Positions 1 to 42,914 of a stretch of 42,914 bases of DNA are shown here, piece by piece. Positions within the stretch are counted from its first letter, which is position 1, and each line of letters starts with the position of its first letter. Position numbers and translations under genes: made by a program. The DNA lies in the NCBI GenBank assembly GCA_946408355.1, contig CAMJRX010000021.1, forward strand, positions 1 to 42,914, given 5' to 3'. The stretch comes from an uncultured Selenomonadales bacterium (GTDB lineage: Bacteria; Bacillota; Negativicutes; Selenomonadales; Selenomonadaceae). The notes under the pieces were generated by a model. It was not told the origin of the DNA. It worked only from the letters and a program-made list of their open reading frames with translations, and did not search any database.

Positions 1-45
1 TTCCTATTTTATCAGTTTTGTTTTCTATTCGCTATAGTGTGAACA

Positions 46-936
46 CTATCTAGTTGCGTTGATATTACCTTTTGTAGCTGTCAAAGTGCCGGAGTTAAAC
101 TCAATCGAAGTAGTTCCGTAAATAGTTGGTGTTTTACCACCAACGCCCAAAGACAAATCACCGCTAATGGATTGAATGCCCGCTAATCCGACTTTTGATT
201 TATCGTTGATAACTACATTTTCAACGACAGCTTTGCCGCCGTTCTGATAAATACCTACGGCGTTAGTTGCGTTGGCTCCAGCAATAGCGGTAGCCAGATT
301 ACTGTTGATAGCGGCAGCATTAACAGTAAGTGTTCCGTTGCCTTTATGCCAGATGCCGTACGACCCGCCATTGATATTAGTACGCGTGGTTGTTGTGGCT
401 ATTTGGACGTTAGCGTCGGTTTCGTTCTTTATGCCGTAAGTTTTGCCGGTTAAGGTTAACTTTTCGGTTGTCAATGTCTGCGTTGTGTTTTCGTCAGGCA
501 GGGTAGTTTCAGCAATGATCTCAACGGCAGAATCAATATTAGTTGTTTTGACAGAGTTATATGTGGGATTGCCACCAGTTATATTCAAAACGCCGCCCGT
601 CTGAACTGCGATAAGCGATTTAATTTTTTTAAAACCTGTGGCATCTGTTTTGTCGGAGATTGTGACTGCCGAAGCTGAGCCTTTACCGTTCATCGTGAGA
701 TTAACGGTAGCTCCGCTTGCAACGACAACCGGTTTGTCGAGCAGTATATCCACCGCAGTGGCACCGTCGCCGATAGTGTAGTCGCCGCTTTCGAGCAGAT
801 AAACTTCTACTTCCTGTCCGTCAACTGTAATTTTACCGGTCTTAAGCCCTGTGGAAGTGGCAGTTGCGCTTGTGAAGCTATCTTGCGTAAGGGCGATTGC
901 TTCGAAACGTTGGAGGTCGAAGATAAATTTGGTCAT
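46..936 (-). CDS. Surface/adhesin-like protein with FIFDLQRF N-terminus
   Basis: A 296-residue protein rich in Thr, Ala, Gly and Asn, with many short beta-strand-like segments (GGSYGIWHKGNGTLTVNAA, VGIYQNGGKAVVENVVIND) of the kind seen in right-handed beta-helix surface proteins. The N-terminus MTKFIFDLQRFE resembles a short motif I associate with large Negativicute cell-surface proteins; that link is from memory. No classical signal peptide or membrane segment is visible. The ATG at 936 is preferred over the GTG at 945, because the AAGGGGG ribosome site lies 8 bases before the ATG and would overlap the GTG. The protein is short for an adhesin and ends without an anchor domain, so it could be truncated. 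A C9 tract in a small upstream reading frame may affect its expression. Function unknown. Confidence 0.6.
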   Translation of the reverse strand: MTKFIFDLQRFEAIALTQDSFTSATATSTGLKTGKITVDGQEVEVYLLESGDYTIGDGATAVDILLDKPVVVASGATVNLTMNGKGSASAVTISDKTDATGFKKIKSLIAVQTGGVLNITGGNPTYNSVKTTNIDSAVEIIAETTLPDENTTQTLTTEKLTLTGKTYGIKNETDANVQIATTTTRTNINGGSYGIWHKGNGTLTVNAAAINSNLATAIAGANATNAVGIYQNGGKAVVENVVINDKSKVGLAGIQSISGDLSLGVGGKTPTIYGTTSIEFNSGTLTATKGNINATR

Positions 937-962
937 GTCATTCACCCCCTTTTGCCTGCCTC

Positions 963-1013
963 CTAAAGTGATTCGGGGGGGGGTATTTTTAAATTAAAAA
1001 ATTTTTCGTCCAT
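963..1013 (-). CDS. 16-codon leader ORF containing a C9 tract
   Basis: A short reading frame, MDEKFFNLKIPPPESL, has a good ribosome site (AAAGGAGA about 10 bases before its ATG) and stops 26 bases before the ATG of the surface-protein gene. Its three Pro codons are the C9 homopolymer. The distance from its ATG to the downstream ATG is 77 bases, and the downstream frame has no stop between the C tract and its own start. One extra C would therefore fuse the leader to the surface protein, whereas C8 ends at a TGA just before the downstream start. It may be a leader peptide or an alternative N-terminus. Confidence 0.45.
   Translation of the reverse strand: MDEKFFNLKIPPPESL
975..983. repeat. G9/C9 homopolymer tract
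   Basis: Nine consecutive G on the plus strand (C on the coding strand) lie between the leader ATG and the surface-protein start. Such tracts are classic sites for slipped-strand length change. Confidence 0.8.
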
Positions 1014-1215
1014 AGAATATCGTCTCCTTTTATGGGAAGCGGGAAAACGTCGGAGCCGTGCCTTGTCAAAATCCATACGACAACCACAGCTGTAAAATAA
1101 GAGCTTGAGAGTAATACATTTCAGTTAATCGCAGGCATCACCTCTATAAAAACCTTCTACAATGTTATCGAACATACAAATTAAAATTTTAAATATCGAA
1201 ATAAATCTAGCTTAT

Positions 1216-1244
1216 ATTTTAAGCTATCGAAGTCATTTAATCAA
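1216..1244 (-). promoter_or_regulatory. Probable sigma-70 promoter for the surface-protein leader
   Basis: On the minus strand TTGATT, a 17-base spacer and TAAAAT lie just after the cbiT stop. The -10 overlaps a small inverted repeat (TAGCTTA, 5-base loop, TAAGCTA) that could be an operator. The rest of the 946-1278 gap is an approximately 200-base untranslated leader with no other gene that I can see. Confidence 0.45.
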
Positions 1245-1278
1245 GAGTTTTTGGTTAATATGAAAAATTAATTTTTAG

Positions 1279-1833
1279 TTAAAATTTTTTCGCCGTGATA
1301 ATCCAGACGGGATTCAAAGTCTTAGCCATATCGTAATTGCCAACACGTTCGAGGCGCGTGATTTGAACTTGACAAGCTTCATAGTTCCAATTATGAGTTT
1401 TGAAATATTCCACACAAGCCGCCGCCGTCTGAAGTGTGATTGCGTTGACGACGACACGTCCGCCAATTTTTAACTTCAAAGCGTCAAGAATTTTTTCAAG
1501 CCGTCCGCCACTGCCGCCGATAATCGCCACGTCAAGTTCCGGCAAATTTTCTAAGCCGTCGGGAGCCTCTGCGCAGATTATTTCCACATTGTTGACGGAA
1601 AATTTTTCTACGTTGCGTTTTATGAGTTCTACGGCGGTTGGATTGCGTTCGACAGCAAAAATTTTTCCGTTTGGAGCAAGTCGCGCCGCCTCAATCGTAA
1701 TGGAACCGGTGCCCGCGCCCACGTCGACAACTACAGAATTAAAATCAATCCGTGCTTTCGCCAGCGTTAAAATTCTAATTTCCTGCTTAGTCATTGGAAC
1801 TTTGCCGCGAATAAATTTTTCATCGTCAATCAA
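1279..1833 (-). CDS. cbiT: Cobalt-precorrin-6B C15-methyltransferase (decarboxylating), CbiT
   Basis: CbiT methylates C15 and decarboxylates the C12 acetate of cobalt-precorrin-6B in the anaerobic cobalamin pathway, using S-adenosylmethionine. The 184-residue length is normal for the stand-alone CbiT subunit. Family features are the N-terminal GKVPMTKQEIR segment (about residues 10-20), the SAM-binding motif VDVGAGTGSITIEAA (37-51) and the later AIIGGSGG segment. The start is a TTG, with GGAAGGAGG seven bases upstream. No other cobalamin gene is in the window, so the gene is separated from its pathway partners here. It is divergent from the flavin reductase gene. Confidence 0.88.
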   Translation of the reverse strand: MIDDEKFIRGKVPMTKQEIRILTLAKARIDFNSVVVDVGAGTGSITIEAARLAPNGKIFAVERNPTAVELIKRNVEKFSVNNVEIICAEAPDGLENLPELDVAIIGGSGGRLEKILDALKLKIGGRVVVNAITLQTAAACVEYFKTHNWNYEACQVQITRLERVGNYDMAKTLNPVWIITAKKF

Positions 1834-1901
1834 GTCGCGCCCTCCTTCCTAAAGTAATTTTGACGATACCATAACGAAATATTTTTTGCAACGTCCAAAG
1901 C

Positions 1902-1930
1902 TTGCACTACCAGACGACAAATTTTATAAT
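1902..1930 (+). promoter_or_regulatory. Sigma-70 promoter of the flavin reductase gene
   Basis: TTGCAC at 1902-1907 and a perfect TATAAT at 1925-1930 are 17 bases apart. Transcription would begin near 1937, which rules out the far-upstream start codons of the reading frame and supports the TTG at 1959. Confidence 0.75.
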
Positions 1931-1958
1931 AAGTTCAAACTTTTTAGGGGGAATAATT

Positions 1959-2489
1959 TTGAAACGAGAAATTAATCCGTTCGATTACGCAAGCGATGTT
2001 TTTAAGGCGTTGCCGCGAGGAATTTTGATTACCAGCGAGGCGGAAGATTGCGTTAACGCTATGACAATCGGTTGGGGCACAATCGGCATTGAATGGGGCG
2101 TTCCGATTTTTACGGCTTACGTTCGCACGACACGTTTCACTTACGATTTGTTGGAGCGCACCGGCGAATTTATAATCTGCGCTCCCTACGGCGATAAATT
2201 TTCCAAAGAAGTTACGAAAGCAATCGGCATTTGCGGCAGTCGTAGTGGTCGCGACATGGATAAATTAGTTCAGTCAGGCGTTCACGTGGTCGAGGCAGAT
2301 ATTGTTCGCCCGCCCGCTATTAAAGAGTTCCCGTTAACTTTTGAATGCCGCGTTGTGTTCAGCCAACTTCAGCCGATTAACAACATTGACAGCCGGTTTA
2401 AAAAATTTTACGTGCCAAATACCGCGCACTCTGAACCGCACGTCGCCTATTACGGCGAAATTCTTAAATCATACATTATCGAAGACTAA
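1959..2489 (+). CDS. Flavin reductase-like (FMN-binding) family protein
   Basis: This 176-residue protein resembles the flavin reductase-like, FMN-binding split-barrel family, whose members reduce flavins or bind FMN for redox partners. Supporting segments are the N-terminal KALPRGILITS, then AMTIGWGTIGIEWGVPIF, RTTRFTYDLLERTGEF and the later C-x-x-R-S-G-R-D region. The start is TTG at 1959: AGGGGGA lies seven bases upstream and the promoter is placed correctly for it. The gene is a single transcription unit ending in a strong hairpin. The physiological partner cannot be told from the context; neighbouring genes are unrelated in function. Confidence 0.75.
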   Translation: MKREINPFDYASDVFKALPRGILITSEAEDCVNAMTIGWGTIGIEWGVPIFTAYVRTTRFTYDLLERTGEFIICAPYGDKFSKEVTKAIGICGSRSGRDMDKLVQSGVHVVEADIVRPPAIKEFPLTFECRVVFSQLQPINNIDSRFKKFYVPNTAHSEPHVAYYGEILKSYIIED

Positions 2490-2504
2490 AATATTTTTCG
2501 CAAC

Positions 2505-2537
2505 AAAAAAACCCGTCGATTCGTTCGGCGGGAATTT
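2505..2537. terminator. Bidirectional intrinsic terminator
   Basis: The hairpin arms CCCGTCG (2512-2518) and CGGCGGG (2526-2532) have A7 on the left and T5 on the right. It ends both the flavin reductase transcript (plus) and the PRD-regulator transcript (minus). Confidence 0.8.
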
Positions 2538-4628
2538 TTATATCAGCTCTTTGTACTTTGATTTATAGAAGTCCTCGAAAATTTTTAGCATTTCATGTTG
2601 AATTTCGGAGCCGTCGCCCTCGTGAAGAATTTCGATGAAGCCCCAACGGTCAAGCAACACCGACGCGATATGTCCAATCGTTTCAATCGCAAATTCGTCA
2701 GCGTCGTGCGGCGCAAGCAATACAATCGCCGTTCTAACAATTTCGCCGTCGTCGGGATATTTAAAACCTTCGCCGAGTTGAAGAATCCCGAATGCCGCCA
2801 TTTTAATTGCCGCGTTTTTGCAGTGCAACAAAATCATATGCCGCCCGATAATTAAAGTTGAGCCTTTATCCTCGCGTAAGAGTAAAGCTTTAGCAATTTC
2901 TGCGCGGTTGAATTCATTATCACCCGCAATTTTCCCAACAAGGGCGCAAGTGTCGTTTATGTTGGAAATATTTTCGCGGACAAAAAAATAATTCGTCATG
3001 AGTTCGCGAATTGCCAGTCCGTAAGAAATCATTTTGTTCAAGCCTTCCATAAACGGCGGACGCGGTTCAAATTCCTCTGCACTTTTTAAAAATTTTTTAT
3101 TCTGGCGTGAAAGTTCCGCCTCAATTTTTTTCTTGTCTTCGTCAATCATCGCCGCATTCACAACTAAGACGCGACAATCTGCGCGGGGAATCGGCACCGT
3201 TGAAATTATAAAGTCGAAATCCTTCGCGGCAATGTAATCAGCAGTAATTTCGAGAATCGGAACCTCGTCAACAATTTTAAGCGTCGGGAAATTGGCACGA
3301 AGTCTGCTAGCCAAAAGTCGCGAAGTCCCCATGCCCGTTGGACAGGCGACAATCACTCTGTGAACCGCATGTAAAAATTTTTCGCTGTCAGATAATGCCG
3401 CGCCCAAATGCATTGCGATATAGGCAATTTCCGCGTCCGGTAAAGTCGAGCCAACTTCCTCTTCAACTTCGACGACGCATTTTTTTGTAAGGCTCATAAG
3501 TTCGGGATAATGCGTTTGAATTTCGCCGAGCAACGGATTGCGAATATCCATATGCATTTTCAAGCGGCTAATCGTCGGCGCAAGATGATTAACCAGCCCC
3601 GCTAATAAACTTTGATTTTTGTCAATGTCGCGTCCTGTAATTTTTGCGGCACGTTTCATAATCTGCCGCGACAATGTGACCAGCCGGAAATTATCCATCA
3701 TAGAAATTTTTCCGAGACTCGCCGAACTGTAACGGCTCCTCGCGCCGAGTATATGCATTGTGATGTAATAAATTTCACTATTCGGCACTTCAACTGCGAA
3801 CGCCGAAGAAATTTTTTCCGCCAATTTTTTAGCCGCTGAAAATTCTCGCGTATCTTTCATTCGTGAACAAATTTCTGCGTCAAGTTTAACTGCCTCGTGA
3901 TTTTTTATTCGCCGCAAAACTAACGACAAGTGAACGACTAATCCGATAAAAGCATTGTCCGACAATTTATAACTCAAATCATTTTCCGTTACACGAATCA
4001 TTTGCTCCAGCCGTCGCCACTCGCCCGCGTCGATAAGCTCCAATAAAAATTTCGACACCTGCGCAACTGGCTCATTTTCTTCCGGCAAATTATCTTGCAT
4101 TAAATTTAATAGCCGCTCTTCGCCGACGTGCTCATAAATATAGCGGACAATCGCCCGCCGCAAATCTCGTTCGTCGCCAAGTAAACTCACACCTAATCCC
4201 GGCTTGCGTAAAAGTTTCAAGCCCTGTTCGCGGAACCACGCCTCCAATTTATCCAAATCGTTGCTTATCGTCGAATCCGTCACGTGTACAGCACTTGAGA
4301 GCACAAATAATTTTATCGGCTCGCGGCTTGATAACAATTTGCTGATTATAATTGAGCGTCGCTCGTTAGGCGTGTATTCGCGCTTTTCGCCAGATTGTAG
4401 CTGTTTAGCAAGAGCGTAGCGTTTAACCTCGCTGCCAACGATTAAAATTCCCGCGCCCGATTTTTTTTCCAGTTGCAAGCCGACTGCGTTTAAAAGTTCC
4501 TCAACCTTTGGAAGTTGTCGTGAAACTGTTTTTGAGCTGACTGATAACTTTGCTCCGATGTCCGATGTCGTCTGAAATTTATCTTCTTGGAGAAGCAATT
4601 TTAAAATATCGCGTGTCCTTTGCTCCAT
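2538..4628 (-). CDS. PRD-domain transcriptional activator of the BglG/MtlR type
   Basis: A 696-residue multidomain regulator that reads PTS phosphorylation state. Order: two winged-helix/HTH segments (about 1-60 and 85-150); PRD1 (about 190-300) with His233 and His292; PRD2 (about 310-415) with His348 and His407; a PTS EIIB-like domain with the P-loop CPTGMGTS (Cys429); and a C-terminal EIIA-like domain with the candidate phospho-His602 in ILLHCKN. This layout matches DNA-binding activators such as MtlR/LicR rather than RNA-binding antiterminators. The start has AAGGGAGG seven bases upstream. No PTS sugar operon adjoins it, so its target sugar is unknown; the EIICB gene in the window is about 20 kb away and lacks its own regulator. 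Confidence 0.85.
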   Translation of the reverse strand: MEQRTRDILKLLLQEDKFQTTSDIGAKLSVSSKTVSRQLPKVEELLNAVGLQLEKKSGAGILIVGSEVKRYALAKQLQSGEKREYTPNERRSIIISKLLSSREPIKLFVLSSAVHVTDSTISNDLDKLEAWFREQGLKLLRKPGLGVSLLGDERDLRRAIVRYIYEHVGEERLLNLMQDNLPEENEPVAQVSKFLLELIDAGEWRRLEQMIRVTENDLSYKLSDNAFIGLVVHLSLVLRRIKNHEAVKLDAEICSRMKDTREFSAAKKLAEKISSAFAVEVPNSEIYYITMHILGARSRYSSASLGKISMMDNFRLVTLSRQIMKRAAKITGRDIDKNQSLLAGLVNHLAPTISRLKMHMDIRNPLLGEIQTHYPELMSLTKKCVVEVEEEVGSTLPDAEIAYIAMHLGAALSDSEKFLHAVHRVIVACPTGMGTSRLLASRLRANFPTLKIVDEVPILEITADYIAAKDFDFIISTVPIPRADCRVLVVNAAMIDEDKKKIEAELSRQNKKFLKSAEEFEPRPPFMEGLNKMISYGLAIRELMTNYFFVRENISNINDTCALVGKIAGDNEFNRAEIAKALLLREDKGSTLIIGRHMILLHCKNAAIKMAAFGILQLGEGFKYPDDGEIVRTAIVLLAPHDADEFAIETIGHIASVLLDRWGFIEILHEGDGSEIQHEMLKIFEDFYKSKYKELI

Positions 4629-4680
4629 ATTTCAACCTCCCTTAACAAATTTGCCGCGCCTAAGCCGTTTAAATTTCTTA

Positions 4681-5676
4681 TTAGCAAATTCTTGGCACAA
4701 GTTCACCTGCTGGCATGTCGACAATCCTAACACTACCTAAAGAAGTTTTCAAGCCTACTTTGCCCGCAGGATTATTAACGACCTCTCCAATTTCTGCCGC
4801 GTCTTTGCCGTAAATATTTTTCCGCATAACCGACAAAATTTTTTCAGCCGACTCAGCGGGCACAACTGCGATAATTTTTCCCTCGTTGGCAAGCTCCAAT
4901 ACGTCAAAGCCCAAAATATCGCAGACGCCGCTGACTTCCTCACGAACAGGAATTTTTTCTCCATCAAGCAAAATTCCGACGTTAGCCGACTGTGCAATCT
5001 CATTGAGCACCGCCGCAATCCCGCCTCTTGTCGCGTCGCGTAGCATTGCAATTTTCGGTTCGGCGGCAAGCATTTCATAAATCATTTTATTCAACGGCGC
5101 ACAATCCGATTTAATATTTTTCGGCAACTCTAAGCCGTGACGCCCCGCCAAAATCGTCGTCGCGTGGTCGCCGACAAAACCCGACAATAAGATTTTCATG
5201 CCCGCGCAGATTTTTTTAGCCGAAATGTCAACGCCGTCAATCAATTCGCCAATGCCCGCCGTGTTAATAAAAATTCCGTCCGCTTGCCCGCGCCCGACAA
5301 CTTTTGTATCGCCCGTGACAATTTTAACGCCCGCCTCTTTAGCCGCCGCCGCCATTGAACCGACAATTTTTTTCAGCTCGTCAAAGTTAAAGCCTTCCTC
5401 TAAAATCACACCAACGGAAATATATTTTGGCACCGCGCCTGTTACCGCCAAATCATTAACTGTTCCGCAAATTGATAGCTTTCCAATGTCCCCGCCGCGA
5501 AAAAAAATAGGGCGCACAACATAGCTGTCAGTCGTCATAGCCAACTTGCCAATCTTCGCGCCATCATGAAGTTCATTTAAAATTTCGTTGTAAAAAGCAG
5601 GCAAAATTATTTCGTGCAAAAGTTCCGAACTCAACTTGCCACCTGCACCGTGCGCCATTAAAATTTTTTTTCTCAT
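4681..5676 (-). CDS. hypE: Hydrogenase maturation protein HypE
   Basis: HypE dehydrates a carbamoyl group on its C-terminal cysteine to make the cyanide ligand of NiFe hydrogenases. The protein (331 residues, normal length) starts MRKKILMAHGAGGKLSSELL, a typical HypE opening, carries the AIR-synthase-like ATP-binding segments GGDIGKLSICGTVNDLAVTGA and RDATRGGIAAVLNEIA, and ends in PRIC, the diagnostic C-terminus with the modified cysteine. The reading frame extends 49 codons further upstream, but AGGAG lies 8 bases before the ATG at 5676, and a promoter and a terminator lie in the extension. No other hyp or hydrogenase gene is in the window, so HypF/HypC/HypD must lie elsewhere. Confidence 0.92.
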   Translation of the reverse strand: MRKKILMAHGAGGKLSSELLHEIILPAFYNEILNELHDGAKIGKLAMTTDSYVVRPIFFRGGDIGKLSICGTVNDLAVTGAVPKYISVGVILEEGFNFDELKKIVGSMAAAAKEAGVKIVTGDTKVVGRGQADGIFINTAGIGELIDGVDISAKKICAGMKILLSGFVGDHATTILAGRHGLELPKNIKSDCAPLNKMIYEMLAAEPKIAMLRDATRGGIAAVLNEIAQSANVGILLDGEKIPVREEVSGVCDILGFDVLELANEGKIIAVVPAESAEKILSVMRKNIYGKDAAEIGEVVNNPAGKVGLKTSLGSVRIVDMPAGELVPRIC

Positions 5677-5707
5677 GAAATTTTCTCCTGTAAAGGTTTT
5701 TGCGACA

Positions 5708-5736
5708 ATCATACACCACTTGTCAAAACTTTGCAA
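5708..5736 (-). promoter_or_regulatory. Probable hypE promoter
   Basis: On the minus strand TTGCAA, 17 bases and TATGAT lie about 30 bases before the hypE ATG, downstream of the terminator that closes the preceding gene. Confidence 0.55.
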
Positions 5737-5746
5737 AATACGATTA

Positions 5747-5769
5747 TAAAAAACTGCCCGAAGGCAGCG
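5747..5769 (-). terminator. Intrinsic terminator after the CBS-ACT gene
   Basis: On the minus strand CTGCC, a TTCG tetraloop and GGCAG are followed by T6. It separates hypE from the upstream genes. Confidence 0.85.
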
Positions 5770-5779
5770 TAGAAAAATT

Positions 5780-6439
5780 TTAACCAATGTTAGCGGAGTG
5801 AACGACTTTATAGCCGCGTTCAATAAGAAATTTTTTTATGTCGTCAAAACCTTTCGGGCGGTCGTTAAGTCGTACAACGAGTTCATAGCGTTTATCATTT
5901 TGCTTGCAAGTAATAAAGCTGTCGATATTTATACCGTTGTCCGCAAAAATTTTAGTAATATCAGCCATGACGCCGACTTTATTATCAACTTCCAAAGTTA
6001 AACGAATTTTGCCGCCGCTGGGCAAGCCCATAACTTCGATAAAAGTTTTAAGAATATCAGTCGCGGTAATAATTCCAACTACTGCGCCGACATCAGAAAC
6101 GACCGGCAAGCCGCCAACTTTATTTTGGTACATTATCAGCGCGGCTTCCTCAATCGTTGCGTCTTCGTTTACGGTAATAACTTTGTCGTGCATAATGTCG
6201 CGCACGGAAATTTTATCCAACAGAGAGCGAATCTCGAATTTAGATAGAGTAGTAGCTGGACTGGGAGCCACGCGCATAATATCGCGGTCGCTGAAATATC
6301 CGACGAGTTTACCATTATCAACGACGAGCATTCTGTGGAATTTATGTTTTTTCATGAGCCTATCCGCCTGCTGAATAGTCGCGTCGCTTGTCACCGACAC
6401 GGGGTGTTTTGTCATTCTCGATGCAACAAACATACTCAT
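5780..6439 (-). CDS. CBS-pair and ACT domain protein (AcuB-like)
   Basis: This 219-residue cytoplasmic protein has two CBS motifs (about residues 1-60 and 75-135) followed by an ACT domain (about 140-215, RLTLEVDNKVGVMADITKIF). The arrangement is that of AcuB-like sensors, which bind adenine nucleotides through the CBS pair and small effectors, often amino acids, through ACT. The exact ligand is unknown. AGGAGGAGGA lies four bases before the ATG. The gene begins eight bases after the toxin stop codon and is probably read on the same transcript, ending at the hairpin near 5750. Confidence 0.8.
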   Translation of the reverse strand: MSMFVASRMTKHPVSVTSDATIQQADRLMKKHKFHRMLVVDNGKLVGYFSDRDIMRVAPSPATTLSKFEIRSLLDKISVRDIMHDKVITVNEDATIEEAALIMYQNKVGGLPVVSDVGAVVGIITATDILKTFIEVMGLPSGGKIRLTLEVDNKVGVMADITKIFADNGINIDSFITCKQNDKRYELVVRLNDRPKGFDDIKKFLIERGYKVVHSANIG

Positions 6440-6447
6440 TCCTCCTC

Positions 6448-6795
6448 CTACAATATGGCTTTTATCAACAATTCAATTTGTTTGTCGCTTGGAACTCTTG
6501 CGTCGTCTTTTTTTGAGTAAATTGTTACGAGATAAATTTCGTCCGCAATCGCCACATAATAGAGCACTCTGAATCCACCGCTCTTGCCGACGTTCGCCGA
6601 GCTATTTGCAATCCGAACTTTATACGCCGCAGTATTTTCGGGCAAGTCCAAACCTTCCAATTTGTCGCCGATAAAATTACCTTTTTCGAGTTCGTCTGTT
6701 ACGATTTTTATATCAGCGCGGATTTTAAAGAATTTTTTCTTGCGAATGTAAAACTCAACGTCATCATTAAATTTTTTGGTCGGGATTATTTGCAT
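6448..6795 (-). CDS. RelE/ParE-family toxin
   Basis: A 115-residue protein resembling RelE/ParE ribonuclease or gyrase toxins. It opens MQIIPTKKFNDDVEFYIRKK, has the central strand pair GGFRVLYYV and a C-terminal IYLVTIYSKKDDARVP segment typical of the family. The start is the ATG at 6795, which has AGGAG seven to eight bases upstream inside the end of the preceding small gene, giving a 29-base overlap. That overlap is the normal toxin-antitoxin arrangement and implies translational coupling. Toxin subclass and target cannot be fixed from sequence alone. Confidence 0.75.
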   Translation of the reverse strand: MQIIPTKKFNDDVEFYIRKKKFFKIRADIKIVTDELEKGNFIGDKLEGLDLPENTAAYKVRIANSSANVGKSGGFRVLYYVAIADEIYLVTIYSKKDDARVPSDKQIELLIKAIL

Positions 6796-6955
6796 TTGCT
6801 TTCTCCTGCTCAATTACTTCGTCAATGTGGGCAAAAAAATCTTCAAGCGTCGGCTTGGGCAATCTTCCCGCTTGCATTTCGCGAATTTCCAGCAACGAGC
6901 CGACAATCGACATTTCGACGGGGATATAGCGTTCGTAATTTTCCTGATTTTCCAT
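6767..6955 (-). CDS. Antitoxin of the RelE-type pair
   Basis: A 62-residue acidic protein (MENQENYERYIPVEMSIVGS...) encoded directly upstream of, and overlapping, the RelE-like toxin gene. It has no domain I recognise, but its size, acidity, position and overlap fit a cognate antitoxin that neutralises the toxin by binding. The ribosome site AGGAGG lies 8 bases before the ATG. It starts only 15 bases after the HEPN-protein stop codon, so the pair may be co-transcribed with the large ATPase cluster; I see no separate promoter in that gap. Confidence 0.65.
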   Translation of the reverse strand: MENQENYERYIPVEMSIVGSLLEIREMQAGRLPKPTLEDFFAHIDEVIEQEKANANNPDQKI

Positions 6956-6970
6956 GTTAGTAACCTCCTG

Positions 6971-8020
6971 TTAGTGTCTTGAATTTTTTTCAAAAACTTT
7001 TTTTAACTCGTCGAAGGGCAAAGTTCTCAAGTGCGCCAATTTATTTCGGACTTCGCGATAAAATTCCAAATCATCGGCGTCATTTTCATTGATAAGCCAA
7101 CGCCTTTGATTAAACAAGCCGTAAAGTTGACCAATCTCGACTTCTTCGGGCGTAGATAAATATGGCGGCGTATTTTTAATTTGATCCTCGTATTGCCTAA
7201 TAAAATTGCGTCTGAAAGTCTCGACGAGCGGGAAAATTAATTTGAGTTGCGTCATCCAAATCGCTTGCTCAATATCGTCGGTACTTTTGCCGGAAGTAAA
7301 TTTTCCCTCCCATAAAATATCCTCAAAAACTTCTTCGGGATTTTTAAGGAAGTCGTCACTCCGTCCAATGCATTCTGCGCCAAATTCTACGTCGCCTTCA
7401 GTGAGCGCGGAAACTAATTCAGCGAGATATTGTTTCATAAGGTGATTTTCATTGGCAAAATCGGCGGCGGCAAAAATATTAAACGCAAAACTATCATAAC
7501 CGCTGATTTTTTCGTTGTAGGAAAGAATTTCAACGCCGGCTTTAAGATTTAAGGGATAATTCGTTTCTAAAAGAAATACGCCGCCGCGTTTACCGTCAAG
7601 AAAGTTTTGATAATCGGCGATAAATGTAAACCAACTGTCGAATTGGGCGGGCGAGGCGTTGCGAATCCAAATACAGCTATCGTTAAGAGCAATTCCGGTA
7701 CTTTCCGCCAAAAATTTTGCATAAGCTTTTTTGTTGTAGGGGCGGAAACCGTCTTTATTAGCGCAAAAATTTTTCAGTACGAATTCTTGAGGCTCTGCAG
7801 AAATATTTTCGGCGTCGACAACTTTAATCGTTTGAGTGCCCTTGCGCAAAAGTTTTTCTAAGACATCGCGCATAATATTTAGCCAGGGAACGGATTTAGG
7901 CAAGGACAGCACGACGCTTTTGCCGCCTGACAAATTTTCAGCCGTTTCAAGCAAAAATCTGCGCGGACCGTTTAAATCTTCCCACCAAATTTTTCCGAAT
8001 AATTCTTCGCGATTAATCAT
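6971..8020 (-). CDS. HEPN-motif protein partnered with the giant ATPase
   Basis: This 349-residue protein ends in a clear HEPN RNase signature: R325-N-K-L-A-H330 in YREVRNKLAHLR, matching the R-x4-H motif of HEPN ribonucleases used in abortive infection and toxin systems. The N-terminal two thirds read like a degenerate P-loop fold: SGGKSVVLSLP near residue 32 lacks the first Walker-A glycine, and GGVFLLETNYPL looks like a strand after a Walker-B position. The gene overlaps the upstream 1733-residue ATPase gene by 8 bases with GGAGG placed for re-initiation, so the two are almost certainly co-expressed. RNase activity is inferred from the motif only; HEPN folds can also be inactive binding modules. 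Confidence 0.55.
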   Translation of the reverse strand: MINREELFGKIWWEDLNGPRRFLLETAENLSGGKSVVLSLPKSVPWLNIMRDVLEKLLRKGTQTIKVVDAENISAEPQEFVLKNFCANKDGFRPYNKKAYAKFLAESTGIALNDSCIWIRNASPAQFDSWFTFIADYQNFLDGKRGGVFLLETNYPLNLKAGVEILSYNEKISGYDSFAFNIFAAADFANENHLMKQYLAELVSALTEGDVEFGAECIGRSDDFLKNPEEVFEDILWEGKFTSGKSTDDIEQAIWMTQLKLIFPLVETFRRNFIRQYEDQIKNTPPYLSTPEEVEIGQLYGLFNQRRWLINENDADDLEFYREVRNKLAHLRTLPFDELKKVFEKNSRH

Positions 8021-11000
8021 TATCGACCTCCGACATCAGCTTTAAAAGCGCGTCTTCGACCTCGTTAAGAGTTCCAACGATACGGAGAATTCTTTGGCGG
8101 GAAAAAAGATAATTATCAGTGCCGGTCTTGCGCAAAATATTTAATTCGCAAAGTTCTTCCATGAGCGCACCGATTTTTTCCTCCGAATTAGGCAGGAAAG
8201 GTTCTTTAATCAGCCCGAAAGTTTCTGCGGCGTTCAAAATATCTTTAGGCGAATAACCGTCAACACTGTTTTGATTGTAATAAAGATGAGCGAGCAAATT
8301 GGCGATAACGAAATAATATTTGTCCTCGCCGAGCCGCAAAGTAATTTCGATTTTGGTTTTAATATCCTTAGTGAATTCGCGGTCAGCAAGAATCTTTTTA
8401 ATATGCTCCTCGCTGATTCGATAAATGGGCGTGTCGGCGTCGTAGCCAGCGTAACTAGGCTCAAACAGAGCTTTAATTAATTTTTCGCAGTAAAGCTGAA
8501 TTAAACTGGGGAAATAATTCGCCGTCTCCAAAATCGTCAAGATAAGCGAATCTTTTTGGTTATCGGGGAAATACAAGCCCAAATACCTAAGCGGCACTTC
8601 CAAAAGTTTTCTAGCATCCTCCACGCCGAACGGTTTAACAGTCAAAGATTTAAGCGTCGGGAGAATGCTGTTGTTGCTGAAAGTTTTTTCGCGTTCAAAG
8701 CGGATAATATTGCGCAAACCGGCGATAACGAACTTGAAACGACTGCCGTTATAATCTTCCTGTTGAGTTTTGGCAAGCGCGACAATCGGGCTGTAATTAT
8801 TTTCCGCGCAGGATTCGATAAATTTATCTGCCTCGTCGAGTGTAAGCAGGAAGTAGGGAATTTTCGCGAGTTTATCGCTTGAGAGGCGATTTCTTATGGC
8901 GCGGGTGAGTTCGTCCCAATCATCGGTTTCAAAAGTTTCGTCGAAGAAATTTTTATCGCTAAGTTCGCGACTTGTTAAAATTGCCGCCTCGCGATAATTT
9001 TTGTCGTCAATGTCAATAAAGATTGCGCGTTCGTTATTGTTGCCGTCGATTTTCCTGCACGCCATTTTCAAAAGCGCGGATTTTCCGAGTTGACGACCGC
9101 CACAAACAATATTAACTCCGCCGTGATTCATGACTTCGTTAATTTCGTTTTCGCGCCCGATAAACATTTCCGGCGGCAGAGGGATTCGTGGCGACCAAAT
9201 ATAAGGTTGGCAACGGGCGAACGGCATAATAAGCGACATAAGCGTATCAGTAATTCGTTTGGTACCGAGTTGCGCCGCGCAGTTTTTGAGCAGATACATT
9301 ATCGCGACCCTATCGACGACCGCGAAAACTTTCGTAAGATTTTTATCAAGTTTAATCTCTTTGGCGAGGCGGCGGCGCGTCGGCAGGTCAAGTGCGTAAT
9401 CCAAAAATATCAGCGTGTGTTCGCTGTTGCCGAGTTCTTTAAATTTCTCAACCAAATTTTTTTCGTCGAATTTGCCGAAAAGACACGAGACATTAAAGCC
9501 GTTAATTTCCGCGTCCGAGCCGAATGCCGCTATCGGGTGACTGCCTTTCTGCCCCGTGCCGAAAATCTTAACGTGGAAATTAATCGTGTTAGCACTAAGC
9601 AAGAAAAGTTTCTTCACACTTTCCACGCTAAAGCCGAGCGATTCCAGCAGAATTTTAATCTTGTCTTCGCCAACGGGATTTGTAATCCAATTTTTAATAA
9701 GATTGAGTTTAGCGCGAGAAACTTTATCACGCGGGAAAATTTTCTTGCCGATTAAATTCTCCAGCGAATCGCCGCTATCTTTGACACGATTATAACAATC
9801 GCTATACTCTTCCGCGTCCAAAAATCTAGCAAGCGGGGTGTCTTCTGCGTCGTCGAATTTTTTGTAGAGTTCACCGCGACTTAACTTGAAAATCAAGCCT
9901 TGAGCCGCCGTACAATTCCGCGAGGCAATTATCTTTTCAATCTCCGCGACGCTGTCATCAAGCTCCGCCGAGTTAAAATTGTCAGCAACTTCCTTGTAAC
10001 TTTCAACTGCCGATTGCAAATCTTTTTTGAGAACTTCGCCGCGCTTGGTAGCATTGTCCTCGATAACGTCTTCCCAATGCTTTTTTACACGGAAGAATAT
10101 GCCGAAATTTTTACTAGCCTCAGCGTATTTAAAACAATTTTCGACGAGCTGAAGAATTTTTTCCTTTTCGCCTTCGGGCAACGTGTCAAATTGTCCGTAG
10201 CTTTGCGCCAGCTCCAATCCGCCGATAAAACTTTCCAAATAGCGCGGAGCGTCCTTAGCGGCACTGTTAACGCACTTAGCCACGTCATATTCTTTTTTCT
10301 CGATAAACGACGCGCCCTTAACGTCTTTAAGATAATCGTCAATCATCTGCGCGGAACCAAAATCATCGCCGCCCGTCTCAAAAATCTGCTCGATACGTGC
10401 CTCAAAAGTCGGCAACTTCTGCGCGGCATGCTTTTTAATCTGTTCAGCAATATTATCCCGCGAGCCGTCGGAAATATTCAGCTCAAAATTCGGCAGATAA
10501 TTTTCGTTGAGAACAACTTTATCGCCGCACAAAAATTCCGCGTAGAAATATTTTTTACTAAGTTTGTTATAGGAGCCGTCAAGCCGCGCAGAAATTTCCC
10601 GCAAAGTTTGAGCAACGACAATCGCGCCCGCGTCACTCGACAAAATCTTTTGAGCCTGTTGAATGTCATCGACGAGCCGCGAACGAATTTTTTTGTACTT
10701 AATACTGCCGCTGTCTTCGCCGCTTGCACTGATAATTTCCGCGCAACCAACCCACGCACACATAATTTCGGCGGCGCGTTCCAAAGTTTTCGTAATATTA
10801 TTTTCCAGTTCGCCCGTCAGCTTGCCGGGATTTTTTTTGTCGCAAACCGCGTCCCAATTATATGCTACAAATTGCTTGAGCTTGCCATTATCAATATTTA
10901 CAACGCTAAAATCGGCGTCCTTCTTGAGGAAAGTTTCTGCTAAAAAATCTTTGACGAGATTCAGCGTATCTACCGAACGCGCCTCAGTTTTATCCCTTAT

Positions 11001-13214
11001 CGCGTTGAAAATTTGTGCTAAATCTCCGTCGCGAGCAAAAAGAACTTTCTTAAGTCTAATAAAAGTTTTGTTTTCGGCATTGTCGCTCAACCGCCCCGCA
11101 AAAAAGCGCGAGTAATAATCTTCGGCGTTGCGAATTACTTTGGCAAGATTTTCTTCGGCGGCAACTTTATCTTTAGTTCGATAGTCAGCGTAAAAGTCTA
11201 AACCCTTGCGCACGTCGGTTTTAAAGTTTTTCAAGTCAATAATCAGCTCCGACAAAGCCGCATTTGCCTTGATAATCCCAAAGCTATTAATCAGTGCGTG
11301 CAAAGTCGGAATGCCATAATCAACGCCGAAATCATTATAAAAAAGTGCACGAACGGCGGCGGCAGTTATCAGAGCCTCGCTAAAATCGTCGTCGTCATGT
11401 GTAGCCAAAATTGAAATCGAGTCGGCACTGTAGCCCTCGTTCAAAAGCGGGTCATCAAGCGCAAAGGCAAGTTGCCGATAAAGAATTTCAGCCGCTTTAA
11501 TATCCAAACTCTGCGCTTTAAGATAAGCCGTAGCGCAGTAAAATTTTTTATTCAAAAGCAAGTCCTTAACGTCATGCAAAATTTTTTCTTTAATCGTCGC
11601 GTCAATGGGCGGAGCTGCAGATTTTTGCACAACGGGAACTTCTGCAACTTCTTCCGGCTCGTCGTCGGAAATTTTATCGGGTTCAGGGTCATTGTCTTTG
11701 GGCGGCTCGGATTTATTCCAAATATCAGCCGCAGAAATTTTTTCCATAGTGTCCTTGCGATAAAATTCACTGTCTTTGAAGTCGTACAAATAAATATCGT
11801 CGGCTTGCGGGAAATCAATCGTTAAAATTTCTTTGAGCGCGTCAAAAATTTTCGTAGCGTGTTGAAGTGTAAGTCCCGCCACGAACACGCGATTAAACTT
11901 TTTGGCATCGTCTACGTGATTGCGTTGATGTTTCAAAAAAACTTCGCTATCTTCCGCTTTTTCCCAAAAACAGCCTAACAGCAAATCGCGTTTCTTCTCG
12001 CTGATAAACTCAACGCGGAATGTTTGCGGCGAAGATTCTATATCAGACAAAATATTGCCGTGCTCATGCTCAATAGTGTAAAGAGAACAATAAATTGTCC
12101 GCGCCAATGCAAACTTAATATCTTCAGACAGGAAAGCAAATTTTTCGAGGTCACTTTTACTGCGCGTGTAGTTGATAAATTTCTTGCCGCTGTCAGTCTT
12201 CACGAACTCAAAAAAGTTTCTCGTAAAGCCGTAAAATTCGCCGTATTTCTCGAAAGAATATTTCTGAATGTAACCCTTGTTGAACAAAAGTTGAGCAATG
12301 CCTTCCATAATATCCTTAGGCATTTTCTTCGGACGGAATGCCGGCCACGACAGCAAACCCTTATTCGCAATGTAGCACAAAACCGGCTTAAGAAGTTCGG
12401 CATTTTTAAAATCGCGCTTGAAACGAACGGCGGAAAATTCTCTGTTGCGCTCGTTTTTATCGATAGTAAAAATTTTTTCCCACTCGGCAAAATCATCTTC
12501 CGTAAGCAGTGCGCCCTTATCGTTAAGAATTTTAATGAAGTCGTCTTTTTTGGGTGGCGGCTCCAAAGCAAGCGGAATAGTCACGGACGGATTAATTTTC
12601 TTCTTGCGCGGTTTAACTATTTTTGGCTCTTCAAATTCTTCAGGCGTCACCAAAGTCAATTCGTCACCGAATAGCCCATGCCCAATTAAATCGTCGCTGA
12701 AATACTCTCTAAGCTCTGCGCCCGCCGAAAACTTTTTGCCAATATCGGTTTCTTCCGTAGCGTTGACAAATTTGGCGTATCTCTCAACAGTCGCCTTTAA
12801 CTTTGAGTTCTGCCTCTTTCTTTCAAGCAATTTTTTCAGCTGGCTTTGCTGTTCGCCCAAAATTTTTTTCAACTTGGAACTCTTAGCGACGAAATATAAA
12901 AATTTTTCCGCCTGCATTACGATGTTAGCATCGCGAATTCTGGTTTCTTCCGCGTCCAAAATCTTTTCTGCCTCAGAAAATTTATCAGGCAACGGCGCAT
13001 TGAAAATCTTCCTGTACAATTCAAAGCATTCGATAGATTTTTTTATCCATGCTAATAAATCGTCGCTCCAAACTTGTAAGCCTTCAGCCGTAGCAAATTT
13101 TTCGTGGTCAATAATTCTTCCAATCTCAATTAAATCTCGCTTAAAGGTCGTCCCCAACTCGCGTAATTCGTTTAAAGTGCGTCGAAGTTCGTCGATTTTT
13201 TGAAGAGATTCCAT
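8013..13214 (-). CDS. Giant P-loop ATPase (STAND/AAA-like), possible defence sensor
   Basis: A 1733-residue soluble protein. The first 200 residues are charged and helical with coiled-coil character. An acidic Pro-rich linker (about 500-535) splits the N-terminal part from a long helical middle. A small alpha/beta module (about 1265-1315, TLIFLDYALDLPTRRRLA and VFAVVDRVAIMYL) precedes the ATPase. The ATPase begins EMFIGRENEI at 1349, with Walker A GGRQLGKS (1372-1379) and Walker B FLLTLDEAD (1455-1463), followed by helical and winged-helix-like segments to the end. The architecture suits a nucleotide-switch sensor or scaffold such as STAND-type defence proteins, but I cannot name a family. 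The ATG has GGAGG seven to eight bases upstream. The gene follows livF by 30 bases without a visible terminator and overlaps the HEPN gene. Confidence 0.6.
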   Translation of the reverse strand: MESLQKIDELRRTLNELRELGTTFKRDLIEIGRIIDHEKFATAEGLQVWSDDLLAWIKKSIECFELYRKIFNAPLPDKFSEAEKILDAEETRIRDANIVMQAEKFLYFVAKSSKLKKILGEQQSQLKKLLERKRQNSKLKATVERYAKFVNATEETDIGKKFSAGAELREYFSDDLIGHGLFGDELTLVTPEEFEEPKIVKPRKKKINPSVTIPLALEPPPKKDDFIKILNDKGALLTEDDFAEWEKIFTIDKNERNREFSAVRFKRDFKNAELLKPVLCYIANKGLLSWPAFRPKKMPKDIMEGIAQLLFNKGYIQKYSFEKYGEFYGFTRNFFEFVKTDSGKKFINYTRSKSDLEKFAFLSEDIKFALARTIYCSLYTIEHEHGNILSDIESSPQTFRVEFISEKKRDLLLGCFWEKAEDSEVFLKHQRNHVDDAKKFNRVFVAGLTLQHATKIFDALKEILTIDFPQADDIYLYDFKDSEFYRKDTMEKISAADIWNKSEPPKDNDPEPDKISDDEPEEVAEVPVVQKSAAPPIDATIKEKILHDVKDLLLNKKFYCATAYLKAQSLDIKAAEILYRQLAFALDDPLLNEGYSADSISILATHDDDDFSEALITAAAVRALFYNDFGVDYGIPTLHALINSFGIIKANAALSELIIDLKNFKTDVRKGLDFYADYRTKDKVAAEENLAKVIRNAEDYYSRFFAGRLSDNAENKTFIRLKKVLFARDGDLAQIFNAIRDKTEARSVDTLNLVKDFLAETFLKKDADFSVVNIDNGKLKQFVAYNWDAVCDKKNPGKLTGELENNITKTLERAAEIMCAWVGCAEIISASGEDSGSIKYKKIRSRLVDDIQQAQKILSSDAGAIVVAQTLREISARLDGSYNKLSKKYFYAEFLCGDKVVLNENYLPNFELNISDGSRDNIAEQIKKHAAQKLPTFEARIEQIFETGGDDFGSAQMIDDYLKDVKGASFIEKKEYDVAKCVNSAAKDAPRYLESFIGGLELAQSYGQFDTLPEGEKEKILQLVENCFKYAEASKNFGIFFRVKKHWEDVIEDNATKRGEVLKKDLQSAVESYKEVADNFNSAELDDSVAEIEKIIASRNCTAAQGLIFKLSRGELYKKFDDAEDTPLARFLDAEEYSDCYNRVKDSGDSLENLIGKKIFPRDKVSRAKLNLIKNWITNPVGEDKIKILLESLGFSVESVKKLFLLSANTINFHVKIFGTGQKGSHPIAAFGSDAEINGFNVSCLFGKFDEKNLVEKFKELGNSEHTLIFLDYALDLPTRRRLAKEIKLDKNLTKVFAVVDRVAIMYLLKNCAAQLGTKRITDTLMSLIMPFARCQPYIWSPRIPLPPEMFIGRENEINEVMNHGGVNIVCGGRQLGKSALLKMACRKIDGNNNERAIFIDIDDKNYREAAILTSRELSDKNFFDETFETDDWDELTRAIRNRLSSDKLAKIPYFLLTLDEADKFIESCAENNYSPIVALAKTQQEDYNGSRFKFVIAGLRNIIRFEREKTFSNNSILPTLKSLTVKPFGVEDARKLLEVPLRYLGLYFPDNQKDSLILTILETANYFPSLIQLYCEKLIKALFEPSYAGYDADTPIYRISEEHIKKILADREFTKDIKTKIEITLRLGEDKYYFVIANLLAHLYYNQNSVDGYSPKDILNAAETFGLIKEPFLPNSEEKIGALMEELCELNILRKTGTDNYLFSRQRILRIVGTLNEVEDALLKLMSEVDND

Positions 13215-13244
13215 AAGTTCACCTCCATATAATTAAAAAATTAG

Positions 13245-13955
13245 TTAGCCGCCGAGATAAGCCTTGCGAATATCTTCGCTGGCGGCAAGTTCTTTTGCGT
13301 CGCCGGAAATTGTAATTCGCCCCGTCTCCAAAACGTAAGCGCGACTTGCGATTGACAACGCCATATTTGCATTTTGTTCGACGAGCAAAACTGTCGTGCC
13401 CGTTTTGTTTATATCGACGATGATATTAAAAATTTCGCGAATCAACAGCGGCGCAAGTCCCATGCTTGGTTCGTCGAGGAGCAAAAGTCTTGGTCTGCTC
13501 ATAAGCGCACGTCCCATAGCAAGCATTTGTTGTTCGCCACCGGATAAAGTTCCTGCCAACTGCGATTTTCTTTCCTCAAGTCGCGGGAAACGCCCGAAAA
13601 CCATTTTAAAATCGTTTTGAATTTCTTCCTTATCCGATCGAGTAAAAGCTCCCAGCTCCAGATTTTCCTGCACCGTCATTTCCGCGAAGATTCGACGACC
13701 TTCAGGCACTTGCGATATTCCCTCGCGAACTATTTTATGCGCCGGCATTCCCGCGATATTTTTGTTGAGGAAATTTATTTCGCCGGTTTTAGGTTTTAGT
13801 AAGCCCGAAATTGTCCGTAGCGTCGTCGACTTGCCCGCGCCGTTCGCGCCAATCAACGTGACAATTTCGCCCTCCTCGACGGAAAGACTTATGCCTTTTA
13901 TCGCGTGAATTGCGCCGTAGTAAACGTTAATGTCCTTCACTTCCAACATTGCCAT
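13245..13955 (-). CDS. livF: Branched-chain amino-acid ABC transporter ATPase LivF
   Basis: One of the two ATPases powering high-affinity Leu/Ile/Val uptake at the inner membrane. It has Walker A GANGAGKST, signature LSGGEQQML, Walker B LLLLDEPSMGLAP and the LivF-typical REGISQVPEGRRIFAEMTV segment. Length (236 residues) is normal. ATG at 13955 is chosen over the TTG at 13961 because AGGAGG lies seven bases before the ATG. The gene is separated from livG by two unrelated genes, which is unusual for liv operons. Confidence 0.93.
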   Translation of the reverse strand: MAMLEVKDINVYYGAIHAIKGISLSVEEGEIVTLIGANGAGKSTTLRTISGLLKPKTGEINFLNKNIAGMPAHKIVREGISQVPEGRRIFAEMTVQENLELGAFTRSDKEEIQNDFKMVFGRFPRLEERKSQLAGTLSGGEQQMLAMGRALMSRPRLLLLDEPSMGLAPLLIREIFNIIVDINKTGTTVLLVEQNANMALSIASRAYVLETGRITISGDAKELAASEDIRKAYLGG

Positions 13956-13984
13956 AAGCAAACCTCCTATTTGTCATATATCCT

Positions 13985-15199
13985 TTAAAGTTCAAATGTC
14001 ACGGGGAATTGATGTTTGCGTTGAGCGTCGCGACAATAGCGGCTGTATATGCGGTAAATTTTTTTCTTGTCGACTTTGGAATAGTCGCCGACAATTTTTA
14101 TGTGAGCCTCGACGGGAAATTTTTTCATGGTATCAAGTTCACCGAGCCGCTCTTCAATACAATTTTGCGTAGACAGCGGGAAACTTGCACCGTGAAGAAT
14201 TTTAAAAACTTCGCGGACATTTCCAGTTTCGGGGTTGTATTCGCAACTCATTGAAAGATTGCCCTCGCCCGCCATGTACATGCGCCCAAAACCGTTTGTA
14301 TCGACGCCTTGAGTTAAAAGCGAAGTTTTGTTGCCGTTGCTGTCGACGATAAAAATTTTAGCCTTAGCAATTTCCGCGTGCCAATCTTTAGCCGGTGTGA
14401 CGTAAGATTTAAAATCAACCTCGATAGTTTCGCCGGTTTGAGTGTAGGGGAATTGAGCCGCCTCGCGATTTGCGTCGCCAATTCTAAGAGCCGCGATAAC
14501 CGACGCACTCCGCGCTAAAGTTTCACGATTAAACTTGTAAACTTCAACGAGCTGACGAGGATTTTTTCTCGACGGTATTTGATAAGTTTCGCCGGTCGTC
14601 CACGTGCTTTTATCGAAGTAAATCTGCGCGGAGGGAAATTTTTGATTGTAAAGCTCAACGGCTTCATCAATGCGATTGAAACAATCCGTCCATTGCTCCC
14701 AACTTGTCAAGTCGCGAACGCCCGAACAACTTTTGCTGTGCCCCATGCAATCAAGCGCAACCGCGTCGACGTTGACGCCCAAAGCCGCAATAGCCTCGCG
14801 ATTTTCTAAAACGTGAATTGCCGAATTCAACGAGTGGTCTTTTCTAAGCGCGTTGCCGTCGGTGTAAGTTTTGAATTGTCCGCCGTCCATGCCGGTATCG
14901 TGCATAAATGCGGCAATTTCCAGCTCGCGCCTGTCAATCGACGAATACCACGGATTACCTAAATTTGCCACGTCAATGGCGTTAGCAGCTTCCAAAGATT
15001 TTACAGCAACAAGTGCCGCGTGGTGAGTTCCGTGATCGCTGTAAGTTCTAAGTTCGACGTAACGTTTAGCGATTTCTTTTGCGTTGGAGTAATATTTAGC
15101 GGAAATTTCTTTTACCGTGTCAATGTCAGCCGCTGAAACGACTTGCGCGAATAAAAATGTTACGACAATTAAAGTTGTAGCGAAAATTTTTCTAAGCAT
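13985..15199 (-). CDS. Exported HD-domain hydrolase-like protein
   Basis: This 404-residue protein has a signal peptide (about residues 1-23, LIVVTFLFAQVVSA then ADID) and an HD-type metal-binding domain. The ligands look intact: His56 in DHGTHHA, the H100-D101 pair in AAFMHDTGMDGG, then DHSLNSAIHVL and GHSKSCSG. HD enzymes are usually phosphohydrolases of nucleotides and normally cytoplasmic, so an exported version is unusual. The C-terminal about 150 residues are beta-rich and unrecognised. AAAGGAGGG precedes the ATG. The gene sits in the liv operon between livF and the acyltransferase gene. Substrate unknown; a role in the periplasm or on the cell envelope is inferred. Confidence 0.65.
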   Translation of the reverse strand: MLRKIFATTLIVVTFLFAQVVSAADIDTVKEISAKYYSNAKEIAKRYVELRTYSDHGTHHAALVAVKSLEAANAIDVANLGNPWYSSIDRRELEIAAFMHDTGMDGGQFKTYTDGNALRKDHSLNSAIHVLENREAIAALGVNVDAVALDCMGHSKSCSGVRDLTSWEQWTDCFNRIDEAVELYNQKFPSAQIYFDKSTWTTGETYQIPSRKNPRQLVEVYKFNRETLARSASVIAALRIGDANREAAQFPYTQTGETIEVDFKSYVTPAKDWHAEIAKAKIFIVDSNGNKTSLLTQGVDTNGFGRMYMAGEGNLSMSCEYNPETGNVREVFKILHGASFPLSTQNCIEERLGELDTMKKFPVEAHIKIVGDYSKVDKKKIYRIYSRYCRDAQRKHQFPVTFEL

Positions 15200-15213
15200 T
15201 AATCAGCCCTCCT

Positions 15214-16152
15214 TTATTTGTCATGTAAAGAAATAAATTTTTCCACGTCATTAAAATACTTAAAGTTATCGTGAATCTTATCTAGGCTCCAATCCCACCA
15301 TTTGATTCTTAGCAAAGCCTCGATAACGTGCGACGGGAAACGATACTTAATAATCTGCGCGGGATTGCCACCAACAATTGCATAAGGCGGAACATTTTTA
15401 ACAACAACGCTGTCCGAGGCGATAATCGCACCGTCACCGATAGTAAGCGGCTTGTTAGGATTAGTACACTTCAATTTACAACCACGACCTATCCAAACGT
15501 CATTGCCGATTATAATTTTGCAGTGCCCTTGCGGCGGATAAAATGTTCTATTAGATTCCCAATCAAAATTAATCAAAGCATATGACATTACATTGCTCAT
15601 GTTGTGAACATAATTTAAACTCAATTCAAAGAGTATGTTCCATGCCAATGATGAAAAATTTTTTACGGATACCACGCCGTAACCTTCAAGATTGCCATGA
15701 CGAATATAGCTTTTCTTTCCCAATGTTAATGTAAAAAGGCGACTTCTTACCTCATATATCCTGGTGTATATTGGGCAAACATTTTCTTGTACACAATTAT
15801 TATCGTAAATTCCATAAGCGACGCCCTCTTTAAGCAGACGTGGAAAGTCCAAATCGGGAATTTGAAAAACTCGCCCGTCGATAATTCTGTTGCGTGGGAT
15901 ACCCATGTGTTCAAGTTGTTTCATGCGCTTATAAAATTTATTTGTGGCAGAGATTATCGCTATGTCGATCTCGATTGAATGTAATCCCCCCCTTTTTTGG
16001 TCAACCTCGTCGGTAACGAAACGAATTTCGTCATTTTCGAGTACGGCGGCGGCGACGATTTCCAAAGTGCCCTGTTCAGCCGCTTTCACGTAGTAAGATT
16101 TTAAAGTTTCAAAAAGCTCATCTGTACCGAACAATAAAGTTTTGTACGCCAT
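15214..16152 (-). CDS. Left-handed beta-helix O-acyltransferase with N-terminal Rossmann-like domain
   Basis: This 312-residue protein has two parts. Residues 1-110 resemble a nucleotide-sugar or PglD-like Rossmann domain ([20 protein letters not shown]). Residues about 130-300 form a hexapeptide-repeat acyltransferase of the CatB/xenobiotic type: IGNDVWIGRGCKL, LTIGDGAIIASDSVVVKNVP and AIVGGNPAQIIKYRF, ending in IEALLRIKWWDWS, which is typical of that group. It probably acetylates a sugar or an envelope glycan. The stop codon of livG and this ATG overlap (TAATG), so it belongs to the liv transcript despite its unrelated function. Confidence 0.75.
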   Translation of the reverse strand: MAYKTLLFGTDELFETLKSYYVKAAEQGTLEIVAAAVLENDEIRFVTDEVDQKRGGLHSIEIDIAIISATNKFYKRMKQLEHMGIPRNRIIDGRVFQIPDLDFPRLLKEGVAYGIYDNNCVQENVCPIYTRIYEVRSRLFTLTLGKKSYIRHGNLEGYGVVSVKNFSSLAWNILFELSLNYVHNMSNVMSYALINFDWESNRTFYPPQGHCKIIIGNDVWIGRGCKLKCTNPNKPLTIGDGAIIASDSVVVKNVPPYAIVGGNPAQIIKYRFPSHVIEALLRIKWWDWSLDKIHDNFKYFNDVEKFISLHDK

Positions 16153-16931
16153 TAATTAATCGCCTCCGCTCCGAGATATGCGCGAATAACTTCAGGGTCG
16201 TTTTGAATGTCGGAGGGCGTGCCGTCAGCAATAATCATTCCGTATTCGAGGACGTAAATCCGCTCGCAAATGCCCATAACAAGGCTCATGTCGTGTTCGA
16301 TTAAAAGGACAGTTAAACCGAATTGTTTACGAATCCAGCGAATCATTTCCATAAGCTCCTGCGTCTCTTGAGGATTCATGCCGGCGGCAGGCTCGTCGAG
16401 AAGTAAAAGTTTTGGCTTAGCGGCAAGAGCGCGGGCAATTTCCAATCTGCGCTGTGCACCGTAGGGAAGATTTTTCGCGACTTCGTAAGCGTGCCCGTCC
16501 AGCTTAAAAATTTTCAGTAGGTTTAAAGCTTCCTCTTCGATAGATTTTTCCTCGCCGAAATAACGCCCCATGCGCAAGACCGTTTCAATCAAGCCGTATT
16601 TAACATGACAATGATAAGCAATTTTGACATTATCGAGGACGCTTAACTCGCTGAAGAGGCGAATATTTTGGAACGTGCGGGCAATGCCGCGTTGAGTTAT
16701 TTCGTAAGGCTTAAGTCCAACAAGCGATTTGCCGTCAAAAGTAATTTCGCCCGTCGTCGGCTTGTATACGCCCGTTATCAAGTTAAACGCCGTCGTCTTG
16801 CCCGCGCCGTTCGGACCGATTAGCCCGATGAGTTCGCCATTATTAATGTAAATGTTGAAATCCGAAACCGCCTTAAGTCCGCCGAATACTTCCGATACGT
16901 CGACGGTTTCTAGCAAATGTTTATCAGCCAT
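16152..16931 (-). CDS. livG: Branched-chain amino-acid ABC transporter ATPase LivG
   Basis: The second ATPase of the Liv uptake system. It shows Walker [10 protein letters not shown], the LivG-type [21 protein letters not shown], signature-region [13 protein letters not shown], and Walker [16 protein letters not shown]. Length 259 is normal. The start has GGAAAGGA followed by a T-rich spacer. A short perfect hairpin lies between livM and livG. Confidence 0.93.
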
Positions 16932-16984
16932 AAAAAAATCCTTTCCATAAAAATGTTTATAATGTTAATCGCGCTAACTGTTCC

Positions 16985-17001
16985 GCCGCTTTTAAAGCGG
17001 C
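16985..17001 (-). other. Intergenic hairpin between livM and livG
   Basis: A perfect inverted repeat, GCCGCTT and AAGCGGC around a 3-base loop, immediately after the livM stop. No T-run follows on the minus strand, so it is more likely an mRNA processing or stability element than a terminator. Confidence 0.5.
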
Positions 17002-17967
17002 TCATGTTACCGCCTCCTTAGTGCCTGATACCTTGTCTAAGAATTTTTTAATCGGTCCGACGTTCGTTATCTCCATGTAGCCGAACAAACCTTGCGGGCG
17101 ATAGAACATCATCAAAATCAATGCCAGAGCGTAAATTATCATGCGTGCCTCTGGGAAAGACGCTAACGCCGCCGATATAAACGTCACGACGAACGCCCCC
17201 GCGATTGAGCCGGTGATTGAACCCATGCCGCCCATAACAACCATTATCAAGTAATTAAACGAAGACAAGAACGTAAACGAATTCGGGCTGATTAAATAGA
17301 ATTGGTGAGCGAAAAGTCCACCAGCCACGCCCGCAAACGCCGCGCCCAATGTAAATGCCATGACTTTGTATTTTGTCGTGTTGACGCCCATAGCCTCTGC
17401 GGCAATTTCATTTTCGCGAATCGCTATGCAAGCCCGCCCGTGTGATGAGTTCACGAAATTTTTTATAAAGAATAAAGTCACGAGCATTGCGAAGAAAACC
17501 CACGTGAAATTTGTTAAGTGCGGAATGCCTTTAAAGCCCGCCGCGCCGCCAACGTAATCAATATTCATGATAACGATACGAATTATTTCGCCAAGTCCCA
17601 AAGTCGCAATCGCTAAATAGTCGCCGCGCAGACGCAATGTCGGCAGTCCAATTAAAAATCCTAAAGAACCCGCCGCGATCGCTCCAAGGATTAACGCAAC
17701 GATTAACGGTAAACCAAATTTAACCGTCGCCACAACTCCTACATAAGCTCCGACTGCCATAAATCCCGCGTGCCCTAATGAAAATTGTCCCGTGTAGCCG
17801 TTGATTAAATTTAAGCTCGCCGATAGGATTATGTTCACGCAAATTAAAATTATGTTCAGCTCCCAAAACGAGCCGATAATTTTTGTGCTTATCATCATTT
17901 GCAGGACGCCGTAGAGCACCAGCCCAAAGATAAGCATCACCAAATCTCTTTTCCTTGCTGCATTCAT
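17002..17967 (-). CDS. livM: Branched-chain amino-acid ABC permease LivM
   Basis: An inner-membrane permease with about 8-9 hydrophobic segments and the LivM hallmarks NGYTGQFSLGHAGFMAVGAY and LRGDYLAIATLGLGEIIRI. Start ATG at 17967 (321 residues) is preferred to the upstream reading-frame start, as AAAGGTG sits just before it and it follows the livH stop by four bases. Confidence 0.92.
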   Translation of the reverse strand: MNAARKRDLVMLIFGLVLYGVLQMMISTKIIGSFWELNIILICVNIILSASLNLINGYTGQFSLGHAGFMAVGAYVGVVATVKFGLPLIVALILGAIAAGSLGFLIGLPTLRLRGDYLAIATLGLGEIIRIVIMNIDYVGGAAGFKGIPHLTNFTWVFFAMLVTLFFIKNFVNSSHGRACIAIRENEIAAEAMGVNTTKYKVMAFTLGAAFAGVAGGLFAHQFYLISPNSFTFLSSFNYLIMVVMGGMGSITGSIAGAFVVTFISAALASFPEARMIIYALALILMMFYRPQGLFGYMEITNVGPIKKFLDKVSGTKEAVT

Positions 17968-17971
17968 ATTG

Positions 17972-18859
17972 TCACACCTTTTCGTTCGTGTTCTTACCAA
18001 AAAGCCCGCTCGGTTTAATCAGCAAAACCAAAATCAAAATCGCAAATGCCGCCGCGTCTCTGAACGTTGACGACAAAAAACCTGCAACTAATGCCTCGAC
18101 GACGCCTAAAACAATTCCGCCAACGACCGCGCCAGGCAAAATTCCTATGCCGCCCAAAACCGCTGCGACAAATGCTTTCAAGCCTGGCATAATTCCCATA
18201 AGCGGATCAATCGTGTTGTAGTAGACGCCGACTAAAACGCCTGCCGCCGCCGCCAATGCTGAACCTATGCAAAACGTCATCGAAATAACTTTGTCCGAAT
18301 CAACGCCCATAAGTTGTGCCGTCTCCGTGTCGAAACTCGCCGCACGCATTGCCTTACCTAGTTTAGTTTTCTGGACAATGTAAGTTAGCACCGCCATTAA
18401 AATTATCGTTATGCTCAAAATCAGCAGTTGTTGCCCATTGATTATGAAGCCGCCCAAGTTGAATGAGATATTCGGCATGACTTCAGGGAATGTGCGCGGC
18501 GTTGGCGTAACAAAATACATGCTCGTATACTCAAGGAAAAACGAAACGCCAATCGCAGTTATAAGCAACGAAATTCGCGGCGCATGACGCAATGGCTTAT
18601 AAGCAATCCGCTCGACTAACATACCTAAAACCGCCGTCAATGCCATTGAAATTAGGAGCGCGGGCAAAATCGGCAAATGTCCAATCGTGACTGCCGCGAA
18701 ACCGATATACGCTCCGACCATATAAACGTCGCCGTGCGCAAAGTTTATCAACTTTATGATTCCATAAATCATCGTGTAGCCCAGAGCAATCAGCGCGTAG
18801 ATACTGCCCAGACTTACGCCGTTTATCAACTGCTGAACAAGTTGATGCACAAAGTCCAT
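17972..18859 (-). CDS. livH: Branched-chain amino-acid ABC permease LivH
   Basis: A 295-residue inner-membrane permease with the typical LivH sequence QLINGVSLGSIYALIALGYT, the INFAHGDVYMVGAY segment and several transmembrane helices. Its ribosome site AAGGAGG lies in the 3' arm of a stable hairpin followed by T7 (18860-18890), so translation and readthrough are likely linked to that structure. Confidence 0.92.
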   Translation of the reverse strand: MDFVHQLVQQLINGVSLGSIYALIALGYTMIYGIIKLINFAHGDVYMVGAYIGFAAVTIGHLPILPALLISMALTAVLGMLVERIAYKPLRHAPRISLLITAIGVSFFLEYTSMYFVTPTPRTFPEVMPNISFNLGGFIINGQQLLILSITIILMAVLTYIVQKTKLGKAMRAASFDTETAQLMGVDSDKVISMTFCIGSALAAAAGVLVGVYYNTIDPLMGIMPGLKAFVAAVLGGIGILPGAVVGGIVLGVVEALVAGFLSSTFRDAAAFAILILVLLIKPSGLFGKNTNEKV

Positions 18860-18890
18860 AAAAAAACCTCCTTGAAAATTTTCAAGAAGG
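18860..18890 (-). terminator. Hairpin-T7 element covering the livH ribosome site
   Basis: On the minus strand, 10-base arms CCTTCTTGAA and TTCAAGGAGG around an AATT loop are followed by T7 and then directly by the livH ATG. It has the form of an intrinsic terminator, probably partial, giving more binding protein than permease. The GGAGG of livH is paired in the stem, so it may also limit translation. Confidence 0.65.
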
Positions 18891-18928
18891 ATTTTAACGT
18901 TTTATGGCGATATTGTCACGTATTATTT

Positions 18929-20128
18929 TTAGCCTTCGGGAGCAATTTTGGTACGGAGCGAGCGAACGCCGTCTTTGGTCTCGATAACGACGATACCTTT
19001 AATCGGATTATGCGTTGCGGCGTCCATAGTAATTTTGCCCGTGCCAACTTGCAAATCTTTTATCGTCTCAATGCTGTCGCGAATCTTTTTGGAGTCTTCG
19101 CCGCCGCGTTCAATAGCATTGATTAACATTTTGCCCGCGTCGTAGCCCAATGCCGCGAAAACATTCGGGTCAGTCTTATATTCGCCCTTGTAAGCGTTGA
19201 TAAAGCCTTGAACTTCCGCGTCGCCTTCAAAGTAGTGCGTGCAGAAGAAAGTATTATTGAGGGCGTCTTTGCCGGCAATGTCGATAACTTTGCTGTCGTC
19301 CCAACCGTCAGTGCCGAGAATTGCGGAAGTTATACCGAGTTCGCGAGCCTGTTTGACGATTTTGCCGACTTCTTCATAGTAAGCGGGAACGAAGATAACA
19401 TCAGCGTTTGCAGTCTGAATTTTAGTCAGCGCGGCTTTGAAGTCTTGGTCTTTAGCGAGGAACGCCTCTTCCATTACGACTTTTCCGCCGTCAGCCTCGA
19501 ATTTTTCCTTAAAGATTTTGCCAAGACTCTTTGAATAGTCGGAGCTGGAATCAAGATAGAGGACTGCAGTTTTAGCATTCAAATCTTTTGCGGCGAATTG
19601 AGCCATAACCTCGCTTTGTTGCGGGTCGATAAAGCAAGCGCGGAAGATATACGGCTTAACTTGCCCGTTTTCGACAGTAACGTCGGGATTAGTCGCGGCA
19701 GGTCCGATAACCGGAATCATGTTGTCAGTTGCAACTTGAGATTCGGCGATAACGTTAGCAGTGACAGCCGGACCAACAAGCGCGATAACTTTATCGTCGG
19801 AAATTAATTTAGTTGCCGCGTTGACAGATTCAGCCGCCTCAGATTTAGCGTCAGCCTCGACGATTTTAATTTTCTTGCCGTTGACGCCGCCCGCGTCGTT
19901 GGCTTCTTTAATCGCCAGCTTAAGTCCGTTGTTGGCATTTGCGCCGTATTGCGCGTGGTTGCCCGTCAGCTCAAAGTTAGCACCGATAACAATTTCGTCA
20001 CCAGCCGATTTTTTTTCGCCGCCGGAGCTACCTTGCTCGCCGCCACCGCAACCTGTGAACAATGCGCTTGCCAATATTCCACAAGCAATCATTGACGCCA
20101 ATTTAAATTTCTTCTTAGCGAAAAACAA
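18929..20128 (-). CDS. livJ: Branched-chain amino-acid binding lipoprotein LivJ/LivK
   Basis: The extracytoplasmic receptor of the Liv system. It has a lipoprotein signal peptide with lipobox LFTGC (about residues 27-31 from the TTG start) and a Gly/Ser linker, then a type I periplasmic-binding fold: IVIGANFELTGNHAQYGANA, IALVGPAVTANVIAESQVA and FAALGYDAGKMLINAI. The start is the TTG at 20128, since GGAGG is nine bases upstream and would overlap the TTG at 20137. A good promoter precedes it. The exact ligand (Leu/Ile/Val or another amino acid) cannot be settled from sequence. Confidence 0.9.
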   Translation of the reverse strand: MFFAKKKFKLASMIACGILASALFTGCGGGEQGSSGGEKKSAGDEIVIGANFELTGNHAQYGANANNGLKLAIKEANDAGGVNGKKIKIVEADAKSEAAESVNAATKLISDDKVIALVGPAVTANVIAESQVATDNMIPVIGPAATNPDVTVENGQVKPYIFRACFIDPQQSEVMAQFAAKDLNAKTAVLYLDSSSDYSKSLGKIFKEKFEADGGKVVMEEAFLAKDQDFKAALTKIQTANADVIFVPAYYEEVGKIVKQARELGITSAILGTDGWDDSKVIDIAGKDALNNTFFCTHYFEGDAEVQGFINAYKGEYKTDPNVFAALGYDAGKMLINAIERGGEDSKKIRDSIETIKDLQVGTGKITMDAATHNPIKGIVVIETKDGVRSLRTKIAPEG

Positions 20129-20174
20129 AATACTCAACCTCCAAAAATTTTGTAACGTTGTAAACTTCGCGGCA

Positions 20175-20203
20175 AGTATATTTTAAAGAAAAGCAAACGT
20201 CAA
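20175..20203 (-). promoter_or_regulatory. Sigma-70 promoter of livJ
   Basis: On the minus strand TTGACG, a 17-base spacer and TATACT lie 47 bases before the livJ start and just after the ade stop, so the liv operon starts here. Confidence 0.7.
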
Positions 20204-20211
20204 GAATTTTT

Positions 20212-21948
20212 TCAAGGCTCAATCGGGATAAATTTAAATTGATTGTAGTCGAACAATCCACGCGCCGTCAATTTTATTTCGGGGATAACGGGCAATGACA
20301 TAAAAGTTAAAGTCATGACGGGTTCGACGTTCTCACTGATTCCAAGTTCAGCGTGGGCTTTAGCGTGGAGTGCGTCAAGTTTTTCTTTAAGTTCTTCGCC
20401 GCTTAAATCGCTCATAAGCCCGCCAATCATCAACGGTATCACCGAAATAATTTTTCCGTCCTTAACTAAAACCATACCGCCTTCTATTTTAATCAAAGCC
20501 TCGACCGCGCAGAAAATTTCCTCGTTGCTGACACCCGCCGCAATTATATTATGCGAATCGTGCGCAACTGAAACGGCAACTGCACCGCATTTGATTCCAT
20601 AGCCGCCCAAAAGCCCCAAACCAATTTTCCCCGTCTCGTGATGACGTTCAATCACTGCAACCTTGCAAATGTCCTGCGCGGGGTCAAAAATAAAATCGCC
20701 CGTCTCGTCGTGCTTAACTTCGGCGAGATATTTTCTTGTAACGACGCCGCCCGGCTCAATTCCAATAACATTAACCTTGCCGCCAGTTAAATGCATTTTC
20801 AAACGGTCTATAGAAAAATTTTTAACCCTAACGGAGCCGCGAACGCTTGATATATCAGCGGGAATAATTTGGGGCAAATATTTTCCGTTCGTAGCGACAA
20901 GTTCGCCGCCTATCCAAACCTTATCAACATGGAAATCTTTTAAGTCATTAAGCAAAACCAAATCGGCATGCGCACCAATTTTAATCGCGCCCCTGTCGTA
21001 AATTCCGACCGATTCCGCCGCATTTATCGTTGCCATTTGAATCGCCGTTATCGGGTCAATTCCTTCCTCGACGCACATTCTTACATTTTTATTCATATGT
21101 CCAAGTTCTAAAATAGTTTTCGGCTGGCAATCGTCCGAACATAATAAAACGCGGCGGCTATTGGCGTGTGTAACACCTTTAATCAACGTCTTTAGGTTAT
21201 GGCACGCCGAACCCTCGCGAATCAAAACGTACATTCCCTTTGCAATGCGTTCGTTCATCTCTTCGACGGTCGTACATTCATGGTCGCCGCCTACCCCCGC
21301 GCTCAAATACGCATTTAAATCTTTACCAGTCAAATTTGGCGCATGTCCGTCAATCAGCTTGCCAAATTCTTTCGCGAGCAAAATTTTATCCAAAGCTTTA
21401 TCGTCGCAGTTAATTATCCCAGGCGCGTTCATGAATTCGCCTAAGCCAAAAATATTTTCGTCGCCGATAAGTTCTTCCATATCTGCCGCCTCAATCGTTG
21501 CGCCAGCGTCCTCAAACGGCGTGGCAGGTACACAACTTGGCATGGCGTAAACAATGTTGAGTTTCGTCCTCTGCGCGGCGTCAAGCATATAACGCAAACC
21601 GGCAAGTCCGCAAACGTTAGCAATCTCGTGAGGGTCGGCGATAATCGTCGTGGTTCCGCATGGGACAATTATTCTGCCGAGTTGTTCGGGGCTTATATAA
21701 GACGATTCAATATGAATATGCCCGTCGATAAAGCCAGGCGCAAGAAATTTACCGCCCGCGTCAAAAATTTGTTTTCCGTCGTATTCAGCCGCGCCCATGC
21801 CGATAATTTTTCCGTCAGCAATGGCAACTTCGCCCGAATAAATTTCGCCGCTCAACACGTTAACGATTTGGCAATTTTTTATAACGAGGTCGGCTTTTAT
21901 TCTGCCTGCCGCCGCGTCGATTAAATGTTTCAACTCGTTTTTAGTCAT
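20212..21948 (-). CDS. ade: Adenine deaminase
   Basis: Ade converts adenine to hypoxanthine and ammonia in purine salvage. The 578-residue protein has the amidohydrolase metal motif FIDGHIHIESSYISP (about 80-95), GTTTIIADPHEIANVCG, the later GVGGDHECTTVEE, LLCSDDCQPKTIL and the C-terminal adenine-deaminase domain (VAVSVAHDSHNIIAAG). The ATG at 21948 has GGAGGG eight bases upstream. It lies downstream of a purine permease gene, which fits uptake followed by deamination. A degenerate partial copy of its own 5' end sits between the two genes. Confidence 0.95.
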   Translation of the reverse strand: MTKNELKHLIDAAAGRIKADLVIKNCQIVNVLSGEIYSGEVAIADGKIIGMGAAEYDGKQIFDAGGKFLAPGFIDGHIHIESSYISPEQLGRIIVPCGTTTIIADPHEIANVCGLAGLRYMLDAAQRTKLNIVYAMPSCVPATPFEDAGATIEAADMEELIGDENIFGLGEFMNAPGIINCDDKALDKILLAKEFGKLIDGHAPNLTGKDLNAYLSAGVGGDHECTTVEEMNERIAKGMYVLIREGSACHNLKTLIKGVTHANSRRVLLCSDDCQPKTILELGHMNKNVRMCVEEGIDPITAIQMATINAAESVGIYDRGAIKIGAHADLVLLNDLKDFHVDKVWIGGELVATNGKYLPQIIPADISSVRGSVRVKNFSIDRLKMHLTGGKVNVIGIEPGGVVTRKYLAEVKHDETGDFIFDPAQDICKVAVIERHHETGKIGLGLLGGYGIKCGAVAVSVAHDSHNIIAAGVSNEEIFCAVEALIKIEGGMVLVKDGKIISVIPLMIGGLMSDLSGEELKEKLDALHAKAHAELGISENVEPVMTLTFMSLPVIPEIKLTARGLFDYNQFKFIPIEP

Positions 21949-22166
21949 TAATAATTCCCTCCGCAAAAATTTTTGTCGTCGTATTCAGTCGCGCCCATGC
22001 TGATAATTTTTTTCGTCAGCAATGGCAACTTCGCCCGAATAAATTTCGTCGTTCAACACGTTAACAATTTGGCAATTTTTTATAACGAGGTCGGCTTTCC
22101 TTCTGCCAGCCGCCGCGTCGATTAAATGTTTCAACTTGTTTTTAGTCATTAATAATTCCTTTCGCA
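21771..22166. repeat. Direct tandem repeat of about 197 bases
   Basis: Copy 1 (about 21771-21965) is the 5' end of ade; copy 2 (about 21966-22166) is the duplicate. The copies abut and are offset by 200-201 bases, with roughly a dozen and a half differences. Confidence 0.85.
21966..22166 (-). pseudogene. Partial tandem copy of the ade 5' end
   Basis: About 200 bases upstream of ade, the ribosome site, start and first about 55 codons of ade recur (from the ATG at 22149: MTKNKLKHLIDAAAGRRKAD...). The copy follows the real sequence closely until an extra T in the T-run near 22005-22011 shifts the frame, and the reading frame then ends at 21985. Its own ribosome site (AAAGGAATTATTA) is intact, so a short non-enzymatic peptide could still be made between the permease and ade. 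Confidence 0.85.
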
Positions 22167-22215
22167 AAAATAAAAAAGGCAACGCGCAGATTTTTCCGCG
22201 ACATTGCCCCGTCAA

Positions 22216-23577
22216 TCACAGCAAAGCATATTTCAAAATAAATAACACCGTCAAAATATACATCAGCGGCGTAACGTCCTTGCCATTGCCCGAAAAGACA
22301 TGCAACAGCGTATAACTAATTACGCCGAAACAAATTCCCTCCGAGATGGAATACATGAACGCCATAGAGAAAATTGTTATGTAAGCTGGAACTGCTGTAA
22401 GTATATCGTCAGTCCAATTAATTTTAGCGACAGATTGCATCATGAGGAAACCGACAATTATCAGCGCGGGAGCCGTCGCGAATGCCGGAATTGCTAAAAA
22501 TATCGGCGAGAAGAATAACGCTAAGAAAAATAGACAACCCGCAGTCAATGCCGTTAAACCTGTCTTGCCGCCTTCAGCTATGCCCGCAGAGGATTCGACA
22601 AAAGTTGTTATCGTAGACGTGCCCAAAAGTGAACCCGCCGTTGTTCCGACTGCGTCCGCTAACAATACTTGCTTGATTTTAGGAAGTTTGCCGTCCTTGT
22701 CGAGGAGATTTGCTTTTGTCGCGCAACCTATAACAGTTCCTATAGTGTCAAATAAATCAACAAACAAAAACGCGCAAAGAATTGAGAAAAATTCAAACGA
22801 GAATATCGAGCTGAAGTCAACTTGCATAAACGTTGGTGCCAATGACGCGGGCATTGAAATTATTCCGTCGGGAAATAAATTAAAGAATCCTTTTTCCGGA
22901 TTAGGAACGTAAAGCCCCGTCGCTTGGCAAATCATGCCTAATCCCCACGTCGCGATTATTCCTAACAGCACCGCGCCTTTTACATTTTTTATCAGCAGGA
23001 ACGCGGTTATCAGCAAGCCGATTAGCGCGAGCAAAACTGTTATGCCCTCCGAATTGAACATGCCGCTTTCGACCGAATGCTTAAACGAATACATCGTGAC
23101 GAGTGTCGGGCCGGCTACGACAATGTGCGCGTTCTGCAATCCGATAAAGCTTATGAACAAACCGATGCCGACGCTTACAGCGATTTTTAGCGACGGCGGG
23201 ATTGCATTAAAAATTGCCTCACGAATATTCACGAGCGACAAAAAAATAAAAAGAATGCCCTCTACGAATATAGCCGATAAAGCCTGACCAAAAGTGTAGC
23301 CCATTCCGAGCACAACCACATAGCTCATATAGGCGTTCAACCCCATACCCGCGCTGAGTACGAACGGCATATTTGCATAAAAAGCCATAATAAACGTTGC
23401 GAATGCACTAGCCAGAGCCGTTGCGGTAAAGACAGCTCCGGCGTCCATTCCCGCCGCACTAAGGATTAAGGGATTAACCGCGAGGATATAGCTCATTGTG
23501 ATGAAAGTCGTGACGCCCGCCATAATTTCTGTTTTAACATCTGTGCCGCGTCTAGTTAACTCAAAAAATTTTTCCAT
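22216..23577 (-). CDS. pbuG: Guanine/hypoxanthine permease, NCS2 family (AzgA/PbuG type)
   Basis: A 453-residue inner-membrane purine permease with about 12 hydrophobic segments. AzgA-type features are RRGTDVKTEIMAGVTTFITM at the N-terminus, LSAGMGLNAYMSYVV, FVDLFDTIGTVIG and GTSTITTFVESSAGIAEGG. It probably imports hypoxanthine, guanine or adenine by proton symport. The ATG at 23577 has AAAGGAG just upstream. The ribosome site can pair with an upstream CCTTCCG arm, giving a leader hairpin. Operon with ade. I looked for the purine riboswitch consensus in the leader and did not find it. Confidence 0.9.
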   Translation of the reverse strand: MEKFFELTRRGTDVKTEIMAGVTTFITMSYILAVNPLILSAAGMDAGAVFTATALASAFATFIMAFYANMPFVLSAGMGLNAYMSYVVVLGMGYTFGQALSAIFVEGILFIFLSLVNIREAIFNAIPPSLKIAVSVGIGLFISFIGLQNAHIVVAGPTLVTMYSFKHSVESGMFNSEGITVLLALIGLLITAFLLIKNVKGAVLLGIIATWGLGMICQATGLYVPNPEKGFFNLFPDGIISMPASLAPTFMQVDFSSIFSFEFFSILCAFLFVDLFDTIGTVIGCATKANLLDKDGKLPKIKQVLLADAVGTTAGSLLGTSTITTFVESSAGIAEGGKTGLTALTAGCLFFLALFFSPIFLAIPAFATAPALIIVGFLMMQSVAKINWTDDILTAVPAYITIFSMAFMYSISEGICFGVISYTLLHVFSGNGKDVTPLMYILTVLFILKYALL

Positions 23578-23610
23578 AATGGCTCCTTTCCGAAGCAAGA
23601 TTACGGAAGG

Positions 23611-23643
23611 GATTTTACACGAAAAATTTTTCTAAGTCAAAAA
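23611..23643 (-). promoter_or_regulatory. pbuG promoter, shared sequence with the PTS promoter
   Basis: On the minus strand TTGACT (23635-23640), a 17-base spacer and TAAAAT (23612-23617). The stretch is almost identical, with about two differences in 33 bases, to the promoter of the EIICB gene at 25809-25841. Confidence 0.75.
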
Positions 23644-23659
23644 ATCTCTTCGATTGACG

Positions 23660-23732
23660 AAAAAAACTCTGCGTGTTCAGATTGATTCTGAAAGAAAACC
23701 AACCACATACACGGCAGAGCCTTCTACAAGTT
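23660..23732 (-). ncRNA. Candidate small structured RNA upstream of pbuG
   Basis: A promoter at 23739-23767 would start a transcript near 23732. About 70 bases later comes a terminator-like structure: arms CTCTGCCGTG and CACGCAGAG (one bulge) enclosing an inner hairpin TTCAGA, 5-base loop, TCTGAA, then T7. As pbuG has its own promoter further downstream, this could be an independent short RNA or an attenuated leader. It matches no riboswitch class I can recall. Confidence 0.4.
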
Positions 23733-23738
23733 TTTAAA

Positions 23739-23767
23739 ATTCTAACACGCTCGCGCCGTGAAGTCAA
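23739..23767 (-). promoter_or_regulatory. Sigma-70 promoter of the candidate small RNA
   Basis: On the minus strand TTGACT, a 17-base spacer and TAGAAT. It overlaps the untranslated region ahead of the divergent GIY-YIG gene. Confidence 0.6.
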
Positions 23768-23786
23768 ACAGAAAGGCGGAATCTTT

Positions 23787-24206
23787 ATGAAATTCTACGG
23801 AATAATTTATCTGCTGATTGACGGAACGAATAATAAGGAATACGTCGGACAAACGACGCGTACGCTCGAACAGCGTTTCTACGAGCACAAGTACGGTGAC
23901 CAGTATATTGACTGCGCGATTAAAAAACATGGTGCAGATTTTTTTGCAACGGCAATTTTAAAGGAGTGCGAAAGCAAAGAGGAACAAATGTCAGCGAGGA
24001 GACGCGGCGAAACTCCTTTTAAAAATTTGCTTTGCGAAATGGATAATAAAAATCTTTCATTCAGAGGACTAGCAAAACTTTTAGGATCGTCATCATTATC
24101 TGACAAAATTTATGGCAAACAGAATTTCACGGAAGAACAGGTCGCAAAGCTTGTTGAAATCTTTAGCAAGCCCGCCGAATACCTTATGCAACGCGACGAA
24201 ACTTGA
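23787..24206 (+). CDS. GIY-YIG nuclease-like protein fused to an HTH segment
   Basis: A 139-residue protein. Residues 1-60 form a GIY-YIG nuclease start (YGIIYLLIDG, then EYVGQTTRTLEQRFYEHK, with the paired tyrosines and the arginine). Residues about 85-135 (LSFRGLAKLLGSSSLSDKIYG, EEQVAKLVEIFSKP) resemble an XRE-type HTH. The linker between them is short, and the downstream part of the nuclease domain that normally supplies the metal-binding glutamate is not evident, so it may be an internally deleted homing-type nuclease. AGAAAGGCGG precedes the ATG. It converges with the EIICB gene. Confidence 0.6.
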   Translation: MKFYGIIYLLIDGTNNKEYVGQTTRTLEQRFYEHKYGDQYIDCAIKKHGADFFATAILKECESKEEQMSARRRGETPFKNLLCEMDNKNLSFRGLAKLLGSSSLSDKIYGKQNFTEEQVAKLVEIFSKPAEYLMQRDET

Positions 24207-24219
24207 GCCGCCACGCAAA

Positions 24220-25773
24220 TTATTTCAAAGCCTCTTCGAGATTATTTTTAATGTTGGCAACGCGCAAGCCGTAAACAATTTGAACGCCTTTACCTTGTAT
24301 GATAGTCCCCTGTGCGCCGCTTGCCTTTAAAATTTTTTCTTTAACGCGGGAAACGTCATTAATCGTCACGCGCAACCGAGTTATACAACAATCAAAGTCG
24401 ATAATATTTTCTTTTCCGCCAAGTCCAGCCAAAATTAATTTAATTTGTTCAGCGTCGCTCAAAACTTTTTCCTCCGATAAATCCTCTTCGCGTCCAGGCG
24501 TTTTGAAATTATATTTTTCAATCAGATATTTGAACGAAAAATAATACAGGAAAAACCATGGAATGCCGATTAGCGGCACATACATCCAATTAGTTTTAGC
24601 CTCGCCCTGTGCAATGCCGAATAAAATAAAATCAATCAGCCCGCCCGAAAATGTTTGTCCGATTGTGATTTGGAAAATATGCGCCAGCATAAATGCGCAA
24701 CCGTCGAAAAATGCGTGCAAGACGTAAAGCATTGGCGCAACGAACAAAAACGAAAATTCCAGCGGTTCAGTTATTCCCGTTAAAAATGACGTCAGTGCGG
24801 CAGAAAATATCATACCGCCGACGATTTTTTTATTTTGCGGCTTAGCAGTTTTGTATAGAGCAAAGGCGGCTCCGATTAGCCCGAACATCATCGTTATAAA
24901 TCTGCCCGACATGAAACGCGAAATGCCCTCATAATATTTTGTCGTGGACGGGTCAGCAAGTTGCGCGAAAAAAATTCTCTGCGTGCCCTCGATCAGTTGT
25001 CCGTTGATAATTTCACTTCCGCCCAATCCCGTCGTCCAAAACGGCAAATAAAAAATGTGGTGCAATCCGAAGATTCCGAGCAGACGCAAGAAAAATCCGT
25101 AAAACAGCGTGCCGATATAACCCGTATCTTTGAACAGCCCGCCGAATTCCAGAATCAATATTTGGAAACCAGGCCAGACCACGTACAAGGAAATTCCTAA
25201 ACAAATTGATGCGAATGTGCAAATTATTGGGACGAAACGCGAGCCGTTGAAAAATCCTAAGAAAGGCGGCAGTTCCATATTATAAAATTTTTCGTGACAC
25301 CAATAAACAATAAGCCCGACTAACATTCCGCCGAAAACGCCAGTCTCCAACGTTTGAATACCAAGACACATGCCTTGCCCCACGCCGGATATATTTTTTT
25401 CTGCCAATTTGCCGGTTATGCTCAGCGCGGTGTGTATCGTCGCGTTCGTTACCAGCATTGATAAAATAGCGGCAAGTCCGACCGTTCCTCTATCTCGACG
25501 CGCCAGTCCCGTTGCCAAACCTACAGCGAATAATGTCGGCAAGTTTTCAAAAACTATTTTCCCCGCCGATTCCATTAGCATTAAAATAATTTGTATCCAG
25601 CGAATGTCCAAAAATCCAAAAGCTTGCAATGTGTTTGAATTGGACAGCGTGCCGCCTATGCCGAGTAAAAGTCCTGCCGCCGGCAAAACTGCTATCGGCA
25701 ACATTAACGCTTTGCCGAAACGTTGGAGCATCGCGAACACTGAGCCGCCGCCGCTAAAAGAAAATATTTTCAT
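24220..25773 (-). CDS. PTS glucose/maltose-type EIICB sugar transporter
   Basis: A phosphotransferase permease importing and phosphorylating a hexose or glucoside. The IIC part (about 1-400) has about ten membrane segments with FGKALMLPIAVLPAAGLLLG, GLHHIFYLPFW and the GITEPLEFSFLFVAP motif. The IIB part (last about 90 residues) carries DCCITRLRVT, with the phosphorylated cysteine before ITRLR. The likely start is ATG 25773 or TTG 25776, since GGAG lies 11-14 bases upstream; the GTG at 25788 overlaps it. No IIA domain is fused, so a separate EIIA must serve it. The sugar (glucose, maltose or N-acetylglucosamine) is not certain. Confidence 0.87.
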   Translation of the reverse strand: MKIFSFSGGGSVFAMLQRFGKALMLPIAVLPAAGLLLGIGGTLSNSNTLQAFGFLDIRWIQIILMLMESAGKIVFENLPTLFAVGLATGLARRDRGTVGLAAILSMLVTNATIHTALSITGKLAEKNISGVGQGMCLGIQTLETGVFGGMLVGLIVYWCHEKFYNMELPPFLGFFNGSRFVPIICTFASICLGISLYVVWPGFQILILEFGGLFKDTGYIGTLFYGFFLRLLGIFGLHHIFYLPFWTTGLGGSEIINGQLIEGTQRIFFAQLADPSTTKYYEGISRFMSGRFITMMFGLIGAAFALYKTAKPQNKKIVGGMIFSAALTSFLTGITEPLEFSFLFVAPMLYVLHAFFDGCAFMLAHIFQITIGQTFSGGLIDFILFGIAQGEAKTNWMYVPLIGIPWFFLYYFSFKYLIEKYNFKTPGREEDLSEEKVLSDAEQIKLILAGLGGKENIIDFDCCITRLRVTINDVSRVKEKILKASGAQGTIIQGKGVQIVYGLRVANIKNNLEEALK

Positions 25774-25808
25774 CAAAGCAATCGTCACTCCTTAAAAATT
25801 TCACGGTA

Positions 25809-25841
25809 GATTTTACACAAATAATTTTTCTAAGTCAAAAA
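25809..25841 (-). promoter_or_regulatory. Promoter of the EIICB gene
   Basis: On the minus strand TTGACT (25833-25838), a 17-base spacer and TAAAAT (25810-25815), almost the same sequence as the pbuG promoter. Its -35 overlaps the -35 position of the divergent trmK promoter. Confidence 0.75.
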
Positions 25842-25851
25842 CTGTTTGCCG

Positions 25852-25860
25852 TGATATAAT
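25852..25860 (+). promoter_or_regulatory. Extended -10 promoter of trmK-plsC
   Basis: TGA directly precedes a perfect TATAAT (25855-25860), forming an extended -10. The -35 position (25832-25837) matches poorly, which an extended -10 can compensate. Confidence 0.65.
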
Positions 25861-25891
25861 CTCCAAAACTGCAATGGAGGGAAAAATTTAA

Positions 25892-26551
25892 TTGATTGAT
25901 TCGAGGATAAGTGGTGTTATAAATTTTGTTCGCGAAGATAGCCGCGTCGCCGACATTGGCGCGGACCACGGTTATCTTTCGATTGAGCTGATAAAAAGCG
26001 GGCGTGCGTTGAACGTCATTGCTACTGAAAAAAATATCGGACCATTCGAGGCTTTAACTAAAAATATTTACGGCTTAGATAAAGTTGAGGCGCGATTAGG
26101 CGACGGCTTGAAAGTTTTATCGGCGGGTGAAGTCGATACGATTTGTATTGCGGGCATGGGCGGTGCACTCATTACGAAAATTTTATCAGACGCGCCTGAA
26201 GTTGTTCAATCTGTGCGGCAAATTATTATTCAACCGATGAACGCCGCAGAAAAAATTCGCGCTTGGCTCGTGGAAAATAATTGGACGATTGCCGACGAAG
26301 ATTTAGCCGAATCAGCGGGAATTATTTACGAAATTATTTGCGCAGAAAAAAATCCTCCCGCCAAAATTTTTAAGCGCGAATCCTCACCGCTCTTGAAAAA
26401 ATTTTTAACTCAAAGACGGGAAAAACTTCAGCGCGTGCTTGCCGAAATGGGCAAAAGCGACTCTGCGCGAACAAGCGAAAAATTTTTGACGACGCGAGCG
26501 GAAGTCGACGCCTTAAATAAAAAGTTAAGGGGGCGATGCTATGTTTTATAA
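25892..26551 (+). CDS. trmK: tRNA (adenine22-N1)-methyltransferase TrmK
   Basis: TrmK methylates N1 of A22 in certain tRNAs of Firmicutes using SAM. The 219-residue protein has the SAM motif VADIGADHGYLSIEL (about 20-34), the CIAGMGGALITKIL motif (about 88-101) and the helical C-terminal RREKLQRVLAEM segment of the family. The start is a TTG, with GGAGGG about ten bases upstream. It overlaps plsC by 11 bases, so they are co-translated. The usual partner gene (NIF3-like) is absent here. Confidence 0.85.
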   Translation: MIDSRISGVINFVREDSRVADIGADHGYLSIELIKSGRALNVIATEKNIGPFEALTKNIYGLDKVEARLGDGLKVLSAGEVDTICIAGMGGALITKILSDAPEVVQSVRQIIIQPMNAAEKIRAWLVENNWTIADEDLAESAGIIYEIICAEKNPPAKIFKRESSPLLKKFLTQRREKLQRVLAEMGKSDSARTSEKFLTTRAEVDALNKKLRGRCYVL

Positions 26552-27137
26552 AATTTTTAAAGTGCTGTGTCAATTTTGGTTCGGAACGATTTTAGGGACA
26601 AAAATTATCGGCACGGAAAATATCCCTAAAGAGGGCGCGTTCATATTGGCGGCTAATCACGTCAGCAACTGGGATCCGCCGTTCTTAGGCACTTTCATTG
26701 AGCGCGAAGTTTGCTACATGGGCAAGGCTGAACTTTTTAAAAATCCGGTCATGGCGGCGATTTGTCGTGGACTTCACGTTTTCCCCGTTAAGCGCGGCAC
26801 GGCTGATAAAACTGCCATTAAAACCGCCGTTAAAATTTTAAAGGACGGCAAATGTTTTGGGATTTTCCCCGAAGGTACGCGCTCTAAAACCGGCAAGCTA
26901 GGCAAGGCGGAATCTGGCGTTAGTTTAATCGCGGCAATGACTAAAGCTCCGATTATCCCCGCCGCAATCATTAACACTGAAAAAATTTTTTCTAAAGAAA
27001 AGTTTCTTCCACGTCCTGCAGTCGTCTACGGCAAGCCGATAAAATTTTTCGGCTCAACAAAAGATAGGGACGCTATGGAAAATTTCGCGCAAGAAATCAT
27101 GAACGAAATCGCTAAACTCAAGGCGACGGTAATTTAA
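26541..27137 (+). CDS. plsC: 1-acyl-glycerol-3-phosphate acyltransferase PlsC
   Basis: A membrane-associated acyltransferase making phosphatidic acid. The 198-residue protein has the catalytic H-x4-D motif in NHVSNWD (about residue 40), the later FPEGTRS motif (about residue 114) and the intervening LFKNPVMAAICRGLHVFPVKR region that binds the substrate phosphate. Length is normal for small Firmicute PlsC proteins. AAGGGGGCG precedes the ATG inside the end of trmK. Confidence 0.9.
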   Translation: MFYKIFKVLCQFWFGTILGTKIIGTENIPKEGAFILAANHVSNWDPPFLGTFIEREVCYMGKAELFKNPVMAAICRGLHVFPVKRGTADKTAIKTAVKILKDGKCFGIFPEGTRSKTGKLGKAESGVSLIAAMTKAPIIPAAIINTEKIFSKEKFLPRPAVVYGKPIKFFGSTKDRDAMENFAQEIMNEIAKLKATVI

Positions 27138-27139
27138 CA

Positions 27140-27168
27140 TTGACTTGCAAGTAAAAATTCTGTATATT
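27140..27168 (+). promoter_or_regulatory. Sigma-70 promoter of the exporter operon
   Basis: TTGACT (27140-27145), a 17-base spacer and TATATT (27163-27168). The predicted start near 27175 leaves almost no leader for the ATG at 27183 and favours a start at 27204 or 27207. It has no ECF-type -35, unlike the peptide promoters. Confidence 0.65.
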
Positions 27169-27182
27169 TACTGAAAATATTC

Positions 27183-29417
27183 ATGAAAAATTTTATGAGG
27201 CGAATGATGAGTTTTATTGATTCGATAAAAAATTTTTTGGGAATATCGACCACTCGAGTAAAAGTGCCGACGATTTTACAAATGGAGGCAACTGAATGCG
27301 GCGCGGCGTCGCTGTCGATGATTTTATCGCATTATAAATTGTGGTTGCCGTTGGAAAAATTGCGGCAGGAATGCGGCGTCAATCGCGACGGCTCAAAAGC
27401 AAGTTGCGTAATTCGTGCGGCTCGAAATCGCGGGTGCGACGCTAACGGTTATCGTTGGAACGCCGACAGAGTAAAAGAAGTCGGCAAGTATCCGCTGATA
27501 ATTCACTGGGAGTTCAATCATTTTGTCGTTTTGGAAGGCATAAAGGGCGATACGGTTTATCTTAACGATCCCGCTATGGGGCGGCGTACCGTCAAATGGG
27601 ACGAGTTCCGCACGTCTTATACAGGTGTAGCGTTGCATGTCGTTCCGAACGAAAATTTTAAGCCCGAAGGCGAACGCTACAATATTTTTAAAGCAGTGGC
27701 AGAAAAGCTCGCTCGCGACAAGTGGGCAGTGCTTTTTATTTTGCTCCTCAATCTCGGCATGATAATTCCGGGACTTGCCTCGCCTGTTTTCAGCCAAATA
27801 TTTTTAGACGACATTTTAGCTAAAAAGCATACGGATTGGATGTTCAATTTCTGCTTAGCGATGACGGTCTCTTGGGTTATTTGCGGCGTTATGACGTGGT
27901 TGCAAGCAGTAATCCTCACGCGATGGCAAAAAAAATTGACGCTTGCCGATTCGTCGAGTTTCTTTTGGCATTTACTCCGATTGCCCATGCAATTTTTTAA
28001 TCAGCGTTTTGCTGGCGAAGTTGCCTCGCGTGTAACGTTCAACGAATCAATCGCAGGCGTATTATCGGGACCGGCGGCTTTATCGATTTTAAATTTTCTA
28101 GTTGCGATTTTCTATTTGCTGTTACTCCTCCAATACGACGTGACTTTAACTTTAATCGGAGTATTTTTCTCCAGCATTGACATAATTGTTTTCTTCGCGT
28201 TAAGAAGACATTTAACCGATTTAAACATGAAAATTCAGCAGGACGCCGGCAAAGAATACGGTACGACGATGAACGGCTTGATGATGATTGAGACGATTAA
28301 GGCAAACGGCAACGAGAGCGATTTTTTTGCAAAGTGGGCAGGCTATCGCGCTAAAGTTTTAAAGGCTGGTCAAGACGTTGCGATTTGGCAGATGACAGCA
28401 ACAATTATTCCGACACTTTTGGGCGGCATAAACGGCGCGTTGATTATGACACTCGGCGGCTTTTCGATAATGGAAGGCGCACTGACGGCGGGCATGTTTA
28501 CGGCGTTTCAATCGTTAATGGGAAGTTTTCAAGCTCCCGTCAATTCACTGCTCAGCTTAGGCTCAACACTTCAATCAACGGAAATGCAAATGCAACGCCT
28601 TAACGACGTGCGCAAATATGAGATTGACGATTTAAACTGCCGCGAGGAAAAAATTTCTGATGAACCCGTCGCCCGCTTGAACGGCGAACTTGAACTTAAA
28701 GATGTTGACTTCGGTTATAGCCCGCTAGAAAAGCCGCTGATAAATAAATTTTCTATGCACATTGAGCCGGGACATTGGGTGGCGGTTGTCGGCGCGAGCG
28801 GTTCGGGCAAGTCAACAGTATCTAAAGTTGTCACGGGCATTTACGAGGAATGGAGCGGCGAGGTTCTCTTTGACGGCGTTAAGCGGCGCGAATTGCCTCG
28901 TTCCGTAATTGTCAATTCAATTTCCGCCGTCGACCAAGATGTTTTTCAAATTACCGGCACGATAGCGCAAAACTTGACGCTGTTTGATGATTCTGTTAGG
29001 CGTAGCGACATAATTCAGGCTGCTAAGGACGCTTGCATACACGAAGACATTTTGCAACTAGATAAAGGCTATGATTCGGAAGTTTCAGAGGGCGGCTTGA
29101 ACTTTTCGGGCGGTCAACGTCAACGTTTGGAAATTGCCCGCGCCCTTGCAAATAATCCGTCGCTTTTGGTTCTTGACGAGGCGACTAGCGCACTTGATCC
29201 AATGACGGAGCAAACGGTCTTAGAAAATATTCGGCGACGCGGCTGTTCGTGCTTGATAGTTGCGCATCGCTTATCGACAATTCGCGACTGTGACGAGATT
29301 ATAGTTTTAGATAAAGGCGTCGTTGTGGAGCGCGGCACGCATCGCGAAATGATGAAACACGACGGACCTTATAGAAGATTGATTGAGGAAAGGAGCCAAG
29401 AAGTTGAGCCGCTTTGA
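27183..29417 (+). CDS. Peptidase-containing ABC exporter, NHLM bacteriocin type (subunit 1)
   Basis: An inner-membrane exporter that trims and secretes peptides. Order: C39 peptidase (about 20-150) with catalytic Cys in QMEATECGAASL, His in WEFNHFVVL and Asp in YLNDPAMG; a six-helix membrane domain (about 170-460); and an ABC ATPase with Walker A GASGSGKST, signature FSGGQRQR and Walker B LLVLDEATSALD. This layout matches the first ABC protein of NHLM-type export systems. The first ATG is used here, but TSS and GAGG spacing make the ATGs at 27204/27207 plausible (736-737 residues). The likely substrates are the two peptides encoded beyond tolC. The gene for the second ABC protein overlaps by 14 bases. 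Confidence 0.85.
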   Translation: MKNFMRRMMSFIDSIKNFLGISTTRVKVPTILQMEATECGAASLSMILSHYKLWLPLEKLRQECGVNRDGSKASCVIRAARNRGCDANGYRWNADRVKEVGKYPLIIHWEFNHFVVLEGIKGDTVYLNDPAMGRRTVKWDEFRTSYTGVALHVVPNENFKPEGERYNIFKAVAEKLARDKWAVLFILLLNLGMIIPGLASPVFSQIFLDDILAKKHTDWMFNFCLAMTVSWVICGVMTWLQAVILTRWQKKLTLADSSSFFWHLLRLPMQFFNQRFAGEVASRVTFNESIAGVLSGPAALSILNFLVAIFYLLLLLQYDVTLTLIGVFFSSIDIIVFFALRRHLTDLNMKIQQDAGKEYGTTMNGLMMIETIKANGNESDFFAKWAGYRAKVLKAGQDVAIWQMTATIIPTLLGGINGALIMTLGGFSIMEGALTAGMFTAFQSLMGSFQAPVNSLLSLGSTLQSTEMQMQRLNDVRKYEIDDLNCREEKISDEPVARLNGELELKDVDFGYSPLEKPLINKFSMHIEPGHWVAVVGASGSGKSTVSKVVTGIYEEWSGEVLFDGVKRRELPRSVIVNSISAVDQDVFQITGTIAQNLTLFDDSVRRSDIIQAAKDACIHEDILQLDKGYDSEVSEGGLNFSGGQRQRLEIARALANNPSLLVLDEATSALDPMTEQTVLENIRRRGCSCLIVAHRLSTIRDCDEIIVLDKGVVVERGTHREMMKHDGPYRRLIEERSQEVEPL

Positions 29418-32097
29418 AAAATTTTTAATGGCAGGGGAGCGCGTTCGACTTGAAGACGGTGAACGGCTCGCACTGATTGAATCGGGCAAGGTTGAAGTCT
29501 ACGCCGTGACACGTGAGGCGGGTTCTTTCCGTCAACAATTTTTAGTTGAGCTGGAAACGGGCGCGGCGGCATTTCCCTCGCTTGACGAATTCGAGGAAAC
29601 AGAGACGCTAATTTTTGCAAGCGAAGACACGAAGATACAAATTTTAACGTTCGACAAAGTTTCACACGACGAATTGAAAAATTTAATGCGCCGTTGGTTT
29701 ACAGAGCTGATAAAGTTGCCGTGGCTAAGACTTTTAGCGGACAAGGGCGACGACATTTTAATTACGTGGCTCGACGGCACAGTTTTAGAAGGCGCAGAAG
29801 ATTTAGTAGAGGCTTTCCGCACGAACGAAGAAATTTTTTCAATGCTGTTAGGCGTGCGTTTCCGAGCAGAGGACAAAAGATTTTCCAACCGCGTCGAAGT
29901 CCGCACCCGCAATCAGCGACGAATTTTAGATAACTCAATTTCAAATTTGCTCGGCGAGGAAACGACGAATTATTCAGAGACGACCGAACGCACAGTACGT
30001 TTGGAGGAGGCGTCGTTTATCGTGCGGCGGGTGGCAACCGCGCTTAACATGCCGACTGATAACATAAAACTCGACGCGGAACTTGTTAGACGGCTTGACC
30101 AAATCAGATTAATTCGGCGGCTGATTCAAAAGGGCAACATGCAAATGCGCTTGATTGAACTCGTCGAAGATTGGCATAAAAACGATAGCGGCGTAATAAT
30201 CGGCTATTACGGCGAGGCTAAAACTTTATCGGTTTTCGTTCCGCTTGCGGCGGGTAAATATAAACTCGTAAACCTTGAACACCCCGAAGGAATTCCGTTA
30301 ACCGACGAGGTTGCCGCGCAGATTGACAAGAGCGCGTTTGAATGTTATGCGGGATTCCCTGCGCGGGAGCTGAAAATTTTCGACCTGATTAAGTTTATAT
30401 TCAAGCAATGTTGGTTCGCCGATTATCGTACAGTTATCGTTATAAGCTTAATTTCGGGATTAATTCCGTTGGTAATGCCGCTCGTGACAGAAACAATTTT
30501 CGCCGATATAATCCCAATACTCGACCGACAAGGCTTGGCAACCGTCACACAAGTTATCATGGTTACGAGCTTTACAACGGCAAGTTTAGGAATTGTTCGG
30601 ACGATAGCCGTTATGCGAATTACGACGCGAATGAACATGGCAACAGAGGCGGCACTTTGGGGACGATTGCTAACGTTGCCGACGGGATTTTTTAGAAAGT
30701 TTACTTCGGGAGAACTGGCAAGTCGCATGGGCGGTATCAGCGTCATCAAAGGCTTAGTTAGCGCAGAATTTATCGGCGGGCTGTTCGGTTTCGTGTTTTC
30801 ATTCTGGAGTATCTTTTTAATGTGTTATTACAGCCTCAAGTTGACGGCGGCGGCGGTTGCGGTTTGGTTCGTCTACGCAATTATCACCGCGTTTATTTAT
30901 CGGCGGGTTATCGGTTTCCAAAGAAATTTAATCGCCGCTAGCAACAAAGAGGCTGGCATTGTTCAACAGATTTTTAAAGGGCTTACAAAGTTTAGGGAGC
31001 ACGGCGCGGAAAATCAAGCGTTCTGGCTGTGGAGTAAAATTTTCGGCGAAACGTGGAAATGGAATTTGAAACTTCGTTGGCAGAGCAACTACAACGCGAT
31101 TATCGGGAGTGTTCAGCCGTTTATTTTGACGATGTGCCTTTACTATATCGCGGTTTACGGCATGAACGAGGTAGGTCCCAACGGTCAGCAAATTCAAGGT
31201 ATCAGCTACGCGCAGTTTATCGCATTTCAAGCCGCGTTCAGCAGTTTTAATGCCACGTTGAACGGAATTATTCCGCTCGTCGGTCAATACTTTGCGATTC
31301 AGCCGCATATTGAAAACTTGCGCCCGATTCTTAAAGAAGTTCCAGAAAGTGTCGGCGATAAAGCAGACTCCGGAATTTTGAGCGGCGCGATTGAAGTTAA
31401 CAACTTGACATTTGGCTACACGGAGGGGCGCGACGTTTTACACGACATAAATTTTAAAATTGCGGCGGGCGAAAATGTTGCTATTGTCGGGCGTTCAGGT
31501 TGCGGCAAGTCGACGTTAGTAAGACTTTTGTTAGGATTTGAAACGCCGCGCAAAGGTTCGATTTATTTTGACGGTCAAGACCTCGCCGATTTAAATTTGC
31601 CGAGCGTGCGAACTCAAATGGGCGTCGTGCTCCAAAATGGTCAGCTTATGCAGGGCGATATTTTCACGAACATAATCGGCACAAATGCTTTAACGCAAGA
31701 GGACGCTTGGGAGGCGGCTGAAGCGGCGGGTATTGCTATGGATATTGCGATGATGCCAATGGGTATGCAGACTGTTATCAGCGAGGGCAGTACAAATATC
31801 AGCGGCGGGCAACGTCAGAGAATTTTAATCGCCCGTGCACTTGTCACTAAGCCCGCGATTTTAATTTTCGACGAGGCTACTTCCGCGCTGGATAATCGCA
31901 CTCAAGCAATCGTCACAAACAGCTTGGATAATCTACACGCGACGCGAATTATTGTTGCGCACAGATTATCGACGATTAGAAATTGCGACAGGATTTTAGT
32001 TATGGACGCGGGCAGGATTGTCGAGAGCGGCGGCTTTGATGAACTCGTTGCTCGCGGCGGCATTTTTGCTAATCTGGTTAAACGTCAGACAGCTTGA
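29404..32097 (+). CDS. ABC exporter ATP-binding/permease, NHLM bacteriocin type (subunit 2)
   Basis: An 897-residue partner of the peptidase-containing exporter. The N-terminal about 320 residues hold a cyclic-nucleotide-binding-like beta segment (ERLALIESGKVEVYAVTR) and an unrecognised helical region instead of a peptidase. They are followed by a membrane domain (about 340-620) and an ABC ATPase with Walker A GRSGCGKST, signature ISGGQRQR and Walker B ILIFDEATSALD. This matches the second NHLM-type ABC protein. The start is TTG at 29404: AAAGGAG is eight bases upstream, and the in-frame TTG at 29383 lacks a site. Probably forms a heterodimer with subunit 1. Confidence 0.85.
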   Translation: MSRFEKFLMAGERVRLEDGERLALIESGKVEVYAVTREAGSFRQQFLVELETGAAAFPSLDEFEETETLIFASEDTKIQILTFDKVSHDELKNLMRRWFTELIKLPWLRLLADKGDDILITWLDGTVLEGAEDLVEAFRTNEEIFSMLLGVRFRAEDKRFSNRVEVRTRNQRRILDNSISNLLGEETTNYSETTERTVRLEEASFIVRRVATALNMPTDNIKLDAELVRRLDQIRLIRRLIQKGNMQMRLIELVEDWHKNDSGVIIGYYGEAKTLSVFVPLAAGKYKLVNLEHPEGIPLTDEVAAQIDKSAFECYAGFPARELKIFDLIKFIFKQCWFADYRTVIVISLISGLIPLVMPLVTETIFADIIPILDRQGLATVTQVIMVTSFTTASLGIVRTIAVMRITTRMNMATEAALWGRLLTLPTGFFRKFTSGELASRMGGISVIKGLVSAEFIGGLFGFVFSFWSIFLMCYYSLKLTAAAVAVWFVYAIITAFIYRRVIGFQRNLIAASNKEAGIVQQIFKGLTKFREHGAENQAFWLWSKIFGETWKWNLKLRWQSNYNAIIGSVQPFILTMCLYYIAVYGMNEVGPNGQQIQGISYAQFIAFQAAFSSFNATLNGIIPLVGQYFAIQPHIENLRPILKEVPESVGDKADSGILSGAIEVNNLTFGYTEGRDVLHDINFKIAAGENVAIVGRSGCGKSTLVRLLLGFETPRKGSIYFDGQDLADLNLPSVRTQMGVVLQNGQLMQGDIFTNIIGTNALTQEDAWEAAEAAGIAMDIAMMPMGMQTVISEGSTNISGGQRQRILIARALVTKPAILIFDEATSALDNRTQAIVTNSLDNLHATRIIVAHRLSTIRNCDRILVMDAGRIVESGGFDELVARGGIFANLVKRQTA

Positions 32098-32109
32098 GGA
32101 GGATTTAGC

Positions 32110-33585
32110 ATGAAAAAATTTTTAGCAACTTTGGCGGCAATTCTCCTTTCCACGAATACGACATTTGCCGCCGAAGGCATGACTTTAACGCTTGACGAGG
32201 CGATAACACTTGCCTTGCAAAACAATCGCCTAATCGAACAATCGGAGGAAGATAGAGAAGCGGCGCGTTGGAATTTGTCAGCTACGCGCAGGGCTTCCGG
32301 TCCGCAACTCAGTTGGTCGTCAACACTTACTCGCATTGGCGGCAGATATTATCGCAATAGCGGTCGACGTGATCGGCATGACGAAATGTTAGGCTATAAA
32401 AAACAAGGTTATGATGTAAATATGAGCCTCTATCCCTCCTACGAAAACGAAAATTACAACAGCGCGAATTTGTCAATGTCTTTGTATTCAGGCGGGCGAT
32501 TGGAAAATCAGCGCAAAAATGCTCGCTATGCTTTGAACGCGGCAGATTTAACGTTGGAAAATTCTCGTCAACAAGTTAAGTATCAAGCCGCGCAGGCTTA
32601 TTATCAAGTACTTCAGCAAGCGGCGTTGGTTAACGTTCAAGAAGAGGCGGTTCAACTTTTAAAAGAACATTTGCGTACAGTTTCCATTCAATACGAGGTC
32701 GGCACTGTTGCTAAGTCAGACGTGCTTGCGACAGATGTTCAGCTTGCCAACAGCCAACAAAGTTTGAACACCGCGCAGGGCAATTATCAAACCGCAGTTG
32801 CTCGGCTAAATAACGTAATCGGTTTGCCCGTCAACACCGAAATTGCCGCAAGTGATAAGATTGATTTTGTTAAATACGATTTGAGCGAGGACACTTGTCT
32901 TGAATATGCATTGGCTCACCGTCCCGATGGCATTGCCGCAGTTTACGCCGTCAAACAAGCTCAAGCGCAAACTGCCGCCGCAAAAAGCGGTTATCGTCCT
33001 AATGTCGATGCCATCGTGCAAGGGAGCATGTCAGGCGAAAATGTTTTTGGGGCGAATCACAACGCCGAGCAATGGGCAGTCGGCTTGCAAATGCGGTGGA
33101 ATATTTTTGATAACGGCGTTACCAGTGCGCAAGTTAATCAAGCTAAAGCCGCCGAACGCAGAGCCGAATCAATCGCCCAACAGCAGATTGAAACGATTCA
33201 GCTTGAAGTTCACAGCGCGTATATCGCCCTGAAAATAGCGGAAAAAAATATTAGAGTTACATCTGCCGCCGTCGACAAGGCAGAGGAAGAATTTGCAATC
33301 GCGCAGATTCGTTACGTCGAGGGCGTCGACACCAACTTAAACGTCATGAACGCGCAAGAAAAAGTTGTCGAGACGCGCAACAATTATTACACTGCGCTTT
33401 ACAACTACAGCACGAGCCGCGCTCAACTGGAAAAAGCAATGGGCGTTCCCGTCGAAATTGACGCGCTCCTCTACGCTGAGGCTGAACAATCCGGCAAATC
33501 TTCGCCAAAATCTTTAGAGGCGGCAACAGTTGATAACAACTACGACGAGCAACCAAAAGAATCCGACGAGCCGTTTGAAAAATAA
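32110..33585 (+). CDS. TolC-family outer-membrane efflux channel
   Basis: A 491-residue outer-membrane protein with signal peptide (MKKFLATLAAILLSTNTTFA, about 1-20). It shows two internally repeated helical/beta halves typical of TolC: TLDEAITLALQNN, SLYSGGRLENQRKNARY, VGTVAKSDVLATDVQLA, WNIFDNGVTSAQVNQAKAAE and the ending RAQLEKAMGVPV, followed by an acidic tail. It gives the exporter a route through the outer membrane and indicates a diderm cell. GAGGAGG precedes the ATG by seven bases, 12 bases after the previous stop. A HlyD-type adaptor normally links ABC and TolC, but none is encoded here. Confidence 0.92.
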   Translation: MKKFLATLAAILLSTNTTFAAEGMTLTLDEAITLALQNNRLIEQSEEDREAARWNLSATRRASGPQLSWSSTLTRIGGRYYRNSGRRDRHDEMLGYKKQGYDVNMSLYPSYENENYNSANLSMSLYSGGRLENQRKNARYALNAADLTLENSRQQVKYQAAQAYYQVLQQAALVNVQEEAVQLLKEHLRTVSIQYEVGTVAKSDVLATDVQLANSQQSLNTAQGNYQTAVARLNNVIGLPVNTEIAASDKIDFVKYDLSEDTCLEYALAHRPDGIAAVYAVKQAQAQTAAAKSGYRPNVDAIVQGSMSGENVFGANHNAEQWAVGLQMRWNIFDNGVTSAQVNQAKAAERRAESIAQQQIETIQLEVHSAYIALKIAEKNIRVTSAAVDKAEEEFAIAQIRYVEGVDTNLNVMNAQEKVVETRNNYYTALYNYSTSRAQLEKAMGVPVEIDALLYAEAEQSGKSSPKSLEAATVDNNYDEQPKESDEPFEK

Positions 33586-33610
33586 AAAAATCATCGAAAC
33601 GTTTAATAAA

Positions 33611-33645
33611 TAAAAAAACCCCGCGATTTTGCAGGGGCTAATTTT
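33611..33645. terminator. Bidirectional terminator between tolC and peptide gene A
   Basis: CCCCGC and GCAGGGG arms (one bulged A) have A7 on the left and T6 on the right. It ends tolC on the plus strand and peptide gene A on the minus strand. Confidence 0.75.
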
Positions 33646-33648
33646 TTA

Positions 33649-33840
33649 TTAACGAGGTGGATATTTATTAACGTCGGTTTTTATGTTCGGATTGCCGGCC
33701 GCCGCCACTTGGTCGAGTTCATCAAGCGACATCTCTTCGTTGATTGTCCGGCGGCGAAGTTTCAATCTGAATAAAAGACTGTCTTTGATTTTGCTGAACT
33801 GCGAAAAATCTGTTTGCTCAAATCTGTCCTCGATTGTCAT
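33649..33840 (-). CDS. Small precursor-like peptide A
   Basis: A 63-residue peptide starting MTIEDRFEQTDFSQFSKIKD, with a basic segment LLFRLKLRRR and then MSLDELDQVAAAG, which has the form of a leader ending in a double-glycine-like cleavage site. The remaining 14 residues, NPNIKTDVNKYPPR, would be the released peptide. GGAGAG lies eight bases before the ATG. There is no Cys and little Ser/Thr in the tail, so it does not look like a lanthipeptide. It is a near copy of peptide B and has its own ECF-type promoter and terminator. Function unknown; it is probably the substrate of the convergent exporter, which carries a C39 leader peptidase. Confidence 0.65.
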   Translation of the reverse strand: MTIEDRFEQTDFSQFSKIKDSLLFRLKLRRRTINEEMSLDELDQVAAAGNPNIKTDVNKYPPR

Positions 33841-33872
33841 GTCAATCACTCTCCAAAATTTTCTATGTCTTA

Positions 33873-33898
33873 TACGTTGCAAAACAGAATTTGTTACA
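33873..33898 (-). promoter_or_regulatory. ECF-type promoter of peptide gene A
   Basis: On the minus strand TGTAAC (33893-33898), exactly 16 bases, then CGTATA (33871-33876). The TGTAAC/CGTA pair with N16 spacing is typical of ECF sigma promoters (compare TGAAAC-N16-CGTA/C of Bacillus). Confidence 0.6.
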
Positions 33899-33906
33899 GC
33901 TTCCAA

Positions 33907-33941
33907 AAAAAATTCCCCGCGATTTTGCAGGGACTAATTTT
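33907..33941 (-). terminator. Terminator after peptide gene B
   Basis: A duplicate of the terminator after gene A: GTCCCTGC and GCGGGGA arms followed by T8 on the minus strand. Each duplicated unit therefore carries promoter, gene and terminator. Confidence 0.7.
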
Positions 33942-34136
33942 TTATTTACGCGGTGGATATTTATTAATGTCGTTTTTTATGTTCGGATTGCTAGCCGCCG
34001 CTACCATGTCGAGTTCATCAAGCGACATCTCTTCGTTGATTGCCCGGCGGCGAAGTTTCAATCTGAATAAAAGACTGTCCTTGATTTTGCTGAACTGCGA
34101 AAAATCTGTTTGCTCAAATCTGTCCTCGATTGTCAT
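33942..34136 (-). CDS. Small precursor-like peptide B
   Basis: A 64-residue peptide, nearly identical to peptide A: the leader-like 45 residues differ at one position before the MSLDELD segment. The cleavage region reads LDMVAAAS instead of LDQVAAAG, and the tail is NPNIKNDINKYPPRK. Differences cluster in the last about 20 residues, as expected for a precursor whose exported part varies. The gene follows the ECF sigma gene by about 80 bases, with TGTAAC-N16-CGTA between them and GGAGAG before the ATG. Confidence 0.65.
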   Translation of the reverse strand: MTIEDRFEQTDFSQFSKIKDSLLFRLKLRRRAINEEMSLDELDMVAAASNPNIKNDINKYPPRK

Positions 34137-34166
34137 GTCAATCACTCTCCAAAATTTTCTATGTCT

Positions 34167-34194
34167 TATACGTTGCAAAACAGAATTTGTTACA
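34167..34194 (-). promoter_or_regulatory. ECF-type promoter of peptide gene B
   Basis: Same elements as for gene A: TGTAAC (34189-34194), 16 bases, CGTATA (34167-34172) on the minus strand, 296 bases from the other copy. Confidence 0.6.
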
Positions 34195-34212
34195 GCTTCC
34201 AAAAAAATTTTT

Positions 34213-34761
34213 TTAATCCCTGTCGCCCAAAATATTTTTCAGCTTGCCGAGCGTGCGGTACAGTGTGACACGAACATTGCTCTCACTCATGGATAAAATT
34301 TCGGCGATTGTGCGCGTGTCCTGTTCGCCCCAATACCTAAGCTCAATAATTCGGCGTTCGCGCTCGTTGAGTTTATCCAATGCCGCCAAAAGTCCACGAC
34401 TAGTTTCGCTGTTAATCATTTGACGTTCGGGCTCCTCATGTTCAGGCGCGGCAGGGTCGAAGAATTCTTCCCACTCGGTTTCTTTATTTCTGTCGATATG
34501 GCGCGTTTGGTCGATTATCGCGTTGTTCGCAATTCTAAAAAGCCACGTCGAGAAAGCGGCGCGTTCAGGATTGTAACTTTCAAGGTTCTCGTTCATTTTC
34601 AAGAAAGTTGTACTCGTCACGTCGTCGGCGTCCGCAGAATTTTTCAGCCGCGCATAAATAAAATTATACACTCGTGGAAAAAAATGTTTGTACAGCTCCT
34701 CGAAAGCCTCCTCGTCAGTCGTCGCTCGTTGGGCAAGGGTATCGTAATAATTATCAATCAT
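34213..34761 (-). CDS. ECF-family RNA polymerase sigma factor
   Basis: A 182-residue sigma factor. Region 2 is seen in EEAFEELYKHFFPRVYNFIYA and DADDVTSTTFLKMNENLESYN, with the FSTWLFRIANNAIIDQTR stretch for -10 recognition. Region 4 is seen in LNERERRIIELRYWGEQDTRTIAEILSMSESNVRVTLYR for -35 binding. The ATG at 34761 is preferred because GGCGGAG precedes it. It has a conventional promoter rather than an ECF-type one, so it may not be self-activated. No anti-sigma factor gene adjoins it, which is unusual for ECF factors. The two peptide genes directly downstream carry ECF-type promoters and are its most likely targets. Confidence 0.88.
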   Translation of the reverse strand: MIDNYYDTLAQRATTDEEAFEELYKHFFPRVYNFIYARLKNSADADDVTSTTFLKMNENLESYNPERAAFSTWLFRIANNAIIDQTRHIDRNKETEWEEFFDPAAPEHEEPERQMINSETSRGLLAALDKLNERERRIIELRYWGEQDTRTIAEILSMSESNVRVTLYRTLGKLKNILGDRD

Positions 34762-34794
34762 AAGTCTCCGCCTTCCCAAAAATTTTTTGTATAA

Positions 34795-34823
34795 ATTTTA
34801 GCACAACGCCGCCGCTTTAACAA
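34795..34823 (-). promoter_or_regulatory. Probable sigma-70 promoter of the ECF gene
   Basis: On the minus strand TTGTTA, a 17-base spacer and TAAAAT, about 35 bases before the ATG. Confidence 0.5.
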
Positions 34824-34826
34824 TCC

Positions 34827-35981
34827 TCAAAAAATTTTCTTCGACAAATCGATAACTCGGCACTGATACGCCCCGTGAACGCGAGAAATTTTTTTTGCAG
34901 GCTCGCCGTAAGTTTCTAAAAGTTCAAAAGCATATTTCATAACGATTGCGACGGAAATTTTTTTCATGCAAGCAAGATTATCGTCGCCGCTTTTCGGACA
35001 AATATGTCTGCCACACGGGTGACACGGCTCCGGCGTCTTAATCAAAATATCTTTGGCGTCATATGGATAAAAACCTGGCACTGGCGACGCTCCAAACATC
35101 GTGACAATCGGGATATTTCGCGCAACGCCGATATGCATTGGACCTGAATCCGTTGTTAAAAACAAAACGCAATTATCCAGAAAACCCGCAAGTATCGCTA
35201 AAGAAAATTCGCCGGTAAAAATTTTTAATCGGTCGCTATCCTTGTGGCGCATTTTCTCCACGCAAGTTAAAACGATTTCCTTATCCATAGTTCCGCCCAA
35301 AAACGCAATTCCGTAGCCGCGCTCGATTAAAATATCAGCACATTCAGCAAAGTAAGAATCAAGCCAACGTTTAGTCAACCAGCTCGCTCCGATATTGAAC
35401 GCAACGACTTTTTTATCTCCGAAATTGTCACGGAAAATTTTATCAGCCTCACGCGAGGTGGCGTCGCTTATCCACATTTCCAAGCCGTTGTCAAAAATTT
35501 TCTCCACGCCACAAGCCTCGCGCAAAACGTCAAAGTGCGAATGAACTTGATGTTGAGTACCAGGCAAATATTCCGTTTTAAAGCCGTGCTTAATGTGGCG
35601 TGCGACGGAGGGATTCGGCAAAACTTTATCAAACAGGTGCGAAAAACCAGGCTTGCTATAGCCAACAATTTTTTTTGCTCCGCTGAATGCCGCCAATGCA
35701 CTTGCCCGTTCGTTTCTATGCAGATTTATCACGAGGTCGAATTTCTCTGCTCGGATTTTAAAAATAAATTTAATAAAGCTCGGCAAGTGGTTGTCAACGC
35801 CCTTTTTATCAATCAGAATGCAATCGTCGAGATTTTTGTTGAGTTGCACGAGGTCGGCAAGTTTTTTATCGGCAAGCAATGCGATATGCGCCGTTGGAAA
35901 ATTTTTTCTTAGCGTCGTTAAAACCGGCGTCACCAACATCAAATCGCCCAAGTGCATTAAATTTATCACTAGAATTTTCAT
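34827..35981 (-). CDS. Glycosyltransferase family 9 (heptosyltransferase-like)
   Basis: A 384-residue GT-B enzyme of the ADP-heptose:LPS heptosyltransferase family, acting at the inner face of the inner membrane on lipopolysaccharide core. Evidence: MKILVINLMHLGDLMLVTPV at the N-terminus, VINLHRNERASALAAFSGAKKIVGY, and the C-terminal donor site LTTDSGPMHIGVARNIPIVTMFGAS with a Cys-rich CHPCGRHICP near the end. Its presence supports an outer membrane with LPS. The ATG at 35981 (GGAAGAA upstream, weak) is preferred to the longer frame start. The gene precedes the ECF sigma gene on the same strand, but the sigma gene has its own promoter. Exact acceptor unknown. Confidence 0.85.
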   Translation of the reverse strand: MKILVINLMHLGDLMLVTPVLTTLRKNFPTAHIALLADKKLADLVQLNKNLDDCILIDKKGVDNHLPSFIKFIFKIRAEKFDLVINLHRNERASALAAFSGAKKIVGYSKPGFSHLFDKVLPNPSVARHIKHGFKTEYLPGTQHQVHSHFDVLREACGVEKIFDNGLEMWISDATSREADKIFRDNFGDKKVVAFNIGASWLTKRWLDSYFAECADILIERGYGIAFLGGTMDKEIVLTCVEKMRHKDSDRLKIFTGEFSLAILAGFLDNCVLFLTTDSGPMHIGVARNIPIVTMFGASPVPGFYPYDAKDILIKTPEPCHPCGRHICPKSGDDNLACMKKISVAIVMKYAFELLETYGEPAKKISRVHGAYQCRVIDLSKKIF

Positions 35982-36013
35982 TTGGTTATTCTTCCACAAA
36001 AAATTTTTCCGCA

Positions 36014-36043
36014 ATAATATCACAGCTCGTTAACTTTGTACAA
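36014..36043 (-). promoter_or_regulatory. Promoter of the glycosyltransferase gene
   Basis: On the minus strand TTGTAC, an 18-base spacer ending in TGA, then TATTAT: an extended -10 promoter. Confidence 0.6.
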
Positions 36044-36055
36044 AAAAATTTTCTA

Positions 36056-36246
36056 GAGCGTGTTGGTAAAGTGACGCAGATAAAACACAAGCAAAATCTT
36101 TGGTAAAATGAATTTGAAAAATTCTCCAAAGGAAAGTGCTTATGTCAAACTCATTTTACCACGAACGCTACTGCCTTACAAAAGCGCAACGAGAAATAAT
36201 CGAACAACTGTTACCGGCTCCAAAGTCGACAAGGCCGATTGTGTAA
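36056..36246 (+). mobile_element. 5' remnant of an IS5-type insertion sequence
   Basis: A 34-codon reading frame (36142-36246) starts MSNSFYHERYCLTKAQREII and continues EQLLPAPKSTRP, which matches the N-terminus of IS5-type (DUF4096) transposases. It is cut at codon 32 where the end of a second element begins; the stop codon lies inside that element. The 36056-36141 sequence (GAGCGTGTTGGTAAAGTGAC...) may be the left end of the element. The rest of the transposase is missing. Confidence 0.7.
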
Positions 36247-36631
36247 GTAGGAAAAATTAGCGATCGAATTTGTCGAAGAGTGAAGCGAGGCGGTCGTTCA
36301 AGAGCAACTGATTGCTTTCCGAGCGACCAGTTGGCAATCGGACGATCTGCCCAATTTTTTTGCAACTCTACTACTCTAAGATAAAGCAATTTGAAAACGG
36401 AATAGTCATTAGGAAAAGCGCCGCGTTTTGTCACCTTGCCAAAACGCCGTTAAGCATAGCCTCAAACATCGGTCCAAAGACTTCTTTTAGAGCCGCTTGC
36501 ATTTGGGCGACACTTTTAGGCTTGTACTCGGCAATAATGAATTCTTCTGCCGAGTGTGTCTCGATTTTTTCTTTTCATCTCTTCTTGCTCCTATATCAAA
36601 AAATGGATTGTGCTCTCCTTCTTACACAATC
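36237..36631 (-). mobile_element. Internally deleted IS256-type element with intact ends
   Basis: Inverted ends match at 15 of 16 positions (GATTGTGTAAGTAGGA at 36237 and, on the minus strand, GATTGTGTAAGAAGGA from 36631). Inside, on the minus strand, are an IS256-type transposase N-terminus (AEYKPKSVAQMQAALKE, out of frame with its ATG by one A in an A-run) and, after a large deletion, the C-terminus KRGAFPNDYSVFKLLYL...RPIANWSLGKQ. At 395 bases it cannot make transposase, but its ends could still be mobilised by a related enzyme. The IR near 36602-36635 is part of a larger palindrome. No target-site duplication is evident. The remaining 36632-36790 stretch holds no gene I recognise. Confidence 0.75.
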
Positions 36632-36790
36632 CATTTTATACTACCAAGACTTTAGCAATATACGCAGTTAGCTTTCATTTGGTTCAAGCTGAAAATGCAA
36701 CTTATTAACCGTGAGCGTGAATTTAGCTTCGTCTACAGCTGCATGAACTTAAACTTTAATTCGTTTCAAGTAAAAAAATTTATATCCTCT

Positions 36791-38908
36791 TCAATCTAAT
36801 TTGTTAATAAGGTAAATGTAATTCTCTAAACGACAAATGTTGTTTTCTTTGTCTACATAAGCAGATTTTAGCTCTTCAAATTCTTTATTTATGTCGGTTA
36901 GAAGATGTTCTGCGAAATTCTCTTTGATTGAATTGAGTTGCTCTTTGAATTTTGTGATTTCGTTGGTGAATTTGTCGCTAATAATGTTAAAGAGGTTAGC
37001 TATGATTTCAGATAAATCTTTTTGAATTTGGGAACGCGCAGAAGAATCACGAACTTCGCCAGAGAATTTGCTTGAAATTTTAGCCAAAGGCTCTTCTACG
37101 TCAATTTTGATAACGGGAAAGTCAATTTGGTTGAGTGTCCTTTCGGCAAGCAATCTGAAGTAAGCAGGGTCAAAAGATTCATCGGAAACATCAAAAGAAT
37201 CAGTAATAAGCTTGAGAAGTCTGTTTTTGAGAGCTAATAAATTGGCGGCTTCGACAAATCCCGATTCAATGGAAGAGGCAGATTCGCGGGCATAATTGCG
37301 AATGTTTTCAAGGGCGTCATTGGCGTCAATGTAAGTGTAACGTGTCTCGTAAGTGTAATATTCTTTATGAGAACTTCCCCAAGTCAACGGATTGTACCAT
37401 TTTGAATCACTGACACGGAAAGATTTAACATTGACTTCAACGCCGGTTTTGGTAGCAAGTGCCGAGTAGTCGTGACTGGAACGACGCAGAGCAGTCAATA
37501 TTTCCAGCTTCACATGCTCCATTTTAGAATAGACTTCGCCAAAATATTCTTCAAGCCGACTTTGAATATTGTTGATTCTCGAACCGACAGCGCGTTGTTG
37601 ACATTCAATTTCCGCCTTATCGTTGTTGGCAAGTTGATTGTATTTATGGTTAGCGGCAGTTTTAATGTCATTAAGACATTGGCTAAGATTTCTTTGAGCA
37701 AGTGGTACAAATCTTGCGGCTTTTTTAGCGAGCGTAAAATCTTTTTGAGTGATAACTTCTTGCAAACGGGATTGCACAGGGTTAATATCGCCAATCGTCG
37801 CGAGCATGTCGTCGGTTAAGTCTTCATGATAGCTGAGATTGTCGAAAGCATTTTCTTCCGCTGAAGTGTACTCAGAACGATTTTTGCCAATCATATTGTG
37901 GAACAGCGAAGAGAGGAAAATAGGTGATTGACATTCGGTGAGGATTTTGGCAATGTCGCGGTTTCCAATTTTCTCGTATTCGGCAATTTGCTTGGTGAAA
38001 ACTTTCTTTGCTTGATTCCGCAATTTACTTTTCGTTTCGCTGATTGCCTCATTCAAACTGTCGGTGTCGTAGATAACATCAGTCAAGCCGTTATCGAATC
38101 TGCTACAAATCAAAACCAATCCGGCAACGCTTTTTTGCGGCAACTGTGCTTTAAGCAGATTAACATCGTTTTGGTCAAGAAATTGTGATGCGGGACTGAG
38201 GAAGAAGACCACGTCACAGAGACCGAGAAAATCTCTTGTCTTTTGAGTGCGGGAAATTACGGGGTCATTAAGTCCCGGCGTATCGATGATAGAAATTCCT
38301 TCGAGTTCGGGCTTGTTGATTTTGAGCGTGACGCATTTGACGAGCGGAGTAAATTCGCCATCCTCGCCGACATAGCGATTGAGTCTGCCAGTAAATTCGT
38401 CGTCCGAAGTAAATTTTTCAACGTCATGTCCTCTTGCCGTGACTTCGGCGGGTTCGACATTTTTATTGCGGACAGCTTGAACGAGTTCACGGGCGGCGCG
38501 TGCCTCGTCACTTTCGACGTTGGAATTTGCGTTCCGCTCGATAGCTTGCCAATCTTCGCCGCTGTAGCATTCGACCTCAAGGGAATTTTCTTTGGCGTAT
38601 TCGATTTTAGTAAGCGTGGCGGTTTTGGGCGTGAAAGCTTCGGGCAGAATGTGTTTGCCACTGAAAATAATTGTGTTGAGGAAGGTTGACTTACCGGCTT
38701 TGACACGTCCGACGACCGCGATATTGAGTTTGCGCTCCTCACCCGAAAAATCCTCCCAACTGCGCTTGAGTTCGTCACGGAGTTTGAGGACGGCATTGGC
38801 GTCGCCGCTGTCGTAAGCTCGAATCTGTTCAGCGATATTTTCTTCGCGCTCCAACAAAGCTTGAATCGCGCCAAAAGTTTTATCGGTCTCTTTAAAATGA
38901 ATTGCCAT
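36791..38908 (-). CDS. Dynamin-like GTPase
   Basis: A 705-residue bacterial dynamin-like protein. GTPase motifs: G1 GRVKAGKST (67-75), G2 Thr in FTPKTATLT, G3 DTPG (209-212), and a G4 position read as CSRFD rather than the usual TKxD. The rest is long helical bundle with no clear membrane span (residues about 300-705); an aromatic loop near KWYNPLTWGSSHKEYYTYE could be a membrane-contact tip. Such proteins remodel membranes or, in some cases, protect against phage. The ATG begins one base after the stop of the upstream gene, with GGCAGGATG as a site, so translation is coupled to that gene, which is now broken. Confidence 0.8.
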   Translation of the reverse strand: MAIHFKETDKTFGAIQALLEREENIAEQIRAYDSGDANAVLKLRDELKRSWEDFSGEERKLNIAVVGRVKAGKSTFLNTIIFSGKHILPEAFTPKTATLTKIEYAKENSLEVECYSGEDWQAIERNANSNVESDEARAARELVQAVRNKNVEPAEVTARGHDVEKFTSDDEFTGRLNRYVGEDGEFTPLVKCVTLKINKPELEGISIIDTPGLNDPVISRTQKTRDFLGLCDVVFFLSPASQFLDQNDVNLLKAQLPQKSVAGLVLICSRFDNGLTDVIYDTDSLNEAISETKSKLRNQAKKVFTKQIAEYEKIGNRDIAKILTECQSPIFLSSLFHNMIGKNRSEYTSAEENAFDNLSYHEDLTDDMLATIGDINPVQSRLQEVITQKDFTLAKKAARFVPLAQRNLSQCLNDIKTAANHKYNQLANNDKAEIECQQRAVGSRINNIQSRLEEYFGEVYSKMEHVKLEILTALRRSSHDYSALATKTGVEVNVKSFRVSDSKWYNPLTWGSSHKEYYTYETRYTYIDANDALENIRNYARESASSIESGFVEAANLLALKNRLLKLITDSFDVSDESFDPAYFRLLAERTLNQIDFPVIKIDVEEPLAKISSKFSGEVRDSSARSQIQKDLSEIIANLFNIISDKFTNEITKFKEQLNSIKENFAEHLLTDINKEFEELKSAYVDKENNICRLENYIYLINKLD

Positions 38909-38909
38909 A

Positions 38910-40413
38910 TTACATCCTGCCTTTTAATAAACTTATTGTGTCGACGATTGAAATGGTTGCCCCTTCGTTGTTTTTTTCCGAGCTGTCGTGCAAACCTATG
39001 ATAGAAGTTTCGGTGCAGTCTTCCCAATAATCTCTGCTATAACTACTATGATGTCGTTTAATTATGGTAGTTACATTGTCAAAAGAGCAATCGTTGCAAC
39101 GGGATTCCTTGTCCGGCAATAAAACATAACCATATAAATAATAATCGAAATGTCCTAGATTAAAGCAGTTGGTACAATTAACAAACCTATTAGCTTTCCA
39201 AAGCGTATTGGCGGATAAAATCATACAGCTTCTGTACTTCTCACCGCGATTAGAAAAATCGAAATTGCCGTTGAAATTTTCGAGTGAATTGTAACATTCC
39301 TTAAAGCGGCAATTTGAAACGCAGGAGTTGTTTATGGTAAATACCACGTAACAACCGGGGTATTGCCGAATGTCTTCAAAAGTACAACCATGAACCAAAC
39401 CGCTTCCCAGGTACAGAAAGGACGTCACGTCATTGAAATGTTTGAAAGTGCAATTTGCAAATGAGGCGTTTTCAAAATGATAAAGTTCCTGATAGCGTGT
39501 GCCGCCCGTTGTCCATGTGTAATATAAAAGGTTGTAATGTTGATTGCTCATCGAAGAGTAAGGAGGATCAAACCTGCGGCGTTTAAAAGTGCTTTGCTCG
39601 AAGGAACAGCTGAGAAATTTAACGACCTTGTTAGCCGAGTAAATGCCGCCGCAATTTTCAAAGCGACAATTCAAGAAAAGAATTTCGTTGGGTTTCCACT
39701 CGTCGAGCAAGAGGATATTTGAGCCTGTGTGCGTGGCGTTTAGGATAATGACACGATTTTTTCTTGAGGTTCGCCGCCTCGCTTAAAGACGCGGCAGGAG
39801 TTCCGCCAATATAAGTCGCAATATCTTTAGCCGTTAGAACTGTCCAAGTATTGCTCTTGCCGGCGGGATTGTCCCAATATGTCGCGTCGAGAACTTTAAC
39901 AAATTCCATTGCCTCCGTCAGAAAGCCATTGTCGAGTTTCAGCAGTTCATAGACGCCCGCAAGGAATTTTAATTGAGCGTCGTCCGCGCCCATGTGATGA
40001 CTTATCATGAGCGAATCAATAGCAAAGATATTTGCAAGCTCCGCCGAGTAAATTTCGCGAATGAGGTCGCTGAGCCGCTCTTCTGTAAAAGTCATCGCGT
40101 CAGTCGTGAGGTTCTGCAACTCGCCTTGATAATCGCAACCGGCGGCAATCCGATAAAGCACTGTCCAGCCTTCCTCTTTCTTTCCGCCAAGCGAAATCAG
40201 ATAAATCATTAGCGCAAGATAATCGTCGCGAAAAGGTTTGCCCGTCAGTGGGTGTTCGTAAAAAGAATATTGCTCGCCGCGCAATTTCAGTTCCGCAAAA
40301 TTTAAATGTTCCTCCGCGTCTTTCGTCGAGTAGCCTTACAATTCTTTGGAAACGTATTGTAGAATATCTTCTGCTTCAGCAAGCTTGCTACGTAATTTTG
40401 TTATGCTATCCAA
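38910..40413 (-). pseudogene. Broken helical/beta-helix gene upstream of the dynamin
   Basis: One about 500-codon gene with two lesions. The start TTG at 40413 has AAAGGAGG about ten bases upstream and opens MDSITKLRSKLAEAEDILQY, but codon 26 is TAA (40336-40338), after which the same frame continues (GYSTKDAEEHLNFAELK...). Near 39757-39762 an A6 run shifts the frame: with one A fewer, the 208-codon part joins smoothly to the next frame (KKNRVIILNATHTGSNILLL). The first half is alpha-helical, faintly TerB-like; the second is a right-handed beta-helix or pentapeptide-like repeat with regular cysteines (FLNCRFENCGGIYS, FLSCSFEQS). Partial products from internal starts (40284, 39710) remain possible. 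Function unknown, probably linked to the dynamin. Confidence 0.6.
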
Positions 40414-40450
40414 ATTTTATTGCCTCCTTTATAAAGTTAAATGCAATTTA

Positions 40451-40477
40451 ATCATACCTAAAAAAAATTCCTGTCAA
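40451..40477 (-). promoter_or_regulatory. Possible promoter of the dynamin operon
   Basis: On the minus strand TTGACA, a 15-base spacer (short) and TATGAT lie 38 bases before the TTG start at 40413. The spacing makes it a weak call. Confidence 0.4.
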
Positions 40478-40489
40478 TGCGGCAGAAGT

Positions 40490-41335
40490 TTATTTCGTCC
40501 AACGCTTGCGATATTCTTTTGGCGTCATCTGCATAAAATCTTTGAAGACATTTTGGAAATAATTCGAGTTGTTATAGCCGACGCTCAATGCGATTCGAGT
40601 AATTGTCATGTCGGTGTTGATTAAAAGATTTTGCGCCTCGCCGATTCGTCGCAGGACAACGTAGCGCATGGGCGAAATAGCGATTTCCGCTTTAAAAACT
40701 TTCGACAGGTTGTAAACGTTGGTGCAGACGGCGTTGGCAATATCTTCGAGCTTAATATTTTCCGTGTAGTGTTCGTCGATAAAATCTTTTGCGCGTCGGC
40801 TGATTGACGGAATTTTTTCCCTGCGCGGCAACCCGTGAGTTTCAAACATTGTACAAATTTTTGCAACAAGAGCCAACGCAAGATAATTGGCGGTCTCTGC
40901 GCCACTCGGACGATAACTTTCGCGCTCAATCGCCCTGAAAATATTCAACAGCTCGTCAAAATATTCACCACTTGGCATAATCGGAGAGTATTCGTCGGGA
41001 AGAATTTTATTTACGGGAAGATTAGCGAGTTTCAAGCTACTAATCGCGACACAATAACTTGAAAGGTCGTTGCCGGAGCCGCCGAATTCGTCGTGAACAG
41101 TGCCGCTGTTGTAAAGAATCAAATCGCCTTTTTTAGCGGTGTAGCGTTCGCCGTCGATAATAAAAATTCCCGCACCGTCGTCTATTAAAAGAATTTCGGC
41201 AAGATTTTTATGTTCATGCATACTGCGCGGCATGGTTGTCACGTCAGCCCCGACATTGCAAATATATTCGAGGCGTGGCGTATAACCTCTGCCGAAAACC
41301 GATTTATAATTTCGTTCGACAAAATACTGCAACAT
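40490..41335 (-). CDS. AraC-family transcriptional regulator
   Basis: A 281-residue regulator: N-terminal cupin ligand domain (about 20-110; MHEHKNLAEILLIDDGAGIFI, YTAKKGDLILYNSGTVHDEF) and a C-terminal double HTH (about 185-281; IKLEDIANAVCTNVYNLSKVF, and ITRIALSVGYNNSNYFQNVFKDFMQMTPKEYRKRW). The ATG has AAGGGG eight to nine bases upstream. It is encoded next to iolE on the same strand, so it could control inositol use, but a terminator separates them and the ligand is not deducible. Confidence 0.88.
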   Translation of the reverse strand: MLQYFVERNYKSVFGRGYTPRLEYICNVGADVTTMPRSMHEHKNLAEILLIDDGAGIFIIDGERYTAKKGDLILYNSGTVHDEFGGSGNDLSSYCVAISSLKLANLPVNKILPDEYSPIMPSGEYFDELLNIFRAIERESYRPSGAETANYLALALVAKICTMFETHGLPRREKIPSISRRAKDFIDEHYTENIKLEDIANAVCTNVYNLSKVFKAEIAISPMRYVVLRRIGEAQNLLINTDMTITRIALSVGYNNSNYFQNVFKDFMQMTPKEYRKRWTK

Positions 41336-41453
41336 TTTAATCGCCCCTTAGCTATTTGAACTATTATAAATTTTTGTTGCAATTTGTCCTAAAAAATTTT
41401 TGCGTTTTTTATAGCAAGCGGCGAAGTTTAATCAGACGAAACTATAATTTCTT

Positions 41454-41482
41454 GCAAAAAAAATCCCCGTCGTTTTGACGGG
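41454..41482 (-). terminator. Intrinsic terminator after iolE
   Basis: On the minus strand CCCGTC, a 5-base loop and GACGGG are followed by G, A and T8. It closes the inositol transcript before the AraC gene. Confidence 0.85.
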
Positions 41483-41512
41483 TAAATTTTATTTATTGAA
41501 ATAAACTTTAAA

Positions 41513-42400
41513 TCAGATGTGGGCTTTATCACGAATATATTTGCGAGCCTTAAGCGCGTATTCAAACGGATTGGCTTTAGCGGGATCCTGTTCAGCCTCA
41601 ACGATATACCAGCCGTCATAATCGCTTGCGTTAACAATGTCAAAAATCGGCTCAAAGTCAACGTCGCCGTCGCCGGGAACAGTAAACATACCTGCGCGGA
41701 CGCCGTCAAGGAAACACATATTTTCAGCCTTAACTTTGTTGCGAATTTCCATGCGAACGTCTTTTAAGTGGATATGGCGAATACGCGGGAGATATTTTTT
41801 GAGGATTGCGAGATAATCTTCGCCGGAGCAAACGAGATGACCGGTATCATAGAGGAGCCAAACGAGTTCGGGGTCGGTTTCAGCCATTAATCTATCAATT
41901 TCTTCCGTAGTCTGGACGCCCGTACCCATATGGTGATGATAAGTCATAGTCAAGCCGATTTTCTTAGCGGTTGCGCCGAGTTTGTTCAAGCCTTCGGTTA
42001 AAAGTTTCCATTGTTCTTCAGTGTTATATGGCTTATCGGCGAAAACAGCTTTATCGAACTTGCCTTGAATGCTGTTGCCCTGTTCAGCGACGTTGCAGAA
42101 CTTTGCGCCCATAGTGTGCAGGAATTCGCAGTGCGCAATGAAATCTTTTTCGACTTGCTCGTAAGGTTGAGTGAGCAGGAAGGAGCTAAACCACGCAGAG
42201 GCAATGCTCATGCCGCGCAGGTCGAGAGCCTTTTTGAGGACGGCGGTATCTTTAGGATATTTGCCGCCAACTTCGCAACCAGTGAAACCCGCCAACGCCA
42301 TTTCGCTGACGCATTGTTCAAAAGTGTTTTCTTTGCCGAGATCGGGCATATCATCATTCGTCCAAGCAATCGGCGCAATACCAAGTTTAATTTTAGCCAT
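41513..42400 (-). CDS. iolE: Inosose dehydratase IolE
   Basis: IolE dehydrates 2-keto-myo-inositol (scyllo-inosose) to a diketone in myo-inositol catabolism. The 295-residue protein is a xylose-isomerase-like TIM barrel: KLGIAPIAWTNDDMPDLG at the N-terminus, the GFTGCEVGGKYP segment, TYHHHMGTGVQTTEEIDRL, LLYDTGHLVCSGEDY and HLKDVR for metal binding, then PGDGDVDFEPIF and GWYIVEAEQDP. Normal length. AGGAGGG lies seven bases before the ATG. It follows a sugar-transporter gene, consistent with an iol operon whose other genes lie beyond the window. Confidence 0.93.
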   Translation of the reverse strand: MAKIKLGIAPIAWTNDDMPDLGKENTFEQCVSEMALAGFTGCEVGGKYPKDTAVLKKALDLRGMSIASAWFSSFLLTQPYEQVEKDFIAHCEFLHTMGAKFCNVAEQGNSIQGKFDKAVFADKPYNTEEQWKLLTEGLNKLGATAKKIGLTMTYHHHMGTGVQTTEEIDRLMAETDPELVWLLYDTGHLVCSGEDYLAILKKYLPRIRHIHLKDVRMEIRNKVKAENMCFLDGVRAGMFTVPGDGDVDFEPIFDIVNASDYDGWYIVEAEQDPAKANPFEYALKARKYIRDKAHI

Positions 42401-42430
42401 TCAAAACCCTCCTAATTTAGTAGTTAGTTA

Positions 42431-42472
42431 AAAGTGATTAGCGATTAGAAAATTCCAACTGCCAATCACTTT
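42431..42472 (-). other. Inverted repeat between the transporter and iolE genes
   Basis: AAAGTGATT and AATCACTTT, 9-base arms around a 24-base loop, followed on the minus strand by a short T-run. It could be a weak terminator or mRNA-stability element that sets the ratio of transporter to IolE. Confidence 0.4.
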
Positions 42473-42491
42473 GTAAAGCCGTTATGAAAAA

Positions 42492-42914
42492 TTAATTCTT
42501 GTCGTAATTACGGAAGTCGCGTTCGATTTGCTCAAGGGAACGACCGCGAGTTTCAGGCACGAACTTGATAACAAACAGCAAACCGAGTAAGCCAACGCCC
42601 GCGAAGATAAAGAACGTTGCAGAAAGTCCGAAACTGAAGAGTAATTGCGGGAAGAAGAAACCGATAAAGAAGTTAGTAACCCACAAGCACAGAACCGCGC
42701 AACCCATGCCCATACCGCGCAATCTTACAGGGAAAAGCTCGGAGAGCAAAAGCCACGTGACAGGGGACAAGAATCCTTGCTGGAAGAAAAGGAACGTGAC
42801 AGTTAAGCACAGGACGACGTAAGGCAACGAGGCTGAACCGTCAAAAACATTCGACGCGATACCGATTGCGCAAAGGCAAGCCATAGTTCCGATTTGCCCC
42901 GTCATAATCAGCGG
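42492..42914 (-). CDS. MFS sugar transporter, C-terminal part (probably inositol)
   Basis: The last about 140 residues of a sugar-porter-family major facilitator; the frame stays open to the window edge, so the start lies outside. Family motifs: WLLLSELFPVRLRGMGMG (the PxxxR-like motif) and KFVPETRGRSLEQIE (PETKG motif), with four membrane helices between. Placement before iolE suggests a myo-inositol importer such as IolT, but glucose or xylose porters look alike. Confidence 0.8.
   Translation of the reverse strand, partial: PLIMTGQIGTMACLCAIGIASNVFDGSASLPYVVLCLTVTFLFFQQGFLSPVTWLLLSELFPVRLRGMGMGCAVLCLWVTNFFIGFFFPQLLFSFGLSATFFIFAGVGLLGLLFVIKFVPETRGRSLEQIERDFRNYDKN

Follow-up and report, generated by a model that had tools for sequence, protein, structure and literature searches.

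The window, a 42,914-nucleotide stretch of DNA from what appears to be a rumen bacterium of the Quinella group, carries an ECF sigma gene and two peptide genes on its minus strand, transcribed in the order sigma, peptide 2 and peptide 1, and an NHLM/C39-type exporter operon (TIGR03796, TIGR03797 and TolC) on its plus strand, convergent with the peptide genes (Table 1). The sigma factor is assigned to the ECF class by the presence of sigma-70 regions 2 and 4, the absence of region 3 and a score above the TIGR02937 cut-off. A sequence-only reading of this DNA had described an ECF sigma gene with two tandem 296-base peptide units, each containing TGTAAC-N16-CGTATA, without stating the strand; this arrangement is confirmed. 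The units (33609-33904 and 33905-34200) are 296 nt each and 95% identical, with 16 differing positions, four in the terminator region and 12 in codons, and 10 of the 12 codon differences fall in codons 44-64, at or after the supposed cleavage site, which is where the differences had been said to concentrate. Each unit was also credited with a ribosome site and a terminator: GGAG ribosome sites are visible at the peptide genes and the hairpins are present, but as a class the latter are no commoner than in shuffled sequence (four terminator-like hairpins in the window, 4.0 expected from shuffles). The promoter motif TGTAAC-N16-CGTA occurs exactly twice in the window, once upstream of each peptide gene, compared to a mean of 0.05 in shuffled windows (n = 100), none of which reached two.

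Table 1 Features of the sigma-peptide-exporter locus in the window, and loci of the distant peptide homologue
Feature	Position	Strand	Basis or remark
Sigma-70-like site upstream of exporter operon, TTGACT-17-TATATT	27140..27168	+	read by eye
C39 peptidase-ABC exporter subunit (NHLM ABC1), 744 aa	27183..29417	+	TIGR03796, 977.5 bits, cut-off 853.3
Second exporter subunit (NHLM ABC2), 904 aa	29383..32097	+	TIGR03797, 729 bits, cut-off 709.4
TolC-type outer membrane channel, 491 aa	32110..33585	+	Pfam OEP, 210.8 bits
Terminator-like hairpin 3' of peptide 1	33619..33636	-	class not above chance
Peptide 1, 63 aa, leader end VAAAG, tail NPNIKTDVNKYPPR	33649..33840	-	ORF and homologues
ECF-type promoter of peptide 1, TGTAAC-N16-CGTATA	33871..33898	-	motif search
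Terminator-like hairpin 3' of peptide 2	33914..33933	-	class not above chance
Peptide 2, 64 aa, leader end VAAAS, tail NPNIKNDINKYPPRK	33942..34136	-	92% identical to peptide 1
ECF-type promoter of peptide 2, TGTAAC-N16-CGTATA	34167..34194	-	motif search
ECF sigma factor, 182 aa	34213..34761	-	TIGR02937, 128.2 bits, cut-off 42.9; Pfam Sigma70_r2 and r4_2
Sigma-70-like site upstream of sigma gene, TTGTTA-17-TAAAAT with TG	34795..34823	-	consensus match only; class not above chance
Distant peptide homologue	L062:5191-6295 (own genome), L064:8794-9772, L228:2436-3503		TolC adjoining at 2 of 3

The tandem duplication is local; the closest relative (L037/L183) has a single peptide copy, for which reason the duplication was rejected as the key feature of the locus. 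The genes that neighbour the sigma gene in the window encode TolC, the two peptides and a glycosyltransferase; no anti-sigma gene is found among them, and the peptides could occupy the usual place of such a neighbouring gene.

The ABC1 subunit also matches Peptidase_C39 and bears the Cys motif QMEATEC. The HlyD adaptor (TIGR03794; 216.2 bits with neighbours in frame, cut-off 156.2) is encoded on another contig (C12), unlinked to the present locus; linkage is seen in L056, L058 and L060. No modification enzyme was recognised among the scanned window proteins. A second locus of the same genome (contig C3, L179:37-3101) contains the end of an ABC2 gene, a second sigma gene, whose product is 45% identical to the sigma beside the peptides, a radical SAM ORF and three precursors with Nif11-like leaders, both scanned ones of which exceed the TIGR03798 cut-off. 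The exporter operon, this paralogous sigma-exporter locus and the genome-wide set of double-glycine cargo genes were all absent from the sequence-only reading. Elsewhere in the window, on the minus strand, AAA_14 is the sole match of a 1733-residue ORF (8013-13214) and a borderline one (27.4 bits, cut-off 27), and a dynamin-like GTPase adjoins two ORFs lacking a Pfam match (36791-40284).

The promoter motif and its dispersed targets

The TGTAAC-CGTATA motif with a spacing of 15-17 bases has 11 sites in the present genome, against none of the reversed pattern. Two of them are the peptide promoters, and eight of the other nine lie upstream of an ORF whose start is 31-90 bases away and whose short double-glycine leader has VAGG or VTGG at its end (the gene at one of the eight, L079, is broken); downstream of the ninth a Sec-type protein is encoded, inside a cargo gene cluster. 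Relaxing the motif to TGTAACN15-17CGTA raises the count to 18, seven more than the strict set, with 10 reversed sites. Genus-wide (66 genomes), 404 sites were found in 43 genomes, compared to 45 reversed ones.

Classification was confined to sites with 150 bases or more of downstream sequence, 118 distinct ones in all: every site of the own genome, every listed site of G024, G017, G062 and G033, those of the peptide loci, and one site each from up to 30 genomes. Three sites with a shorter flank were dropped. A leader ORF lies downstream of 91 of the 118 sites (78 of 105 when those with peptide genes are set aside) and at none of 114 on the opposite side. Random positions within the same loci, which are themselves rich in leader genes, have one in 166 of 2784 cases. 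Some of the 27 sites counted as lacking a recognised leader ORF (L152, L163) bear leaders outside the search pattern. The earlier proposal that sigma and peptides form a module under an ECF-type promoter of its own is supported, and the arrangement is conserved across a bacterial family, but the module is larger than had been described; a closed sigma-peptide module was rejected because the same promoter stands upstream of many leader-bearing genes.

Those cargo proteins that were scanned with Pfam and NCBIfam gave nothing above cut-off besides Nif11 leaders. Past the leader, 91 of the 144 leader-bearing proteins belong to one linked family, frequently with an end motif like NxYxxNGkxISRxEAw, and no scanned member of this family matched a Pfam family above cut-off. 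At L079:5404 (own genome, contig C9) the leader ORF downstream of the regulon promoter ends early and is followed by a Hint-type domain in another frame, the gene being broken in the present assembly. At L076:2102 and L144:794, in two genomes, Sec-signal proteins of one family, possibly immunity or receptor proteins, stand under the regulon promoter inside a cargo cluster. In G024 the motif lies 93 bases 5' of GTxGDD-type repeat proteins without a double-glycine leader (L140:517 and L148:475).

Of the 404 sites, 315 fall in the 27 of 66 genomes that encode a sigma at least 70% identical to the present one; the median is 12 sites in these genomes and zero in the other 39. Since the peptide genes of more distant genomes show a different -35, CTTAATA-N14-16-CGTATA was searched for as well, and its 38 sites fall in eight of the 66 genomes: all seven whose sigma is 54-57% identical, and the fragmented assembly G011, in which the full-length sigma is just 44% identical and a 62-residue sigma fragment lies at a contig end. 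Of these sites 30 were classified (one was dropped for its short flank and seven lie outside the sequences covered), and a leader ORF is located downstream of 21 and unrecognised at nine, compared to 0 of 29 in the control. Sigma region 4 reads the -35 element and region 2 the -10 element. When aligned, the two sigma clades have unlike region-4 helices and a similar region 2, which fits an altered -35 with a constant CGTATA. Fisher tests on the sigma-motif tables gave 1e-8 and 6e-9, values uncorrected for shared descent. The exact motif was expected upstream of homologous peptide genes and is found at 11 of 24 loci in the genus (a count that excludes the three-gene homologue type PEP3), with changed forms at most of the others; sigma and motif change together at homologue loci where both are comparable. 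A supposed third promoter class, TGTCATA, has a leader ORF at 3 of 11 sites only and is regarded as weak.

The motif counts, the leader ORFs, the co-occurrence with the sigma and the clade-specific -35 together argue that a dispersed set of exported proteins is very probably under the control of this sigma, and we infer that it reads the TGTAAC-N16-CGTATA promoter. That the regulon is real while its motif is read by some other regulator seems highly improbable. Such a regulator would account for five genomes (G067, G016, G014, G005 and G021) with 9-19 sites in which no sigma orthologue was detected, four of them giving only matches of 25-31% identity over 48-63 residues (E 0.002-0.19) and the fifth none, and the lack of correction for descent in the statistics above leaves it some room; four of the five are incomplete assemblies and G067 is rated 98% complete. 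It would not be expected from a motif with AAC in the -35 and CGT in the -10, which is the form of ECF promoters, from a -35 that shifts with sigma region 4 while region 2 and the -10 stay constant, or from a sigma gene adjoining the most constant target. Also at odds with a link to this sigma is G073, a genome with neither motif that nevertheless encodes a fragment of the sigma, with 63% identity over 112 residues.

The peptide family and its leader-like register

Scanning of GTDB genomes with the peptide alignment yielded 53 loci, all in members of the Selenomonadaceae or Selenomonadales save one labelled Veillonellaceae; the carriers include Selenomonas ruminantium ATCC 12561, Selenomonas sp. 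AE3005, Anaerovibrio lipolyticus DSM 3074 and A. slackiae. A search for homologues next to ECF sigma genes had been named as a check: at 31 of the 53 loci a sigma gene lies within 2 kb; an exporter gene occurs in the stretch examined at 23, either of the two at 41 and neither at 10, and two loci have no peptide of the present type. Two loci each were examined in S. ruminantium ATCC 12561 and Selenomonas sp. AE3005, and at all four the sigma gene comes after the exporter genes; exporter, sigma and peptide are found together in cultured Selenomonas. An S. ruminantium metagenome-assembled genome (L230) has a single row of genes for the exporter, TolC, the sigma, a VAGG cargo protein and the peptide. 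The peptides form a Selenomonadaceae family, usually adjoining the present sigma or the exporter. At three loci (Table 1) the gene of a distant homologue is located between those of an anti-sigma-type ATPase (HATPase_c_2) and a STAS protein, and the gene ends overlap.

The family matches no Pfam or NCBIfam family above cut-off, in keeping with the earlier statement that the module is not recognisable from known classes; the possibility that the peptides belong to a known non-secreted family was likewise checked, and no known family matched. The best matches to known families, type-A lantibiotic (E 0.068) and lactococcin G-beta (E 0.0064, for one of 22 members), were below cut-off and were rejected, and neither the Nif11 nor the NHLP leader model matched the peptides at E <= 1. 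The conserved features are a helical segment, DFSxFSKVKDSLL, and a leader-like docking helix (M/L-12, E-8, L-7 and V-4). The AlphaFold model from the peptide alignment (mean pLDDT 71, pTM 0.31) has helices at residues 3-9, 12-32 and 39-48 followed by a loose tail, and as a whole is too loose for a fold search. The helix segment and leader core have a mean identity of 68%, and the tail 18% (49 of 50 sequences could be separated into these parts); the tail is 9-20 residues long, hydrophilic and rich in K, P, N and D. For 22 homologues, compared in 231 pairs, the two parts of the leader gave pN/pS values of 0.30 and 0.18 and the tail one of 0.63, the last value being perhaps too high because the tails were aligned without gaps. 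Judged from these comparisons of sequence, the peptides are constrained coding sequence.

C39 peptidases, as described in excerpts of two papers, recognise leaders in which L-12, E-8 and L-7 are followed by Gly-Gly, Gly-Ala or Gly-Ser (PMC6363468, PMC10885120), and their cleft is called very narrow in an excerpt of a third (PMC6959990). Both peptides have the hydrophobic residues at -12, -7 and -4 and the Glu at -8 that docking calls for (L42 and V45 are conserved in at least 90% of 47 homologues; M37 and E41 were read from the alignment), and neither has GG, GA or GS at -2/-1. In the leader register these positions are Ala-Ala in 29 of 29 peptides, compared to GG in 98 of 102 cargo leaders (GS in two, AG in one and DE in one); the comparison drew on 177 sites, of which 46 without a matching ORF were left out. 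Both alanines are invariant in all 47 aligned homologues. The leader part of the peptides, 48 residues, is about twice as long as that of the cargo (median 23). As the docking positions are kept and Ala-Ala is fixed, the peptides look like leaders that may dock and remain uncut. The "exported tails" of the sequence-only reading are doubtful for the same reason, the peptides carrying Ala-Ala where the cargo carries Gly-Gly, even though the C39 domain encoded here might accept Ala-Ala.

A proposed export-coupled regulon and a possible role of the peptides

We propose that the exporter and sigma genes would be made from housekeeping-type promoters, and that the sigma would recognise TGTAAC-N16-CGTATA and turn on about ten genes in the present genome, mostly scattered double-glycine cargo genes together with the two peptide genes adjoining its own. 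The cargo would exit through the adjacent NHLM/C39 type I exporter. The peptides would dock on the C39 domain and be cut poorly or not at all; being made under the sigma, they would compete with the cargo for the exporter and relay its state to the sigma, which is the least certain step. A report of exporter load to the sigma is suggested because no anti-sigma gene was found beside the sigma gene in the window, Ala-Ala is fixed, an extra helix is conserved, the peptide genes adjoin the sigma gene and the distant homologue has regulator neighbours. Comparison of genomes establishes the promoter, the regulon, the exporter and the conservation of the group, and speaks strongly for the switching on of these genes by the sigma. 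The part of this explanation that joins sigma, regulon and exporter is held with considerable assurance; a regulatory role of the peptides is tentative, at somewhat less than an even chance, and the statement as a whole, an exporter-cargo regulon activated by the sigma with the peptide mechanism deduced above, we regard as rather probable.

A bolder version, that the peptides are a new kind of anti-sigma factor forming an export-coupled switch for a type I secretion system, is speculative and rather unlikely. The DFSxFSKVKDSLL helix would then bind the ECF sigma, and the uncuttable leader mimic would dock on the C39 exporter; a free exporter would pull the peptide from the sigma so that the cargo regulon is made, and an exporter filled with cargo would leave the peptide on the sigma, stopping cargo synthesis.

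The main rival, close to the view of the sequence-only reading, is that the peptides are ordinary substrates, cut after Ala-Ala or Ala-Gly, whose tail of 9-20 residues acts outside the cell as a signal or an antimicrobial. They share their promoter with exported cargo, their gene adjoins the exporter, the leader-like docking positions are retained, and the tail varies between genomes and is less constrained, as in signal or bacteriocin peptides. Nevertheless, the C39 motifs named in the excerpted papers are GG, GA and GS (PMC6363468, PMC10885120), with Ala-Ala fixed here, and the cleft is said to be very narrow (PMC6959990); the conserved part has about twice the length of a cargo leader, and the short tail is hydrophilic, with abundant K, P, N and D. 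We consider this explanation a genuine possibility, if on the doubtful side. Alternatively, the peptides might be a part or plug of the exporter that gates or stabilises the C39 domain or the paired ABC subunits without contacting the sigma. A leader mimic with fixed Ala-Ala would suit that function, as would those loci that have peptide and exporter with no sigma within 2 kb in the stretch examined, but it would account neither for the sigma gene within 2 kb at 31 of 53 loci, nor for the homologue lying between an anti-sigma-type ATPase and a STAS gene at L062, L064 and L228, and it leaves the extra conserved helix unexplained; an exporter part or plug is considered unlikely.

If the sigma-regulon-exporter proposal is right, a clade of ECF sigma factors gains a concrete job, the control of a C39-exported protein set, and the promoter motif would find cargo genes wherever they are located, giving a readable secretome for a largely uncultured rumen genus. 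If the peptides are indeed uncut leader mimics acting on the sigma, they would represent a new coupling of gene expression to an export machine. The same genes are present in cultured Selenomonas and Anaerovibrio, so the idea is testable. Among the literature matches listed, no paper has NHLM or double-glycine cargo under the control of an ECF sigma, and a term search of the Quinella genome paper (PMC9585023) found no "bacteriocin", and "sigma" solely as a company name.

Comparison with known systems

FlgM-type anti-sigma factors are export-coupled, and the logic proposed here is shared with them, a small sigma-made protein that informs the sigma about the condition of an export machine. The export machine is unrelated to that of FlgM, no sequence relation is claimed, and binding of the peptides to the sigma is purely hypothetical. 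With the double-glycine leaders of class II bacteriocins and competence pheromones the peptides have docking positions -12, -8, -7 and -4 in common, and they differ from these by Ala-Ala at -2/-1, a leader about twice as long and a short hydrophilic tail.

The exporter and the leaders are of a known kind. The NHLM/NHLP and Nif11 systems, as set out in the excerpted account of Haft et al. 2010 (PMC2887384) and represented by the models TIGR03794, TIGR03796, TIGR03797 and TIGR03798, have the same exporter subunits, matched here above curated cut-offs, and likewise leader-bearing precursors with a Gly-Gly export site; Nif11 leaders occur at the second sigma locus. In contrast to those systems, the cargo genes here are scattered under one ECF-type promoter, the window scan recognised no modification enzyme, and the peptides have neither an NHLP or Nif11 leader nor Gly-Gly. 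The bacteriocin regulon of SigX in Streptococcus mutans (PMC4497675) is reported similarly to combine an alternative sigma with exported double-glycine peptides, SigX being a competence sigma of a Gram-positive organism under pheromone control. The regulon described here differs in having an ECF sigma encoded beside the exporter, in a cell with a Gram-negative-type envelope.
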